Assembly: GCA_947449255.1 (NCBI GenBank)
Contig: CANFQX010000001.1
Location: 62,001 to 126,000, forward strand
Direction: 5' to 3'
Length of the DNA stretch: 64,000 nt
Source of the DNA: Pseudobdellovibrionaceae bacterium
GTDB lineage: Bacteria; Bdellovibrionota; Bdellovibrionia; Bdellovibrionales; Bdellovibrionaceae
Made by a program: the position numbers and the translations under genes. The notes beneath the pieces are model-generated. The model saw nothing but the letters and a program-made list of their open reading frames with translations. It was not told the origin of the DNA and made no database searches. This document shows positions 1 through 64,000 of this stretch, piece after piece. Numbering within the stretch: position 1 is the first letter of the stretch; each line of letters begins with the position of its first letter.

Positions 1-90
1 CCTACAGTCATTGTCCAGGGATCAGAGCCAAAAGTCCTGACGCGAATCTGGAAAAATGAAAACCTCGGAACTGCGATTGGAAAAAGGTAA
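1..90 (+). CDS. proB: glutamate 5-kinase, C-terminal end (partial)
   Basis: The first frame is open from base 1 to a TAA at 88-90. The 29 residues have the pattern at the end of the amino-acid kinase domain of glutamate 5-kinase: a Gly-Ser turn, then 'KVLTRIWKNENLGTAIGK', matching the family's 'VL.RI..GE..GT.' closing strand. The protein stops there, so a C-terminal PUA domain is absent, as in the short form of ProB. It phosphorylates glutamate in the first step of proline synthesis. The proA start lies nine bases downstream, the usual proBA arrangement. Identification rests on a short stretch plus context. Confidence 0.75.
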   Translation, partial: PTVIVQGSEPKVLTRIWKNENLGTAIGKR

Positions 91-99
91 AACCACAAA

Positions 100-1410
100 A
101 TGACCACAAACATTCACGAGAAAAAAAATCTCAATGTAAATACAATGCCGTTGCAAAACCGCCTGAGCCAATTGACGGCCACAAAATCCTCACTGCGAAG
201 CCTTTCCTCAGAGCAAAAAAATAAAGTGCTCAGAAATCTAGATCATCAACTCACCAAACGAACCCAAGATATTTTAATAGCCAATCAACAAGATGTTGAA
301 TCCTATAAAATAAGTCCGCATTTTCAGAAAGCTTTTTTAGACCGGCTTATTTTAACACCTGAGCGCATTCGTCAAATGCAAGAAAGCCTGCAAGTTGTGG
401 CCTCCATGACCGATCCGGTGGGAAAAGTTTTTGATTCAAAAACTTTGCCCAATGGCTTGAGGCTTAGCCGAGTTCGCAGCCCTTTGGGTGTGATTTTTTT
501 AATCTTTGAAGCTCGCCCCAATGTGATCACCGATGCCTTTGCTCTCGCTTTTAAGGCTGGCAACGCCTTGATTCTTAAAGGTGGGAAGGAATCTAATAAA
601 ACCAGTCAAATTATTTATCAATTGATCGAAGAAACTTTAAAAGAAGAAAATTTAAATCCACATTTATTTTGGGGCTTAACAGAAACACCCACCGAATCCA
701 CCAGAGAAATCAGTGATTTCTTAATCAGACAAAATAAATTCATAGATGTTTTAATTCCCAGAGGTGGAGATAAACTGATCGAATACGTCAGCCAAAACTC
801 AAACATTCCCATCATCAAAAATGACCGTGGACTGTGCCATATCTATGTTCATGGCGAAGCTGATCTAAAAATGGCTTTAAAAATTCTCGACAATGGTAAA
901 ACTCAAAGACCTAGTGTCTGCAATTCAGTCGAGACCGTCTTGGTGGATGAATCCGTTGCCGCTGATTTTTTACCAGACATGCACCGTGAGTTGAGCGCCA
1001 AGGTCGTTGATTTTTTTGCCTGTGAAAAAACACTTTCGCTTCTTGCCGGCAAAAGTGGACTGCACAAAACGGATTTGAAATCCTTTGACACTGAATATCT
1101 AGATTTAAAATTAAATGTGAAAATCGTCAAAAACATCGACGAGGCCCTCGAGCATATCGAAAGACATGGCTCGCACCATTCTGAAGCCATCATCACAGCT
1201 AACAAAAAATCGGCTCAATATTTTTTATCCAAAGTGGATGCCGCTGCTGTTTATTGGAATGCCTCAACCCGATTTACCGATGGCGGTCAATTTGGAATGG
1301 GCGCTGAAATTGGCATTAGCACCCAAAAGTTGCATGTGCGAGGCCCGGTGGGCTTAGAGGCCCTCACTTCTCTCCGCTGGATTGTCGAGGGCGATGGACA
1401 GATTCGTTAA
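100..1410 (+). CDS. proA: glutamate-5-semialdehyde dehydrogenase (gamma-glutamyl phosphate reductase)
   Basis: A 436-residue protein that reduces gamma-glutamyl phosphate to glutamate semialdehyde with NADPH, the second step of proline synthesis in the cytoplasm. Family landmarks are 'FEARPNV' near residue 137, 'LKGGKE' near 159, and the catalytic cysteine in 'RPSVCNSVETVLVD' (Cys274). The C-terminus 'GPVGLEALTSLRWIVEGDGQIR' is also typical. Length is slightly above the usual 415-420 because of an N-terminal extension of about 15 residues; an internal ATG at residue 16 would give the normal length. It follows proB by nine bases and so is probably co-transcribed. Its stop overlaps the convergent stop of the downstream helicase gene. 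Confidence 0.97.
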   Translation: MTTNIHEKKNLNVNTMPLQNRLSQLTATKSSLRSLSSEQKNKVLRNLDHQLTKRTQDILIANQQDVESYKISPHFQKAFLDRLILTPERIRQMQESLQVVASMTDPVGKVFDSKTLPNGLRLSRVRSPLGVIFLIFEARPNVITDAFALAFKAGNALILKGGKESNKTSQIIYQLIEETLKEENLNPHLFWGLTETPTESTREISDFLIRQNKFIDVLIPRGGDKLIEYVSQNSNIPIIKNDRGLCHIYVHGEADLKMALKILDNGKTQRPSVCNSVETVLVDESVAADFLPDMHRELSAKVVDFFACEKTLSLLAGKSGLHKTDLKSFDTEYLDLKLNVKIVKNIDEALEHIERHGSHHSEAIITANKKSAQYFLSKVDAAAVYWNASTRFTDGGQFGMGAEIGISTQKLHVRGPVGLEALTSLRWIVEGDGQIR

Positions 1411-3131
1411 TCAAAAATTTTTTCTCGCACACTCCAAAAATATTTTTGTTTGCGAGCGATCACGAAAACAGGCTTACGAAATTTTGATTGCAACTTCAGG
1501 ACATCATCCACTGAATGAATAAATATTTTTTGTTCAGGCAATCGCAGGTGCATTCTTGTGAAATTAAAATAAAAAGCCCGCGCGTCCTCAGGGGTGTTGA
1601 TATAAAAATATTCTTTGAGGACTTGAGCATCCACATCGTAATAGTGAACCTCTAGGCGCTGGGACCCTTTTTTATCAAAGCTTGTTTGAAAGGTCATGGT
1701 CTCCACGCGAAGGACATGGGCGTCTTTGAGTGCCATGGCTTCTTTTAGTTTTTTATCATTGTCCACAAGCACATGGCTGCACTCCACACATCCGCGAGCG
1801 GCAATGTCATTCTCAGCGCCACATCGATCGCATTTTTTAAAGCGAAAACGAAATCCACACTTTTCAATTTCTTGGCTGTGGGGATCCTCAAAGGCCCCCT
1901 GACATTTGCGACCATAATGCTCAATCAATTCACCTTCCTCATCGCAAAGACCCCAAAATGAATTGACCACCCCGCACTGGGGGCACAACACTTCGACGGG
2001 AATGGCTTTGCTGTGGGGACGGTCCTCAGCGATTTCTGGTGAATACAAATCATGTCCCTGCCCGGTGTAATCCAAAATCAGACAATCAGTTTTGCCTGGA
2101 CTTAAACGCAATCCACGACCCACAATCTGTTGATACAAGCTGACCGATTCGGTTGGGCGAAGAATTGCAATCACATCCACATGGGGAGCATCAAAACCCG
2201 TCGTCAAAACAGAAACATTCACCAAAAACTTCAATTGCTGTTTTTTAAAGGCCTCAATGATTTCATCCCGCTCAGAATCCGGCGTTTCCCCAGTCACCAA
2301 GGCCGCGATAAAAGTTGGCAAACACTTCATGATTTCGATGGCATGATTCACGGAGCTTGTAAAGATCATGACCCCCTTGCGGTCCAAGGCCATCTCAACA
2401 ATATTTTTGATAATCACCGGAGTGATTCGCTTTTGATCCTTGAGTATTTCTTCAAGATGCGCTTGTACAAAACGCCCACTGTCTAACTTCAGGCTCGAAA
2501 AATCGTAACAGGCCACAGGCGAGTCAATTTTTACTGGCAAAGTCAAAAACTGACTTTTAATTAAATACGCCAGAGACAGTTCATACAGACACTTTTTAAA
2601 AAAGCGCTCCTCTGTTGTGCGCTCAATTTTTTTTGTGCTATGGTGTTGATAAATCCACCCCAAGCCCAAACGGTAGGGAGTTGCCGTGAGCCCTAAAATA
2701 CAGAGCTCTGGATTCTTGCTCTGCAATTTTGAAATGACCTGCAGGTATTGAGTTTCCCCTTGAGTCGAAACGCGGTGACATTCATCGATCACCAACAAGG
2801 AATAGTCTTCGAAAAAATTCTCTTCAGCACGAGCGATCGACTGAACGCTGCCAAAAATAACTTTCTCATCCGTCTCTTTGCGGTTGAGTCCTGCTGAGTA
2901 AATTCCTGCCTTCAAATCAAAAGTGATAAACTTAGCATAATTCTGCTCTACAAGTTCACGGACATGGGCCAGGACGAGCACACGCCCCCTTGCCAGACGC
3001 GCTAATTCTGCGATGACAAGACTTTTCCCGGCCCCCGTGGGCAAAACAATAACGCCAGGCGATTTCTCCCGGCGAAAGTGCTGCAGAGTGCTCTGTACAG
3101 CTTCTTGCTGATAGGGGCGTAGTTCGTACAA
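1407..3131 (-). CDS. RadD/YejH-like DEAD/DEAH-box (SF2) helicase with zinc ribbons
   Basis: An SF2 helicase of about 575 residues. In longest-frame numbering, Walker A 'PTGAGKS' is at 36-42, the DEAH-type box reads 'DECH' at 121-124, motif III is 'GLTATPYRLG', and motif VI is 'QIVGRGLRLSPGKTDCLILDY'. After the helicase core there are CxxC pairs ('CPQCG', 'CDRCG', 'CVEC'), consistent with zinc-binding ribbons. Size and order fit RadD (YejH), a DNA-repair ATPase, but assignment beyond the family is inference. No ATG fits the start. I chose TTG at 3131 because GGAG precedes it at good spacing; a TTG at 3146 is the alternative. It lies 54 bases downstream of katG on the same strand. Confidence 0.85.
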   Translation of the reverse strand: MYELRPYQQEAVQSTLQHFRREKSPGVIVLPTGAGKSLVIAELARLARGRVLVLAHVRELVEQNYAKFITFDLKAGIYSAGLNRKETDEKVIFGSVQSIARAEENFFEDYSLLVIDECHRVSTQGETQYLQVISKLQSKNPELCILGLTATPYRLGLGWIYQHHSTKKIERTTEERFFKKCLYELSLAYLIKSQFLTLPVKIDSPVACYDFSSLKLDSGRFVQAHLEEILKDQKRITPVIIKNIVEMALDRKGVMIFTSSVNHAIEIMKCLPTFIAALVTGETPDSERDEIIEAFKKQQLKFLVNVSVLTTGFDAPHVDVIAILRPTESVSLYQQIVGRGLRLSPGKTDCLILDYTGQGHDLYSPEIAEDRPHSKAIPVEVLCPQCGVVNSFWGLCDEEGELIEHYGRKCQGAFEDPHSQEIEKCGFRFRFKKCDRCGAENDIAARGCVECSHVLVDNDKKLKEAMALKDAHVLRVETMTFQTSFDKKGSQRLEVHYYDVDAQVLKEYFYINTPEDARAFYFNFTRMHLRLPEQKIFIHSVDDVLKLQSKFRKPVFVIARKQKYFWSVREKIFD

Positions 3132-3184
3132 AAACACTCCACTCAATATTTAATAAAATAAAACCGGCATGGCCTTCATGACAC

Positions 3185-5512
<2,328 letters not shown>

Positions 5513-5767
5513 CTAAGGGACAGTCTTGAACCAATCAACGCCTTTTTTAACACAAACCAACGGCCCCGAATCTGATGTATTTAATGTCAGCGGACAATCC
5601 GATTTAAGGTAGTAATTTAAATTATGATTTCCTTCCGGTTCTTTTCATTCTCAAATTGAGACAATGCCACATTTCGTCCTCCCACTGCCAAAATTATTAA
5701 CAACGGCAAGGCCTCAGCTGCAAATCCATTGAGTTCAATTGGCTCGAATTGTGAAATGACTTCTGGT

Positions 5768-8350
5768 ATGAAAAAAATGAATCTAATTTTATCAAGCCTG
5801 TTTCTATTTATAGCCGCACTTTTTCCAACCAGTGGATGGGCTGGTAAGTGGGACCAAACCCTCCCCCTTCAATCCACTGAAGACAAGGCCCAGGCTTTTC
5901 TAAAAATAAGCGCCCTCATTCCTTCATTGTCTGACGGAGCCGTTCGATATGCCTTTGACCCTCTAGCCCTCTTGAGTCATCAAGTTCAAGTCGAAGATCT
6001 ACTGAAGGAAAATTCTCTTTTTCAAAATCTGAAGCGGAATCACAAAGATCTTCTTGAATTTGCAATTTATGATGAAAAAAGAAACACTGATGGAAAAGGA
6101 CAGCCCCATGAAGCCACTGAAAAAGAAACTCTGTGGAAGTCCTGGCAAAACAACTCCGCACAAAGAGTTCAATCCATGGGACTGCAAAATGAAAAGGACC
6201 TGAGCGCTGAGATCAAAAAAACCTTAGCTTCACCCATGCTAGGAAAAAGCCAAAGCATTGCTGTGGGCCTATCGCAAATTCTTCCGCCACAATTTAAAAA
6301 AACATTCTTCGCAGCAAAACTTGACGAGAAAATTTCAATACTCACTGAACACCTCCCCGACGAAGTCGTCGCCCATGGATTCTCGCCAGGTAAAGTGGGC
6401 TGGCAAGACACCGAAATCTCCAAAGCGGTCATTATCGACAGACTGCAGGAAGCACTCTCAGTCGAACAGCATTTGTCAGTTCTTATGGTCCACGATTATT
6501 CAACGCGCATGAATATCATCACCCCGCAGGATTATGTTACAAAAATGGGGCTAAGCCCCGAACAGACAAAAACAGCGCAAAACTGGTTCAACACAAATAT
6601 CGCAAAATTAATCCCCAATGAAGTCCGTCCCGCCGAGGTGCTTCTTAGACTCAAGGAAATCCCGCCAGTCGTTGCCATGTTTCGAGGATTTGCCGGAAAT
6701 GATTGCTCCACCTCCTGCAGTTTTCCTTTTGTGAACTCACCCAATGAATTCACTTTCTTAGTGACTGATGCCAAGGGAGGAGTCAAGGGCTACACCCAGG
6801 CAACAAAGGTTTCTGTTGGCGGCAAAGACAGTCTTTATTTACACACCATTGCGGGTCCTCGCATTTCAACATCGGACGCCCTGGCCATCATACAAACTTT
6901 CAACAACAAAAAAGTTGCTCTGGGCTTTTCAGAAATCATTTTGCCCCTGATATCCAAAGTCGATGCTCTGGTGAACTTTATCCCCGTCCGTGAGGCCATC
7001 AAGCACGTGGCCACCGATCAGCGCGTGCAAATCGATTACCAAGACAGTCCTTTAAGAGCTCAATTCAAAGCCACTTTCGAAATCACAAAATCTTATGATG
7101 ATGCGGACAACAACACTGAAGGCTTAAAGATCGATTCTAAAAAGCTCAATTTATCCCTCAATATACAATCCCTGCCTTCGCCCTCTCTGGGTGACATCAA
7201 CACCACCATTGAGAAAAATAGTCTGGTGCCCATTTTACTGCAATTGGCCAAAAAGAAGGACCACAACAGTTTGATGATTGAGGCCTTGGCCCCCCACGCT
7301 GGCGCCACTTTAGCCGATGTCAATCGTTGGTCAAATGCCATTCGCAATTACACTAAACTTCCAATCGCACAATTTATCGAAAACGTTGAATCAAACTTCA
7401 AAGAAAACGGCATTGTTTTTAAAGAGGCTTATTTCAAAAAAAATATTTCCCTGATTGCCTCAGGATTGCTCAGCTCCCCCGACCTGATCGCTGATCGAAA
7501 ATTAACCCTCACAGTTTTGCAGACTCTTTTAGAGCAAAGAGAGTATGCTCAGGCCGAGCTTTTTCTTGTCTCCAATCCTGATTTTTTAACCGATGATCAT
7601 TTATTAGACTCTTTTTTTAGGGCCTTCTACAATGATGTTCATGAGGCTAATTTTAAACCTGCCACAATTTTAATCTCTGCATTAAAGAAAAATCCCCGTG
7701 GCCTCTTTAGCAACCCTGAACTGCTCAAAATTCTCTGTAAATCAGTCAAGGCTCGCCAGGCCCTCGGTGATTTTTTGCCAGGAAACAAATCCTGGATGAG
7801 CCTCCTACCTGCCGAATTGAAAGCCACTCTGCAAGAGACAATTCAGAAAAAAATAAATTTGCGCGATCGCTTTATTTCAGCGTTCGCTGTGACAAAAAAT
7901 GATATTGAATTTAAAAACACGATCGCAAGTTTTTACCAGGAAGCTTCGGATCAAGGACTCAGCCAACAAAATGTCGACGATATGCAAAAGCAAATCTATC
8001 TCGCCACGGTCAATCATCTCTTGGAAATTCACCCGACAACCACAATCAGCTCCGTGTTTAATTTTCTTTCAAGAAATAGGATCAATGACGAGCTCTGCGA
8101 CCGCAAGCTGCGCCAAATGCTGCCTGTGGCTTTAAGAATCGGCCCCAGCAACCACGTTAACTTTTATCTCGAGGTCGCAGCCAAACTCAAAGAGAATATT
8201 AAAAACCCAAGTGCCTTTGATAAACTGATTGAAGATTCAATATCATCACGCCCTGACCGGCAGCTGTTGAAACTGACTAATTCAAAATTATTCCCCAGCC
8301 TCAACTGGAAAGGGCTGTCTAAATTTCGCTGTGAAATGATTTTTCAGTAG
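5768..8350 (+). CDS. large secreted protein of unknown function
   Basis: About 860 residues. The frame opens at a TTG (5729), but a typical signal peptide begins at the ATG at 5768 (MKKMNLILSSLFLFIAA, cleavage near 'GWAG'), so that start was chosen. The mature protein is hydrophilic with alternating helical segments. One distinctive segment near residues 305-375 reads 'FRGFAGNDCSTSCSFPF', then 'FLVTDAKGGVKGYTQATKV' and 'YLHTIAGPRIS', suggesting a compact domain with a Cys pair, possibly disulfide-bonded. The C-terminal half looks like a helical repeat array. I do not recognise the family. It is likely periplasmic or exported and appears to be transcribed alone, with a strong inverted repeat just after its stop. 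Confidence 0.8.
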   Translation: MKKMNLILSSLFLFIAALFPTSGWAGKWDQTLPLQSTEDKAQAFLKISALIPSLSDGAVRYAFDPLALLSHQVQVEDLLKENSLFQNLKRNHKDLLEFAIYDEKRNTDGKGQPHEATEKETLWKSWQNNSAQRVQSMGLQNEKDLSAEIKKTLASPMLGKSQSIAVGLSQILPPQFKKTFFAAKLDEKISILTEHLPDEVVAHGFSPGKVGWQDTEISKAVIIDRLQEALSVEQHLSVLMVHDYSTRMNIITPQDYVTKMGLSPEQTKTAQNWFNTNIAKLIPNEVRPAEVLLRLKEIPPVVAMFRGFAGNDCSTSCSFPFVNSPNEFTFLVTDAKGGVKGYTQATKVSVGGKDSLYLHTIAGPRISTSDALAIIQTFNNKKVALGFSEIILPLISKVDALVNFIPVREAIKHVATDQRVQIDYQDSPLRAQFKATFEITKSYDDADNNTEGLKIDSKKLNLSLNIQSLPSPSLGDINTTIEKNSLVPILLQLAKKKDHNSLMIEALAPHAGATLADVNRWSNAIRNYTKLPIAQFIENVESNFKENGIVFKEAYFKKNISLIASGLLSSPDLIADRKLTLTVLQTLLEQREYAQAELFLVSNPDFLTDDHLLDSFFRAFYNDVHEANFKPATILISALKKNPRGLFSNPELLKILCKSVKARQALGDFLPGNKSWMSLLPAELKATLQETIQKKINLRDRFISAFAVTKNDIEFKNTIASFYQEASDQGLSQQNVDDMQKQIYLATVNHLLEIHPTTTISSVFNFLSRNRINDELCDRKLRQMLPVALRIGPSNHVNFYLEVAAKLKENIKNPSAFDKLIEDSISSRPDRQLLKLTNSKLFPSLNWKGLSKFRCEMIFQ

Positions 8351-8356
8351 ACGGGC

Positions 8357-8384
8357 ATCAAGCGATTTTCAAAAATCGCTTGAT
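8357..8384. terminator. perfect inverted repeat after the secreted-protein gene
   Basis: Two 13-base arms (8357-8369 and 8372-8384, core AAGCGATTTT) pair perfectly around two bases, six bases after the stop at 8350. It lies between two convergent genes. There is no long T tract, so it is a plausible but atypical terminator. Confidence 0.5.
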
Positions 8385-8455
8385 TAAGAAATATTATGTT
8401 ACATTAATTTCAAAGAATCCAAGATGGCCTAAGCTTCAAGAATTCAATTTTTTAC

Positions 8456-9112
8456 TTAATTCCCACGAACCGCAGGCTTAGGAATTTTACTGCTGTTTTT
8501 CTTCGTGCTGACAAACTTCAAGCGACTATAGACCAGCAGATGACTCGACTCAGACATTTCATAGTCCTTCGTCAGTTCAAAGCCTTGCTTAGCCATAGCC
8601 TTGTTCACGTCTTCAAAAGACCTGATGCCACTGAGAGGATCCTTGGCGCGCAAGGATTGATCCAGCTCTTCGTTGCTAGGTGATGTGAATTTTCCTTCGT
8701 AGTTAAAAGGACCATAAATGAGCACTTTGCCGTTTTCCTGCAATCGACCACTCACCATTTTCATGAGAGTCTTGCATTCTTTCCAATGCATGACATGGAA
8801 GGTATTGGCGGTGTAGATCATATCGTAGGTGAAGTTCGCAAATTCATCCATTCCCACTTGCAACTTGTGGGGGGGCCTCAGATTGGGGATTCTGCTTTCT
8901 TGAATGCTCCGATTCAGAGCCGGCAGCATTTCTATTTGTTCCGTGGCCGTCCACTCCAGGTGAGGAAAAAAGGGTGCTAAATAAATAGCGTGCTGTCCAG
9001 AGCCCGCACCAATTTCCAACAGGCGTTCGTGGTGATTGCGAACCACTTCTTTAAAGACTTTAAGAAGGGACTCTTTACTGCTATTGAAGGAATCTGAAAA
9101 TGGCATGGTCAT
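8456..9112 (-). CDS. DUF938-family SAM-dependent methyltransferase
   Basis: A class I methyltransferase of about 218 residues. SAM motif I is 'LLEIGAGSGQHAIYLAPFFP', followed by 'WTATEQ' and 'MIYTANTFHVMHWKECKTLM'. These match the DUF938 (METTL26-like) family, whose substrate is not known to me. The longest frame starts at 9172, but the ATG at 9112 is preceded by AAGGATAG, and the resulting 'MTMPFSDSFNSSKE' aligns with the usual family start. It is convergent with the upstream secreted-protein gene and appears monocistronic. Confidence 0.88.
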   Translation of the reverse strand: MTMPFSDSFNSSKESLLKVFKEVVRNHHERLLEIGAGSGQHAIYLAPFFPHLEWTATEQIEMLPALNRSIQESRIPNLRPPHKLQVGMDEFANFTYDMIYTANTFHVMHWKECKTLMKMVSGRLQENGKVLIYGPFNYEGKFTSPSNEELDQSLRAKDPLSGIRSFEDVNKAMAKQGFELTKDYEMSESSHLLVYSRLKFVSTKKNSSKIPKPAVRGN

Positions 9113-9309
9113 GGCTATCCTTAGGGTGAGCGAGGGAAAGTAAGTCATAGCCGCACTGCCACTACCGAGCAACGAATATAAATAAAAAAATGGCCTTCAG
9201 AAGAGATCCTTAAGAGAATTTACTGCCATCCACTCCCCCCCTTTTGTTTTATCTGCCCGATGAAGCCTAGGATCGTGACATCAGAAATTTTTTTTGTTAA
9301 GTCAGTCCT

Positions 9310-10212
9310 ATGTTTATAGACGTGCCCCCACTAATTTATGCTCTCCTAGCGACTCTGTGTTTTTCCTATTCAAGCACTATTTTTACAGAGTTCGCTCGTA
9401 AAATTTCGCCTTTTTGGATGAACAGCTTTAAAGCCTTTGTAGCCTTAGTCGCTTTTTCAATGACTCTGCTTTTGGTCCAAGATTGGACTGCGCCAGACAT
9501 CAAAACAATGATTGCTTTGTTGAGCTCTGGCTTTATTGGACTGATGATTGGCGACATCTTTATGCTGCATGCGATGAAAGATTTAGGCGCTTCTCGCATG
9601 CTGATGATCTTTGGACTGCAGCCTTTTATTCTTGGAGTTGCGGGTTACTACCTCTTTTCACAGAATTTTTCAGTGATGAAGTTTTTAGGTGTTTTTCTGA
9701 TGCTGTGCTGTCTTTACACGATCAGCTTGGAAAGTTATAAAAAAAATGGCCACTGGCAATTCCGAGGGATGCTGTTTGGATTGATTGCAATCTCTCTGGA
9801 TGCGGTTGGAGTTCTCTTGTCACGATATGGCTTTGAAGCCACGCCAGGAATATCTTCCGCCCAAGTCAATTTCATTCGATGTGTTGGGGCTGTTGTAGGT
9901 TTTTTTATCATCAATTCAACCTTTCATCGCACCGAAGGACATGTGTCTTTTCAGCCGGTGTGGAGTGGCCTGACTAAAAACGAAAAATTTCGCATTATTA
10001 TGTCCGTGCTCGGTGGAACTTACTGTTCCCTGATGTTGTACCTGATCGCCGTGTCCAAGGGACAACTGAGTGTTGTTTCTTCAGTCAATGTCACGGGACC
10101 AATGTTTGCAGGTTTGTTTGAGTGTGTACGCTCGCGAAGAAGGCCCAGCTTTTACCTCCTTCTTGCATTTACATTCTTTATAGGTGGCTTCATTATTTTT
10201 TCACAAGTGTAG
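9310..10212 (+). CDS. EamA/DMT-superfamily permease
   Basis: A 300-residue integral membrane protein with about ten hydrophobic helices arranged as two EamA-like halves (roughly residues 5-140 and 150-298). The first half contains 'GLMIGDIFMLHAMKDLGASRMLMIFGLQPF' and the second a corresponding 'AVSKGQLSVVSSVNVTGPMFAGLFE', both typical of drug/metabolite transporters. The substrate cannot be read from the sequence. It converges on the next gene with only seven bases between stops, with no room for a conventional separate terminator. Confidence 0.88.
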   Translation: MFIDVPPLIYALLATLCFSYSSTIFTEFARKISPFWMNSFKAFVALVAFSMTLLLVQDWTAPDIKTMIALLSSGFIGLMIGDIFMLHAMKDLGASRMLMIFGLQPFILGVAGYYLFSQNFSVMKFLGVFLMLCCLYTISLESYKKNGHWQFRGMLFGLIAISLDAVGVLLSRYGFEATPGISSAQVNFIRCVGAVVGFFIINSTFHRTEGHVSFQPVWSGLTKNEKFRIIMSVLGGTYCSLMLYLIAVSKGQLSVVSSVNVTGPMFAGLFECVRSRRRPSFYLLLAFTFFIGGFIIFSQV

Positions 10213-10219
10213 AAAAAAA

Positions 10220-11002
10220 TTAAAGAGCTTGATAAATCATTTCAACGGCCAGATCAAAATCATCCCCGTCATCATCATTCAATTTGACCCCATCGCTCTT
10301 CCACCATCTTGGACTTTCAGGATGAGCACCGGTGACGACAACTTTACCTTGGCCATATTTTGCCGACACTGTGGCGGGCAAACCGTTCGGGTATAAAGCT
10401 AAAATTTGATATTGAGAAACATAGATTTCATTTGCACTTGGCGGTATGAAATAGGGTCCACCTTCCCAATAAATTTTGCGAGGTCGGCCTTGCCAATTGA
10501 GCGTCAACAATTCGATCTCATTTTTAACGTTCTCATACAGCAGATTTTTTCCAGGCAACATCGACAATCCAAAATTTCCTGTGTCAGCGATAACTTCGGT
10601 TGCAAAGAAGCCTCCGGCACAAAATCCCACATAACCGCCACCATTAAATACAAATTCTTTGATCATTTTTTTGAGTCTAGGATTCATGGACTTCGATGCT
10701 GTACTGGCTCCACCACCCGGTTGAATCCAGACAGCGGCCTCTTTAAAAACTTCAGCCCTGCTTTCATTGGGGCCAATGTAAACAGGTCTAAGCCCGGCCA
10801 ATTTGGCCATGTCTGCCGCCGCCTCCGAGCAATCTTCTTCACAACTTCCGGGCCCTTTATAGACCAAGGCAACTTTGCCCATTTTATTGGCATCTACGCT
10901 AGCTCTATGAGTCCGAGCTTCGCTCGCGAAATTTAAAGCAGATATAAGAATGAAAATGATCGAAAACTTAGAAATAGGATTTAAAAACATCTTTGAACCC
11001 AC
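10220..11002 (-). CDS. secreted BPL_N-type glutamine-amidotransferase-like protein
   Basis: A 260-residue protein with an N-terminal signal peptide (hydrophobic residues 12-27). A class I amidotransferase-like fold of the biotin-protein-ligase N-terminal type follows: 'VALVYKGPGSCEEDCSEAA', 'WIQPGGGAS' and the nucleophile elbow 'GYVGFCAGGFFA' with Cys128. Later segments 'YWEGGPYF' and 'YGQGKVVVTGAHPESPRWW' also fit the family. No biotin-ligase catalytic domain is attached, so a ligase role is unlikely; function and substrate are unknown. An ATG four codons downstream (10990) is an alternative start. Confidence 0.82.
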   Translation of the reverse strand: MGSKMFLNPISKFSIIFILISALNFASEARTHRASVDANKMGKVALVYKGPGSCEEDCSEAAADMAKLAGLRPVYIGPNESRAEVFKEAAVWIQPGGGASTASKSMNPRLKKMIKEFVFNGGGYVGFCAGGFFATEVIADTGNFGLSMLPGKNLLYENVKNEIELLTLNWQGRPRKIYWEGGPYFIPPSANEIYVSQYQILALYPNGLPATVSAKYGQGKVVVTGAHPESPRWWKSDGVKLNDDDGDDFDLAVEMIYQAL

Positions 11003-11236
11003 GCCATTTCTTTAGATAGAGAATTTATCCGTTTAAATATTTTTTTTAAAGCTATAAGGTAAAACTTTGAAACTTGCCAGGCCTCATTCTTGCCTACCGC
11101 AGAAACTTCTGATGAAGAGTCTCACTGCAATTTTTTAGATCATGAGACTTGCTAGAGCTCGGCAACCCTGTTATTACTTTTTTTGCCTGCAGATTTGTGC
11201 TTAAACTAAAGATCAATTTCACCAAAGGACTTCACC

Positions 11237-12115
11237 ATGATATCTCCTCAATGGGCCTTAGCACTGGGCATCGTGCTGTCTTTTATCATCGTTAAATATC
11301 CCTCGCTGCAATTGAAGGCCAAAATCAGTGGAGCCAAACTGCTTCAAATCAGCATCGTACTTCTGGGGTCTTCACTCAATTTTAGCTCAGTCCTCAAGCA
11401 GGGCGCTTCGGGGGCCCTTGTCACATTCATCAGTATTTCACTCGTATTCTGTGTTGGCGTCGTTGGAATGAAGCTACTTAAAATCGATAAAAAACTGGGT
11501 CTCTTAATCACAATGGGGACCGCTATTTGTGGAGGCAGCGCCATAGGTGCTCTTGCGCCGGTGCTCGCAGCTGAATCTGTTGTTATTACAATTTCTATTG
11601 CCATTGTCTTTATTCTGAATGCTTTGGCCGTTTTTATATTTCCACCTTTAGGCTCACTTCTGCACTTGTCACAAAGTGATTTTGGTCTGTGGTGTGCATT
11701 AGCAATCCACGATACAAGCTCCGTGGTTGCTGCATCGTCCATTTACGGACAAGAAGCTTTAGCGATGGCAACAACCATTAAGTTGACCCGTGCCCTTTGG
11801 ATTATTCCCATCACGGTTATTTTTGGTTTTATTGAAAGAAAAAAAGACAACGTCATCTCCTTCCCATGGTTTGTGTTGGGCTTCCTGGCCATGTCTCTGG
11901 CCTTCACCTTCATTGGACCTCTGGAAGAATATAAAACTCTCTTTCAGATGATTTCCAAAACTGGTTTTGCCATCACCCTTTTTCTGATTGGCTTATCCTT
12001 TGATCTCAATAAAATTAGAAAAGTCGGCAGCAAACCCTTTATTTTTGGTTTTGGCCTGTGGGTTTTAGTGATTGCAACTTCATTACTCTACATCACAAAG
12101 GGCTTTGCAAACTAA
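11237..12115 (+). CDS. YeiH-family putative sulfate exporter (UPF0324)
   Basis: A 292-residue polytopic membrane protein. Conserved family segments include 'GTAICGGSAIGALAPVLAA' near residue 95 and 'WCALAIHDTSSVVAASSIYG' near 155, with roughly nine or ten transmembrane helices. It is a little shorter than the usual 330-350 residues, mainly at the N-terminus. AAAGGA precedes the ATG at good spacing, supporting this start. The transported molecule is not established; 'sulfate exporter' is only the family label. Its stop is two bases from that of the convergent smr-type gene. Confidence 0.9.
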   Translation: MISPQWALALGIVLSFIIVKYPSLQLKAKISGAKLLQISIVLLGSSLNFSSVLKQGASGALVTFISISLVFCVGVVGMKLLKIDKKLGLLITMGTAICGGSAIGALAPVLAAESVVITISIAIVFILNALAVFIFPPLGSLLHLSQSDFGLWCALAIHDTSSVVAASSIYGQEALAMATTIKLTRALWIIPITVIFGFIERKKDNVISFPWFVLGFLAMSLAFTFIGPLEEYKTLFQMISKTGFAITLFLIGLSFDLNKIRKVGSKPFIFGFGLWVLVIATSLLYITKGFAN

Positions 12116-12117
12116 GT

Positions 12118-12363
12118 CTATTCCAAATTAATAACCAGGCAGCCTTCATTGCTTTTTCCATTCGAAAGTCTTTCGAAGGACCACTCATAGCCGGCTCGCT
12201 TGAGATACTTCATTGTCGTTTCACGAACCTTACCGGTCCCTTTTCCAGTCATAATGCGAGCGCGCTTTAAATTTGTACCGGACACTCGAACAAGGAATCT
12301 ATCCACGGCGGCTTCAACTTCATCGTTTTTGAATCCATGAAGGTCTAACAAATCTTTTGCCAT
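12118..12363 (-). CDS. stand-alone Smr-domain protein
   Basis: An 81-residue protein consisting only of an Smr domain. The 'LDLHGF' motif is near residue 6, and 'ARIMTGKGTGKVRETTMKYL' corresponds to the 'HGxG' loop. Smr domains are nucleic-acid-binding and often nucleolytic. AAGGAT precedes the ATG. It follows the RNase H gene by nine bases on the same strand, so the two probably form an operon, which hints at a shared nucleic-acid role. Confidence 0.85.
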   Translation of the reverse strand: MAKDLLDLHGFKNDEVEAAVDRFLVRVSGTNLKRARIMTGKGTGKVRETTMKYLKRAGYEWSFERLSNGKSNEGCLVINLE

Positions 12364-12372
12364 TGAAATCCT

Positions 12373-12855
12373 TTACCCAAGGGGTCTATGGAGTTGAACA
12401 GAATGTAAAGAGGCTGCATTTAAAATTTCTGGCGATTGAAGGTTTTTAAGTCGACCCAAAGTTGCAAGATCATCGCACCTTTCATTAAATATATTTCCCG
12501 AATGTCCCCGAATCCACCTCGTCCGCAAATCAAGATTCGAAGTCAGGTCCTTGATTTGGGAAAATCTGGGATTTACGGGATCACACTTAAAGGAATAGCT
12601 TCCATCAACCCAACCAAGCACAATCTGACTGTCTGAGCAGAGAATAAATTCTTGATTCACACCATACAGTTGCACGGCGGCTATAATTCCATGGTAAGCC
12701 CCTTCAACTTCGGCGTCGTTATTGTCAGCCCTTCTTAGCCATCCATTGCCTTCAGTGACCTTCTCGCCTTCGATAACAATCAACCACCCATACCCACCTG
12801 GTTTTCTAGGTATAAGAGATGATCCATCACTATAAATTTCAATTGGCGTCATCAT
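12373..12855 (-). CDS. rnhA: ribonuclease H-like (RNase HI type) protein
   Basis: A 160-residue RNase H-fold protein expected to cut RNA in RNA-DNA hybrids. The four acidic catalytic positions are recognisable: Asp in 'YSDGSS' near residue 10, Glu in 'DAEVEGAY' near 50, Asp in 'LCSDSQIV' near 75, and Asp in 'ERCDDLATLG' near 130. The 'WIRGHSGN' segment supplies the family histidine. Either of two adjacent ATGs may be the start. It is the first gene of a likely two-gene operon with the Smr protein. The symbol is given by family resemblance. Confidence 0.87.
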   Translation of the reverse strand: MMTPIEIYSDGSSLIPRKPGGYGWLIVIEGEKVTEGNGWLRRADNNDAEVEGAYHGIIAAVQLYGVNQEFILCSDSQIVLGWVDGSYSFKCDPVNPRFSQIKDLTSNLDLRTRWIRGHSGNIFNERCDDLATLGRLKNLQSPEILNAASLHSVQLHRPLG

Positions 12856-13113
12856 GTACTCAATTTCTAATTGTAGACCATCTCACTCAAGTTAGCTTAA
12901 AATCCATCGTATTCATAATTTAAATTAAAAAAATCTTTGAAATTTAAATTGAGAACAGGACATGTACAATTTTAAGCAAAACATTTACTCCCTAAACTAT
13001 AATTTGTGCTCAGTTCAATTATCAAACTTTAAACGCAGATGCTTGCCCTCATTGCATTGCGCTTCAATTCAAAATTCGACACGCTTTTGAAAAAAGGGCC
13101 CCTGGAAACCTTC

Positions 13114-13815
13114 CTAAGCACCGCCAGGTGGCTTTGGTGCTGGAGCTGGAGCTGGAGCTGGCTTTGGCGATGGCGATGGAGCCGGTGCTGGTGCTGGAGC
13201 CGGTGCTGGTGCTGGAGCCGGTGCTGGTGCTGGAGCTGGAGCTGGAGCTGGAGTAGGCACTGGGCAATAGTGATTAGCAGAGCACGTTGACACTGAACCC
13301 GACCCGACGCTACATTCCTGCAATACCGATCCTGTGCATGCAGAAGGTCCTCCGCCCGTATCCAGCTCATGACTCGCCGAAATAGAGGAATTAACGGGAG
13401 GTTGCAACCAGTAGTTCGCACCAGGACAGTTTTCAAAACAACATGTCTTACTTCTAAAAATCAACCTTGGAATATAATTTAAAGTTACAGGTAAAGAGAC
13501 ACAGCTGCGTTGAGACACAGTACAACAAGCCACTGTCACATTCTGCCCATTTCTACAATCAACAAAGGAACTATCTGTTAAAAATTGCTGTCCTCGTTGA
13601 TTAACAACATGGTATTTGCATACAAGAGGAGCTTGCTTTTGCAGAGGAGGACAACAACCTTCCAAATGCACCCCTTCTAATCTAGGGCAAAGATTATCCA
13701 ATTCACTTCGCGGAGCAGCCGAATTTGAACACTGATTAAAACTTCGGACCTGAGCCTGGGCCGGATTCAAGCCTACAAAAATTAAAAATATGATTATAAA
13801 TTTCCTTAGATTCAA
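13114..13815 (-). CDS. Cys-rich secreted protein with Pro-Ala repeat tail
   Basis: A 233-residue exported protein. A signal peptide covers residues 1-21 (ends 'AQA'). Residues 22-185 carry many cysteines, including 'CCPP', 'ACCTVSQRSC' and 'KTCCFENCPG', suggesting a disulfide-stabilised domain. The last 50 or so residues are almost pure Pro-Ala with a few Ser/Lys, ending 'KPPGGA'. Such tails usually act as extended linkers or wall-spanning spacers. The ATG overlaps the stop of the upstream TSP3 lipoprotein gene by four bases, making it the last gene of the four-gene operon. No family was recognised. Confidence 0.85.
   Translation of the reverse strand: MNLRKFIIIFLIFVGLNPAQAQVRSFNQCSNSAAPRSELDNLCPRLEGVHLEGCCPPLQKQAPLVCKYHVVNQRGQQFLTDSSFVDCRNGQNVTVACCTVSQRSCVSLPVTLNYIPRLIFRSKTCCFENCPGANYWLQPPVNSSISASHELDTGGGPSACTGSVLQECSVGSGSVSTCSANHYCPVPTPAPAPAPAPAPAPAPAPAPAPAPAPSPSPKPAPAPAPAPKPPGGA
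13137..13257. repeat. Pro-Ala coding tandem repeat
   Basis: A purine-biased tandem array built from GCTGGA, GCTGGT and GCCGGT hexamers. Read on the minus strand it encodes (Pro-Ala)n, and it includes larger repeated units such as GCTGGTGCTGGAGCCG. Such arrays are prone to copy-number change. The opposite-strand open frames here are artefacts of the repeat. Confidence 0.85.
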
Positions 13816-14765
13816 GGCAATACCTCCCCGGCCTCAATAAAGTCGTTCATGAAAAGGTCAAATCCTGAAAATGATTTATTAATTTTGAAATCTTTAAAAT
13901 AAATCCTGCTGTTTCCCATAAAACCTGAGCGAGTTTTTAATTTTAAAAAAATCGTAATAACATTCTCCTCTGCAGCATGCGAAAGACTTGGAGAAAGGGG
14001 ACTCACCGAATCTAAAGGATCCAAATAAGCCTTCGTTGAAACAAAAGGCAACTGATCAACAGTAATGTTCCATAGCTCCCCCATACAACTTCCAGTGTCT
14101 AAGAGTTTTGTTGTCTTGTAGATAAGCACCTTCGAAGGATCAACTGCTCCATTTGAAAAGTTTGGATTTGTTCCATTTTGTATTTCAATCCAATTCATAA
14201 CGCCGTCGTGATCAGGATCAGCCTCTCTGTCATTGATATTTGGCGACATTCCCCGCAAAATCTCCAAAATGTCCGGTATACCATCTTTATCAGAATCTAA
14301 GCCCTGAGTCGGATGACCATAAAGTAAATCTAATCCTAAAGTTTTAATATCACATTCATTAATACCCAAAGTATTTTTGTCGGAGTGGCAGCTAGGAATT
14401 TGTTCAAGACAATTGGCGTTTCCACTCATATCAAGACAAAGTGAATCCAAAATTTTACCGTTTGTCCTACGAACTAAAGGATCAAAGCCAAGTGCAACCT
14501 CATCTCTGTCCGCGATTCCATCGGAATCTGAATCAGCCACCAAGTCACCGTGTGAAGCTGTAATATTTAAATTAGCAATTATGATATTATCGATTGTGAA
14601 TTGATTAAGCCCCTTATCTAAGCAAAGATTTACCGAGCCCTTAACCGAAAAAGGCCTCAGAACCACGGGAATTTTTTCCAACGGCGTACTGGAACAGTTC
14701 TGAAACGAACCTACTAAAAAAATCCCAGCTGATATGATGTAGATAGAGTTTATCATACGGCTCAT
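13812..14765 (-). CDS. lipoprotein with thrombospondin-type-3 calcium-binding repeats
   Basis: A 317-residue predicted lipoprotein: the signal ends at 'GSFQNC', with Cys24 the likely lipidated residue. Three acidic TSP3-like repeats follow: 'DSDSDGIADRDEVALGFDP' near residue 78, 'DSDKDGIPDILEI' near 157, and 'DPDHDGVMNWIEI' near 183. A Cys-containing insert ('GINECDIKTL') lies between the first and second repeats. The last 110 residues look like a beta-rich domain. It resembles the C-terminal part of the next upstream protein but lacks a VWA domain. Both ends overlap neighbouring genes by four bases, so it is translationally coupled in the operon. Confidence 0.87.
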   Translation of the reverse strand: MSRMINSIYIISAGIFLVGSFQNCSSTPLEKIPVVLRPFSVKGSVNLCLDKGLNQFTIDNIIIANLNITASHGDLVADSDSDGIADRDEVALGFDPLVRRTNGKILDSLCLDMSGNANCLEQIPSCHSDKNTLGINECDIKTLGLDLLYGHPTQGLDSDKDGIPDILEILRGMSPNINDREADPDHDGVMNWIEIQNGTNPNFSNGAVDPSKVLIYKTTKLLDTGSCMGELWNITVDQLPFVSTKAYLDPLDSVSPLSPSLSHAAEENVITIFLKLKTRSGFMGNSRIYFKDFKINKSFSGFDLFMNDFIEAGEVLP

Positions 14766-16585
14766 TGAGGTATCTCCCCAATCAATTTGAAATCTGTAGG
14801 CTTTAATTCTTGAACACTCGCTGTCGCATTCTCTGACCCATCGGCTTTTTCAACTGCCACATCTACCCAAGCTGCATAGTATTCATTAGAGGGGTTCAAA
14901 CTATTCTGAGCAACAGACTTATATATAACCACGAATTTATGAACATTAGCAGGATGATTTAAAAATGAGGCAGAACCTGAAATGGATGCAACTGATTCGA
15001 TTGGGGCAGTCAAAATCCGATCGGCTTCCAATCGCCAATGCCCCATAGGGCATACCAGATCATTGGGAGTTTGAATATAAGTCGTTTTAAATAGACTCAT
15101 CAAATAATTAGGCGTATTTGCATCAGCAACGAAGGGATCAGTGCCCCTTATAATTTCATCGCGGGTTGTTACTCCATCTCCATCAGGATCAACCAGCATA
15201 TCGGCTGTCCCAGGATCAGTTCCTTTTATGATTTCAATAAAATCAGGCATCCCATCCTTGTCAGTATCAAGCCCCCAACTGCCTGTATTTGGACGATCTA
15301 AAGCCAACATTTTATAATCACAATCAGAAAGCCCAAAGCTATTAAACATATTTGGCTGACAAATAATTTGCGATCGTCTCTCCTGGCATTTCGCAACACC
15401 ACCGAGACGATGACAAATCCCATCGAGAACCCCTAAAACACCCGTTGACCGAGGATTCTGTGGATCAGTGCCTTCAGCAATTTCAGTCTCGTCATCGACT
15501 CCATCCATATCACTGTCAGCAACTATTTTCCCACCTTTACGCAAACTTGTCAGATCAACGGCAAAAAATGTTTCAGGTTTATATTCTAAAGCTGTTTGAC
15601 TGACAAATAAACTGCATAGTGCTGTTTGTTCTCCACTGAATGATTTCAAAGCTACAGCACCACTAGTCCCACCTAACTTTGCCATGCTATCCAAGACGAC
15701 CGGAACAGCACTTTCAGTCCCATAGTAAACACCAGTGAAGCGAAGATTTTTATTTTTTGAAATAGCTGCTGTTCGCATCATAGTCATCGCATCAGACATG
15801 TTACTTAAATAACAAGCATCCTTTTTTTCTTTAGACAATGTCGGAAGATTACATCCAGTGCCGTTTTTATCTTCAGGAACTCCATCTGAAAGAAAAAAAA
15901 CGTAATAATTATCAGCGGGAATAGCTGTTGCTGAAGTTAAATCTTTAATCAAAAGGTCTTCTGCACATTTTGTAGCATTGGTATAACTGGTTACTCCAAG
16001 AACCAAGCTAGCAGGGGTATCCACTGTCAAATAATTATTGGTTGCCTTAGACCACTGAAAATACCAGCTGCTATCTTTGGTCTGTCTTGTTTTTAAATAA
16101 TCTAATTGAGACTTTGCAGCACCTGAAGTATTGAAGCTAACATTGTCACAAGCCAATGCTGGAGCTCCTGCCGACGAAAGAACTCCTGCAGAATTTCCAA
16201 AACCAATGACTGAAAATTGAGTTCCGGCTTGTCCACCACAATGATCTAAAAAATATTGAATAGCATCAAAGCGACTTCCATTGGGATCAGTGGCCTTCGT
16301 TGGATCAAAATAGTAATAATTTAATCCACCGACAGTTTCATAAAACCAATTTCCAACATTAGAGGCCGACATATCAACTATAAAAACAAATTTACTCCCA
16401 CTCTGGTTAAAAAATCGAACATCATTACAAATATTTGCCGCCAGCTTAACACTTGGAAGTTGATAAACTTTCTCTTGCTGAACTAATTCTAAATTTTGCT
16501 TTGCGCAGTTTTGAAATCCGATCGAAATCAACAAAAGAAAAAATAAACTAATAATTATTTTTATCGATTTTATTTTTTTCATCAC
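14762..16585 (-). CDS. VWA-domain lipoprotein with TSP3 repeats
   Basis: A 607-residue predicted lipoprotein (signal ends 'IGFQNC', Cys27). A von Willebrand factor A domain spans about residues 65-345. Its MIDAS start 'FIVDMSAS' has Asp71, Ser73 and Ser75, and 'FFLSDGVPED' near 231 supplies the later metal-site aspartate. TSP3-type repeats follow: 'DSDMDGVDDETEIAEGTDP' near 357, 'DTDKDGMPDFIEIIKGTDP' near 440 and 'DPDGDGVTTRDEIIRGTDP' near 466, with the Cys insert 'GLSDCDYKML' before the second. VWA plus calcium repeats suggests metal-dependent protein adhesion at the cell surface or in the periplasm (inference). The frame is linked by 4-base overlaps on both sides. Confidence 0.88.
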   Translation of the reverse strand: MMKKIKSIKIIISLFFLLLISIGFQNCAKQNLELVQQEKVYQLPSVKLAANICNDVRFFNQSGSKFVFIVDMSASNVGNWFYETVGGLNYYYFDPTKATDPNGSRFDAIQYFLDHCGGQAGTQFSVIGFGNSAGVLSSAGAPALACDNVSFNTSGAAKSQLDYLKTRQTKDSSWYFQWSKATNNYLTVDTPASLVLGVTSYTNATKCAEDLLIKDLTSATAIPADNYYVFFLSDGVPEDKNGTGCNLPTLSKEKKDACYLSNMSDAMTMMRTAAISKNKNLRFTGVYYGTESAVPVVLDSMAKLGGTSGAVALKSFSGEQTALCSLFVSQTALEYKPETFFAVDLTSLRKGGKIVADSDMDGVDDETEIAEGTDPQNPRSTGVLGVLDGICHRLGGVAKCQERRSQIICQPNMFNSFGLSDCDYKMLALDRPNTGSWGLDTDKDGMPDFIEIIKGTDPGTADMLVDPDGDGVTTRDEIIRGTDPFVADANTPNYLMSLFKTTYIQTPNDLVCPMGHWRLEADRILTAPIESVASISGSASFLNHPANVHKFVVIYKSVAQNSLNPSNEYYAAWVDVAVEKADGSENATASVQELKPTDFKLIGEIPQ

Positions 16586-18717
16586 ATCCCCCGATCCCGA
16601 GCCCTGATCAGATGGAATTTAGTCAAATCCAATTGGGGCTGATTGATTGACTGAGTAACTGGGATGTCAGCCTTAAATATTCTCCAAAAAATTCGATCTG
16701 GGTTGTCTCTGTCCACAAGCCGCATTAAACCCACCATTTTATTTTTAAATTTTACTGTCGGATAACTGAGCAATGAGTCCTGTGCTGAAATTAAATTAGC
16801 ATCTCGCTCATGAGGGTCATCACTTACACGACTTGCAAACATAGGAACCTGTTTTGATTCATCTGTTGGATCCATTTCCATCACAGGTAGATTTTTCAAT
16901 ATAACTTGATAGGATTCAACCCAGGTCTCTCGAGCATTATTGCCATCCATTTTTTCCCGACCCAAAAAATTCACATCATAATTTGCCATAACTGTGGGAG
17001 TAAGTCTCTGCACATCAGCCACTGGCCCTAGTCCTCGAGCAAAATTGTACATGTTTGTAAAGCCATCTCCATTATTATCTTTTTCGACATCACCACTCAA
17101 TGGATTATAACCGTAAATCCACTCATACAAATCTGGAATCCCGTCACCATCTGTATCGAAGTCAAACGGATCTGTCCCAAGTAACATTTCTTCACACTCG
17201 TTTAAACCGTCGCCATCTGAGTCTAACGTTGGATCACATGATCGAGATGCAACCATGGCTTTACATCGACTCGCATAGGCTTCATGGGCCATAAAACTAT
17301 CCAAACAATATCCATTTGTCCTTGCTCGATGTGGATCAGTGCCTAATGCTATCTCTTCATTATCAAACAAACCATCACCGTCAGAATCAATTTGCAGCTG
17401 TCCATTAACATCAGCCCTAACATTCGGATTAAGTAGAAATATATCAGTCATTTTATAAGTGACTGATTCCCGATAACTGCCCAAAAGCTGAAAGGGAGGC
17501 TTTTCACTGTCTGCTTGCCACAAAGAAAAGCGACTGTTGCGCTTTTTAAAATATGGAATCAGGTCATCAAAATAGGTGGTCTCACCTGGACGAGCCTTTA
17601 AAGATCGAGCCTTATAGAGTTGAACAAAATTCATTCGCAAATTTCCGGCCCCAAAAAACTGCGGCAAACTTTGCAAAAGACCCAATTTGAAATCTAACTG
17701 ATCCAGACTATTGTCAGAGGGAACACCCCAAGCAGTTTCCATATTCTTAACGAGCGTAGAGCATATCCCAACACAGTTTTTTGAGTCAGCAGCACAAGCC
17801 GCACACGGCTGATAAAATTTTAAAACTTTTGAAATCGAATCAGGCTGCGGTGACAAAAATCCATCACTCAGATGAACAACATCATAATCGGCATAAGACA
17901 ATAGACCATCATGGTTAAGTTCGCGCATATCTTCCGTTACAGAGTCATAGATTGAACTCAACAAAGCACCTGGCGCAGTTGTTCCCATTTTCGTGGTCTC
18001 ATATCGCCAAATATCTGAACTTCGCACAAGTGAATAATTTCGCATATGCTCTTGCTTCAGCCATTCAACCTCTGCCATAACTTTCGAGTCTGATAGCGGT
18101 ATAAATTTAAACATATCAGAAATCCCAACAACAGATCCTAGGCTACTTGCAAGTTTCGCCTGTGAGACACCTCCCGAAACGGGGATCAACATGATTTTGG
18201 TGTTATTTAACATTTCCGGAGTTGAATTATTCAAAAGATCTGCGAGCCAGGTCTTGACTATTTCAATTCGACTGCCAGAAAAGTCAATTCCAGGGTAGGT
18301 TTCATAAAATATTGGCGGGTTAATTTTGATGTTGGGAAGTACATTTGAAAGCAACGATACCTTTTCAATGACCAACTGATCATTGACCCTGCAGTCGATA
18401 CCGTCGGCACGATGATCATCGGACCTGCCCACACCTTTCGTAGGGTCGTAAACTGAAAATGGCCCTGAACCAGGAAAATATATCCCACCCTCGACATCAT
18501 TCTGACAAGGACCAGAAATCATAGAATTCGACATATCAACTAAAAGTATATAACGTCTCACAACTGGAAATTCAGTTGGGGGAGGAATTAAAAAAGGGTT
18601 ACTGCTCTTACTTTCAAAACCAATAGATTCTAATCGCTCCAAAGGAACTCTGGAACATTGCTGTCCGAACACCAACAAGCAAACCATTGCTAAACAAAAC
18701 TTTAAAATATTCCCCAT
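16582..18717 (-). CDS. VWA-domain lipoprotein with TSP3 repeats (first gene of operon)
   Basis: A 711-residue predicted lipoprotein (signal ends 'VFGQQC', Cys21). The VWA-like domain begins 'YILLVDMSNSM' with MIDAS residues Asp61, Ser63 and Ser65; 'VVHLSDGFLSP' near 281 is the matching loop. It contains a large insertion relative to the neighbouring VWA protein and a Cys cluster 'CAACAADSKNCVGIC' near 305-319. TSP3 repeats occur near residues 443, 499, 521 and 546, again with a Cys insert ('GLNECEEMLL'). It is first in the four-gene operon, with a candidate promoter at 18757-18785, and its stop overlaps the next ATG by four bases. Confidence 0.88.
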   Translation of the reverse strand: MGNILKFCLAMVCLLVFGQQCSRVPLERLESIGFESKSSNPFLIPPPTEFPVVRRYILLVDMSNSMISGPCQNDVEGGIYFPGSGPFSVYDPTKGVGRSDDHRADGIDCRVNDQLVIEKVSLLSNVLPNIKINPPIFYETYPGIDFSGSRIEIVKTWLADLLNNSTPEMLNNTKIMLIPVSGGVSQAKLASSLGSVVGISDMFKFIPLSDSKVMAEVEWLKQEHMRNYSLVRSSDIWRYETTKMGTTAPGALLSSIYDSVTEDMRELNHDGLLSYADYDVVHLSDGFLSPQPDSISKVLKFYQPCAACAADSKNCVGICSTLVKNMETAWGVPSDNSLDQLDFKLGLLQSLPQFFGAGNLRMNFVQLYKARSLKARPGETTYFDDLIPYFKKRNSRFSLWQADSEKPPFQLLGSYRESVTYKMTDIFLLNPNVRADVNGQLQIDSDGDGLFDNEEIALGTDPHRARTNGYCLDSFMAHEAYASRCKAMVASRSCDPTLDSDGDGLNECEEMLLGTDPFDFDTDGDGIPDLYEWIYGYNPLSGDVEKDNNGDGFTNMYNFARGLGPVADVQRLTPTVMANYDVNFLGREKMDGNNARETWVESYQVILKNLPVMEMDPTDESKQVPMFASRVSDDPHERDANLISAQDSLLSYPTVKFKNKMVGLMRLVDRDNPDRIFWRIFKADIPVTQSINQPQLDLTKFHLIRARDRGM

Positions 18718-19054
18718 TGAATAATACTACCAGGCCACCCTTTTCGATGGGAGGAAAATATCAGATAAAAACTCTAGTTTCTCAATTTTAGGCACAAAAA
18801 AGTTTACTCGGCCTATTTGATATTCATACTGGCGTAGCAAAATGAGATGGATAGAAAAAAGAGCCCTACTCGCCGTGTCGGCGACACACCTGCTGAAAGA
18901 AATTATGAAACAATAAAAGTGTTACCCATTTCACTGGACATTGGTGTAACCTGCGCTCAATGAAATTTAATATTGTCCAATTTACTGTACAAGCAAGAAA
19001 TTATTATTTTACACATGGTTTTTAATTGAAGGTAAACTCTAAAGAGGCGTAAAA
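18718..19054. other. intergenic region between the VWA/TSP3 operon and the LtaS-like gene
   Basis: About 337 bases between divergent genes. Apart from the candidate operon promoter it contains a small perfect inverted repeat, TCGCCG-tgt-CGGCGA, at 18870-18884. No convincing small coding frame or RNA gene was seen. Confidence 0.5.
18757..18785 (-). promoter_or_regulatory. candidate promoter of the VWA/TSP3 operon
   Basis: On the minus strand TTGAGA (18785-18780) and GATATT (18762-18757) are 17 bases apart, a fair match to a housekeeping promoter. It would give a leader of about 30-35 bases before the ATG at 18717. Prediction only. Confidence 0.4.
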
Positions 19055-20983
19055 ATGATGTTTGGTCATTCCCGGCGAATTTTTAAAATTTTTGGCCTGA
19101 TTCTACTCGCTCTCCTCTTCTATTTTCTTTGTCGAATAGAGTTCCTTGTTTGGAATTGGAGCTTATTTCGAAATAAATCTTTCGTTGATTTACTGCTCGC
19201 CGCTTTTGTTGGAATCCGCTTTGATCTCTCTTCTGTTCTTATTTTGTCTAGTCCAAGTTTGATTTTAAGTTTTATCCCCTGGCCAATAAAAGCACAAACC
19301 ACCTGGGAAAAGTCCATCTTTTTCATTTTTTGCTGCTGCCATACCCCCTTTCTGATCTTAAACATGATTGATGTTGAGTTTATCAATTTTGTGGGAAGGC
19401 GCTTTACGGCAGAGACCCTTTTTATTATTGGCGAATCCCAAGGCAAAATGCTTGGTTTTTTATCCACTTATTGGCCGTCCTTTCTGATAAATGGAATTCT
19501 GCTTGCCCTGTTTATTAAACTCTCTTGGAAATTCACTAAAACAAATCCCCAAGAATTCTCAAAATCGATATGGCCCTCTGAACTTAAAAAGAATTTAAAT
19601 TATTGGATTGGCCATACCCTGATCTGTTTCATTGCCCTAGGCGCAGCTGTAGTTGGTATCCGCGGGGGCTTGCAACTTAAACCCATCAGTTTTGTCAATG
19701 CCAACGTTTTCACCGCCCCCGTGTTAAACAATTTGGTTTTAAATTCATCCTTCACTTTAATAAAAAGTTATGGAAAAACTTCTCTAAAAAATGAGAAATA
19801 CTTTGATAAAATGAATGTTGTCCTCGGGCATTTAAACGGTCATCTCACGGAGTCTTCCTTGGAGGGTCTGCGTCCACAAACTCCACAAAATATTGTCATT
19901 TTAATTCTTGAGAGCTTTGGTGAAGAGTACATTGGCCCCTACAAGGGACAGTCCTTCACACCTTTTTTGGACTCGCTAAAAAATAAATCACTGGTCTTTA
20001 AAAATGCTTACGCCAACGGACGACGCTCTATTGAGGGGATTGCGGCCATCATGGCCGGAGTTCCCGCCTTGATGAGTGAGCCCTTTATATCCTCAAATTT
20101 TTCCACCAATTATTTCCTTGGACTGGGCACGCTCTTAAGCCCGCACAAGTACAGCACGGCCTTTTTTCATGGCGGGCACAACGGAACCATGCATTTTGAT
20201 TCCTTTATGAAAAGCTCTGGCATCGAGAATTATTATGGATCGAACGAGTACAACAATTCTGCAGATGATGATGGCACCTGGGGCATTTGGGATGAGCCCT
20301 TTCTTCAATTCGCTATAAAAAAAATGAATTCAATGCCTGAGCCCTTTTTTTCATCCGTTTTTACGATCAGCTCACACCATCCTTTTAAGGTTCCCGACAA
20401 CTATAAATCAAAGCTTCCCGATGGCCCCCTAGAAATCTTAAAAACCGTAGCCTACACAGACATGGCGCTTGCAAAGTTTTTTGAATCGGCAGCGAAAGAG
20501 CCTTGGTTTAAAAACACACTGTTTATCATCACCGCCGATCACACCTCAAAACATTATCGAACTGAATTTGAAAATGACATTGGCGATTACAATGTTCCAC
20601 TTATTTTGTATCATCCAAACTTTAAATTTCCAAAAATTGAAACTGACATGATAGCCCAGCAAATTGATATTTTACCCACGGTGCTGGATTTTTTGGGCAT
20701 TGCAAATAAAGAAAAAAACTACTTAGGAAGTTCGCTGTTTATCAAAGGTGATAAGCAGGTCGTGAACTATATCGATGGACGATATCTGCTGTTCACCAGA
20801 GATTCCAGTTTAAAATGGACACCTGGCAGTAGCGATCCAGAACTTTTCCCCGGCCCTCAAGGAGAAAAAACAAAAGCAATGCCAGACAAAGTCCTGCTGA
20901 CACAAAAACTAAAAGCAACGATTCAATATTTCAATCAGGGCATGTGGGATAACAAACTTTACTATCCCAACCTTGGAATATAA
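19055..20983 (+). CDS. LtaS-like membrane sulfatase/phosphoglycerol transferase family protein
   Basis: A 642-residue protein with about five N-terminal transmembrane helices (to about residue 205) and a large exported alkaline-phosphatase-fold domain from about 277. Metal-site and catalytic features are Glu286 in 'LILESFGE', 'ANGRRSIEGIAAIMAG' with Ser325 at the position of the nucleophilic Thr of LtaS, 'FHGGHNG' near 371, and 'ITADHT' with Asp495/His496. The architecture fits enzymes that transfer phosphoglycerol or similar groups to envelope polymers. In a Gram-negative cell the acceptor is more likely periplasmic glycan or lipopolysaccharide than lipoteichoic acid (inference). Confidence 0.88.
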   Translation: MMFGHSRRIFKIFGLILLALLFYFLCRIEFLVWNWSLFRNKSFVDLLLAAFVGIRFDLSSVLILSSPSLILSFIPWPIKAQTTWEKSIFFIFCCCHTPFLILNMIDVEFINFVGRRFTAETLFIIGESQGKMLGFLSTYWPSFLINGILLALFIKLSWKFTKTNPQEFSKSIWPSELKKNLNYWIGHTLICFIALGAAVVGIRGGLQLKPISFVNANVFTAPVLNNLVLNSSFTLIKSYGKTSLKNEKYFDKMNVVLGHLNGHLTESSLEGLRPQTPQNIVILILESFGEEYIGPYKGQSFTPFLDSLKNKSLVFKNAYANGRRSIEGIAAIMAGVPALMSEPFISSNFSTNYFLGLGTLLSPHKYSTAFFHGGHNGTMHFDSFMKSSGIENYYGSNEYNNSADDDGTWGIWDEPFLQFAIKKMNSMPEPFFSSVFTISSHHPFKVPDNYKSKLPDGPLEILKTVAYTDMALAKFFESAAKEPWFKNTLFIITADHTSKHYRTEFENDIGDYNVPLILYHPNFKFPKIETDMIAQQIDILPTVLDFLGIANKEKNYLGSSLFIKGDKQVVNYIDGRYLLFTRDSSLKWTPGSSDPELFPGPQGEKTKAMPDKVLLTQKLKATIQYFNQGMWDNKLYYPNLGI

Positions 20984-21252
20984 ACCCCCTAAGTTCTTTA
21001 CTGAATAGCGACCCACTGAAGAACTCACTGACATCCGCCGTCACCTGATTACAAACTAGTCAGGCCCACGTTCAATATCCCGACGCTCCCGCGCTGATCA
21101 ACTCAGCTAAAAGATTATAAAAAGCAAACACTTAAATAGAGCCCATAAGGACTTCGTGCTCGCTTTCTTATGACAACAGCGATGGCACGGTTATCGCACA
21201 GATATGAAAATGAAAAAAAAGGCCAACACCATTTGTTGCCTTGGAAGGCTTT

Positions 21253-21900
21253 ATGAAAAAAACAAACTCTCAAGATTTATTATCTCGCCGCCCCCTTGCG
21301 ACTCGCAACAAGGCTTGGGCTCACATCCTGGCTGCTAAATTATCACTATGGAATATTTCGCCAAATCAAATTTCCATATTAAGCATGGTCGGCGCGGCTG
21401 TGGCCCTCATTGGCTTTTTCATTTCGCGACCGTCTTCCCAAGACAGCCTCCTGATTATTGCTATTGTAGGGATTCAATTTCGACTTCTCTGCAATATGAT
21501 GGATGGCATGGTCGCCATCGAATATAAAAAGAAATCCGCAGTCGGAGATCTTTACAATGAAGTTCCAGATCGCATCGCAGATGCTTTAATCATTTTAGGC
21601 GCAGGGCTTTATTGCAGAAACTATGATGTCGCGATGACATTAACTGGGATCAATATTTTTCTGGCCGTACTGACAGCTTATATTCGCACTTTAGGAGCTT
21701 CTCTAGGACAAGGCCACCAATATCTAGGCCCCATGGCCAAACAGCACCGAATGGCCTTGCTGACTGCAGGCGCTGCCCTTGAATTGGTCTTTCATGTCCA
21801 TGCCGTTTATGGAGCCCTGTGGATCATGTTTGCGGGCCTGTTGGTCACCAACTATCGACGACTTCATCATCTTGCAAACACTTTAAAGGCTAAAGTTTGA
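21253..21900 (+). CDS. CDP-alcohol phosphatidyltransferase family protein
   Basis: A membrane protein of about 215 residues with a CDP-alcohol phosphotransferase-like core. The active-site region reads 'CNMMDGMVAIEYKKKS' and 'VGDLYNEVPDRIAD'. The spacing matches the canonical DxxDGxxAR(x8)GxxxDxxxD signature, but the first Asp is Asn, the Arg is Ile, and one of the later Asps is Asn. I recall the 'NxxDGMVA...NEVPDR' pattern as a recurring subfamily, so it may still be active. The frame opens at a TTG (21241), but GGAAGG precedes the ATG at 21253, which was chosen. The lipid product is unknown. Confidence 0.85.
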   Translation: MKKTNSQDLLSRRPLATRNKAWAHILAAKLSLWNISPNQISILSMVGAAVALIGFFISRPSSQDSLLIIAIVGIQFRLLCNMMDGMVAIEYKKKSAVGDLYNEVPDRIADALIILGAGLYCRNYDVAMTLTGINIFLAVLTAYIRTLGASLGQGHQYLGPMAKQHRMALLTAGAALELVFHVHAVYGALWIMFAGLLVTNYRRLHHLANTLKAKV

Positions 21901-21929
21901 ACTTATAGAGACCAAGAATCGGTCTAGGC

Positions 21930-22004
21930 AAAAAAAAAAGAAATCCCCGAAGAAAGTCAGCTCTCTGGTCAGTGAAGATCAGGTATTACCTATTTCAACG
22001 GGGA
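21930..22004 (-). terminator. intrinsic terminator of a minus-strand transcript
   Basis: On the minus strand, TCCCCG (22004-21999) pairs with CGGGGA (21949-21944), enclosing about 49 bases that include a small AGGT/ACCT hairpin. It is followed by a run of ten T with one nearby interruption. It lies about 290 bases downstream of the alkD stop and could end either that mRNA or a separate small RNA. Confidence 0.55.
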
Positions 22005-22254
22005 CTCAGATCATTTACTATGATTTCCCGAAGGGCCCAACACGAAGTCAGAAATCCTTCGAAGCAAGATAAACAATCCACAGCCAGAATAAATGATGAA
22101 CGAGGATTGGTAAAGTGGGATGGGAAAAACACACAGCTCTGTCGTTCTACAAAACTCAATGAACACTGCCTCAAGCTACCCACCAAACAAGATTTTTGAA
22201 TCCTTGCCTGATTCGCCTGAATATCCAAAATATTCAACACATGCGGCAGCGACA
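21940..22254 (-). ncRNA. candidate structured small RNA between alkD and the CDP-alcohol transferase gene
   Basis: The nearly 400-base gap has no believable coding frame but looks like a transcription unit on the minus strand. A promoter-like pair TTGATT (22288-22283) and TATTAG (22266-22261) is spaced by 16 bases. Two hairpins follow: ACACATG/CATGTGT at 22237-22259 and GAATAT/ATATTC at 22219-22235. The unit ends at the oligo-U terminator at 21930-22004. It does not match tmRNA, RNase P RNA, SRP RNA or 6S RNA by the landmarks I know. It could instead be the 3' untranslated region of alkD. Confidence 0.3.
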
Positions 22255-22294
22255 TGTGTCCTAATAAAAAGACATAACTTCAAATCAAGAAAAT

Positions 22295-23014
22295 TTAAAG
22301 TTTTACTTTATTTAAAAAATGACGGCGTTCTTTATCATCCATTTTTTCAATCGCATAACGAAGTGCTGTCCTGGGCATGTCCTTACTATGATGATCCAGA
22401 AAAAGAACAAGCTCGTTCTTCTCCCTTTTACCAATCTCTCGCAACATCCATCCGCAGGCTTTGTGCATCAGATCTTCAGGTTCATACAGCAACCCTTCGA
22501 TGATTTTTAAGGGTTTAGTAAAAGAATTTTGGCGGATAAAATAGAACATAGAAATAACGGCGATACGTCGATCCCACAGACTTTTTGATTTTCGCAACAC
22601 CTCTAGATCAACGTCTTCATGATGAAAATAATAGTGTCCTGAAATCGAGGGAGCTGAAGAATCCACCAAGTCCCAGTTGTTGACCTGATGGCGCCAGGAG
22701 AAATACTTTTTATATATTTTCTTTTGAGCACTTAAATCTTTAGCCTTGATAGCTGCCTGATACTGCGCAACTAAAATTTGAATACCGATCGAGCGCTCTT
22801 CATGAAATTTGGAATTAAAAAGTTTTTCAATCTCGAGCATTTCTAGACTCAAATAGGGCTTTGATATTTTTCGTGAAGCAGGGACACTAATGCCTAAGAA
22901 GAGATCATGCTCCCCATACTCACCTTTTTTCGTTTTGAAAAATCTTTTTGAACTTTCTGCTTTTTCAAGAGTGCCTATTCTCAGACATTCTGCATGGATC
23001 TTTTTGTAGGTCAT
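22295..23014 (-). CDS. AlkD-like DNA alkylation repair (DNA glycosylase) protein
   Basis: About 239 residues, all helical, matching the HEAT-like-repeat AlkD family that excises N3- and N7-alkylated purines. The segment 'VNNWDLVDSSAPSISG' carries the Trp and catalytic Asp positions of the family, and 'LWDRRIAVISMFYFIRQ' and 'HKACGWMLREIGKR' are typical repeat motifs. The longest frame (to 23065) runs into the upstream gene. The ATG at 23014 gives 'MTYKKIHAECLRIG', a normal family start, seven bases after that gene's stop. Probably co-transcribed with the DUF4337 gene. Confidence 0.88.
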   Translation of the reverse strand: MTYKKIHAECLRIGTLEKAESSKRFFKTKKGEYGEHDLFLGISVPASRKISKPYLSLEMLEIEKLFNSKFHEERSIGIQILVAQYQAAIKAKDLSAQKKIYKKYFSWRHQVNNWDLVDSSAPSISGHYYFHHEDVDLEVLRKSKSLWDRRIAVISMFYFIRQNSFTKPLKIIEGLLYEPEDLMHKACGWMLREIGKREKNELVLFLDHHSKDMPRTALRYAIEKMDDKERRHFLNKVKL

Positions 23015-23021
23015 AATCTGC

Positions 23022-23630
23022 TCAAAGAACCGATAAGAAAGACCACAGCGAGATCCCCGCGCCAAGACTTCCCAGCAGACTCATTCCCATAAAAAAAGCA
23101 TTCCGCAGAGATAACTTTTTCAGCATTAAACTCATCGCACCCAAAACCAAACAAATCTGAAAAAATAAACTGGCAATATCAAACCGGTCGCCAGCTTTAC
23201 TTAAGACTTCCATCCGAGCTTCTATTTCAGTCGCACCAATCACTTTTCCAAATTCACCATTCACTTCCTGGGCCCAATTTGCGGACCCAACAGTTTTGGA
23301 TCCTTTCAGAATTTCGTCTTTTTCACGCTTGTAGCGAATAGTTTTCTTTTGAAGATCAACAAGGTGTGAATCAATTCCTTTGACTGCCACAGCTTGAATG
23401 ACCCCCGCTTCTTTTAAACTCATCAAAAGGGATTTTTCACCTTCGACAAGAGTTTCTTTGATGCTTTTTGCTTGATACCATAAATAAGCTGCGGCTTTTT
23501 CGTTGGCTCCAATAATTTCATCATCACCATATTTTCCGGCCACAAGGTCATTCATCGCCATCAGTGCCGCAAAAATAGCAATGACCACTCCGCATCGAAT
23601 CTCAAACCTGTTATTCATCTCTTCTGACAT
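23022..23630 (-). CDS. DUF4337-family membrane protein
   Basis: A 202-residue protein with one hydrophobic helix near residues 13-27, a long helical, probably coiled-coil, central part, and two C-terminal helices near 150-200. The pattern 'ANEKAAAYLWYQAKSIKETL' early and 'RFDIASLFFQICLVLGAMSLM' late is characteristic of DUF4337, a family of unknown function. It is the first gene of a likely pair with alkD, separated by seven bases. Confidence 0.8.
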   Translation of the reverse strand: MSEEMNNRFEIRCGVVIAIFAALMAMNDLVAGKYGDDEIIGANEKAAAYLWYQAKSIKETLVEGEKSLLMSLKEAGVIQAVAVKGIDSHLVDLQKKTIRYKREKDEILKGSKTVGSANWAQEVNGEFGKVIGATEIEARMEVLSKAGDRFDIASLFFQICLVLGAMSLMLKKLSLRNAFFMGMSLLGSLGAGISLWSFLSVL

Positions 23631-23761
23631 AAATCTCTACTTTTCCATTTTATTTTTTGTTCTTATTGCTAGTCTTGGCTTAATTTCTAGTTAAATTTAA
23701 AAATAATTCCAAAAGAATATCTAAAGTTCAATTCAACTAGAAGAATAAATACCCTCACAAC

Positions 23762-25228
23762 TTATTTAGCAACTTCCCAGAAAGAGCCTTCAGCTAAATC
23801 ACTCACTGCAATATTCAACTCATTGAGCTTTTTGCGAAGCTCATCAGATTTGGCAAAATCCTTAGCGCTCCGTGCTTTGGCTCGATCTTCAACTAAAGCA
23901 TCAATATCGGTTCTTTCAAGCTGCAATTTTTTTAGGAGCAAATCGTCGAGTTTGGTTAAGAACTCTTGAGCGGGCTCTTGAAATAAACTCATCACCCCAC
24001 CAAATTTTCGGACAAATTTTAGGAACAACAGGGCTTTGCTTTGCACGGCCGCATTGCTTTTCATTCCTCGGCGAACCTGTGAATTAAACTGTCTCACAAC
24101 TTCAAATAAGGTCGCAAAAGCCTCTGGAGTTGCAAAATCAGTATTCAAAGACTGCTCAATACTCCCCCAAGCCTCAGATGTGATTTTTTGGAAGGCAGGA
24201 TCTTCAGTTAACGATGCTGGATCACCCAAGCTTTGTCCCAGATAACTTTCAGCCAAAGCCATCGCAGAATAGACCCGTGCTAAGCCTGAAACGGCGCGTT
24301 CAATGGCGGCTTCGCCAAACTCGCTCATCGTGCGATAATGCACGGAAAGAATCATCCATTTATAAAGTTCTGCACTGTTGGTTTCTAAAAACTCTCGCAT
24401 CGTCACAATATTGCCCAATGATTTTGACATTTTTTGACCACTGAAATTGAGCATATTTACATGCATCCAGCAATTCACAAAATGCTTCCCTGAACATCCT
24501 TCGCTTTGGGCAATTTCATTTTCATGATGCGGAAAAATAAGATCGACTCCGCCACCATGAATATCAATCTGGTCACCAAAGAGCTTTTTTATCATCGCTG
24601 AGCACTCAATATGCCACCCTGGACGTCCCAGTCCCCAGGGCGATGGCCAAGCCACCTCTCCGGGCTTGGCAGATTTCCACAAGGCGAAATCCAGGGGATT
24701 TTGTTTTTTTTCATCAACATCCACTCTGGCTCCAGCTTGCAGTTCATCTGTATTGCGACCACTCAATTTGCCATATTCGGCAAAAGATTTGATCGAATAC
24801 ATCACATCGCCGCGAGCTTCATAGGCTTTTCCATTTTCAACCAGAGTCTGAACCATGCCTGTGATTTCAGCCATGGTTTCGGTGACCTTAGGATTAAATT
24901 CATGAGGGCGCAGTCCCAGAGATTTAAAATCTTTTTTATATTCTTCGATATATTTTTCTGTAAGTTCCTGAGGACTTACACCGAGCTCGTGAGCGCGGTG
25001 AATGATTTTATCATCCACATCAGTGAAATTTAAGGCATAGCTGACCTGATATCCCAGATGTTCTAGCCATTGCCTGACGAGGTTGAAGAACACAACATTG
25101 CGAAAGTTTCCAACATGCAGAAAATTATAGACCGTCGGGCCACAAACATACATTTTGACATGTTTGGGATCCAAGGGAACAAATTCTTCAAGTTGCTTCG
25201 ACATTGAGTTGTGAATCTTCAAAGCCAT
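23762..25228 (-). CDS. cysS: cysteinyl-tRNA synthetase
   Basis: A class I synthetase of 488 residues charging tRNA-Cys. The HIGH-type motif is 'FLHVGN' after the zinc-ligand Cys in 'YVCGPTVYN'. Other zinc ligands are in 'HIECSAM' and 'HHENEIAQSEG', and the KMSKS loop is 'KMSKSLGN'. Length is normal. The frame extends four codons upstream, but GGAGA precedes the ATG at 25228, giving 'MALKIHNSMSKQ'. It lies downstream of gltX on the same strand, after about 100 AT-rich bases that may hold its own promoter. Confidence 0.97.
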   Translation of the reverse strand: MALKIHNSMSKQLEEFVPLDPKHVKMYVCGPTVYNFLHVGNFRNVVFFNLVRQWLEHLGYQVSYALNFTDVDDKIIHRAHELGVSPQELTEKYIEEYKKDFKSLGLRPHEFNPKVTETMAEITGMVQTLVENGKAYEARGDVMYSIKSFAEYGKLSGRNTDELQAGARVDVDEKKQNPLDFALWKSAKPGEVAWPSPWGLGRPGWHIECSAMIKKLFGDQIDIHGGGVDLIFPHHENEIAQSEGCSGKHFVNCWMHVNMLNFSGQKMSKSLGNIVTMREFLETNSAELYKWMILSVHYRTMSEFGEAAIERAVSGLARVYSAMALAESYLGQSLGDPASLTEDPAFQKITSEAWGSIEQSLNTDFATPEAFATLFEVVRQFNSQVRRGMKSNAAVQSKALLFLKFVRKFGGVMSLFQEPAQEFLTKLDDLLLKKLQLERTDIDALVEDRAKARSAKDFAKSDELRKKLNELNIAVSDLAEGSFWEVAK

Positions 25229-25327
25229 AAGGGTCTCCAAGTCTATAAAATATAAAAAGTAATTTTTAAAAAATATATTTAAAAAAAAATTTCTACAATG
25301 TGCTGTTAATAAAAATAATCTTAAGTT

Positions 25328-26809
25328 TTAAGCCAGCGCCAAAGCCATTTCTGCTCTCTGCACTAAGGATGATTTTTTAATCAATGGCACTAAAGTTTTT
25401 AATTCTGTTCCATGGGGCTTCCCAATGACAGCCACGCGAATTGGCATAAAGAGGTTTTTTCCCTTAGCACCAGTGATGTTTTTGACTTCATCTTGAATTT
25501 TCAGAAACTCAGCTTCAGTCATATAATCTGAAGGATGAGCTTTCACTAAATCACGCCATGCACTTAATACAGCCTTGGTAGGCTCCCATTTTAAGGTCTC
25601 GTCAGCTTCAGGTAGTACAACATAGGATTTATCATTCAAGGGCTTATAAAGCTCAATGGCATCCACTAAGGTTTCCATTGAAGTTTTAAAGACTGACACT
25701 GACATTTCCTGCCAGGCCGGATCTTGCGGCAACTCCATATTTTCACGAGCTAAAAAGGGCTGAACTAAATTCCAAAGCTCTTTGTTTGGTGTGGCACGAA
25801 GGTGCTGTGCATTCATCCATTTAAATTTCACACGGTCAAAAATAGCACCGGATAAATTCAAACGAGAGATATCAAAGGCTTGAATCATCTCTTCCACGCT
25901 TAAGATCTCTTTCTCTTCAGGATGCGACCATCCCAAAAGGGCAATAAAATTCAAAATGGCTGAGGGCAAATAACCCTCTTGCTTTAATTGCCCACAAGCA
26001 ACTGCACCTTTGCGCTTAGAAAGTTTTTGGCGGTCTTCATCCAAGATCAAGGCCATATGACCAAATTCAGGAGCTTGCCATCCCATCGCTTCATAGATCA
26101 TGAGTTGACGAAGAGTATTGGGAAGATGCTCCTCCGCTCTGAATACATGAGTGATTTTCATTAAGTGGTCATCAATGGCGCAGCAAAAATTATAGACTGG
26201 CATTCCACCAGACCGCAGCACCACAAAATCACCCACCATATCAGATGGAAATTTGACTTCGCCTCGAACTTGGTCGTTAAAGATATAATCTTTTTTCAGT
26301 TCACGCGTTTTAAAGCGAACGACAGCTTTTTCTCCCGCCGCCAATTTGACTTTAGCTTGCTCCAAAGTCCAATCCTGATAGGGCGAATTCACATGAGCAA
26401 AATGTCCGGCAGCAGCAGATTCTTCGCGCTGCTTTTCAATTTCTTGGTCCGTCAAAAAACAGTAATAGGCCTTGCCTGAATTCAACAACTGTTCAACAAT
26501 CTCTTTATAGATGCTTAGACGCTCACTTTGTCTGTAGGGCCCAAAGGGACCCACATCTTGCAATGTGATTGGATCAACGCCCTCATCCCATTTTAAACCC
26601 AGCCAAACCATATCATCCACGACACCCTGAAGTGATTCCTGTGTTGAACGAGCTTCATCCGTGTCCTCAATGCGCAGGATAAATTTGCCATTATTTTTTT
26701 TTGCGAAGAGATAATTGTAAAGTGCAGTTCTAGCTCCACCCACGTGAAGGTAGCCAGTTGGCGAAGGGGCAAAACGAACGCGGACATGAGGGGAAATCTG
26801 TGAACTCAT
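25328..26809 (-). CDS. gltX: glutamyl-tRNA synthetase
   Basis: A class I synthetase of 493 residues. The N-terminus is canonical, 'VRVRFAPSPTGYLHVGGARTALYN', containing the HIGH-type motif; the KMSKS-type loop is 'KLSKRKGA'. The family segment 'FVVLRSGGMPVYNFCCAIDDHLMKITHVFRAEEH' is present. A GGAG site precedes the ATG at 26809; the longer frame to 26854 runs through a terminator hairpin and was rejected. The intrinsic terminator just 14 bases upstream suggests that expression depends on read-through or attenuation. Confidence 0.97.
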   Translation of the reverse strand: MSSQISPHVRVRFAPSPTGYLHVGGARTALYNYLFAKKNNGKFILRIEDTDEARSTQESLQGVVDDMVWLGLKWDEGVDPITLQDVGPFGPYRQSERLSIYKEIVEQLLNSGKAYYCFLTDQEIEKQREESAAAGHFAHVNSPYQDWTLEQAKVKLAAGEKAVVRFKTRELKKDYIFNDQVRGEVKFPSDMVGDFVVLRSGGMPVYNFCCAIDDHLMKITHVFRAEEHLPNTLRQLMIYEAMGWQAPEFGHMALILDEDRQKLSKRKGAVACGQLKQEGYLPSAILNFIALLGWSHPEEKEILSVEEMIQAFDISRLNLSGAIFDRVKFKWMNAQHLRATPNKELWNLVQPFLARENMELPQDPAWQEMSVSVFKTSMETLVDAIELYKPLNDKSYVVLPEADETLKWEPTKAVLSAWRDLVKAHPSDYMTEAEFLKIQDEVKNITGAKGKNLFMPIRVAVIGKPHGTELKTLVPLIKKSSLVQRAEMALALA

Positions 26810-26822
26810 GAAAAACTCCAAT

Positions 26823-26851
26823 AAAAAAGGCCTGGGTGTTAACCAAGCCTT
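26823..26851 (-). terminator. intrinsic terminator between carD and gltX
   Basis: On the minus strand AAGGCTTGG (26851-26843) pairs over nine positions (one G-T) with CCAGGCCTT (26835-26827), with a seven-base loop, followed directly by TTTTTTATT. It comes after carD but ends within about 15 bases of the gltX ATG and abuts the gltX GGAG site, so it may work as an attenuator for gltX. Confidence 0.75.
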
Positions 26852-26902
26852 CACACTATTAGATTTTTTTTAGAGAGTCCACTACAAGTCGACAACTCAG
26901 AG

Positions 26903-27397
26903 CTATGCTGTCACTCCAAAAATAGCCTTCACTTCTTCTTCCATAAAAAGCTCTTCTTGGCTGGTCGCCAAAGTCAGCTCTTTTAGTAAAAGATTACGTG
27001 CTGAATCAAGCATCTTACGCTCGCCGAAAGACAATTCTTTGTCCGCTTTTAAAAGGAAGAGATCTCTTAAAACCTGAGCGATTTCAAAAACAGAACCTGT
27101 TTTAATTTTTTCCATATATTCACGATAGCGGCGATTCCAAGTTTGAGTGTCTAACTTGACATCTTTTTCCTTGAGTATTCCAACAACAAGAGCAGCATCA
27201 CTTTTAGAAATAATGGGCCTCAAGCCCGCTGATTTGACATTTGTTGTAGGGATCATGATTTTCAAACCAGAATCAACCAACTGCATATTATAAAACGTAG
27301 TTTTTGTTCCTAGCATTTCTTTCGTTTCGATTGCAACAACCTTAACGACTCCATAACCTGGATAAACTGCATTATCACCAATATTAAAAGCCTGCAT
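26903..27397 (-). CDS. carD: CarD/CdnL-family transcription regulator
   Basis: A 164-residue protein starting 'MQAFNIGDNAVYPGYGVVKVVAIETKEMLG', the CarD_CdnL_TRCF RNA-polymerase-interacting domain (roughly residues 1-60). A helical DNA-binding C-terminal domain follows, including 'WNRRYREYMEKIKTGSVFEIAQVLRDLFLL' and 'LSFGERKMLDSARNLLLKEL'. Such proteins bind the polymerase beta subunit and stabilise promoter open complexes. The frame extends 18 codons upstream, but GGAAGG before the ATG at 27397 and the family start support the shorter form. A terminator separates it from gltX. Confidence 0.92.
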   Translation of the reverse strand: MQAFNIGDNAVYPGYGVVKVVAIETKEMLGTKTTFYNMQLVDSGLKIMIPTTNVKSAGLRPIISKSDAALVVGILKEKDVKLDTQTWNRRYREYMEKIKTGSVFEIAQVLRDLFLLKADKELSFGERKMLDSARNLLLKELTLATSQEELFMEEEVKAIFGVTA

Positions 27398-27751
27398 CCT
27401 ATAACCTTCCCCGGATTCTTCCAGAGTTTGGGACTCAGTTTTCGACTTCAAATTGAAAGTGTCATTACCTTAAACATTATCTTTAAAAACAGCTGAATCA
27501 ATTATCTAAATTCTTACTTCAAAAATTATCTAAACATTCACTTCAGCTATAAATCCAAACACTAATATGAACAACGACACTGACAATCTACTTGGGCCGA
27601 TTTTTAACCGTCTTTTTTCTAACAAATTTGACACGAGTTATCAATCGAGAACAGCGCTTCAAGAAATAATTTCAGCTGTTTTTGCCCAAAAATAAGGGCA
27701 GTGACATATTTTGACGGAAAAAAGTGTGTTTTAGCACTCAATAACACTCTT
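27398..27751. other. carD upstream region
   Basis: About 354 bases between the subtilase stop and the carD start. It contains the direct repeats and the subtilase terminator listed separately. A 42-codon plus-strand frame (27567-27695, starting MNNDTDNLLGPIFNRLF) is present but has no ribosome-binding site and is not called. Confidence 0.5.
27500..27547. repeat. two abutting imperfect direct repeats upstream of carD
   Basis: Two adjacent 24-base units (27500-27523 and 27524-27547) both begin AATTATCTAAA and contain ACTTCA; 18 of 24 positions match. They lie about 100-150 bases upstream of the carD start, where a regulator might bind. They contain GATAAT sequences on the carD strand that could also serve as -10 elements. 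Confidence 0.4.
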
Positions 27752-27753
27752 TT
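27717..27753 (-). terminator. terminator of the subtilase gene
   Basis: On the minus strand AAAAGAGTGT (27753-27744) can pair with ACACACTTTT, with one A-A mismatch, and is followed by a T run. The upstream arm overlaps the subtilase stop codon. Confidence 0.5.
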
Positions 27754-30040
27754 ACTCATGAATTGAAAATATGAGGGCAAAAGGTTGAGCCCCAAAATGT
27801 CCCTGAGGAACTCGAAACCCCTTAACTTTCATTAAATAATTTCCAGGCAGCAATTTTGAAAGTTCTAAACTCTCTGAGTTGTTGAGATGATCCGTTGTGC
27901 GATGCACCTGGCCATCTGGAGCAACAAGCTCTAAATCAAGATCATTCACCAAGGAGATCTCCGCATTGGCAGAACCTGGCGCATCCGTCCAGACCAAATT
28001 TGCCCACAAACTGGCTTCTTTTTTAATCTCTAATTTATAGGTGATGAATTCATCCTGTTTAACGCCAATAGGATTGTCATAGACTTGAGTGCCTTCTCCC
28101 AAATTCATAAGTCGATCCATATTCACGCGCCCGTATCCCTCATCCATATTTGGCCTGCGACTCAATAATTCTTGTCCTTGATTTTCACCAAGAGCTCCAA
28201 ACTGCCCCGGGAACAAATCTTCTGCCGTGTGGATCAAGGCCGCTTTCATAACTGCGGCTGAGGGGGTTGATAGGCCCCATTTTTTAATTAAAATCTGCCT
28301 AGCCACGCCAGCCGCCCCTGCCACTAAAGGAGCTGCCATCGAGGTGCCCCCCGACCAGGTGTACTCGGTGTTAAAATAACCCCATAAACTTGAGGCGCCC
28401 TCTTGCAGAGACTTAACACCCAAAATATTTGTGCCTGGCGCAACAAGATCGGGCTTTAAGCGACCATCTTTTGTGGGTCCCCGAGATGAAAAGGCCGCTA
28501 ACCCCTTTTCATTCTCTGACATCGCACTTGAAAACAGAGGTTCTGCGGGCCATTTACTGGCTCCCCCACGAGTTTTCCCCAGCAACGCTTGATCGCCACC
28601 TTCAAAGATAAGGTTTTTTGAAGCCCCTACCGTTAAACTATTTTTTGCCGTGCCGGGCACCCCGAGGGAGGCGCCATCAACACGTCCATCTTTGTTTGAA
28701 TCTATTCCGTTGTTTCCAGCAGCAAAAACCACCAACATATCAGGATGGTTAAAAGTCCATTCATCCACTTGCGCTGCAGACTCACTGTAACTTCCTAAAT
28801 CACGGTTCGATCCCCAAGAATTTGAGTGAATATGAGCTCCACGTTTATAAGCTGCCTCAAACAAGTCACCCAAATTCGCTGGAAAGGTCAGTGTCTTTAG
28901 TTTTGGCGACCATAAACTCTCGACCAGCAATTGAGCCCCATAGGCTCCACCTCGAACCCATTGCCTTGAAGAGGCTCCTCTTCCCACCATCAATCCCGCT
29001 GCGTGAGTCCCATGTCCCATAGGGTCGGCCCAAGAAGCTGAGCCCTCACCAAAAGCAATTCCCTCACGAATGGCACAATGAAGATCCTTTGTGATCTGCC
29101 TGCTCTTGCCCGAATCAACGCCCGTGTCTGCAATAGCCAACAACTGATTCTGCCCTGCAAATCCTTGCGCCCAAGCTGAACCAAACTGCATCAATTTTGT
29201 GCCATCTTCAAAGCCAGTCATTTTTGAGTCGTCGCTGCTCTTTGGCGAGCCCGCGCTCACATCAGACGTTTCTGTGTAATTATAAATTTCAAAAACAGAG
29301 CGAGGCTCAATATGCTCAACGCCGGTCAAGGCGGCGATTTGCAAAACCATTTCCCTGGGCACCCAAATGTGCAAATATCTGCCCGCAATTTCCTGAATTA
29401 CAACTTGGTCATTTATATTTTGAATGAGGTGTGAAATTTCAATTCCTTCTGAATTCGCAAACAGAGTCACGGTCACTTCCACCCATTGACTTTGATTGAA
29501 AACACGAGGCGCTGTAAACTCTGAACTTAATTTCAAGAGCGGTGCATACCGAACAACAGCCTGAATTCCACTATGCACTTTTGCATATTTTATCAACTCG
29601 CTGTAGGCCCCTCGAACGACGAGCGCATCGTCTGGAAAGTACCCAAAGACTAAAAACTGTTTTTTAAGCTGCGATCGATCTGACTCAGAAATTGGACGAG
29701 AAAACTGCAACAGATATTCTGCTGTATTGGACTCAGAACTGGAATTGCTTGTCAGGTCTTGCACATCAAGTTGGGGACTTGCAACGGCTGGGCCTGACAA
29801 AATTCGGGAACGAAACCGAAATTGCGGTTGAGATAAAGCCTTGCTGTTTTTAGTTAAGAGAGATTTTTTATTCAAACCTTTAAAGTCTATTTTTTTGGAC
29901 GTATCTATTGTGCCAAGATTAAAGTGCAACAAGGTCCCAGCTTCCGCTTGATGTAAAGACACTGTCACAAATAAATAAAACAAAGACCAAAGAATGAGTT
30001 TGGGAGCATCAATCAAAATGGATCTTAAATTGGCCTTCAT
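27752..30040 (-). CDS. exported subtilisin-like serine peptidase (S8 family)
   Basis: A 762-residue peptidase with an N-terminal signal peptide (to about residue 35) and a propeptide-like region to about 275. The catalytic triad is Asp305 in 'LLAIADTGVDSG', His343 in 'MGHGTHAAGLMVG' and Ser567 in 'WSGGTSMAAPLVAG'; the oxyanion Asn lies in 'AAGNNGID' near 441. After the peptidase domain a beta-rich C-terminal segment (about residues 650-762, 'NDLDLELVAPDGQVHRTTDHLNNSESLEL') resembles pre-peptidase or P-type domains. Secretion and size fit a degradative exo-enzyme. It is last in a run of three minus-strand genes, followed by a terminator. Confidence 0.95.
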   Translation of the reverse strand: MKANLRSILIDAPKLILWSLFYLFVTVSLHQAEAGTLLHFNLGTIDTSKKIDFKGLNKKSLLTKNSKALSQPQFRFRSRILSGPAVASPQLDVQDLTSNSSSESNTAEYLLQFSRPISESDRSQLKKQFLVFGYFPDDALVVRGAYSELIKYAKVHSGIQAVVRYAPLLKLSSEFTAPRVFNQSQWVEVTVTLFANSEGIEISHLIQNINDQVVIQEIAGRYLHIWVPREMVLQIAALTGVEHIEPRSVFEIYNYTETSDVSAGSPKSSDDSKMTGFEDGTKLMQFGSAWAQGFAGQNQLLAIADTGVDSGKSRQITKDLHCAIREGIAFGEGSASWADPMGHGTHAAGLMVGRGASSRQWVRGGAYGAQLLVESLWSPKLKTLTFPANLGDLFEAAYKRGAHIHSNSWGSNRDLGSYSESAAQVDEWTFNHPDMLVVFAAGNNGIDSNKDGRVDGASLGVPGTAKNSLTVGASKNLIFEGGDQALLGKTRGGASKWPAEPLFSSAMSENEKGLAAFSSRGPTKDGRLKPDLVAPGTNILGVKSLQEGASSLWGYFNTEYTWSGGTSMAAPLVAGAAGVARQILIKKWGLSTPSAAVMKAALIHTAEDLFPGQFGALGENQGQELLSRRPNMDEGYGRVNMDRLMNLGEGTQVYDNPIGVKQDEFITYKLEIKKEASLWANLVWTDAPGSANAEISLVNDLDLELVAPDGQVHRTTDHLNNSESLELSKLLPGNYLMKVKGFRVPQGHFGAQPFALIFSIHE

Positions 30041-30101
30041 GATGCCCCCCCTTTTATACTTGGAAGGCTTTAAATCACATGCTTTTCAAAGAATCAATCA
30101 G

Positions 30102-30614
30102 TTACAGCCGATGCGCCATAACAGCTAGGGATAAATTACCTGGAGGATGACGACCGCGCCCCGTCTCCATCTCAAACTCTTGATTTTCTGGTGCAAAAAT
30201 CTGCGTGTGCCCTGAAGCCTTCTTTACGCCCTGAATTCGTTTCGTGAACGTGAGATCTAGATAAAGCCCCTCCTTAGTTTTCACAGTTGATTTTTTAGCG
30301 AACATTTCAATTAAAGTTTCAGTTTGCCCATCGTCCGAAAATTCGCTGATAGAGGTCTTTTTTCCCGATTTTGCAATGGTGTTGAAAGAAACTGGAGTTT
30401 GCCCATCCAGCCCTAGACGCAAACTGACTTTGTAAGAAGGGCTATCAAAGGGAATTTGTGCAGGTATTGCCGCATACAGCTTTTGAGAAAATAGAGTCTG
30501 AACAAGCAGAATCATAAAAAAAGAAAAAAGGGAATGAAAACACTTCCCGAGATTATTCAAATTATCAAGATGGAGAGTTACAAAACTCGTCACCCCAGTG
30601 AAAATCATTTTCAT
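30102..30614 (-). CDS. small secreted protein of unknown function
   Basis: About 170 residues. A hydrophobic segment near residues 30-50 ending 'LYAAIPA' looks like a signal peptide with a long N-region. The rest is a compact polar protein, e.g. 'YKVSLRLGLDGQTPVSFNTIA' and 'YLDLTFTKRIQGVKKASG', suggesting beta structure. The longest frame starts at a GTG (30623); the ATG at 30614, with AAGGA ten bases upstream, is more likely. The AAGGA lies in the arm of a perfect hairpin. It sits between the amine oxidase and subtilase genes on the same strand. No family recognised. Confidence 0.65.
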   Translation of the reverse strand: MKMIFTGVTSFVTLHLDNLNNLGKCFHSLFSFFMILLVQTLFSQKLYAAIPAQIPFDSPSYKVSLRLGLDGQTPVSFNTIAKSGKKTSISEFSDDGQTETLIEMFAKKSTVKTKEGLYLDLTFTKRIQGVKKASGHTQIFAPENQEFEMETGRGRHPPGNLSLAVMAHRL

Positions 30615-30622
30615 CTTGAACA

Positions 30623-30651
30623 CATCCTTGTGATCTTACATCACAAGGATG
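30623..30651 (-). promoter_or_regulatory. perfect hairpin covering the ribosome-binding site of the small secreted-protein gene
   Basis: CATCCTTGTGAT (30623-30634) and ATCACAAGGATG (30640-30651) form a perfect 12-base stem with a five-base loop. On the minus strand one arm contains the AAGGA that precedes the ATG at 30614, so folding would hide it. It could alternatively be a weak terminator of the upstream amine oxidase gene, but no T run follows. Confidence 0.5.
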
Positions 30652-30716
30652 ACAAAATATTGTTGACCTTACAAGACCTTTCCATCGAGCTTGCCCTAAT
30701 TTTCTAGTTGGCCCTT

Positions 30717-32252
30717 TTACTTTTGGGGAAACTTCAGTCGTAAATGCTGAGAAACCTCAGCCGCAACTCGAGCACCCGAAAAGTGAGCACCATGCGTGCA
30801 ACCTGGATGAATGCCTTCCCCCGTTGCCGTAGCCTCGCCTCCCCAAAATAGTCCTGGTGTCGTTTGCGGCAAAGAAAGTTTTCTTCGTGCTTTTTCAATC
30901 GGCACAGATTTTTCTGTTCCTAGCTTAAGATAAGAATCCGCTCCGCGAGTGAATGGATTTTGACTCCATTGGTAGCGCATGTAAGTTGGTTCATCATTTT
31001 TTACTTCTAGTAAATTGTAAACTGGTGCCGCATGAGGAAACATTTTATCAAAATCTCGACACAAGGCTTTGATAATTTCGATATCTGACATGTCTTTGAT
31101 TTTATCGGCTTCTTCTCCAGCAAAAAGACATGACATCACAACATTTTTTTCATCATCATCAGGAAAGGGTGCTGCAAAAGTGCGACACATTTCATGCTTC
31201 GAATCAACACGATTAAGAAATGCAGTGTTTTTGGGCCAAAATCTTTTCTTAAATTTTAAAACCATCTTTGCTTCATCACCCATCTCAAGACAACTGAGGG
31301 CATCCATTTTCTCAAGTGGCAGAGGTGGATCAAAAGTGATGGCCCCGCTCTTAATAACCCCAACAGATGCGGTAATAATTGCCGTTTTTGCTTTATAGAC
31401 ATTCCCATCTGTCGTCGTCACTTCCACGCCACCAAGACTGTATTTTATTTTTTCAACGACTTGACCAAAGCGAATATCCAATTTTCGCCCGGAATGCCGT
31501 TCGCGACCTTGAGTCATTTTATTCAAAAACTGATTGTAGCCATTTACAAATTGATATTCATTCCAACCCAATTCAACTTCACTGTATTTATCGGCTCTAA
31601 ACCCCTTCATACTGAGCTGATCCAGTGTTCCCGGTGGATGACCGGTAAAGTATAAATCAACCATGCCTCTACCAAGGGGCGCATAATTTTTTCTATTCAA
31701 CCATTCTCGCGCTGACATGTCAGGACCTTCAAAAGAATCAATGTCTCTTGCAAACGTGAGCATTTCAGTCCATTTCCACTGAAACAACATTTGATATTCT
31801 TTTTTTAAATCATCTTCCCAACCATCGTAATAGAGAAGCCCGCTGAAAATTCGAGGGATTTTTTTTATTTTTATTCCATAGTCCTTAATGTCATTACCAA
31901 TAGGAAAGGTTTCAGGTTCAACATGCAAAAAAGTCCCACCCATTTCAATCGGACCACCAAAACGATTGTCATTCACGGTAAATATCCGTCCGCCAATTCT
32001 GTTTGACGCCTCCAAAACGACAACTTTGTGACGCTTTTCAAAAGCAGGAAAGGCAAGATCTTTAGCAGCTGATATCCCTGACATTCCACCACCAATAACT
32101 ATACAATCAAACAGATCCTCTTTGGTTGGCGGCAACTGAGGCTGATTGGCGAGCTGGGCCGCACTATCCGGAACCTTCGAAAAAGCCTCTTGAGCCATAA
32201 GCCCTGCGCTGCCCGCAATTGCTTTTTTCAAAAAATCTCTTCTTGAATTCAT
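30717..32252 (-). CDS. Tat-exported flavin amine oxidase
   Basis: A 511-residue FAD-dependent amine oxidase. The N-terminus 'MNSRRDFLKKAIAGSAGLMAQ' is a twin-arginine signal, so the folded flavoprotein should be exported. The FAD-binding motif is 'DCIVIGGGMSGISAAKDL' near residue 49, followed by 'VVLEASNRIGGRIFTV'. The C-terminal FAD site is 'GLFWGGEATATGEGIHPGCTHGAHFSG' near 470. The family oxidises amines to aldehydes with release of H2O2; the particular amine is unknown. It heads a run with the small secreted protein and the subtilase, all exported. Confidence 0.92.
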   Translation of the reverse strand: MNSRRDFLKKAIAGSAGLMAQEAFSKVPDSAAQLANQPQLPPTKEDLFDCIVIGGGMSGISAAKDLAFPAFEKRHKVVVLEASNRIGGRIFTVNDNRFGGPIEMGGTFLHVEPETFPIGNDIKDYGIKIKKIPRIFSGLLYYDGWEDDLKKEYQMLFQWKWTEMLTFARDIDSFEGPDMSAREWLNRKNYAPLGRGMVDLYFTGHPPGTLDQLSMKGFRADKYSEVELGWNEYQFVNGYNQFLNKMTQGRERHSGRKLDIRFGQVVEKIKYSLGGVEVTTTDGNVYKAKTAIITASVGVIKSGAITFDPPLPLEKMDALSCLEMGDEAKMVLKFKKRFWPKNTAFLNRVDSKHEMCRTFAAPFPDDDEKNVVMSCLFAGEEADKIKDMSDIEIIKALCRDFDKMFPHAAPVYNLLEVKNDEPTYMRYQWSQNPFTRGADSYLKLGTEKSVPIEKARRKLSLPQTTPGLFWGGEATATGEGIHPGCTHGAHFSGARVAAEVSQHLRLKFPQK

Positions 32253-32586
32253 ATCATCTCCATCGGAAGGGGGGTGTTTAAAAACTCATTTCTATCAATT
32301 TGCTTCAAAATCTCAAAATCCAATGGTGCAAAGTTTCGGCCAAAAAAGGGTCCCATTTCTTGGCCCCTTATTTCTTCCGAGTCCTTATCTCTACGGCCTA
32401 AATTGAAATCAGGCAATTTGAAGAGTATTTTTTGTTTTTAATCCATGGGCTGACTGAGGCGAGGCCAAGATTGGCACCCCACTGACTATACTTTTGACAA
32501 AAATAAAACGGCGGGGCTCTCAAAGTCGATCAACATAACGCAGCGAGTGGCAAAAAGGTACGGCGTACCTCAGGCTACGGCGTACC
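32253..32586. other. intergenic region between amine oxidase and recG
   Basis: About 334 bases. The recG-proximal end carries the terminator repeat and the tandem 17-base duplication listed separately. The rest shows no gene or strong structure. Confidence 0.5.
32536..32570 (-). repeat. dispersed 35-base repeat containing an intrinsic terminator, recG copy
   Basis: On the recG strand it reads AGGTACGCCGTACCTTTTT followed by GCCACTCGCTGCGTTA. The AGGTAC/GTACCT hairpin plus T run is a terminator just after the recG stop. The same 35 bases, one mismatch, occur at 50882-50916 after the MATE gene, in the same orientation relative to transcription. Confidence 0.8.
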
Positions 32587-32592
32587 TCAGGC
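32559..32592. repeat. tandem 17-base duplication at the recG stop codon
   Basis: TACGGCGTACCTCAGGC occurs twice head to tail (32559-32575 and 32576-32592). The recG stop codon (complement of 32587-32589) lies in the second copy, so the duplication extends the terminator arm back into the gene end. Confidence 0.85.
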
Positions 32593-34674
32593 TATTCCGG
32601 CGAGGGCTGTGGGGCCGTGCTCGCGGAGGAGTTCTGCTTTGAGACCCTGGTGATCGTTGAAGATCAATTTGGGATCGCGCTTGAGGACTTCGAAGGCGGC
32701 GGCTCTGGCATCTTGCAGGATTTGCATATCTCGGACTAGATTTGCCAATTTAAAACCGGCAAGGCCAGATTGTTTTGTCCCCATAAACTCGCCAGGACCG
32801 CGCATTTCTAAATCGAATTCTGCTATTTTAAATCCATCAGAGGTTTTTTCCATCATCTCTGTGCGCTGCTTGCCCTCTTCGGAAACGGCATAACCCATGA
32901 TCAGGATACAAAAACTTTTGTGCTCTCCGCGACCGACTCGTCCCCGCAATTGATGCAATTGAGACAAGCCAAACCGCTCAGCATGTTCAATCAGCATGAT
33001 GTTGGCATTTGGCACATCCACGCCGACTTCAATCACGGTCGTTGAAACCAAAACCTGTATTTCATTGCGACGAAATTGCTCCATCACTTTATCTTTTTCA
33101 TCAGACTTCATTTTCCCGTGCAATAAACCAACCTTGACGTTTGGAAATTGCAATTGCAACTTTTCATATTCCGAAACTGCATCTTTCAGATCTATCTTTT
33201 CGCTCTCTTCAACCAAGGGATAAACGAAATAAGCCTGTCGCCCTTTTTGAATCTGCTCCAACATAAACTGCAAAGCCTGAGGCCTTTTGTTTTCAAAAAT
33301 AGCACGAGTCTGAATCGGACTGCGCCCTGGTGGCATTTCATCAATCACAGAGACATCTAAATCTCCATAAACAGTCATAGCCAGTGTGCGCGGGATGGGG
33401 GTGGCGGTCATCACTAAAAAATGAGGCGAATTGCCTTTGTTTTTTAAAATCCCTCGTTGCTCCACTCCAAAACGATGTTGTTCATCGATAATGACCATGC
33501 CCAATTGAGCAAATTGCACTTCATCTTCAATCAAGGCATGAGTTCCGATGATCAAATCAATTTGTCCCTCTTGCAAGGCCGCCAGCAAAACCTTGCGTTC
33601 AGCAGCTTTCGTTTTGCCGACCAACAGTCCCAAGCGGACACCCAAGGGAACTAAAACTTTTTTGGCATTTTTATAATGTTGTTCTGCCAAGATTTCAGTC
33701 GGTGCCATCAAACAGGCCTGATACTGACTTTCAATTGTGGTGAGAGCCGCCATAAAACTCACCAGGGTCTTGCCACTGCCCACGTCACCTTGAATCAAGC
33801 GATGCATGGGATGACCCGCAGCTAGATCCTCTTTGATTTCTGAGAGCACTCGTTTCTGCGCCCCTGTCATCGCAAAGGGCAGAGATTTCTCAATTTGATC
33901 CAATAAGTTTCCGGCGTTTTTTATTTTTGGTGCATCTTTTTTTTGCAATCCTGTTTTTCGTGACGCCAGGTAAAGTTCAAGCCAAAAAAATTCTTCAAAA
34001 ATCACCCGTTTTTGAGCACTGCTTTTAAATTGAAAATACTCTGCTGATTTTGCAGGAAGCGGATTGTGAATTTCTTTAAGAGCCTCTTGTCTTGGTCTAA
34101 GCTCATACTTTGCCATCATCCATTTTGGAAAAACTTCTTCAGGCCATTCTTCAATTTGTGCAAAAGCCAGCCTCACCAGCTTCATTATTTTGGCTGTAGC
34201 CAAACCCTCAATCTCTGTGTAGAGGGGAATAAGGGCGTCTTTGGTTTCTTCATCAGGCTCTATATCGCGAATATCTGGATGATGAAATTCGATACGATTT
34301 CGATAATCAGTGACCTTACCAACGACTCGCACTTCGGTCAGGGGTTTGAACCTTTCAAAATAACCTTTGTAGGGAACTCTAAAATATTTGCAATGAATTT
34401 GCCCAGAGGAGTCTCGCAAGACCACGTCATACATCTTGCGCGCAGAACGTCCCATATTGGCACTGTGAACGGCCACAACGGTGGCCTTGATGCTGACAAT
34501 ATCATCGGGCTTAAGGCTAGCAATATTTCTTGCCGCACGCTGATCTTCATAAGCTCTTGGATAGAACTCGATCAGGTCCTTGAGATTTTTCAATCCTTTG
34601 CGACTAAAGAGTTCGCCCAGCTTTGGGCCAACCCCTTTTAAGTACATAATTTCAGTTTCTAGACGAAGGGCCAT
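32587..34674 (-). CDS. recG: ATP-dependent DNA helicase RecG
   Basis: A full-length 695-residue RecG that reverses stalled replication forks and acts on branched DNA. The N-terminal wedge/OB domain covers about residues 1-210. Helicase motifs are Walker A 'GDVGSGKT' at 296-303, 'DEQH' at 397-400, and 'VMTATPIPRTLAMTVYGDLDVSVIDEMPPGR'. The C-terminal helicase part has 'QLHQLRGRVGRG', and the family end motif 'GPGEFMGTKQSGLAGFKLANL' is present. It is divergent from the HD-GYP gene with a short gap. Its stop lies in a duplicated 17-base unit beside the terminator repeat. Confidence 0.98.
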   Translation of the reverse strand: MALRLETEIMYLKGVGPKLGELFSRKGLKNLKDLIEFYPRAYEDQRAARNIASLKPDDIVSIKATVVAVHSANMGRSARKMYDVVLRDSSGQIHCKYFRVPYKGYFERFKPLTEVRVVGKVTDYRNRIEFHHPDIRDIEPDEETKDALIPLYTEIEGLATAKIMKLVRLAFAQIEEWPEEVFPKWMMAKYELRPRQEALKEIHNPLPAKSAEYFQFKSSAQKRVIFEEFFWLELYLASRKTGLQKKDAPKIKNAGNLLDQIEKSLPFAMTGAQKRVLSEIKEDLAAGHPMHRLIQGDVGSGKTLVSFMAALTTIESQYQACLMAPTEILAEQHYKNAKKVLVPLGVRLGLLVGKTKAAERKVLLAALQEGQIDLIIGTHALIEDEVQFAQLGMVIIDEQHRFGVEQRGILKNKGNSPHFLVMTATPIPRTLAMTVYGDLDVSVIDEMPPGRSPIQTRAIFENKRPQALQFMLEQIQKGRQAYFVYPLVEESEKIDLKDAVSEYEKLQLQFPNVKVGLLHGKMKSDEKDKVMEQFRRNEIQVLVSTTVIEVGVDVPNANIMLIEHAERFGLSQLHQLRGRVGRGEHKSFCILIMGYAVSEEGKQRTEMMEKTSDGFKIAEFDLEMRGPGEFMGTKQSGLAGFKLANLVRDMQILQDARAAAFEVLKRDPKLIFNDHQGLKAELLREHGPTALAGIA

Positions 34675-34733
34675 ACTTGTACAGTATTGCGGATTTTATT
34701 CCTAAGTCAATGTATTCATGGCAGAATCACATT

Positions 34734-35681
34734 ATGGAGTTGAACAACTTTTTTAGAATTCGTCTGAATACAATTCGCCCTGACAAAGTCACAAACTTTG
34801 ATATTTTCCTTTTGGTAGGAAATAAATATATTTGCTTTTTACGCGCAGGCGATAAAATCTCTGACGGAAGAATTGAGCAACTTCGCAGCAAAGACACCGG
34901 CAATTCTTTTTTTGTCCGCGTTGAGGACAAACAACTCTATCATTCTTGGGTTCGCGAAGAAATCAATTCCAGTTCTATTGATGTTTTCAGTAAAGCAAAA
35001 ATTCTGCATGAGTCTTCAATAGCACTCATGGAAGACCTTTTTGAAAATCCAGATGTTAACAAGGCCCTCGATGAATCTCGTCCTATCATCAATGACTTTA
35101 TCCGATTTATGGACAGTTCGCCAGAGGCTATGGGATTTATGATCTCACTCTCAGGACATGATTTTTACACTTATAGCCATTCCCTGGATGTCAGCATCTA
35201 TTCCTTAGGACTCGGGCGCGCACTGGGCTATAACACTAAGGATATTGAGGAGCTGGGAGTAGGATCTTTGTTTCATGACATTGGCAAGCGCAATGTCAGT
35301 CTGGATATTCTCTGCAAAAAAGGCAGCCTGTCAGATCCTGAATGGGAACAAATGAAAATGCATCCCCAGTATGGCTTAGTTATTTTAAACAACAATCCCC
35401 TGATCAGCGATGCTGTTAAGGCCACTTGCTTTGAACATCACGAATCCTGGTCAGGAAATGGCTACCCTCAGCAATTGATGGGTGACGAAATACATCCTTT
35501 TGCTCGAATCGTGGCCATTACAGACACGTATGATGCAATGACAACTCAAAGATCCTACAATGTTCCTATGAAACCACTTGATGCTGTGAACATGATGAAA
35601 GAAAAATTAGCGGGCCGTTATGACCCGGAAATTCTAAAAGCAATGTATTCAGTTCTATTTAAGTTGAAAGTGGCTTCATGA
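34734..35681 (+). CDS. HD-GYP domain cyclic-di-GMP phosphodiesterase-like protein
   Basis: About 315 residues. The N-terminal part (to about 110) is an uncharacterised sensor-like region; the rest is an HD-GYP domain. It contains 'FHDIGKRNVSLDIL' (HD metal ligands), 'KMHPQYGLVIL', 'CFEHHESWSGNGYPQQLMG' with the GYP signature intact, and 'IVAITDTYDAMTTQRSY'. Such enzymes hydrolyse cyclic-di-GMP to GMP. The frame opens at a TTG (34677), but that would almost touch the divergent recG start; the ATG at 34734 was preferred, with 34710 also possible. Its last four bases overlap the ATG of the next gene, so the two are coupled. Confidence 0.88.
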   Translation: MELNNFFRIRLNTIRPDKVTNFDIFLLVGNKYICFLRAGDKISDGRIEQLRSKDTGNSFFVRVEDKQLYHSWVREEINSSSIDVFSKAKILHESSIALMEDLFENPDVNKALDESRPIINDFIRFMDSSPEAMGFMISLSGHDFYTYSHSLDVSIYSLGLGRALGYNTKDIEELGVGSLFHDIGKRNVSLDILCKKGSLSDPEWEQMKMHPQYGLVILNNNPLISDAVKATCFEHHESWSGNGYPQQLMGDEIHPFARIVAITDTYDAMTTQRSYNVPMKPLDAVNMMKEKLAGRYDPEILKAMYSVLFKLKVAS

Positions 35682-36076
35682 AACCAACGATCTTAAATTC
35701 CATTTTTTTGGTGGCTCTGATTCCCTTGATTGCGCTGGCTATTGAACCCACCAATCCCCAAGGTTTTTGTGATCGCTTTATCAGCGAAAAAGACATTCAA
35801 CTTTGCCAAGAGAAAATTAAAAAAGAATATGTCGACTGGTACGCGGCCACGGTCTGCAATCTACAAAAAGAAGACCCTGCATTTTGGACCTGCTGGGAGA
35901 GTATCAAAAATCAAGCCTTCAACCCCGCCCAGCTGGATCAATGTGGCGAAGGCAAAGATCTCAACGATCTAGAGCGTCAACATTGCTTGGATGGCGCAAA
36001 AAGCACTCGGACTCCTGCGGACGACAGCCCTAAAAAAGCCAACGGCCTTTTTCAGCCCCTAAAAATAAGCAAATAG
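35678..36076 (+). CDS. small secreted Cys-containing protein
   Basis: A 132-residue protein with a clear signal peptide (residues 1-20, 'MKPTILNSIFLVALIPLIAL'). The mature part has six cysteines ('GFCDRF', 'QLCQEK', 'TVCNLQ', 'WTCWES', 'DQCGEG', 'QHCLDG'), enough for three disulfides in a small helical fold. The C-terminus is basic and probably disordered. Its start overlaps the HD-GYP stop by four bases (ATGA). No family was recognised, so the link to cyclic-di-GMP signalling is contextual only. Confidence 0.8.
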   Translation: MKPTILNSIFLVALIPLIALAIEPTNPQGFCDRFISEKDIQLCQEKIKKEYVDWYAATVCNLQKEDPAFWTCWESIKNQAFNPAQLDQCGEGKDLNDLERQHCLDGAKSTRTPADDSPKKANGLFQPLKISK

Positions 36077-36197
36077 TCGGATTGTTTTTTTATTTCAATT
36101 TCGCACTCAGCGACTAAAACTTTGACAAGTCTGCACTTTTTTTAATTTCTCCTTTATTTAATTATACTTGAACTAGACCCTCTGTTAGAACTGATTT

Positions 36198-37070
36198 ATG
36201 AAAAAGGCCAAGCCCTTCCTATTAAATCTACAGTCTTTTAATCGCCTTTCAGAACACTTTTTAAAATGTTCATCAAATCCACTTGCGACGACTCTTTTCA
36301 AAAGCACCACACAAAGAACCCTTTTAAAGATCTCACTTTTTTTGTGCCTGGGCACAATCCTGTCCGAAGCTTTAACGGGATGCAGTTATACTCTGCAAGA
36401 AGCTGGGCTTTATCCAGCTTCTAAAAATACGACAACCCCCAAGGGCAAATCAAATGCAGAAAAATTCTCTGACCAAAAAATAACCTTTGAAATTGTCAAA
36501 GCAACAGCCTTAGTCACCTGCCTTGAGTGCCACACCAGTGGCCGAAATGCAATGGCAACAAAAGAGCAGTTTTTGGCCCAAAAAGACCAAATCAGACTGG
36601 AAATAGAAAACAATGAAATGCCACCAAAATCCAGTGGCTTTAAATTGCTCTCTGAGTGTGAAAAGCAAATTCTTGAGACTTGGATAGAGGATCAAGATAA
36701 AAACTTGGAAAGTGTTAAAATCAGTGATTTGTCAAAGTGCACAAACACCAACTCACCTGAAAAAATTGAAAAACCTGATATCAATACTCTTTCTGTGAGC
36801 TTTGAAAATTTACAGAAATACATCCTGACCCCTAAATGCCTCAGTTGTCATTCAAGTGAGACCAAAGAGGGAGACATTGCACTAGAATCCATTCAGAGCC
36901 TTCAGGATGGACAAGTGCTTGCAAGCACAGCAGAAGAAAGCCTGCTCTATCGGATAGTCCTTCCTGGAAAAAGAGGGCAAATGCCCCCAGCTAAATCGGG
37001 TCTGCCAAGGCTAACAGAAGATGAAATAAATTTCCTGAAAAAATGGATCGACAATGGAGCGAAAGACTAA
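36198..37070 (+). CDS. lipoprotein with two c-type haem motifs
   Basis: A 290-residue predicted lipoprotein. After a long N-terminal region a hydrophobic stretch ends in 'EALTGCSYTL', a lipobox-like site near residue 61. Two CxxCH motifs follow: 'CLECHTSGRNAM' near residue 112 and 'CLSCHSSETKEGD' near 215. Each is followed by a methionine-bearing segment ('NEMPPKS', 'GQMPPAKSG') as in planctomycete-type cytochrome c domains. This suggests a dihaem electron carrier in the cell envelope. The next gene, a ChaN-like haem-binding protein, starts three bases after the stop, so the pair is very likely one operon. Confidence 0.85.
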   Translation: MKKAKPFLLNLQSFNRLSEHFLKCSSNPLATTLFKSTTQRTLLKISLFLCLGTILSEALTGCSYTLQEAGLYPASKNTTTPKGKSNAEKFSDQKITFEIVKATALVTCLECHTSGRNAMATKEQFLAQKDQIRLEIENNEMPPKSSGFKLLSECEKQILETWIEDQDKNLESVKISDLSKCTNTNSPEKIEKPDINTLSVSFENLQKYILTPKCLSCHSSETKEGDIALESIQSLQDGQVLASTAEESLLYRIVLPGKRGQMPPAKSGLPRLTEDEINFLKKWIDNGAKD

Positions 37071-37073
37071 ATT

Positions 37074-38048
37074 ATGAAAACAATCCAGGCTAAATCTCAG
37101 AAAACGACACCAAGATCTGTGCAGAATCCTTCGACCAAATATATTTTTTTAAATTCGCAAAAAATAAAATCGTTTTGGATTTTGCTTTTTATTTTTGCTG
37201 GGATGTTCACTCAAGGTTCTTTGAGCGACGCTGGCGAGCTGTATGATGCAAAAAATCTTCAAGTCAAAAACTCTACAAAAATCAGCCTAGAGCAATTCAT
37301 ACAACGCATCCCTAAGGGAGCCATTGTGGTCCTTGGTGAACAGCACAATTTAGCCTCTATTCAGCAGGGACAATTGGATCTTTTGAATGCACTAAGAAAA
37401 ACGGGGCATAAAATCAATGTCGGCCTTGAATTTCTAAAATACACGGACCAACCCCAACTAGACGCCTTTCAAAAAGGTCAACTTTCAGAAGAGGAATTCA
37501 AAAAATCAAGTTGGGGACAAGCTGACTTTAAATTTTACCGCTCCCAAATTCTTTTCCCAAATCCTGCCACCGGCGAAAAAGTATTTGCTATCAACAGCCC
37601 AACAAATCTTCCCCTTGCGATCAAAGAGAAAGGTCTAGCCAAGCTTTCCGTTGATGAAAAAGCACTGCTCCCTCCGAACTTTGAGCTTGGCGGCGCAAAC
37701 TATAAAGAGCGCTTCGTTGAACGCATGAGTGGGCACGTGAAAGACCCAGAAGCCATGAATCGTTATTTTGAAACACAAAGTGTTTGGGATGACACTATGG
37801 CTTGGAAAACCTGCCAAGGGGCCGACTCTTCAGACAATACGATGGTGATCGTGGTTGGACAATTCCACGTCGAATACGGCGATGGTCTGATCCATCGAAT
37901 TCAAGCTCGCTGTGGGAACAAACATCCCATCATCTCCGTTTATGAGTATCTCTTTTACAATGATGAAATCGTGGATTTTACTGATTTTATCCCCTCAACC
38001 AAATATGGACCCCTCTCAGATTATTTAATGATTGTTAGACAAGATTAA
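37074..38048 (+). CDS. ChaN-like (DUF399) haem-binding protein
   Basis: A 324-residue protein. A hydrophobic segment near residues 32-48 is a signal or anchor. The domain from about 70 carries family motifs 'IVVLGEQHNLASIQQGQ', 'NVGLEFLKYTDQPQLDAFQKG' and 'NTMVIVVGQFHVEYGDGLIHRI', characteristic of the ChaN/Tiki superfamily. ChaN in Campylobacter is an iron-regulated haem-binding lipoprotein; a comparable role here is inference supported by the upstream haem-motif lipoprotein. A nitroreductase gene follows after 15 bases and may belong to the same operon, which ends at a strong hairpin. Confidence 0.85.
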   Translation: MKTIQAKSQKTTPRSVQNPSTKYIFLNSQKIKSFWILLFIFAGMFTQGSLSDAGELYDAKNLQVKNSTKISLEQFIQRIPKGAIVVLGEQHNLASIQQGQLDLLNALRKTGHKINVGLEFLKYTDQPQLDAFQKGQLSEEEFKKSSWGQADFKFYRSQILFPNPATGEKVFAINSPTNLPLAIKEKGLAKLSVDEKALLPPNFELGGANYKERFVERMSGHVKDPEAMNRYFETQSVWDDTMAWKTCQGADSSDNTMVIVVGQFHVEYGDGLIHRIQARCGNKHPIISVYEYLFYNDEIVDFTDFIPSTKYGPLSDYLMIVRQD

Positions 38049-38063
38049 AGCAAGGAAAGCAAA

Positions 38064-38714
38064 ATGACACCAATTCAAGACAAGACCATCATCGAAAGAC
38101 TCAACTGGAGATACGCGACAAAGAAATTTGATTCTCAAAAAAAGATTTCTGAAGCTCATTGGGCGACTCTGGCAGAAAGCCTTCGTTTAGCGCCCTCTTC
38201 TTATGGACTGCAGCCATGGCAATTTTTAATCGTGCAAAGCTCTGATCTGCGGGATCAATTGACTCCCTTCACTTGGAATCAAACTCAAGTTAAAGATTGC
38301 TCTCACTATGTTGTCTTAACCTATAAAAAGAAAATGGATGAAACCTACATTCAAAATTTTATCGCTAAAAATGCTGAAGTTCGAGATATTCCCGCTTCAA
38401 ATTTGGATGACTATAAAAAACTGATGATCGACAATCTGGTGAAAGGTCCTCGATCTGAAACAATCAACTGGTGGGCACAACGCCAATGTTATATTGCCAT
38501 GGGATTTCTGATGGAAACCGCGGCCCTGCTTGAGATAGACACCTGCCCGATCGAAGGCCTTGACCCTGCAGCCTATGATAAAATTCTTAAAATTGAAGAT
38601 TCTGAGTATGCAACCGTCGCTGCCGTAGCCTGTGGTTATCGCCACGCCGATGATAAATATCAATTCGCAAAAAAAGTGCGCTTTGACAGCGCCTCCGTGG
38701 TGAAATTCGTATAA
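38064..38714 (+). CDS. nitroreductase-family NAD(P)H-dependent flavin oxidoreductase
   Basis: A 216-residue FMN-binding nitroreductase. N-terminal FMN contacts are in 'LNWRYATKKFDSQKK', followed by 'RLAPSSYGLQPWQFLIVQ'. The mid-region 'WWAQRQCYIAMGFLMETAALLEIDTCPIEGLDP' is typical, as is the final 'AAVACGYRHADDKYQFAKKVRF'. The physiological substrate is unknown. AAGGA precedes the ATG. It probably ends the operon begun by the haem-motif lipoprotein; a flavin reductase beside haem-handling proteins could have a redox role there (inference). Confidence 0.9.
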   Translation: MTPIQDKTIIERLNWRYATKKFDSQKKISEAHWATLAESLRLAPSSYGLQPWQFLIVQSSDLRDQLTPFTWNQTQVKDCSHYVVLTYKKKMDETYIQNFIAKNAEVRDIPASNLDDYKKLMIDNLVKGPRSETINWWAQRQCYIAMGFLMETAALLEIDTCPIEGLDPAAYDKILKIEDSEYATVAAVACGYRHADDKYQFAKKVRFDSASVVKFV

Positions 38715-38730
38715 TTCTTTACTAAGAACA

Positions 38731-38772
38731 ATTCCCTAATTAAACTGTCAATTCACAGTTTAATTAGGGAAT
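38731..38772 (+). terminator. perfect 18-base inverted repeat after the nitroreductase gene
   Basis: Arms 38731-38748 and 38755-38772 (ATTCCCTAATTAAACTGT on the left) pair perfectly with a six-base loop, 17 bases after the stop. The following sequence GTTATTTT is only mildly T-rich. It most likely terminates the haem/ChaN/nitroreductase operon. Confidence 0.6.
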
Positions 38773-38825
38773 GTTATTTTCGCAGCGACATTTTAATTCC
38801 TCATCAAACCCAGCCATAATAAATC

Positions 38826-39533
38826 ATGGCTATTATAATTTTAAAAAAAATCACTTCAGATCAGCTTACAAAATTGACTTTGCCTGGGGTTTTATTTTCA
38901 CTCTTTTTCGCATTCAGCCCTGCAAGTGAAGCGGCCTGTTTGAACGACTATCATGTTCAGCAAATATCTATCAGACACCAAATTCCGCTGGCCTCTTTAA
39001 AACCGCTCGATGACCTGGCCCTCGCTGGCGATACAGTTAAGGGTTGGCGACAACTCGTGCTTTTAAAGGACCCTTACGCGGTCATTGCTGCCAACGTCCT
39101 AGCCTCTAACCCGAAATTTCCTGATTCCATTTACAAAAAACTGGTGGCGACACATTGGCTCAACACCAACAGCGCAGAGACCGTTAAAAAAAACTTTTCC
39201 GCAACCGCCCTGCAACATTTTCGCCAATATGTTGAGATCTTGCATTCGGGCTATTGGCCTGATTCTGATCAAATTCTTTTAAGCTACTTGACGGCAACAA
39301 GAACGCACAATTTGAGCGACATCACTGTTTTTGATGCCTCCTGGGAGGCTGGCGGCTTTAATTATTTTCGGACATGGCAATCCCTGAACAACCTGCCCGC
39401 TGAAAGAATAGTGTACCCTACAAAAGCTTGTTACAAGATTAATGCGAATCAGGCTCGAAGAGTGCTCACTAAAGATTTTTCGAAATTGCCGTTTCAACAA
39501 TTTATGAGTGATCCTGGGATGAATAGAAAGTGA
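38826..39533 (+). CDS. secreted protein of unknown function
   Basis: A 235-residue protein with a signal peptide near residues 15-37 (ends 'ASEAA'). The mature part starts with 'CLNDYHVQQISIRHQIPLASL' and is mostly helical, with recurrent Trp and Tyr. A second Cys ('TKACYKIN') might pair with the first. No domain was recognised. It stands alone between the nitroreductase terminator and the methyltransferase gene. Confidence 0.75.
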   Translation: MAIIILKKITSDQLTKLTLPGVLFSLFFAFSPASEAACLNDYHVQQISIRHQIPLASLKPLDDLALAGDTVKGWRQLVLLKDPYAVIAANVLASNPKFPDSIYKKLVATHWLNTNSAETVKKNFSATALQHFRQYVEILHSGYWPDSDQILLSYLTATRTHNLSDITVFDASWEAGGFNYFRTWQSLNNLPAERIVYPTKACYKINANQARRVLTKDFSKLPFQQFMSDPGMNRK

Positions 39534-39707
39534 ATATAGATGTCACTAAACGTTTACCTGTGATTAAAAAATGAGCTTTTCAGAAGAAATCCATTTTCAA
39601 AATTTTTAAATTGATCTGCTCTGTTCTGACTGGCAAACTCCATACAAATCCAGAAACAAAATCCTGAACCAGTCTGCTTAATAATAAAAAAAGGACGGTC
39701 ATTTAAA

Positions 39708-40811
39708 ATGCGAGATCAAGAAACCACGGCCAGTATTGCAGGAATGCGAGAGAGATATGGAGATTTTGCCTTGTCTCAACACAATGCAATTATGGCAGGC
39801 CTTGATCATGCAAGCCGGCACCTTGTAGAAGGGTTTCAATTAGATGCTCCAATAAATGCTCCCCATGGAGTGCCTATAAATATCGTGGATCTTGGTGCTG
39901 CTGATGGTATCAATTCCTTCCCTGTCGTTAAGCAATTTGCCCAAACACTGATGAAAAAGGGGCATTCACTTCAATTGTTAGTTTCCCATATAGAGTTGCC
40001 TAGCGCGGACCTGAAGGGGCTTTCATTTAATATTCATGAACACGAGTCCAGTTATCAGCGCGCTCTTGATACTAATAACAACATTCCTATTCAAAGTTTT
40101 GTAGTGCCTCAATCTTTTTATAATCCTTTTTTACCACCTCAATCCGTTGATATTCTTTTTTCAACTACAGCTTTACATTGGGCCTCGCAAAAGGCTTCGA
40201 ACATTAGGGACCATGTCCTTCCATTGCGTGCGAAGAAAGTTGAAGAAGTCTTAGCATGGGATGAATTGAGTGAAAGTGATTTAGATAGGGCCTTAATAAA
40301 TATCCACAATTGTTTAAAGCCTGGTGGCAAGTTTTGGGCTGTTGTCCCTGCTCATAGTTTGAATGAAGGCACTGGTGAAATTAAAAATTACTGGTACCGT
40401 GAAGTGTTCGAGATCATGTCTGAACAATTGCAGTTCATGGTAAATAAGGGTATTGTTGAGATTGAAACATGGAATCAATTTGTGTTGCCCACACATCATC
40501 GACACTTAAGTCAATGGCAGCGTTGGTTCTTCAAAAACAAATCTCTTTTTCATCTTGATTTTCTTTATACCCAAGAACAAATGAACCCTTATCTAGAACG
40601 CTTTCGCAAGGAACATAAAGACCCGATTCGTTTTGCGGATGAATATCTATCCAGCGTGCGAGCATGGGCTGAAAAAATTATCACCCAGCTATTGCCGGAC
40701 CAAAATCACAGGAATGAGTTTTTTGAGCTCTTACGACTGGAATTTATAAAAGAGCCTGCGCGTTTTGAAAACGACAGTTTGAGCCTTTATGTAGGAGCCA
40801 CGCGATTATAG
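39708..40811 (+). CDS. SABATH-type SAM-dependent carboxyl methyltransferase
   Basis: A 367-residue methyltransferase resembling the SABATH family (Methyltransf_7), best known from plants for methylating salicylate, jasmonate or indole-acetate carboxyl groups. Matching segments are 'NIVDLGAADGINSFPVV' (SAM motif, plant DLGxxxGxNT), 'FSTTALHWASQ' (plant SYSLHWLS substrate loop), 'CLKPGGKFWAV' and the C-terminal 'FARIVRA'-like region 'FADEYLSSVRAWAE'. AAGGA precedes the ATG. Bacterial members exist but their substrates are mostly unknown. Neighbours (unknown secreted protein, SDR) do not reveal the substrate. The assignment is fairly secure at family level. Confidence 0.82.
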   Translation: MRDQETTASIAGMRERYGDFALSQHNAIMAGLDHASRHLVEGFQLDAPINAPHGVPINIVDLGAADGINSFPVVKQFAQTLMKKGHSLQLLVSHIELPSADLKGLSFNIHEHESSYQRALDTNNNIPIQSFVVPQSFYNPFLPPQSVDILFSTTALHWASQKASNIRDHVLPLRAKKVEEVLAWDELSESDLDRALINIHNCLKPGGKFWAVVPAHSLNEGTGEIKNYWYREVFEIMSEQLQFMVNKGIVEIETWNQFVLPTHHRHLSQWQRWFFKNKSLFHLDFLYTQEQMNPYLERFRKEHKDPIRFADEYLSSVRAWAEKIITQLLPDQNHRNEFFELLRLEFIKEPARFENDSLSLYVGATRL

Positions 40812-40907
40812 AAAGGGCTCCTCAATAAAATATTATAAACAAACTTTTCCTAAAAATTTTTCTCTTTTTTTAGTGAGTTCAGCTAAGCCAGACAGCATTT
40901 CAGCTAT

Positions 40908-41678
40908 CTATTGAGCAACATAGCCACCGTCGACAGAAACCAGGGCCCCCGTCATGAAGCTCGCCTCCCCTGATAAGAGAAAGGCCACCATTGCGGCAAC
41001 CTCTGAGGGCTGTCCAAGTCGTCGAATGGGCTGAGCCGTCGCCAAACTTTGGTGGATGACATCTTTATCTAAACCAGATTTCTTCGAAAAAGTTTCTACA
41101 GCATGATCTAAAAGAGGCGTATTAATTGTTCCTGGGCAAATGCAGTTTACGCGGATATTCGATGCTGCATAATCAATAGCTAGACTCTTTGTCAGCTGGC
41201 CTACAGCACCCTTGGTCGCTCCATAAATTGAGCTTTGTCCCTTACCAACATAGGATTGGTCTGAGCCCATCAAAACTACTGCGCCACCACTCGGCTGTAC
41301 TTTCATTATTGGAATAATTTCTTTCATCAGGAAAAAGGTCCCGGTAAAATTGATATTTAAAACCCGATTGAAAGTTTCGATGCTAGTGTCCTCAATACTT
41401 CCAAAGAAATGAACCCCGGCATTTGAAAAACAAGCATCTATTCTTCCATGCGACAACTGAACAACTTCCGCTATCGATTTCTGAATGGACCCAATATCAC
41501 CAACATCACAAAGAATGAAATGGCTCTGATTGACCAGTTCATATTCGGGTCTCGCAATATCCAAAACAAAAACTTTTGCTCCTTCAATCATTAACCTCTC
41601 AACTGTAGCGCGACCTATGCCTGTTGTTCCGCCCGTCACTACAACAACTTTATTTTCGAATCTTTTTGGTAATATCAT
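40908..41678 (-). CDS. short-chain dehydrogenase/reductase (SDR)
   Basis: A 256-residue classical SDR. The NAD(P)-binding motif is 'VVTGGTTGIGRATVERL' near residue 13, with an acidic residue after beta-2 ('FVLDIARPE') suggesting NAD(H) preference. 'CFSNAGVHFFG' corresponds to NNAG. The catalytic Ser is in 'VLMGSDQSYVG' and the Tyr/Lys pair in 'SSIYGATKGAVG'. The C-terminus 'GEASFMTGALVSVDGGYVAQ' is typical. AGGAG precedes the ATG. It converges on the SABATH-type gene; its substrate is unknown. Confidence 0.93.
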   Translation of the reverse strand: MILPKRFENKVVVVTGGTTGIGRATVERLMIEGAKVFVLDIARPEYELVNQSHFILCDVGDIGSIQKSIAEVVQLSHGRIDACFSNAGVHFFGSIEDTSIETFNRVLNINFTGTFFLMKEIIPIMKVQPSGGAVVLMGSDQSYVGKGQSSIYGATKGAVGQLTKSLAIDYAASNIRVNCICPGTINTPLLDHAVETFSKKSGLDKDVIHQSLATAQPIRRLGQPSEVAAMVAFLLSGEASFMTGALVSVDGGYVAQ

Positions 41679-41830
41679 TTTCTGCTCCTTGAGCCCAAAA
41701 TGGGAAGTTCAATTCCGAGTGATATTACTCAAAAGGCAAGAAATTCACAAACCTTTAAAGAACACCAGAAATAGTTAGACATCACTGCTTGTCTATTTGA
41801 GCCTTTGGCCCAAAAGCTTTTGTCCAACCC

Positions 41831-43411
41831 CTAAGCTCTCGCTAGATCGTCTATCAGTTTTAATAACTCATTTTTATGAAACGGCTTGGTGATCTGCAAA
41901 TCGCAGCCGGCGGCTATATTTTCTTGCAGGTCTTCTTTCATAGCATGAGCAGTCAAAGCCCATATCTGCGCGGGAGACCAGTTTTTTTCTTTTTCTATCT
42001 CGCGCATTTGGCGCGTAGCAGAGATGCCGTTCAAGACAGGCATTTGTATGTCCATCAAGACCAAATCGGGCTTAAATTCTTTGTATATATTGACCGCGCT
42101 TTGCCCATTTTCTGCAAAGATCAAGCGTTGAGGTCTGCTTTTTAAGTAAATTCTAATGAGATTTCGATTATCTTCTGAGTCGTCGACGACTAGGATTTTC
42201 AACTGCTTAGACTTGGACTTGGACTTGGACTTAGAATTGGAATCAGAATCAAAAGTTTCAAAAATTTGCTTTTTTTGGTGAGATTCTTTTTTTTCTCTGA
42301 GTATTGGCAAGTGGAGAGTGAGAATAAAGCGAGAGCCTCTGCCTTTTATGCTATCCGCCCGAATAGAACCGCCCATCATTCCCGCTAGATGGCTGCTTAT
42401 AGAAAGACCTAATCCTGAGCCCCCATATTTTCTTGTTATTGTAGAATCTGCTTGGGAAAAGGGGCGAAAAAGTGTTTTTAATTCATCAGGACCAATACCA
42501 ATACCGGAATCAATGACTTCAATTCGAATATTGCCAGGAACTGTGCTTTCTGCATTCCCTTTCGCTATTAAGGTAATCTCGCCGTGAATAGTAAATTTTA
42601 AGGCATTAGATATAATATTAAAGAGAATCTGCTGAATCCTCGTCGGGTCGCCGGTGTAGATATTTTGAATTTCAGGTGCTATATCAAATGTAAATTTTAA
42701 ACCCTTTCTCTGAGCCTCAATTGAGAAAATATCACAGGAGCTTTTTACAAGTCTGGGTAAGTCGATTTCTATATTTTCTAGTTCGACAAGGCCGGATTCA
42801 ATTTTTGATAAGTCTAAAATATTATTAATAATATTTAAAAGACTGTCTCCAGACTTCCTGGCAATTTCAAGAAAGTGCTTTTTTTCTTCATTTAATTCTG
42901 ATTCCTCCAACAGGTCTGTCACTCCAATGAGGACATGGAGCGGGGTCCTGATTTCATGACTCATATTAGATATAAACTCTGATTTTATGCGTGAAGCGAC
43001 TTCGAGTTGCGAATTGAGACTTTGCAGAGATGCCGCTTCATCTTTGAGCGCTAGGAGTTGCGGAATTAAGGGGATTAGAGATACCCCCGTATAAAGCGAC
43101 ACCATTGCTGTCAATGCTTTAAACAATACATGAACTCGATAGATAGGAACCCAGATGGTATAGATATCCAGCACGTGAGTGATTCCACACAGCAAAATGA
43201 ATGCAGAAAAAAGAGTGAGGATCCGGCGAAATTCTTTTGATTTTTGTCTGCGACTGAAGTGGTAAATTGCGATGGGTATTGAAAAATAAGAAAGAGAAAT
43301 TAAGGCATCCGAAACAGCCTAAATCCACAAAATATCCGGCGACCATAAATAACAATGTCCGTGAGGCATGAACGAACTTGCCGGCATCAGATCCTTAAAA
43401 AAATCAAACAT
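41831..43411 (-). CDS. ethylene-receptor-like hybrid sensor histidine kinase, interrupted by an in-frame TAG
   Basis: Read from the ATG at 43411 (GGGA upstream), the frame encodes 526 codons with one TAG at codon 31 (43321-43319). The N-terminal three-helix membrane domain keeps the ethylene-receptor pattern: 'SDALISLSYFSIP' in helix I and 'LLCGITHVLDIYTIW' in helix II, with Cys75 and His79 at the copper-ligand positions. HisKA has His152 in 'SNMSHEIRTP'. The HATPase G boxes are 'DSGIGIG' and 'YGGSGLGLSI'. The REC domain has Asp454 in 'LVLMDIQMP'. A Ser-Lys repeat links kinase and REC. Sequence after the TAG is undamaged, so this is a very recent nonsense mutation, read-through, restart or sequencing error. 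Confidence 0.82.
42208..42240. repeat. TTGGAC hexamer repeat encoding a Ser-Lys linker
   Basis: About five imperfect hexamers of the type TTGGAC/TTAGAC occur in tandem. On the minus strand they encode alternating Ser-Lys between the kinase and receiver domains of the hybrid kinase. Such short repeats can change length by slippage in steps of two residues without a frameshift. Confidence 0.75.
43319..43321 (-). other. in-frame amber codon inside the ethylene-receptor-like kinase
   Basis: CTA on the plus strand is TAG in frame with the ATG at 43411 and with the whole downstream kinase. It falls between 'DILWI' and 'AVSDALISLSYFSIP', just before helix I. A single base change from a sense codon (for example TAC, TAT, CAG or TTG) would create it. 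Confidence 0.9.
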
Positions 43412-43605
43412 CGTTTTCCCAATCATTAAGCAATCAGTTTGCTCGCAATCTTATTCCCCCATCTTTTTAGGCCGATCAAGAATTAATAGTTTAGACGCGG
43501 CGTTTTATAAGTACTGAGTGCGAATAGCGCACCACTCGAACTCTTTCATCCAGGGGAATCTTTTGTAGTATCCGATCAGATTCGTTGTGGCTAAACTGCT
43601 CCCCC

Positions 43606-45054
43606 CTAAAAGACACTCAAAAGAGAATAACTCGTGATATACCACTTCTCTCGATCCAACTGAGTTGCACGATCAGAGTTCAACATGAGCAGTCCTTGTT
43701 GTTGATCACTATTTTCATAATTTACACCCAACTGAAGGTAGGGAAAACCTATGGGGTGGGCGTAGGAACCATCACCTAAGTTTGGTGTCATTCTGTTTAC
43801 AAGCATAAGATTAGGTCGACTTGCAAATAAACTTGTGGCGGCTAAACTGACTGATGCTCCTAAAGGAATCCCTTGCGGAATAGTATTTACTAGCAATTTA
43901 TTTGTCATCAAACCGACATTTACTTTTCCATTGCAAGGTTGCGCCTGATCCCAGGGAAAAGGACTGGCAATGTTTTGCTTGTAATTCACTTTTTTGCCAG
44001 TCTTATCAATGAGAAAGTAATCAAGGCTGCTGTTGACGTAATTATAAAAATTAGAATTGAAAACACCAGTGGTTGGTGCTCCAAATACTTGCGGTGGAAC
44101 TGCAGATCCCGGTGCCCCACAGGCTGCTGATACATTTAAACCTGAATAACTAACCCATAAATCGATATAGCTGTTTTCTGGTTTTACATCAACGGTAGAT
44201 TTATAAACCCATACGACCTGTATCTCTTTTTCTTTGCAAACATAATCTAGGACATAATTAATTTGTCCCTGAACAGGATTGCCAAAGGTTTTGGGATCCA
44301 CCGCTGTAAATGAGGTGTCCCCTTTCCAACTTGTCAGAAAACCAGCCGTCGTGTAATGAACTCCCACAGCGTTTTGCATCCCCTCATTGCCTCGTGTAAA
44401 ATGACTTGCACTCACGCCTTGAGGATAAACTGTCGAAAATACATTGATCTGAGTCGGAGATGTTTTAAAGACTATCGTATTTTCTAGTGGAGGCGCAAAT
44501 TTATCCCAAAAATAAGACTGCCCCTGAGGAGAATTCGACCCGACAATCAGTTCATTTTTAGACCAATTCCAGCAAATACCATTTGCATTTGGAAGTTCGG
44601 CCGCCGGTGAATAGCTACTGAAAAAGTATCTAAAATTACTTGTATTTGGGTTCAACGACCAATACCCAGCCAGACCACCAGACCTAGCCCATTTAGAGCC
44701 GGTACCTGGACTGTCATCCACCGTATAGTCAAACCAAGCTAGGTAATAATCACTGACAAAGACACGATCGCCGTCAGTTCCCCCTCTCATCAGCCCCTTT
44801 TGTTGTCCACGATAAGGGCATCCAGTTTTTGTTGATCGATCGGCAGCAAGCACAATATTTTTAACAATAGTGTCTGGCATATGAGAGGCATTATCGACAG
44901 TGATAAAAGATCCATCATCCAGTTGAACATTAATCCTTTGGACTGGCGCAAGATCAGTATAATTTTTCACTGTTGCATTCTGAAACAGAGCAATGCCTAA
45001 AAAGAAAGAAATGGACAGAATAACAAGCACTCTTGGTTTTTGATAAATTTTCAT
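43606..45054 (-). CDS. large exported protein of unknown function
   Basis: A 482-residue protein with an N-terminal hydrophobic segment (residues 9-24, 'VLVILSISFFLGIALF') acting as a signal or anchor. The rest is rich in aromatic residues, Gly, Asn and Ser, with many short beta-strand-like stretches, e.g. 'YYLAWFDYTVDDSPGTGSKWARSGGLAGYWSL'. Four cysteines ('TGCPYRG', 'GICWNWS', 'DYVCKEK', 'AACGAPG') may form disulfides. The composition fits an outer-surface or secreted beta-rich protein. I do not recognise a family, and both neighbours are unrelated in function. Confidence 0.78.
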   Translation of the reverse strand: MKIYQKPRVLVILSISFFLGIALFQNATVKNYTDLAPVQRINVQLDDGSFITVDNASHMPDTIVKNIVLAADRSTKTGCPYRGQQKGLMRGGTDGDRVFVSDYYLAWFDYTVDDSPGTGSKWARSGGLAGYWSLNPNTSNFRYFFSSYSPAAELPNANGICWNWSKNELIVGSNSPQGQSYFWDKFAPPLENTIVFKTSPTQINVFSTVYPQGVSASHFTRGNEGMQNAVGVHYTTAGFLTSWKGDTSFTAVDPKTFGNPVQGQINYVLDYVCKEKEIQVVWVYKSTVDVKPENSYIDLWVSYSGLNVSAACGAPGSAVPPQVFGAPTTGVFNSNFYNYVNSSLDYFLIDKTGKKVNYKQNIASPFPWDQAQPCNGKVNVGLMTNKLLVNTIPQGIPLGASVSLAATSLFASRPNLMLVNRMTPNLGDGSYAHPIGFPYLQLGVNYENSDQQQGLLMLNSDRATQLDREKWYITSYSLLSVF

Positions 45055-45355
45055 ATTCTACTCGATTCCAATTTTTTTATTTTAAACGGCAGTTTAACAG
45101 TATCAAAGATTGAAGAGGCCTCTCAATGAAATTCAGCCTCTACAAAAAAATTCTAAAAAAGAGTCTGTTTTTGATTCATAATGAAACATACTTGATCAGT
45201 GGTGAGGCCACTTTTTAGACAACCACACACGCCAGCGTCTATGAAATCGACTAGGTATCAAAGTAGATGGGCCATGGCGTGGTGTAATCTTAAGCTGAAA
45301 ATCCTTCGAAGTGGTTTTCTTATGACAAAAAAAGACGGTTAAATCTTTCTAAAAA
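45055..45355. other. intergenic region upstream of the large exported-protein gene
   Basis: About 300 bases. It contains a small hairpin on the plus strand, AGTGG-TGAGG-CCACT followed by TTTT (45198-45216), which looks like a weak terminator, though no plus-strand gene precedes it. Otherwise AT-rich with no coding frame seen. Confidence 0.45.
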
Positions 45356-46279
45356 TTAAAAAGACGGCAATTCTTCATACCCACCAGCAAAATTGCTGGA
45401 GTGATGGTAGCCCTGAGATCTCAGTGCCATGGTCACAGCCCCGGAACGAACGCCATGATTGCTGATAACAAGGATGGTTTTATCAAAACTGAGGCCTTGA
45501 TCCTCTAAAGCTTTTTTCATGTCCATTTTTGGAGAACCGTTTTCATTAAAAAACTCATGCCAGTTGATGTTGATGACCGGCACTTTGATATCCCGACTTT
45601 GTGACAAATTTCGCAACTTGAATTCTTCATGTGAGCGCACATCGAGAACAAGAATCTGGTCTTGAGTTGCTTGATTCTTTTGAGCAGAAACTTTGAGATG
45701 GGCGCTCTTAGCTTTGCCAAGCCCCACCAGCGCCTTAAATTGCTCTAAAGAGACGCGCTGACTTTCATCGACAACTGGCTTCCAATAGGCTTTGTTTTTA
45801 ATTGGAGCGGGTTCTTCTTTGGGATTCATGGCACGAAATGAAGTGTGCACTAAGTTGTAGACGTCCTTGATTCCCAAAACTTTTAAGGTCCATGCAATTC
45901 GCCCCTCTTCGCCATTGCCTTCATGACCTTTACCAAGCACAAGCACTTTGCTGGAAGGATCAATACCAATCAGCGAGAGCCTGCGAGCCAGTGCAAAAAG
46001 ATCCGACTGCAACAAACCACGATGTCTGGCCTCTTGCTGAGAAAAGTCTTCCCAGCGCACATTGATGGCACCAGGAACGTGAGAGAGATTAAATTCAAAG
46101 GGACTGCGAGCATCTAAGATGACAGGGTTTAAGGCCCTGATTTGCTCGGCTGCGAGGTCGCCCTGGATTGCTGATTTCACGGAATTTTGAGAAACAACTT
46201 TGGTGGGCTTGTTTTGGCAGGCTGTGATCAATAATAAAATCCACAACAGTGAAAAAAATCTGGTCAAAAATCTGCTCAA
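45356..46279 (-). CDS. two-domain rhodanese-like lipoprotein lacking catalytic cysteines
   Basis: A 307-residue predicted lipoprotein: 'LLWILLLITACQNKP' gives a lipobox with Cys21. Two rhodanese-like domains follow. The first has 'PVILDARSPFEFNLSHVPGAINVRW', the second 'ILVLDVRSHEEFKLRNLSQSRDIKVP'. The catalytic Cys positions are replaced: the first domain's loop reads 'VLGKGHEGNGEEGR', and the second 'VISNHGVRSGA' has Ser where Cys is expected. It is therefore probably not a sulfurtransferase; substrate binding or regulation is more likely. The start is a TTG preceded by AGGGGG. It lies 36 bases downstream of lysS on the same strand. Confidence 0.85.
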   Translation of the reverse strand: MSRFLTRFFSLLWILLLITACQNKPTKVVSQNSVKSAIQGDLAAEQIRALNPVILDARSPFEFNLSHVPGAINVRWEDFSQQEARHRGLLQSDLFALARRLSLIGIDPSSKVLVLGKGHEGNGEEGRIAWTLKVLGIKDVYNLVHTSFRAMNPKEEPAPIKNKAYWKPVVDESQRVSLEQFKALVGLGKAKSAHLKVSAQKNQATQDQILVLDVRSHEEFKLRNLSQSRDIKVPVININWHEFFNENGSPKMDMKKALEDQGLSFDKTILVISNHGVRSGAVTMALRSQGYHHSSNFAGGYEELPSF

Positions 46280-46315
46280 AATCAGCCCCCTCAGTTCGTA
46301 AAATTTATGGCTTCC

Positions 46316-47794
46316 CTACTTTGTAATTCTCATCGTTGGGAAAAAGATAATATCTCGAATGCTTGGACGATCAGTTAAAATCATCACCACGCGCTCAATA
46401 CCCAGTCCAACACCGCCCGTTGGCGGCATGCCGGAATCAATCGCCAATAAAAAGTCTTCATCCATAGGATGAGCCTCTTCATCGTGTCCGCGTGAAGCCT
46501 CTTGCTCTTTGAGCCTTGCTGTTTGATCTTCAGGATCATTCAACTCAGAATAGGAATTTCCAATTTCCATGAATGCACAGAAGGGTTCAAAACGCTCCAC
46601 CAAGCGATCGTCTTCACGGTGAATTTTAGTCAACGGAGAAATTTCCTTCGGATGATCCATGACAAAAGTGGGCTGAAAGAGATGGCGCTCTGCTGTGAGC
46701 TCAAACAATTTCATGATCATTTCGCCACGTTTACTAGGTTTAGCCAATCCACCACCATTTTTATTTACAGCTTCAAAAATTTCATGGTCACTGGCTTTTT
46801 CTGGATCCACCTGCGCATATTCGCGCACACCATCAAAAACAGTGAGTCTGCGCCAAGGTGGTGTAAAGTCGATCTCTTGACCTTGATAGGTGACCTTCAT
46901 GCTGCCCGTGATTTTTAAAGCCAATTGCGACACCAGTTCTTCAAACTGAGTCATTTGATATTTATAATCCGTGTAAGCTTCATAAAACTCGAGCAAAGAA
47001 AACTCAGGATTGTGAGTGCGATCAATGCCTTCATTTCTGAAGTTTTTGCTGATTTCATAAACCTTTTCAAAGCCGCCCACCAAAAGGCGTTTTAAATAAA
47101 GCTCTGGGGAAATTCGCATATAAAGCTTCATGTCTAGGGCTTTATGATGCGTCGTAAATGGTGTTGCTGCTGCACCACCATAAATCGGCTGAAGCGTGGG
47201 AGTTTCAACTTCCATAAATCCACGGTCATCCAAAAAACGACGAATTTCACGAATAATTTTTGAACGGGTCTCAAAAACTTTTCTTGAATCGGCATCCGTC
47301 ATCAAATCTAAATGTCGGTGCCGATATTTAATTTCGATATCTTGAACACCGTGAAATTTTTCAGGCAAGGGCTCGATAGTTTTCGTCAAGATTTGAAAAC
47401 TTTTTAGGTAAATTGAAAATTCACCTTTTTGCGATTTAAAGACAAATCCCTCAAGGCCAATAATATCACCAAGATCTACCAAATCAAAAGCGATCCGCTC
47501 TTTTTCGACAAGCTCCTCAGTTTTTACATAAACTTGCACCGTGCCTGATTGATCTTGAATATTGAAGAAGCAAGCTTTTCCCATTGCACGCAAAGTCATC
47601 AAGCGACCAGCAATTCGATAGGAGTGCTCGGGCTTTTTTTCACCAGCTTGCAGGCCGGCAGAATGCGTTTCAATAATATGAGCAATCGCGGTCTTATTTT
47701 CAAAATTATAAGGATAAGGGTTGATGCCCTTTTCGCGAAGCATGTGCAGTTTTTTACGTTTCTCGGCTCTCAAAGGATTTTCATGAATCGACAT
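46316..47794 (-). CDS. lysS: lysyl-tRNA synthetase, class II
   Basis: A 492-residue class II synthetase. The N-terminal OB-fold anticodon-binding domain contains 'YRIAGRLMTLRAMGKACFFNIQDQSGTVQVYV'. Motif 2 is 'FRNEGIDRTHNPEFSLLEFYEAY'. Motif 3 is 'GVGLGIERVVMILTDRPSIRDIIFFP'. Length and termini are normal, and GGAGA precedes the ATG. It lies between the aldolase and rhodanese-like genes with short gaps (42 and 36 bases), so the three may share a transcript. Confidence 0.98.
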   Translation of the reverse strand: MSIHENPLRAEKRKKLHMLREKGINPYPYNFENKTAIAHIIETHSAGLQAGEKKPEHSYRIAGRLMTLRAMGKACFFNIQDQSGTVQVYVKTEELVEKERIAFDLVDLGDIIGLEGFVFKSQKGEFSIYLKSFQILTKTIEPLPEKFHGVQDIEIKYRHRHLDLMTDADSRKVFETRSKIIREIRRFLDDRGFMEVETPTLQPIYGGAAATPFTTHHKALDMKLYMRISPELYLKRLLVGGFEKVYEISKNFRNEGIDRTHNPEFSLLEFYEAYTDYKYQMTQFEELVSQLALKITGSMKVTYQGQEIDFTPPWRRLTVFDGVREYAQVDPEKASDHEIFEAVNKNGGGLAKPSKRGEMIMKLFELTAERHLFQPTFVMDHPKEISPLTKIHREDDRLVERFEPFCAFMEIGNSYSELNDPEDQTARLKEQEASRGHDEEAHPMDEDFLLAIDSGMPPTGGVGLGIERVVMILTDRPSIRDIIFFPTMRITK

Positions 47795-47836
47795 AAGTCT
47801 CCAAAACTTGAAATTAGGAATTAGAAAAATAGAAAA

Positions 47837-48760
47837 TTAAAGTTTTTTACCAGCAAAAGCTTCCATCACATTGTGCAACAATTGAATGGCTTCTTTTTTA
47901 GGTCTTTGGAAAGCATTTCGTCCCATAATGGATCCGAAAGCTCCGCCCTGAGCCAACTCAGCGACTTCTTTAAGAAGGACCTCAGTTGATTTAGACTCGC
48001 CACCAGAGAAAATAACAACGCGTTTTCCAGCAAAGCAAGATTGAACCACATGGCGAGTGCGATCGACCATCGTTTCAACTTTAATTCCTTGCTCTTGATA
48101 AACTTTTGCAGCTGCAGCTTGTTCAATGTGAGCTGTTGGTGGTTTGACTTTGATGATATGAGCGCCCAATTGAGCTGCGATATGAGCTGAATAAGCGATC
48201 ACGTCGATCGCAGTTTCACCTTCTTTAGAAAGTTGTTCGCCGCGAGCATAAGACCAAATGACAACAACTAAACCTGCCGCTTTAGCTTCACGAGAAGCCT
48301 GTGCAATTTCTTCGTACATGCCTTTGCGCTCGGAAGATCCTGGGTAAATTGTGAAGCCAATACCGAGGCATCCCAATCTCAACGCGTCATCGATATAAGA
48401 AGTCAAAGCAGAGATCGGTCGTTTATCACTGTATAGAGTTTCTGAGTTGTTGATTTTCAGAATCAAAGGGATCTCACCGGCGTAATCACGCGCGATGGCT
48501 TCCGTAGCTCCAAGTGGAGCTGCGTAAGCACTGCAACCTGATTCAATCGCAAGCTCAACGTGGTATGCTGGATCGTAGCCATCTGGATTCTTCGCAAAAG
48601 AACGTGCTGGACCATGCTCAAAACCTTGATCCACAGGAAGGATCACAAGCTTGCCCGTGCCTGCTAATTTTCCATGATTGAACATGCGCGCCATGTTTGT
48701 TAAAACCCCTGGATTGTCAGCGCCATACCAATTTAAAATCTCTCTAACTCTTGGTGTCAT
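47837..48760 (-). CDS. class I fructose-bisphosphate aldolase (FbaB/DhnA type)
   Basis: A 307-residue class I aldolase of the DeoC/LacD-like, archaeal-type family. Motifs are 'VILPVDQGFEHGP' near residue 38, 'LILKINNSETLY', and the Schiff-base lysine in 'GAHIIKVKPPTAHIEQA' near 210. A phosphate-binding segment 'VVIFSGGESKSTEVLLKEV' and 'GSIMGRNAFQRP' complete the barrel. It cleaves fructose-1,6-bisphosphate in glycolysis or the reverse in gluconeogenesis. AGGAG precedes the ATG. It is the first gene before lysS and the rhodanese-like gene. Confidence 0.94.
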   Translation of the reverse strand: MTPRVREILNWYGADNPGVLTNMARMFNHGKLAGTGKLVILPVDQGFEHGPARSFAKNPDGYDPAYHVELAIESGCSAYAAPLGATEAIARDYAGEIPLILKINNSETLYSDKRPISALTSYIDDALRLGCLGIGFTIYPGSSERKGMYEEIAQASREAKAAGLVVVIWSYARGEQLSKEGETAIDVIAYSAHIAAQLGAHIIKVKPPTAHIEQAAAAKVYQEQGIKVETMVDRTRHVVQSCFAGKRVVIFSGGESKSTEVLLKEVAELAQGGAFGSIMGRNAFQRPKKEAIQLLHNVMEAFAGKKL

Positions 48761-48971
48761 AAAATCTCCTGTCTTAGCGAATGATTGGCCTTCCGTAGAC
48801 CGCAGCCTTTGGAACTCACTTGGCTGACCATATCTTTAGCGATTTATGATATCTTTATTTCAAGACCTGACCAAAGTATTGAAGTTTTAAATTATAATCA
48901 AGGATGGCCAATGATTAACACGCTTGGCAGAAGACAGTTCATGATATATTGATGCTTAAAACAGAGGTCAT

Positions 48972-49523
48972 ATGAACAAAGCCGTCACTTTTGAAGCCAC
49001 ACCCAATCCTGCGACCATGAAGTTCTTGCTTCACAAAAAAGTTTCTGATCAGGGATTTGATTGTCCGACGGCTGGGGACACGGAGCGATCTCCTTTGGCG
49101 GCCAAAATATTTGGCTTTCCATGGACCGGATCTGTCTACATCGGCACTGATTTTATCACTGTGACAAAACAAGACTGGGTAGAATGGGAACTTCTTGCTC
49201 ATCCTTTAAGCAATTTAATTCAAGATCACATCAATCGTGATGAGCCGATCGTGGCTGAGATTGTCCATTTAGCTGAAGAATATAACTCTGATGATTCAGA
49301 AATTGTCCGCAATATCAAATCCGTGCTGAACCGTGAAATCAGGCCTGTTGTGGCCCTCGACGGTGGCGATATTGTTTTTCATAAATTTGAAAACAACACG
49401 CTCTTCATTCAAATGAAAGGGGCCTGCTCTGGCTGCCCGAGCTCTCAAGTCACACTGAAAGAAGGTGTTGAAGTGCGCATGAAGGAGCTCTTTAAGGAAA
49501 TCCATGAAGTCCTTGCTGTCTAA
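48972..49523 (+). CDS. Nfu-type iron-sulfur cluster scaffold/carrier
   Basis: A 183-residue protein. The N-terminal Nfu domain (residues 1-90, 'FEATPNPATMKFLLHKKV' and 'VYIGTDFITVTKQ') is joined to a C-terminal NifU-like domain with 'PVVALDGGDIVFHKFE' and the cluster-ligand pair 'GACSGCPSSQVTLKEGVE'. It carries [4Fe-4S] clusters to client proteins in the cytoplasm. AGAGG precedes the ATG. The last 20 bases overlap the start of the MATE gene in another frame, so the two are transcribed together. Confidence 0.93.
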   Translation: MNKAVTFEATPNPATMKFLLHKKVSDQGFDCPTAGDTERSPLAAKIFGFPWTGSVYIGTDFITVTKQDWVEWELLAHPLSNLIQDHINRDEPIVAEIVHLAEEYNSDDSEIVRNIKSVLNREIRPVVALDGGDIVFHKFENNTLFIQMKGACSGCPSSQVTLKEGVEVRMKELFKEIHEVLAV

Positions 49524-50880
49524 GATCTTGAATTCTAAATTTTTTAAAGAATCCAAAGTCCTGCTGCTTTTGGCTGCACCCATCGTCATCGGACAAGTCG
49601 GCCAAAATATTATACAACTCGCCGACACGATGATTGTTGGCACCTTGGGCTCAACCGCCTTGGGCGCCTCAGCCTTTGCTGGCAGTGTTTTTGTTGTTTT
49701 TTTAATTTTTGGAATGGGAATCCTTGCACCTACGACGGCTTTGTTTGCGCGCAATGAAGGGCAAAAAAAATTTTCAGAAAATGGCATTCTGCTCAAGCAT
49801 GAATTAGGCGTTGCATTTGGAATTAGTTTTTTATTGATCGCCTTTCTGAATCTATTGTTAATCCCTCACCTCGATCTCTTCAATCAAAAGCCAGAGATTA
49901 TTGAACTGGGTTTGATGTTTTTTAAAATCCTCACTTGGTCCATTTTACCATCAATGATCTATCATGCTTACAAGCAATTCACCGATGGCATTGGCAAAAC
50001 CAAGGTCGGCATGATTGTGATGCTGATTGGGGTCTTGATCAATATTGCCGGCAATTATATTTTGATCCATGGTTTGTATGGCTTTCCAAAATTAGGACTC
50101 AATGGATCCGCTTGGGCCACTTTATTTGCACGCACTTTGATGGCCTTGTTGATGTTTTTGTATGTTCATTTGCATCCTCATTATTCAAAATACCTCGAAC
50201 AGAAATGGTCTGGGGCTTTTGATTTGCCGCTGATCCAACAGATTCTGTCCCTGGGTGTTCCCACTGGTCTTTTTTACCTTTTTCAAGTGGGCGCCTTTTC
50301 TGGGGCGGCGGTGATGATGGGATGGTTTGGCGCAGTCCCTTTAGCGGCACATCAAATCGCGATCAGCCTGGCCAGCACGAGCTTCCTATTCACTTTAGGT
50401 ATTGGTATTGCAGCCAGCATTCGGGTGGGCTTTGAATTGGGCCGAGGGGAATTTTATTTAGCCCGCTATGCAGGTTTCACGGCCATGCGTGTGGGCGCCA
50501 TCTATATGAGTTTCTGCGCTCTTGGATTTTATTTTCTGCGCTTCTGGTTCCCCACCTTTTATGTGAGCGATCCCGCCGTGATCGATTGGGCTGCTAAGTT
50601 TTTTGTAGTCGTTGCAATCTTTGAAGTTTTTGATGGAGTGCAAGCCATCGCCATGGGCGCTCTACGAGGATTTAGCGACACAAAGGGCCCAGGAATTATT
50701 TCTTTCTTTGCCTATTGGATTATGGGCCTGCCGGTTGGCTATTGGCTCGCCTTTCGCTTTCAAGCAGGTCCTGTCGGCATCTGGTGGGGCTTGCTGACGG
50801 GACTGGTCTTTGCTTCAATTTTATTATCCTGGCGATTTCATAAAATCAGTCTAAAAAACATCCCGATTCCGGCGGACTAA
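49504..50880 (+). CDS. MATE-family multidrug efflux transporter
   Basis: A 458-residue membrane protein with about twelve helices in two MatE domains. The first begins 'LLLLAAPIVIGQVGQNIIQLADTMIVGTLGS', the second 'IQQILSLGVPTGLFYLFQVGAFSGAAVMMGWFG'. These are typical of Na+ or H+ coupled exporters related to NorM. It overlaps the upstream Nfu gene by 20 bases. The stop is followed immediately by a hairpin terminator that belongs to a dispersed repeat also found after recG. The exported compounds are unknown. Confidence 0.94.
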   Translation: MKSLLSKILNSKFFKESKVLLLLAAPIVIGQVGQNIIQLADTMIVGTLGSTALGASAFAGSVFVVFLIFGMGILAPTTALFARNEGQKKFSENGILLKHELGVAFGISFLLIAFLNLLLIPHLDLFNQKPEIIELGLMFFKILTWSILPSMIYHAYKQFTDGIGKTKVGMIVMLIGVLINIAGNYILIHGLYGFPKLGLNGSAWATLFARTLMALLMFLYVHLHPHYSKYLEQKWSGAFDLPLIQQILSLGVPTGLFYLFQVGAFSGAAVMMGWFGAVPLAAHQIAISLASTSFLFTLGIGIAASIRVGFELGRGEFYLARYAGFTAMRVGAIYMSFCALGFYFLRFWFPTFYVSDPAVIDWAAKFFVVVAIFEVFDGVQAIAMGALRGFSDTKGPGIISFFAYWIMGLPVGYWLAFRFQAGPVGIWWGLLTGLVFASILLSWRFHKISLKNIPIPAD

Positions 50881-50900
50881 AAGGTACGCCGTACCTTTTT
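50879..50900 (+). terminator. intrinsic terminator after the MATE gene
   Basis: AAAAGGTAC-gcc-GTACCTTTT forms a nine-base stem with a three-base loop and a T run; the left arm uses the last two bases of the stop codon. Confidence 0.85.
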
Positions 50901-50916
50901 GCCACTCGCTGCATTA
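50882..50916 (+). repeat. dispersed 35-base terminator repeat, MATE copy
   Basis: Matches the reverse complement of 32536-32570 with one mismatch. Beyond the hairpin and T run it shares the extension GCCACTCGCTGC, which termination alone does not need. This argues for a mobile or conserved repeat family rather than two independent terminators. Confidence 0.8.
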
Positions 50917-50989
50917 GATAGAAACGCTGTGCAAGATTTTGCACCAAAAAATCTGCCCTCAACACATTGAAGGTTCAGTTTTTAAGTTC

Positions 50990-51445
50990 CTAAGAGATCT
51001 GAAATTGAAAAGTTTTTTCGGTATTGACTGAGTTCAATATCATGCAATTCTGCGAAGTGCGCTCTAGAATTCGATGGGCGGCTTCAAGTTGAGTCACTCC
51101 GACCAGATTCACATTCAACAAAATTCGCGCCATCCAGGGACGTCCCTTTTCGTCACGATCAACAAAAAGTTCAGAGTTCACTTGAATGCTCTCAAAGCTC
51201 ATACGGGATTTTTCAGCAAAAACTTTAAATGTGGCTACAAAACAATTCTGCAGTGCCATAGCATAAAGGTCTTCGGGGCTGAGACCTGTGCCTGGCCCCT
51301 CGAACTCGGGGGGAATAGCTACAGGAATTATGGTCGTTGGAAAGGACTCAGCCTTTGTGATCCAATCCTTTTGAATACCTTCCGCACTTTCTGAATGAAC
51401 ATGAAAAGACATGGGATATTTATTGACTGTGCTCACTATTTCCAT
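50990..51445 (-). CDS. OsmC/Ohr-family protein
   Basis: About 151 residues of the OsmC family, thiol peroxidases that reduce organic hydroperoxides. The peroxidatic Cys is in 'YAMALQNCFVATF' and the resolving Cys in 'ERTSQNCMILNSV'; 'GPGTGLSPEDLYAMAL' before the first Cys is the usual Glu-bearing segment. The ATG at 51445 was preferred over the longer frame; AAAGG lies directly against it, so the exact start is uncertain (51412 is another ATG). It overlaps the end of the DUF2805 gene and is the last of three minus-strand genes in the stress module. Confidence 0.88.
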   Translation of the reverse strand: MEIVSTVNKYPMSFHVHSESAEGIQKDWITKAESFPTTIIPVAIPPEFEGPGTGLSPEDLYAMALQNCFVATFKVFAEKSRMSFESIQVNSELFVDRDEKGRPWMARILLNVNLVGVTQLEAAHRILERTSQNCMILNSVNTEKTFQFQIS

Positions 51446-51741
51446 CCTTTGGTGATGCCGTCGACCGATTGCCTTGAACACTTAAAGCGAGTCATTTTAA
51501 AACCTCGCTTTTTTTCATTTTTTAAACGCCCTTGCTGACTGATACGGCGCCGCCAGCGCTCAAAATTAGAATCGGGCAGCGTGTATCTCATAAATTGTAC
51601 AAATTCATTAGGCTGAATTTCAAACTGTTCAGAGATAGATTCAAAAGTGGTCCGATCTTCCCAGCCCATTCTGACCAATCGATCTTTGACTTCATCGGAT
51701 AAATTATCAAATTTTAATTTGAGGTCCTTAGATATTCCCAC
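51436..51741 (-). CDS. DUF2805 (TIGR03643) family protein
   Basis: A 101-residue protein whose core 'VKDRLVRMGWEDRTTFESISEQFEIQPNEFVQFMRYTL' and 'NFERWRRRIS' match TIGR03643/DUF2805, a small helix-turn-helix-like family of unknown function. I recall this family beside photolyases and light- or singlet-oxygen-responsive genes. It follows the DCC gene by eleven bases and overlaps OsmC by about ten bases. Confidence 0.85.
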   Translation of the reverse strand: MGISKDLKLKFDNLSDEVKDRLVRMGWEDRTTFESISEQFEIQPNEFVQFMRYTLPDSNFERWRRRISQQGRLKNEKKRGFKMTRFKCSRQSVDGITKGWK

Positions 51742-51752
51742 GCTTTAAATCC

Positions 51753-52154
51753 TTATTTTTTTATTTCACAATAGGGACTGTCCGCACAACTTTTGCGCGG
51801 CAGATAGGGACGCACTTTTGTGAAAAGAAAGTAGCCCCCTTCCAGAGTTTTTTTAATCGGCCACAAAGAAGCCACAGGAACAAGTTTCTTTAGCAATTTA
51901 AACTGCGACCAAATGACAAAAAAACCATCGACGCCCAGATGAAGCCGTCCCTCGGCATCTCGGACATGAATATGCTGATGAATTTTAACAGGATCCAGAT
52001 TTTCTTTAACAGCATCAAAATAGGGGGATGTGATGTCTATAAATTGAATCTTTTCAGCCCCATTCATTGTTTTATAGTGAGCAATTTCACGGGAACAAAG
52101 TTGGCAAAGGCCATCATAATAAACAGCAACCTGACCTGCTAATGTAGAATCCAT
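51753..52154 (-). CDS. DCC-family (DUF393) thiol-disulfide oxidoreductase-like protein
   Basis: A 133-residue protein with the DCC signature 'VAVYYDGLCQLCSREIAHY' near residue 9, a DxxCxxC thioredoxin-like motif, and the conserved later stretch 'HLGVDGFFVIWSQFKLLKKLVP'. The family is predicted to act in thiol-disulfide chemistry. GAGGTC precedes the ATG. It is first in the minus-strand operon and is transcribed away from the GbsR/MarR-type gene across a 30-base palindrome. Confidence 0.88.
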   Translation of the reverse strand: MDSTLAGQVAVYYDGLCQLCSREIAHYKTMNGAEKIQFIDITSPYFDAVKENLDPVKIHQHIHVRDAEGRLHLGVDGFFVIWSQFKLLKKLVPVASLWPIKKTLEGGYFLFTKVRPYLPRKSCADSPYCEIKK

Positions 52155-52164
52155 ATTGACCTCG

Positions 52165-52194
52165 CATTTAGTTCATACTAGTATGAACTAAATG
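52165..52194. promoter_or_regulatory. 30-base perfect palindrome, probable operator
   Basis: The sequence is perfectly self-complementary over 30 bases, centred between 52179 and 52180, core TTCATACTAGTATGAA, flanked by CATTTAG/CTAAATG. It lies between the divergent DCC operon and the GbsR/MarR-type regulator. A dimeric winged-helix regulator bound there could control both directions at once. Position and symmetry are seen; the regulator assignment is inference. Confidence 0.8.
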
Positions 52195-52333
52195 AAAACT
52201 CAAACTTTAAAAGTCAGAGGTTCACATTAAAGACAGTTTTTCTAAACCAGGTCGCACGCGAGACAAAAAGCACAGCAAATTAGAGCCCCAAAAGGCACAA
52301 AAGCCTCAAAAAAAGGCAGCAGAGCTTAGGGCT

Positions 52334-52828
52334 TTGTCGGACTCCGTAGGTGATTTTATTCGCTATTGGGGTTTTAGAAGAATTCACGGCCAAATCTGGA
52401 CCCAAGTTTTTTTGTCCAAAGAAAGTCTGAGTGGCGCTGAATTGACTGAACGCCTTGGGGTTTCAAAGGCCCTGATCAGCCCTGCCCTGTACGAATTAGT
52501 GACCCATGGCCTAATTGTCATGACCCAATTTGATAAGAAAACCAAGCGCTACTCAGCGGTGCCTGACGTTGTTTCGGTGATCAAGAAAATCATCCAGGAA
52601 CGGGAAATGAAAATGATCACATCCGCTCGCGCTCATTTTAATTCTCTCAGCGACATTCATCAAAAAAATAATCCAGAAGTTTCTGTCATTGACTCTGACC
52701 GCCTTGATGAAGTTGGGCAGATGATTTCTTTGGCGCAATTCGCGCTGGGTTTTCTTTTAGGCCAATCGACTGAATTGGCTCTTGAACACTGGACTGAAGC
52801 CGAAACAAACAACCTCGATGAACAATAG
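52334..52828 (+). CDS. GbsR/MarR-family transcriptional regulator
   Basis: A winged-helix regulator of about 164 residues. Residues 1-80 carry the pattern 'FIRYWGFRRIHGQIWTQVFLSKESLSGAELTERLGVSKALISPALYELVTHGLI', typical of GbsR-type proteins. The rest is helical and probably forms the dimer. The start is unclear. A TTG at 52334 fits the family length, but the frame stays open to 52211 and adds a very basic segment ('KPGRTRDKKHSK'). An ATT at 52226 has AGAGG at good spacing and could be a rare start. Downstream is a flavin oxidoreductase gene nine bases away. Confidence 0.85.
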   Translation: MSDSVGDFIRYWGFRRIHGQIWTQVFLSKESLSGAELTERLGVSKALISPALYELVTHGLIVMTQFDKKTKRYSAVPDVVSVIKKIIQEREMKMITSARAHFNSLSDIHQKNNPEVSVIDSDRLDEVGQMISLAQFALGFLLGQSTELALEHWTEAETNNLDEQ

Positions 52829-52837
52829 GAAACTTCA

Positions 52838-53785
52838 ATGACTCAAATGTATGATGCCATCATTGTGGGAGCGGGTATTTCGGGACTCGGTCTTGCTTGC
52901 CGTTTAAGAGAAAAAAATAAAAATTTTCTTATTTTAGAAAAATCTGCTGGCGTTGGCGGCCGCTTGGCTACTCGCAGAGATCAGGACTGCACCTTTGATC
53001 ATGGTGCCCAGTTTTTAAAATCGGACCCACAAAACAGAGCTCCATGGCACGAACTGATCAACCCCAATGAGTTGGGCAAGTCTTGGTTTTCCGAGGATGG
53101 AGTCCAACAACTCGCCTTTCCCAATGGCATGACGTCCTTGGCTAAATCCCTCGCAAACCTCAATGAAATCAGACTTAAAGAGAAAGTCATCACAATAACG
53201 GAACAAAATAATTTGTGTGTCCTAGAAATTGAATCCGGTCAAAAATACACAACCCGGAAAGTGTATTTAACGGCCCCCCTGCCCCAATCCTTAGACCTTT
53301 TAAAAGATTCAAAAATTGCCTACCCTCAGGAACTTGAAAACATTCCCTATGCTTCAGCTTTGGTTGGATTATTTAGATTAGATTCCAATGAAAAAAATAT
53401 TTTAGACCTTAATTATCTTCAAAACGTTTCCCCAGAAATATTCACCATCAGCAACCAGCTTTCCAAAGAAGTCAGTCGCAACTTGGCCTTCACTGTCGTG
53501 ATGCAACCGACGTGGAGTGAAAAATATTTTTCTGAAGAGGATTCATCGACTCTTCTAAAAATTTCGTATCTGTTCCAAAATTTTCTAAGTCAAAAAGGGG
53601 GACAGGGAACGTCTAGTATTTTAAATTCACAGCTCAAAAAATGGCGCTACAGTCATCCTCTAAAAATATTTGAAGACCCTTTTAAGGCCTTGGGCTCTGC
53701 AGAAAATATTATTCTTATGGGAGATGCTTTTGGCGGGGCTAGCATCAACGGAGCCTTGCACTCTGCTTGGTCTGTTGTCCTTTAA
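52838..53785 (+). CDS. renalase-like NAD(P)/FAD-dependent oxidoreductase (COG3380-type)
   Basis: A 315-residue flavoprotein. The FAD site is 'DAIIVGAGISGLGLACRL' at the N-terminus. The segment 'GVGGRLATRRDQDCTFDHGAQFLK' near residue 45 is characteristic of the renalase/COG3380 amine-oxidase-like group. 'ENIILMGDAFGGASINGALHSAWS' at the C-terminus is the second FAD contact. Members are often found with photolyase or singlet-oxygen-response genes. AGGA precedes the ATG. It is probably co-transcribed with, and regulated by, the GbsR/MarR-type gene. Confidence 0.88.
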   Translation: MTQMYDAIIVGAGISGLGLACRLREKNKNFLILEKSAGVGGRLATRRDQDCTFDHGAQFLKSDPQNRAPWHELINPNELGKSWFSEDGVQQLAFPNGMTSLAKSLANLNEIRLKEKVITITEQNNLCVLEIESGQKYTTRKVYLTAPLPQSLDLLKDSKIAYPQELENIPYASALVGLFRLDSNEKNILDLNYLQNVSPEIFTISNQLSKEVSRNLAFTVVMQPTWSEKYFSEEDSSTLLKISYLFQNFLSQKGGQGTSSILNSQLKKWRYSHPLKIFEDPFKALGSAENIILMGDAFGGASINGALHSAWSVVL

Positions 53786-53959
53786 AATTGAGGGCTTTTT
53801 TTGAATATCGTGTCTGACCTTCGGAAAAAAATACGATGACAACATCCCCTTTCGAACATTTCACGCGAATCTCACTAAGGTAAGACGAGGACTTTGTCTC
53901 ATCAACATTTTTTCTGGAATTGATGCGAGAGCGCCCTCAAGCAGCAGCGAGCTATCAAA

Positions 53960-54214
53960 ATGGAAGATCTAAACAAAAAATATTTGACTGAGCTCGAACA
54001 AAGAAGACTGCTCGTAGAAAATCTAACAGAGATTGAATTCAATGAACTGGAGAGTTTAATTGAGATGCATGTGAATCATGTTGATGGGAACAAATTCCTA
54101 AAAAAAATTCCCTGGTTCAATTTGACAGACTGCAGATGTGGACCTGAAATTTTAGGTCCAAATGTCGAACAAAGAATGAATAAGTTGATCCAAAAAACAG
54201 GAAGACTCAATTAA
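53960..54214 (+). CDS. small protein of unknown function
   Basis: An 84-residue charged protein, mainly helical: 'KYLTELEQRRLLVENLTEIEFNELESLIEMH'. A single 'DCRCGPEIL' segment near residue 58 has two cysteines. There is no signal peptide and no family I recognise. The ribosome-binding site is poor. It ends two bases before the stop of the convergent DTW gene, which supports a real coding boundary. Confidence 0.55.
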   Translation: MEDLNKKYLTELEQRRLLVENLTEIEFNELESLIEMHVNHVDGNKFLKKIPWFNLTDCRCGPEILGPNVEQRMNKLIQKTGRLN

Positions 54215-54216
54215 CT

Positions 54217-54843
54217 TCAAATCACCTGACCGCGCCCTTTTAAGGTCTCCTCAAGTTTCATTTTGTAAAAGTTCATAAGCACCGCTTTGACTTGCTCACC
54301 TTCAATAATACCGAGAGCATGAGCAATAGCTTCGAGCGTGGCCATGCCAGCCTCCGTGGTCTCTGCTCGCATATGTAAACCCATGGTATTGGGTGTGCTG
54401 ATTTTAACACGAGGGATGCTGAGAAGTTCATGATGGCGATAATGAACCTTGCTGGCTTGTCGCCAGTTCCCGTCTGGTACAATCAGTTGAATGGGAGTGG
54501 AGCTTTCCCTGACTAGTTTTTCATCAAGCTCTAAAGCATCCTCAGCTGGATAAAATAAAAATGTTCGATAAGAGTCCGTCAAAAGATCACTGAGATCTAA
54601 GGCTTCATCTTGATCCTTTTTTGCGCCGCGAACTCTCATCTCACTATTTTCTAGTGCAGCCAGTGCCAACCTTCCGGTGTTGGTTGTGCGCTTAAGTTCC
54701 TTGGCATGAATGATCAGGGATATTTTTGTTTTTAAATCTAAATGGGGCAAGCTTTGACAGATGCAGCGCTCTCTATGAAGAAAACAGACCGGGCAGGGAT
54801 CTTGGGTTTTTCTTTTTCTGAGTCTTGTCTCTGGTGAATTCAT
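54217..54843 (-). CDS. DTW-domain protein (tRNA-uridine aminocarboxypropyltransferase family)
   Basis: A 208-residue DTW protein. Family members transfer the aminocarboxypropyl group of SAM to uridine in tRNA. The N-terminal zinc-like cysteines are 'CPVCFLHRERCICQSLP'. The core has 'IIHAKELKRTTNTGRLA', then 'IQLIVPDGNWRQASKV', where the usual D-G-T-W is D-G-N-W, and 'MRAETTEAGMATLEAIAHAL'. Asp and Trp are kept, so activity is plausible. A terminator lies only about 22 bases upstream, so expression may depend on read-through from the deoxyhypusine-synthase-like gene. Confidence 0.9.
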   Translation of the reverse strand: MNSPETRLRKRKTQDPCPVCFLHRERCICQSLPHLDLKTKISLIIHAKELKRTTNTGRLALAALENSEMRVRGAKKDQDEALDLSDLLTDSYRTFLFYPAEDALELDEKLVRESSTPIQLIVPDGNWRQASKVHYRHHELLSIPRVKISTPNTMGLHMRAETTEAGMATLEAIAHALGIIEGEQVKAVLMNFYKMKLEETLKGRGQVI

Positions 54844-54865
54844 ATAGGACCTGTGTTTTTTTGTA

Positions 54866-54901
54866 AAAAAAAAGACCTCTGTTTGATGAGGTCTTTTTTT
54901 T
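54866..54901. terminator. bidirectional intrinsic terminator
   Basis: GACCTC (54874-54879) and GAGGTC (54888-54893) form a six-base stem flanked by nine A on one side and nine T on the other, so it can work in both directions. It ends the deoxyhypusine-synthase-like transcript on the minus strand. Confidence 0.88.
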
Positions 54902-54926
54902 GCATGATCAAATCTAGCCCAGCGAA

Positions 54927-55898
54927 CTATTGTCCCAGGACATAAGCAAAAATCAATGGTGCGCAGATTGTTGCATCGGATTCCACAATGAAACTGGGCG
55001 TGGTTGTTGCCAATTTTCCCCAGGTGATTTTCTCATTGGGAATGGCACCAGAGTAAGATCCATAAGATGTTGTTGAATCTGAAATCTGAGCGAAATAACT
55101 CCACAATGGAACATCTTTATTGCCCAAATCTTGTTCCAGCATCGGAACCACACAGATAGGGAAGTCCCCGGCAATGCCGCCTCCAATTTGGAAGAAACCC
55201 ACTGGGCTTTTTGTTGAAGTTGCCATGTACCATTCAGCCCAAGACTTCATGTACTGAATGCCGCCCTTGACGGTGTGAACATTTTTGATATCGCCCTTGA
55301 TGCAATGACTTGCAAAAATATTTCCCAAAGTTGAATCTTCCCAGCCTGGCACAACCATCGGAAGATTCATTTCTGCCGCAGCCAGCAACCAAGAATTTTT
55401 TGGATCAATTTGGTAGTATTGAGTTAATTTTCCAGAAAGTAAAATCTTGTACATAAATTCATGTGGAAAATAGGCTTCGCCTTTTTTGTCAGCCTCTTGC
55501 CAATATTCAAGCACCACATTTTCGATACGACGAATGGCTTCCTCTTCAGGAATGCAAGTGTCGGTCACGCGGTTTAAATGTTTTTCTAATAATTTTTCTT
55601 CATCCTGAGGAGTTAAATCACGATAGTTTGGAATTCGCACATAGTGATCGTGAGCCACTAAGTTAAAAACGTCTTCTTCAAGATTGGCTCCGGTGCATGA
55701 GATGGCATGAACTTTTCCTGCGCGAATCATTTCGGCTAAGGAAAGACCCAACTCAGCCGTCGACATCGCCCCTGCCAAGGTCATCAGCATTTTCCCTTTG
55801 TTATCAATATGCGTTTTGTAGCCTTTTGCAGCATCTTTTAAAGCTGCGGCATTGAAATGGCGGTAGTGATGCTCGATAAACTGAGAAATTGGTCCCAT
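54927..55898 (-). CDS. deoxyhypusine synthase-like protein
   Basis: A 323-residue protein of the deoxyhypusine synthase family. Conserved segments are 'LMTLAGAMSTAELGLSLAEMIRAGKVHAISCTGANLEED' near residue 40, 'VVPGWEDSTLGN' near 190, and 'YGSYSGAIPNEKITWGKLA' near 285, whose Lys matches the catalytic lysine of the eukaryotic enzyme. Bacteria lack eIF5A, so bacterial homologues likely act on polyamines (for example homospermidine formation) or another target; which is unknown here. The frame extends upstream, but AGGAG precedes the ATG at 55898. It is followed by a strong terminator. Confidence 0.92.
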   Translation of the reverse strand: MGPISQFIEHHYRHFNAAALKDAAKGYKTHIDNKGKMLMTLAGAMSTAELGLSLAEMIRAGKVHAISCTGANLEEDVFNLVAHDHYVRIPNYRDLTPQDEEKLLEKHLNRVTDTCIPEEEAIRRIENVVLEYWQEADKKGEAYFPHEFMYKILLSGKLTQYYQIDPKNSWLLAAAEMNLPMVVPGWEDSTLGNIFASHCIKGDIKNVHTVKGGIQYMKSWAEWYMATSTKSPVGFFQIGGGIAGDFPICVVPMLEQDLGNKDVPLWSYFAQISDSTTSYGSYSGAIPNEKITWGKLATTTPSFIVESDATICAPLIFAYVLGQ

Positions 55899-55979
55899 GA
55901 TTTGCTCCTTGAAAGGGCCAAAACCTAGCATGTTTAAATAAAAACACAAGGACTGAATTGGCCTCTCGAGTGCAATCAG

Positions 55980-56102
55980 CTATTTGTTTTTGTTTTGAGA
56001 AATCTTTTTTTGCTGCGCCCAATGCCTAAAAGTCATACCGACGACAATAAAACCAGTGATGATAATCAATCCCACCATCGTAAACCAAGCTGCAACAATC
56101 AT
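55980..56102 (-). CDS. 40-residue single-helix membrane protein
   Basis: A short frame starting with ATG at 56102 that overlaps the tcdA stop (ATGA), the usual sign of translational coupling. The product has one strong hydrophobic helix (about residues 3-23, 'VAAWFTMVGLIIITGFIVVG'), a positive segment 'TFRHWAQQKK' and a polar tail. Positive charges after the helix suggest an N-out, C-in orientation. It is too short for standard gene callers. No family was recognised; the coupling argues that it is real. Confidence 0.65.
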   Translation of the reverse strand: MIVAAWFTMVGLIIITGFIVVGMTFRHWAQQKKISQNKNK

Positions 56103-57025
56103 AGACCACCCTCTGCTCTTTTTTCATTCTGAGGACTTTTTAAAGAGTTATAAATTTCATTGACGATATGTGAGGCCATAGCCAAACCAAAGGCCCCCGT
56201 CACAAAACTCGCAGTTCCATAAATTACATTTCTGTGCTCACAGCTGTGCAAATTGTTCTGATTTTGTGGGCAAACGCATTTAAATCCCATGCCTTTGTCA
56301 TAATGAAGTTCTTCGGGCTGCATTGGAATTTCGTCAGAGAAAATACATGGGATATCAAATAATTTCTCAGGAAAGTTGTGTTTCTGACGAAGAATTTTTC
56401 GCAGCTGTTGGGCCATAGGGCAGACCACAGTTTCAGCCAAATCCACTTTTTTAATACGCAGTGGATCCATCTTTGCCGCTGACCCCGCCGAGGTGATCAC
56501 TTTAATCCCTTGCTCGCGACAGGTTGCAAGCAAATGGGCTTTGGCCGTGAGATTATCGATAGCATCAACAATAAAGTCCGGCTTATGAGCCAAAATTCGA
56601 CCCGAGTTTTCTGCATTGTAAAATTCTGAAATCACTTCCACTTTGGCTTGAGGATTGATTTTTCGCAGGCGCTCACCCATGACTTCAGCTTTTTTACGAC
56701 CCACTAGGCCTTGCAAGGCATGCAACTGACGATTGGCGTTTGTGATGCAGATTTCATCAAAATCAACCACGGTCAATTGGCCTATTCCAGATCTTGCCAA
56801 GGACTCTGCCGCCCAAGATCCCACTCCACCCACGCCGATGATCATGACATGGGAATCGATCAACTTTTGCATGACTTGATCACCAACAAGGCGCCCCATA
56901 CGATCAAAGCGCCTGTGCAAGACGTACTCTGTCTCTAAGGGCTGTTGCAATTGGACATCTGAGGTCAATGGAGCAGTGGAAGTGACAGAAGAAGGGGCTG
57001 TCGTCAAATTTTGAGTCGTGGTCAT
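56099..57025 (-). CDS. tcdA: tRNA threonylcarbamoyladenosine dehydratase
   Basis: A 308-residue E1-like ThiF-family protein matching TcdA (CsdL), which cyclises t6A37 of tRNA to ct6A using ATP. After a 30-residue Thr/Ser-rich extension come 'RFDRMGRLVGDQVMQKL', the nucleotide-binding 'VMIIGVGGVGSWAAESLARSGIGQLTVVDFD' and 'NRQLHALQGLVGRKKAEVM', 'DFIVDAIDNLTAKAHLLATC', and a CxxCP-free 'VCPMAQQLRKILRQKH' region. Both ends overlap neighbours by four bases (tatD upstream, the 40-residue gene downstream), forming a tightly coupled operon. Confidence 0.92.
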   Translation of the reverse strand: MTTTQNLTTAPSSVTSTAPLTSDVQLQQPLETEYVLHRRFDRMGRLVGDQVMQKLIDSHVMIIGVGGVGSWAAESLARSGIGQLTVVDFDEICITNANRQLHALQGLVGRKKAEVMGERLRKINPQAKVEVISEFYNAENSGRILAHKPDFIVDAIDNLTAKAHLLATCREQGIKVITSAGSAAKMDPLRIKKVDLAETVVCPMAQQLRKILRQKHNFPEKLFDIPCIFSDEIPMQPEELHYDKGMGFKCVCPQNQNNLHSCEHRNVIYGTASFVTGAFGLAMASHIVNEIYNSLKSPQNEKRAEGGL

Positions 57026-57891
57026 GATTGCGGGCCTCCGAACAAGCGGTGGAAATTTCTTGTAGTGATATCTAATATTTCGGCAGGATCAAGGAATTTT
57101 AATTTTCCGAGAGTCTTTGCCACTTCTAAAATACTTTCCGGCGGGTTCAACTGCCCCTGAAATTCAGTATTTGAAGCTCTGAGTGAGTCCACCTTGAGTT
57201 CTAAGCCCTCCACCGGCTTGCATCCGGGCGGAGCCTGATCTGGACAATCGCTCTCAATAAGTAAATATTCTAAAGGAATCTCACTCACTGCCTGATGCAA
57301 CCTCGTGTTGTCAGGACGACACACCGGACCGCCAATGGAAATATAAAGCCCTCTATTTAAAAAATCCAGGGCCTTGGCAGCACTGCCATTGAAGGAGTGC
57401 ACGAAGCCTTTATTTTGGGCGGGCAGACCAAAAATATCCATAAACTTTAAACTCTCTTCGTGGGCCCGAACGAGATGAAGCACAAGAGGTTTGTTTGAAA
57501 TATGAGCCAGCTCAAGTTGATGCTCAAAAACCTGAAACTGGCGCTCCTTGGAGTCTCCCATAATGTGAGGCCTAAAATCGAGTCCTAGCTCCCCTAAACC
57601 CATGGCCTGGGGGATTTCTCGGGCCAGTAAATCGAGGGCTTCATCACATTCCTGATCATTGTGTTCGGCAACCCAATAAGGGTGCAAACCAAAACACAAG
57701 CCGATTTGTTGAGGAATTTTTTGGTGCAAGACTTTTTGTCTTTGCCAATCTTCGGGCCCTACCCCGCCTTGCATAAAAAAGCCAATGCCTTTTTTTTGAG
57801 CACTTTGTAAAACAAGATCTTGCTGTCCCTGCCAACGAAGATCAGCGAGATGTCCATGAGCATCAACCCATTTATTTTGAACCGTCATCAA
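57022..57891 (-). CDS. TatD-family metal-dependent hydrolase
   Basis: A 289-residue TIM-barrel hydrolase of the TatD family (3'-5' DNA exonuclease or related). Metal ligands are visible in 'WVDAHGHLADLRW' (HxH) near residue 9, 'GLGELGLDF' near 96, 'LVLHLVRAHEE' near 136, 'GFVHSFNG' and 'LLIESDCPDQAPPG' near 212. It is the first gene of the run tatD, tcdA, 40-residue protein, and its stop overlaps the tcdA start by four bases. The exact substrate is not predictable. Confidence 0.92.
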   Translation of the reverse strand: MMTVQNKWVDAHGHLADLRWQGQQDLVLQSAQKKGIGFFMQGGVGPEDWQRQKVLHQKIPQQIGLCFGLHPYWVAEHNDQECDEALDLLAREIPQAMGLGELGLDFRPHIMGDSKERQFQVFEHQLELAHISNKPLVLHLVRAHEESLKFMDIFGLPAQNKGFVHSFNGSAAKALDFLNRGLYISIGGPVCRPDNTRLHQAVSEIPLEYLLIESDCPDQAPPGCKPVEGLELKVDSLRASNTEFQGQLNPPESILEVAKTLGKLKFLDPAEILDITTRNFHRLFGGPQS

Positions 57892-58032
57892 ATCACCTCA
57901 TTGTTTGGGGCCAAATCTTAGCATGATCAGGACTGTTCGCACATGAAAATTTTTAGAAAAGTATTATGTTACGTTTTTTTTAAATGAGAATTAGACTCGT
58001 AAAAGTCCGTTAAAAAAAATTGAGGAGATCAC

Positions 58033-58290
58033 ATGGCTAAAAAGAAAACTGTCAAAAAAAAGAAGATCGCAGCCCCCGCACTGAAAGACTTTGAAATTGT
58101 CGCCCACACTATACCCGTTAAAGGCGATGTGCACCTCAGTGGTGACTACCGCAACAACAAAGTGCTTGCCGTCTATCTGAACAGATATGGCATTGAGATC
58201 GGCTACTTGCTTTTAGAAGAAGAAAAAAACTTGTGGAGTATGGATCCGGTCATCTACGAAGAGTATCTTGAGAGTGTCTCTGACATGTAA
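58033..58290 (+). CDS. small basic protein of unknown function
   Basis: An 85-residue protein with a Lys-rich head ('MAKKKTVKKKKIAAPALK') and a compact acidic C-terminal part ('YGIEIGYLLLEEEKNLWSMDPVIYEEYLESVSDM'). GAGGAG precedes the ATG at ideal spacing, so expression is likely. The head could bind nucleic acid. No family was recognised. Confidence 0.78.
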   Translation: MAKKKTVKKKKIAAPALKDFEIVAHTIPVKGDVHLSGDYRNNKVLAVYLNRYGIEIGYLLLEEEKNLWSMDPVIYEEYLESVSDM

Positions 58291-58393
58291 TGCCGCTCTT
58301 TTCGAGCGAAGCATATTTAAGGGATGTTGACTGAGATTTTTATTCAGACAGCTGCTCTCGGGTGTTCGAAATTCTGGCCATCCTGTGCGGCCT

Positions 58394-58420
58394 TCCTCAA
58401 GCGCATCGTGCGCTTGAGGA
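58394..58420. other. perfect inverted repeat
   Basis: TCCTCAAGCGCA and TGCGCTTGAGGA form a perfect 12-base stem with a three-base loop, about 105 bases after the small basic-protein gene. There is no T run, so it may be a REP-like hairpin or mRNA 3' stabiliser rather than an intrinsic terminator. Confidence 0.6.
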
Positions 58421-58537
58421 CTTGTTCCATGGTGATTGTGCAGTTCATTTTAGTTTCGACATCCTTAGAATCCTCAATATTAAATATCACCCTCCTTTCC
58501 TGTTGACTGCGATTGAAGTGATGATTAATTCATAGCT

Positions 58538-58927
58538 ATGATTACAGTACTTAAATATCTTAAAATCGGAATTGTGTTTTTATTAATAGGCTTGGGAACT
58601 TGGGCTGTGATCGCAAATTACAGTGTTGTTTTTTCTCACACTGTGATCGGTGAAGTGGTTGACGTGGTTCGGATTGAATTGCCTGTAACTCTTGTCACTA
58701 AATCAGAGGCTGATTTTAACTCAAAGGTTTTTTCCTTTGCTGTGGGAATTAAAGATCAAAAAACCGGTGAAATTCATACGGCTTCTTCAGAAGATCGGCA
58801 GTGGGCGGTTGTGCATAAGGGAAATTGTGTTGAAGCCGTGTACTTGCCCTATCCGCCCTGGGACTTCCGAAAAAAAGGAACTTACTTTGGTGCCCGTCTT
58901 ATTCGACTCTTGGATAAGTGCCCCTAG
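58538..58927 (+). CDS. small membrane-anchored protein of unknown function
   Basis: A 129-residue protein with one N-terminal transmembrane helix (residues 9-28, 'IGIVFLLIGLGTWAVIANYS') and a beta-rich extracytoplasmic part. Two cysteines ('KGNCVEAVYLP' and 'LLDKCP') might form a disulfide. The segment 'FAVGIKDQKTGEIHTASSEDRQWAVVHKGNCVEA' suggests a small OB- or barrel-like fold. No clear ribosome-binding site is visible; a TTGACT element lies about 30 bases upstream of the ATG. No family was recognised. Confidence 0.68.
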   Translation: MITVLKYLKIGIVFLLIGLGTWAVIANYSVVFSHTVIGEVVDVVRIELPVTLVTKSEADFNSKVFSFAVGIKDQKTGEIHTASSEDRQWAVVHKGNCVEAVYLPYPPWDFRKKGTYFGARLIRLLDKCP

Positions 58928-58964
58928 TCAAAAGATGAGTGATTGCTCCACTCTGATTTAGAAA

Positions 58965-59497
58965 TTAAATGCGCTGGTAATGTTTAACAAGTTCACTGAT
59001 CTGGGGCAGCCCAATGGGCTTTGTTAAATAATCGTTCATGCCAGCTGATTTTGCGGCCTCGCGCTCATCAGATCGAAATCTTGTGGATTTGCTTTGAGTA
59101 TCTGCAGAGCCTGAAAACCATCTTTGCACAAAGTTGGTTGCACCTTTATTTTTTTAAGCATCAGATCGAGCACATTCAAATTTATTTCATTGTCATCTAC
59201 ACAAAGGATTCGAAAATTCGCCGGCTCCACAGGCCCACTGGGATCTAAGTTCGAGTTATTGGCGGCACTGGCCTCTGCCACTTCCATGCCTTTTTCCTTA
59301 CGATCGAAAGTCAGTTCAAACCAAAAGGTGCTGCCTGCCCCCAACGTGCTTATCACACCAATTTCCCCACCCATCATTTCAATCCATTGCTTGCTAATAG
59401 AAAGACCTAGTCCTGTTCCACCGAAGCGACGAGATATACTTCCATCCGCTTGAACAAAAGGCTCAAAAAGTTGGCCGATAGATTGCGCACTTTTCTA
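58965..59497 (-). pseudogene. remnant of a hybrid histidine kinase / response regulator
   Basis: The minus strand encodes the end of a HATPase domain ('[18 protein letters not shown]', '[21 protein letters not shown]') and the start of a receiver domain ('[20 protein letters not shown]'). It then shifts frame at about 59050. The alternative frame continues with the receiver's C-terminal end ('[27 protein letters not shown]') to a TAA at 58965. About 40-45 residues of the receiver core, including the phospho-accepting Asp, are missing at the junction. Upstream of about 59497 an in-frame TAG stops the frame and no further kinase sequence is recognisable. This is a truncated, internally deleted relic. 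Confidence 0.82.
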
Positions 59498-59628
59498 AAA
59501 GCTCTAGAAAGCTATCTAGAGGAAAAAAAACAAACTACTGTCGACCAAGGTCCGTCAATTTAACTCCTCAAAACTCGACTCCTTTAAACCTCTCTGATCT
59601 CCGATATAGAGATTGCACAGGAGTGTTT

Positions 59629-60735
59629 ATGAAGAAAAAAAGCATACAATTAGGGTTTGATGTAAAAATGGAAATGGGTTCCACTTGGAGACCCTTACAA
59701 ATACACTTTTGGAATCATAAAAAGGATTTTAAAAACATCACTCCAGCGAAGCCTCTTAAATACATGGGTGATGCATTGACGGCATTGTCCTTGATCAAGC
59801 TGAACCATCATGTGAAATCTCCAGTGGCAAATCCAAATATGGACTATTCATTTGCTTTTGAGGCTTGGCAATCCCTTGAGCCCCATGCGGTATTATTCGC
59901 CCGCTCCTCTCCTCGTGTTCAAGCCCTGCAAAATGAACTTAAAAAATCCGTCAGATTAAATATCAATCATCAATCCCATGAAACCTCGGCTAAAAATTTT
60001 GCGCAAATAAGCGCCAATTTTGAAAATCAATTTAATGATTTATTGGGGATGGCGATGACTCCCTGGGGTATCGAACTGACCGCTTTGATTCCTCTTTTAG
60101 AATCCTTTGCTGATCTAGAAAAGAAACTCGACAGTCTCATTTTGTATAATTTCAATTTGCAATTTTCCAAACCTTTTATGGAAACACTGCATACACTCTA
60201 TGCTTTTCTCTTTAACCTTCGTGGTATCGTGGCTGTAGATCACAACGCCCATATTCAAGATCCCTCTCATGAAGCCCTCAAAGTGGATTCCATTTATGAT
60301 TACATGCCTAAAGCTGAATACATCACCAATGATGCGCTTCTTTACTGGAGTTTCAAAAAACTGGCACTGCCGTTCTGCAATCCCAAGTCCCCAGATCAAA
60401 GAGTTGAAAAACTTTTTGCAAACCCTCTGAAAAATGCCTTTCAAAAGTACTCTGCCAATGCTTGCCTTTTGATCGACAACCTTCCCTCGGGTTTCATGAA
60501 CTCTCTTAATCCTGTGGAATTGGAAGAAGCCCTGCACCTTGTACAAATGGATTGGTTGCTGGGGTCTCCAGCTGGATTGATATTTAAAATTCGTGAGGAG
60601 CTCTTTGGACTTCATTCAGGATATGAAAAAATATTTTGGAAAGACGCTGAGCCCATTTTTCATGATCAGAATTTTAATCTGCAGTTGTGCTTTGAATTGA
60701 CTGAAGCGTCAGTGTTTGGAAATCGGGCTGCTTAA
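59629..60735 (+). CDS. hypothetical protein
   Basis: A 368-residue soluble protein with no signal peptide or membrane segment. It is largely helical with aromatic-rich stretches such as 'FNLQFSKPFMETLHTLYAFLFNLRGIVAV'. A possible domain end is 'YDYMPKAEYITNDALLYWSFKKLALPFCNPKSPDQRVEKLF'. CAGGAG precedes the ATG at 59629 at good spacing; a GTG two codons earlier is inside that site and less likely. I could not assign a family. It stands alone between the kinase remnant and the DedA gene. Confidence 0.75.
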   Translation: MKKKSIQLGFDVKMEMGSTWRPLQIHFWNHKKDFKNITPAKPLKYMGDALTALSLIKLNHHVKSPVANPNMDYSFAFEAWQSLEPHAVLFARSSPRVQALQNELKKSVRLNINHQSHETSAKNFAQISANFENQFNDLLGMAMTPWGIELTALIPLLESFADLEKKLDSLILYNFNLQFSKPFMETLHTLYAFLFNLRGIVAVDHNAHIQDPSHEALKVDSIYDYMPKAEYITNDALLYWSFKKLALPFCNPKSPDQRVEKLFANPLKNAFQKYSANACLLIDNLPSGFMNSLNPVELEEALHLVQMDWLLGSPAGLIFKIREELFGLHSGYEKIFWKDAEPIFHDQNFNLQLCFELTEASVFGNRAA

Positions 60736-60791
60736 AAAATCATATTTCTGATTTAATTTATTAAAGATTCACCGCGCCTATTTTAAAAAAA

Positions 60792-61448
60792 TTAAGCCGG
60801 TGATTTTTTTTGATATTTTTTAAACAAGAAGTAGAGACCAAAGGCCAAGATAACAATCAAAAGTGCTATTTTAAACTGACGCAATTTCATCAGTATGGGC
60901 TCACCATAACGTGCAAGCAAATAAATTTGCGTAGGCACACTGAGCACGGCAGCAAGTCCATCGATCAATAGAAATTTCCAAAATGGAAACTGCATCATTC
61001 CGCAGGCTAAATGACCAGGAAATCGAATCCCTGGTGTGAACCTAAAAAGTCCGCAAGCAAAATTACCATATTTAAGTGTCCAATCTTCCACTTTTTTCAT
61101 CATCTCAGGAGGAAAAAACCGGTGAACTCGGGGATGGTAAATTAATTTTCTGCCAAAAATTCGACCGATAGAATAAATCAAAGCATCACTAAACACGACG
61201 GCACAAAGAGCAATCACAGCGGCATAGTGAACATTAACGACCGGAGCCCCAACAAAGGGAGGAGGAAATGAGTCTGGATTTTGTCCAATGAAAACTAAAA
61301 TACCGACACTGATCAAAGTGATTTCTTCTGGAATTGGCAAGCCTACCGCTGACAAAAGCATCATTCCAATGATGTACATATAGACAGTCCCGGGCTGATA
61401 AGCGAACTGTGAAATCCACTGAAAAATAGGTTCCTTGGCCAACTCCAA
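60792..61448 (-). CDS. DedA-family membrane protein
   Basis: A 218-residue membrane protein of the DedA/VTT family, implicated in membrane lipid (undecaprenyl phosphate or phosphatidylethanolamine) translocation. Features are 'LPIPEEITLISVGILV' near residue 37, the conserved 'FSDALIYSIGRIFGRKLI' and 'FACGLFRFTPGIRFPGHLACGMMQFPFWKFLLID' near 130-160. Start is a TTG preceded by AGGGAG. The C-terminus is a final helix plus a Lys-rich tail. Confidence 0.9.
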   Translation of the reverse strand: MELAKEPIFQWISQFAYQPGTVYMYIIGMMLLSAVGLPIPEEITLISVGILVFIGQNPDSFPPPFVGAPVVNVHYAAVIALCAVVFSDALIYSIGRIFGRKLIYHPRVHRFFPPEMMKKVEDWTLKYGNFACGLFRFTPGIRFPGHLACGMMQFPFWKFLLIDGLAAVLSVPTQIYLLARYGEPILMKLRQFKIALLIVILAFGLYFLFKKYQKKSPA

Positions 61449-61481
61449 AATGAAAACTCCCTGCGATGACTAACACCAGTC

Positions 61482-61508
61482 ACTTGAATAACTTGAATAA
61501 CTTGAATA
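61482..61508. repeat. three perfect copies of a 9-base repeat
   Basis: ACTTGAATA occurs three times head to tail, in the divergent gap between the DedA gene and the RluA-type gene. It may be a slippage product or a spacing element in a promoter; nothing more can be said from the sequence. Confidence 0.8.
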
Positions 61509-61561
61509 CTAAAGTCACACCGTGCTAAATAGACTTATAAAGATTCAATTTAGGATATAGT

Positions 61562-62422
61562 ATGCAAAACGCCAGGGGATTTGAGTACGGAGTAAAACAC
61601 ATAATAAGCCCTCCGTCGGGACCAGAAGTTGTACACCTCACTGAGGTCCTTGCGCTTACCCTGGACTTTCATCCAGATCTAACCACAGAGTTGCTTAATT
61701 TGGGTGCAATTTATATCCAAAATCAACGCACTCTCACAAATGAAGCTGTTCCCCCGGGGACTTACATCCGGGTTCACAGCAAGCCGCGCAGATTTCCACT
61801 TCCTGATGAAAATTTTAATAAAAGAATTCTTTTTCATAATGATCATTTTATTTTAGCCAATAAACCTTCTGGTTTGCCTGTTCACGCTTCTGTCGACAAT
61901 ATTCGTGAAAATCTTTTGGCCTATTTAGAAAAAGAACTTCAGCAATCTCTTTTCGTCACGCACCGACTGGATGTTCCAACTCGTGGACTGATCGTCTATG
62001 CCAAGACCAAAGAATTTCAATCAGCCTTCAACAAGTCTTTAATTGCACGCGAAATTAAAAAAATCTATACGGCTCGAGTCCTTCAACCCCCAGGACTAGG
62101 ACTCATGAAACATTTCATGGAAATCTCACCCCGAGCGCCAAAAAAAATAGACCGCATCGCAAATCCTGGATGGCAAGAATGTTTGCTTGATATTTTAAGT
62201 AAAAAAAAATTACATGATGATTCCTATGAACTTAGAATACAATTGCACACCGGGCGAACCCACCAGATTCGGGCTCAACTGGGTTTTGAGAACTGTCCCA
62301 TTTTGGGAGACCACGCCTATGGAGCAGCAAAAACAGAGAATCTCGACAAGATTGAACTCGAGGCCAGTGAACTGGAGTTTACAAACCCTCTCACAGATGA
62401 AAATCATATTTTCAGAATTTAA
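61562..62422 (+). CDS. RluA-family pseudouridine synthase
   Basis: A 286-residue RNA pseudouridine synthase. An S4-like N-terminal part (about residues 1-75, 'LTTELLNLGAIYIQNQRTL') precedes the catalytic domain with 'FILANKPSGLPVHASVDN', the catalytic-Asp motif 'VTHRLDVPTRGLIVYAKT', 'IKKIYTARVL', and 'IQLHTGRTHQIRAQLGFENCPILGDHAYG'. The position modified, in rRNA or tRNA, cannot be told. AGGA lies upstream of the ATG. Confidence 0.92.
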   Translation: MQNARGFEYGVKHIISPPSGPEVVHLTEVLALTLDFHPDLTTELLNLGAIYIQNQRTLTNEAVPPGTYIRVHSKPRRFPLPDENFNKRILFHNDHFILANKPSGLPVHASVDNIRENLLAYLEKELQQSLFVTHRLDVPTRGLIVYAKTKEFQSAFNKSLIAREIKKIYTARVLQPPGLGLMKHFMEISPRAPKKIDRIANPGWQECLLDILSKKKLHDDSYELRIQLHTGRTHQIRAQLGFENCPILGDHAYGAAKTENLDKIELEASELEFTNPLTDENHIFRI

Positions 62423-62566
62423 TTCTCTGGACGAGACTCCAAATTCAATCCTAGTTTCAGGTCGAGACATCCACTTCTGACTTTCCGAAAATTAAGCATA
62501 AAATGAGAGCAAGACCCCCTCCTTCTTTTCTTTGTTCTGAGGAGATAGCTTGCTATAATCAGAGCT

Positions 62567-63799
62567 ATGAAAAATCCAAATTTCTTAATTTTAAATAAGT
62601 CTAAATTCAATGTTTTCATGGCAACAATTGGCCTCTCCATTGCACTTTTTTTTTCAAATGCTAGCTGGGCAGAGGGAATGCATGGAGTGTTTATGGTTGT
62701 GAAGGGAAACGTCAACCTCACAAACAATCAAGCACAGACAAAAAAAGTCAAAGTTGGCGACAAGGTTGTCCCTGGCGACCTCGTTGAAACGGCCATTGAT
62801 TCCCGTGCCAAAATTGTGATGAGTGATAGAAACGTCATCAATGTTTCACCTGAGACAAAATTAAAAATTGAGAAATATGAAAATAATGGCGAAGACAAAA
62901 ATGTTGAGATGAATCTACTGGAAGGCAAAGTCCGAAACAATGTCGAACAAAAATACGACGGCGAAAAAAATAAATTTATTGTGAAAACTCCAACGGCTGT
63001 GGCCGGTGTGCGTGGCACGCAATTTTTTACAAGTTTTGATCCAGGCACAAAGCTGACATCTGTGGTGACCTTGCGCGGAGCTGTTTCATTGGCACCACTG
63101 AATATGAACGTGGCCAATGCCAAGCCTGTCATTATCAAAATGGGAGAATCCACCACATTAGCTCCGGGAGCCAATCCTGAAACTCCAAAACCAATGCCCA
63201 AAGAGGATTTGAAAAAACTCGATCAAGAATCGACTGTCTCAGCAGCGCCTTCAAAACAAGATGCTCCAAAGGAAACTGCAAAGAGTGATAAAAAATCTGA
63301 CGACAAAAAATCCGATTCAAAGGACTCAAATTCTTCAACGGCTTCAAAAAGTGGGTCCTCCACCACTGAAACTGCCAGTAGCAATAAAGCAGGATCGCCT
63401 CCTGCAGAGCAGACAGCTGCTTCAGGCCAAACGACAAGCAACTCTGCTCCGGCAACGGCGGCCGAGCCCGCTGCCACCGCAAGTCAAGCTTCCGCTCCAG
63501 CCGCTTCCTCCAGCACAAATCGAGCACCAGCTTCTGTAGATCCAAGTGCTTCGACAGCCATGGCGCCATCTGCAGCGGCACCAGCCCCCATTAAAATGGT
63601 TGAGGTCGGTGATGTTGACGTGGGACAATTCAAGCAGATCCTTCCCCCCGCAGCTGCTGTAAGTCAACCCAGACCACCGCCGCCTATTTTGGTGAACACC
63701 CCTGTGGCGGTGGCTCCTCCGGTGACTGTCATCAATGATATCATTCGAGGTGCGACTGGAAAAGCCCATGTCATTATCATTCCTCAGTTGCCCAAATAA
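62567..63799 (+). CDS. FecR-domain exported protein with Ala/Ser/Pro-rich tail
   Basis: A 410-residue protein with a signal peptide (residues 1-34, hydrophobic 'MATIGLSIALFFSNASWAEG'). A FecR-like domain covers about residues 38-190: 'VFMVVKGNVNLTN', 'VKVGDKVVPGDLVETAIDSRAKIVMSD', 'VINVSPETKLKIEKYE' and 'KFIVKTPTAVAGVRGTQFFTSFD'. A disordered low-complexity Lys/Asp/Ser then Ala/Pro region fills about 205-360, and the C-terminus returns to a hydrophobic segment. No FecI-type sigma factor is adjacent, so the domain probably serves a structural or binding role rather than transmembrane signalling. The next exported-protein gene follows after 30 bases. Confidence 0.87.
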   Translation: MKNPNFLILNKSKFNVFMATIGLSIALFFSNASWAEGMHGVFMVVKGNVNLTNNQAQTKKVKVGDKVVPGDLVETAIDSRAKIVMSDRNVINVSPETKLKIEKYENNGEDKNVEMNLLEGKVRNNVEQKYDGEKNKFIVKTPTAVAGVRGTQFFTSFDPGTKLTSVVTLRGAVSLAPLNMNVANAKPVIIKMGESTTLAPGANPETPKPMPKEDLKKLDQESTVSAAPSKQDAPKETAKSDKKSDDKKSDSKDSNSSTASKSGSSTTETASSNKAGSPPAEQTAASGQTTSNSAPATAAEPAATASQASAPAASSSTNRAPASVDPSASTAMAPSAAAPAPIKMVEVGDVDVGQFKQILPPAAAVSQPRPPPPILVNTPVAVAPPVTVINDIIRGATGKAHVIIIPQLPK

Positions 63800-63829
63800 T
63801 TGAATTCAAGAAAAAAGAGAGCTCCACAC

Positions 63830-64000
63830 ATGATGAAACCACAGCTGGGATCGACTTTGAAAAAACAAAACTCCACTTTAAAATCAGCCACAGTGAAGGT
63901 CGCTTTGGCCTTCGCTCTGACTTTTATTTTTAATATAACCTTGCTCTTTAGTTTGGAAGTGGCCGCAGAACAAAAAATGGCCGCTGGAGATTTTATTTAT
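63830..64000 (+). CDS. N-terminus of an exported protein (cut by window end)
   Basis: An open frame from the ATG at 63830 to the end of the window, 57 codons. It encodes a basic N-region and a hydrophobic core ('VALAFALTFIFNITLLFSLEVAAEQ'), a probable signal peptide. Only a few mature residues are visible, so function cannot be assigned. It follows the FecR-domain gene by 30 bases on the same strand and is probably in the same operon. Confidence 0.6.
   Translation, partial: MMKPQLGSTLKKQNSTLKSATVKVALAFALTFIFNITLLFSLEVAAEQKMAAGDFIY

Follow-up and report, generated by a model that had tools for sequence, protein, structure and literature searches.

The locus considered here encodes an ethylene-receptor-like sensor kinase of a Pseudobdellovibrionaceae bacterium and carries an amber codon close to its 5′ end. 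It raises the question of whether this stop marks a gene that is being lost, a codon that is read through or bypassed by a later start, or an error in the sequence. These were the causes proposed in the initial annotation, which had been made from the DNA letters and described a plant-type pattern of helices with one TAG at codon 31 and nothing else decayed. The genome (3.21 Mb in 34 contigs) is estimated to be 99.97% complete with 2% contamination. We analysed a stretch of 64,000 nucleotides of its contig 1, hereafter called the window, and the genomes of relatives.

One reading frame interrupted by a single amber codon

Translation of window positions 41831-43411 on the minus strand, from the ATG at 43411 to the TAG at 41831, gives a single frame of 526 codons plus the terminal TAG. 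The sole internal in-frame stop is the TAG of codon 31 (window 43321-43319). With this codon read as X, the frame matched the Pfam family ETR1_N with 113 bits (E=8e-33, against a cut-off of 27), and the score was 117 bits in a genome-wide search. A transmitter module follows, composed of HisKA (79 bits), HATPase_c (91 bits) and Response_reg (84.5 bits), all far over their Pfam cut-offs in the read-through frame. The identification as an ethylene-receptor-like sensor kinase was therefore borne out. Coordinates are given in Table 1.

The ETR1_N alignment places 96 residues on 96 profile positions (2-97) and starts 4 residues ahead of the stop. Since this match spans the TAG in one frame, the two sides of the codon belong to one domain and one frame. 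In addition, the chance of finding 495 open codons downstream of the TAG is about 1e-14 as judged from base composition so that, together with the domain match across the stop, a frame open by chance can be set aside. No second stop or frameshift was found in the 1.58 kb of the gene and its domains are intact, in line with the initial description of a single TAG without further decay. The sequence as given shows a disrupted coding frame, one of the marks of a pseudogene, in the form of one nonsense codon.

Between kinase and receiver, the linker (42206-42241, minus strand) contains six copies of a 6-base repeat, translated in part as a Ser-Lys run. The repeat unit is a multiple of three, and a change in copy number would preserve the frame.

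Table 1. Features of the kinase gene and their positions in the window
Feature	Position	Strand	Evidence
Ethylene-receptor-type hybrid histidine kinase gene, one amber inside	41831..43411	-	Translation, Pfam
30 codons preceding the stop, MFDFFKDLMPASSFMPHGHCYLWSPDILWI, including the conserved MPHGHCYLW block	43322..43411	-	Translation, alignment
Shine-Dalgarno-like TAAGGA (43397-43392) and ATG codon 9 (43387-43385), possible true start	43385..43397	-	Sequence scan
In-frame TAG, codon 31, in the conserved block ahead of helix I	43319..43321	-	Translation, alignment with relatives
ETR1_N (PF25487), residues 27-122, three membrane helices by homology	43046..43333	-	Pfam, alignment
TTG codon 73, first canonical start codon past the amber, without Shine-Dalgarno match	43193..43195	-	Start-codon scan
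HisKA, residues 143-207, H-box MSHEIRTP	42791..42985	-	Pfam
HATPase_c, residues 254-369; boxes N, G1, F and G2 intact on visual inspection	42305..42652	-	Pfam, translation
Response regulator receiver, residues 406-520; motifs VVDDS, DIQMP and KP intact on visual inspection	41852..42196	-	Pfam, translation

Ethylene-binding residues and comparison with known receptors

Seven residues are needed for ethylene binding in Arabidopsis ETR1 (AtETR1), namely D25, Y32, I35, P36, I62, C65 and H69, of which D25, C65 and H69 are given in PMC11819568. We aligned the kinase with 19 relatives of the order and with Arabidopsis ETR1. D35, Y42, I45, P46, I72, C75 and H79 were all present, together with K98. All seven binding residues are kept in 12 of 20 bacterial sequences, the kinase under study counted. 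The helix I motif SDALISLSYFSIP and the helix II motif LCGITHVLD were confirmed in the translation, and the Cys/His copper-ligand pattern is as first described, with C75 and H79 as candidate ligands.

Two other members of the genus carry ETR1_N (L039 and L042, in genomes G016 and G017, respectively), and both have Ser at the counterpart of Pro46 (AIS, not SIP). The same Ser was observed in L041, from another family. Judging from these residues, the three possibly represent a subgroup with altered binding.

AzoEtr1 of Azospirillum brasilense and the kinase described here share the N-terminal three-helix ethylene-binding domain, at equal spacing from the start. The AzoEtr1 residues D35, C75, H79 and K98 (PMC11819568) have identical numbers in our kinase, the seven binding residues are kept in both proteins, and the lengths are 525 and 526 residues, respectively. 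AzoEtr1 is intact, has been shown to bind ethylene, includes a PAS domain and has its receiver encoded by a separate gene (PMC11819568), whereas the kinase here gave no Pfam match to PAS, has the receiver fused to its C-terminus and carries a TAG inside the gene. SynEtr1 (slr1212) of Synechocystis is of the same bacterial ethylene receptor type and combines a histidine kinase with the seven residues (PMC6682694); unlike the present gene it is intact and of demonstrated function, responds to UV-A too and signals to a separate regulator, slr1213 (PMC6682694). Arabidopsis ETR1 shares PF25487, the copper ligands, a kinase region and a C-terminal receiver with our kinase but is a plant protein that includes a GAF domain and has cysteines at its N-terminus. 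Domain identity between the two is about 35%.

No relative found shares the amber codon

The initial annotation had named orthologues lacking the upstream 30 codons as evidence that would speak against an interrupted gene. This comparison was carried out, and the FMPHGHCYLW block or a near variant of it was found upstream in 17 of the 19 aligned relatives of the order, with L046 and L047 diverging. The result that would have spoken against an interrupted gene was thus not obtained. At the position of the TAG itself, the alignment shows His or Asn for most relatives and Gln for ETR1. The aligned sequences are not close: the best ETR1_N identity among them was 45%, no close orthologue was present in the genomes searched, and a scan of genome contigs retrieved kinase relatives, again without a close orthologue.

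Among 141 genomes of the order, 24 carry ETR1_N, and of their 25 copies only the one under study is interrupted. The corresponding figures are 3 of 24 genomes for the genus and 63 of 369 for the phylum. A stop at the position of codon 31 was not found in any relative among the order and phylum copies. One further phylum copy with an internal TAG occurs in G224, an assembly 59% complete. This ETR1_N kinase (L238, G224:C256:3500-8000) is interrupted once, by a TAG at a codon where relatives have a conserved Trp. Interrupted copies are thus few and share no common site, the picture that separate lesions of recent date, or errors, would give. A recurrent amber at one site of the family was rejected, this TAG being located at the Trp position, far from codon 31. 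Within the genome under study, a pattern of stop-interrupted kinases was rejected as well, because the five other flagged matches that were inspected (one each in contigs C2, C3 and C4 and two in C11) overrun ordinary gene boundaries.

Directly upstream of the kinase gene lies a 482-aa ORF (window 43606-45054, minus strand) for which none of the other 23 genomes of the genus gave a match; it is an orphan and was possibly gained horizontally. Dating of the lesion by synteny with this gene failed, since no other member of the genus has it.

A probable young nonsense allele, or an error of the sequence

Between 3.8 and 4.4% of substitutions in the kinase gene would create a stop. With indel shares of 5-20% assumed, later neutral mutations can have affected about 1-2% of sites at most (95%), which is a rough bound. 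In the absence of a second lesion over the length of the gene, we consider the amber codon to be young. An example of what decay looks like is found in the same window, where a remnant of a hybrid histidine kinase (about 58970-59500, minus strand) retains the C-terminal half of HATPase_c (43.6 bits) and a broken receiver. Its N-terminal part is missing, with several stops upstream and a frame break, and it shares 36% identity over 141 residues with the kinase under study, which by contrast has no further lesions.

In bacteria, in-frame stops are reported to be mostly short-lived and at the level of population polymorphisms (SNP-like) (PMC7918605), which fits with a young nonsense allele. The stop alleles of Belinky et al. 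2021 (PMC7918605) resemble the present one in having a single in-frame stop in a gene otherwise kept and in being probably short-lived; they were filtered for stops common to orthologues, whereas the TAG of the kinase is common to no relative found. We therefore regard the amber codon as probably a young nonsense allele, that is, an incipient pseudogene of the known bacterial ethylene-receptor family; the ETR1_N family and single-stop alleles are both already known. As far as the alignment can tell, the His or Asn of relatives would count against a simple nonsense mutation from the usual residue. Because the codons of both amino acids differ from TAG at two positions, either a different sense codon preceded the TAG or both positions were altered.

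The same observation bears on an error of consensus or assembly, in which case the organism would have a sense codon here and a normal, uninterrupted ethylene-receptor kinase: one miscalled base is not enough to make TAG out of the usual His or Asn codons. Such an error would agree with the wholly intact remainder of the gene and with an assembly that is imperfect, as indicated by its 34 contigs, its estimated 2% contamination and its lack of tRNA-Gln. The latter was found in the assembly neither by Rfam search nor with the tRNA-Gln of a genus relative as query, and its absence is probably an assembly gap. Against an error stand the near-complete state of the assembly and the other flagged kinase matches which, once inspected, were not truly interrupted. 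We judge an error to be unlikely, but it is the alternative to be taken most seriously.

Read-through of the amber codon

Leaky or regulated read-through would yield a little full-length receptor despite the TAG, at a low level that is useful to the cell. Kinase, receiver and sensor parts indeed look fully kept, and bacterial in-frame stops surrounded by sequence with dN/dS below 1 have been reported (PMC7918605). However, RF1 (prfA) is present in full length in the genome (496.6 bits, over the curated cut-off), together with a second release-factor match. The search for a suppressor tRNA, recommended in the initial annotation, revealed no CUA anticodon among the 35 tRNAs read by ARAGORN (from 37 tRNA matches), an incomplete set in which tRNA-Gln was likewise not found. 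Furthermore, TAG terminates 13 of the 49 window ORFs of at least 150 aa, including an SDR neighbour, a lysS-like gene and the kinase gene itself, and a general amber suppressor would therefore extend all of them. No relative has a stop at codon 31 either, the TAG of G224 being far off at its conserved Trp codon. Read-through, as first proposed, is thus unsupported and in our view highly improbable. Genome-wide recoding of TAG was rejected on the presence of RF1 and the normal use of TAG as terminator among the window ORFs.

Two partial tRNA-like matches (L155 and L156, in contigs C11 and C13 of the assembly, G000; 38.5 and 32.9 bits, respectively) were not called by ARAGORN. They are apparent tRNA remnants and were rejected as CUA tRNAs, since the alignments place GCA and TAC, not CTA, in their anticodon loops.

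Start sites on either side of the amber codon

All candidate starts of the full-length protein are located 5′ of the TAG, at the in-frame ATGs 43426, 43411 and 43387 (codon 9). The best Shine-Dalgarno match, TAAGGA with a spacer of 4, belongs to ATG codon 9, which may be the real start. The numbering of D35, C75, H79 and K98, equal to that of AzoEtr1, supports an N-terminus at or near 43411.

Beyond the amber, the earliest ATG, GTG or TTG is TTG codon 73, and a protein begun there would already lack helix I and five of the seven residues for ethylene binding. A late start would therefore produce, at best, a sensorless kinase, and the bypass by a downstream start that the initial annotation had considered cannot save the ethylene sensor. 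A restart whose product, a kinase-receiver protein shortened at its N-terminus, would function without the sensor could draw on this TTG and on the further in-frame GTG codon 80 and ATG codon 103, with kinase and receiver intact. Nevertheless, no Shine-Dalgarno match was found ahead of TTG codon 73 and only 3-base matches at the other two, and promoter-like sites in the region did not exceed the shuffle mean. Such a protein would also begin inside helix II or III, whereas relatives keep the N-terminus. We give a restart very little credence. That the amber codon is a kept low-level switch, a trickle of read-through by which termination efficiency tunes the ethylene sensing of a predatory bacterium, is hardly credible.

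Meaning of the interrupted receptor

Taken together, these results leave two of the four proposed causes standing, the recent loss that we favour and a sequencing error; read-through is unsupported, and bypass by a downstream start would not restore the sensor. By descent, the gene is a member of the bacterial ethylene-receptor (ETR1_N) family, and its present allele should make no receptor. By analogy with the family, the intact receptor is expected to coordinate copper through C75 and H79 of its three-helix membrane domain and to bind ethylene or another small alkene like it, the ligand state being passed to its own HisKA/HATPase core and then to the C-terminal receiver. In the genome as it now stands, translation is expected to end at the TAG after 30 codons (or 22), before helix I, and would give no receptor. 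This would be the outcome of a nonsense mutation that arose recently and may still be polymorphic in the species.

Our literature search found no paper centred on ethylene receptors of Bdellovibrio. The present gene adds a patchily distributed ethylene-receptor family to the predatory bacteria, with one ETR1_N copy that is apparently being lost. As lesions go, the amber codon is unremarkable, and it is most likely not a new decoding trick.
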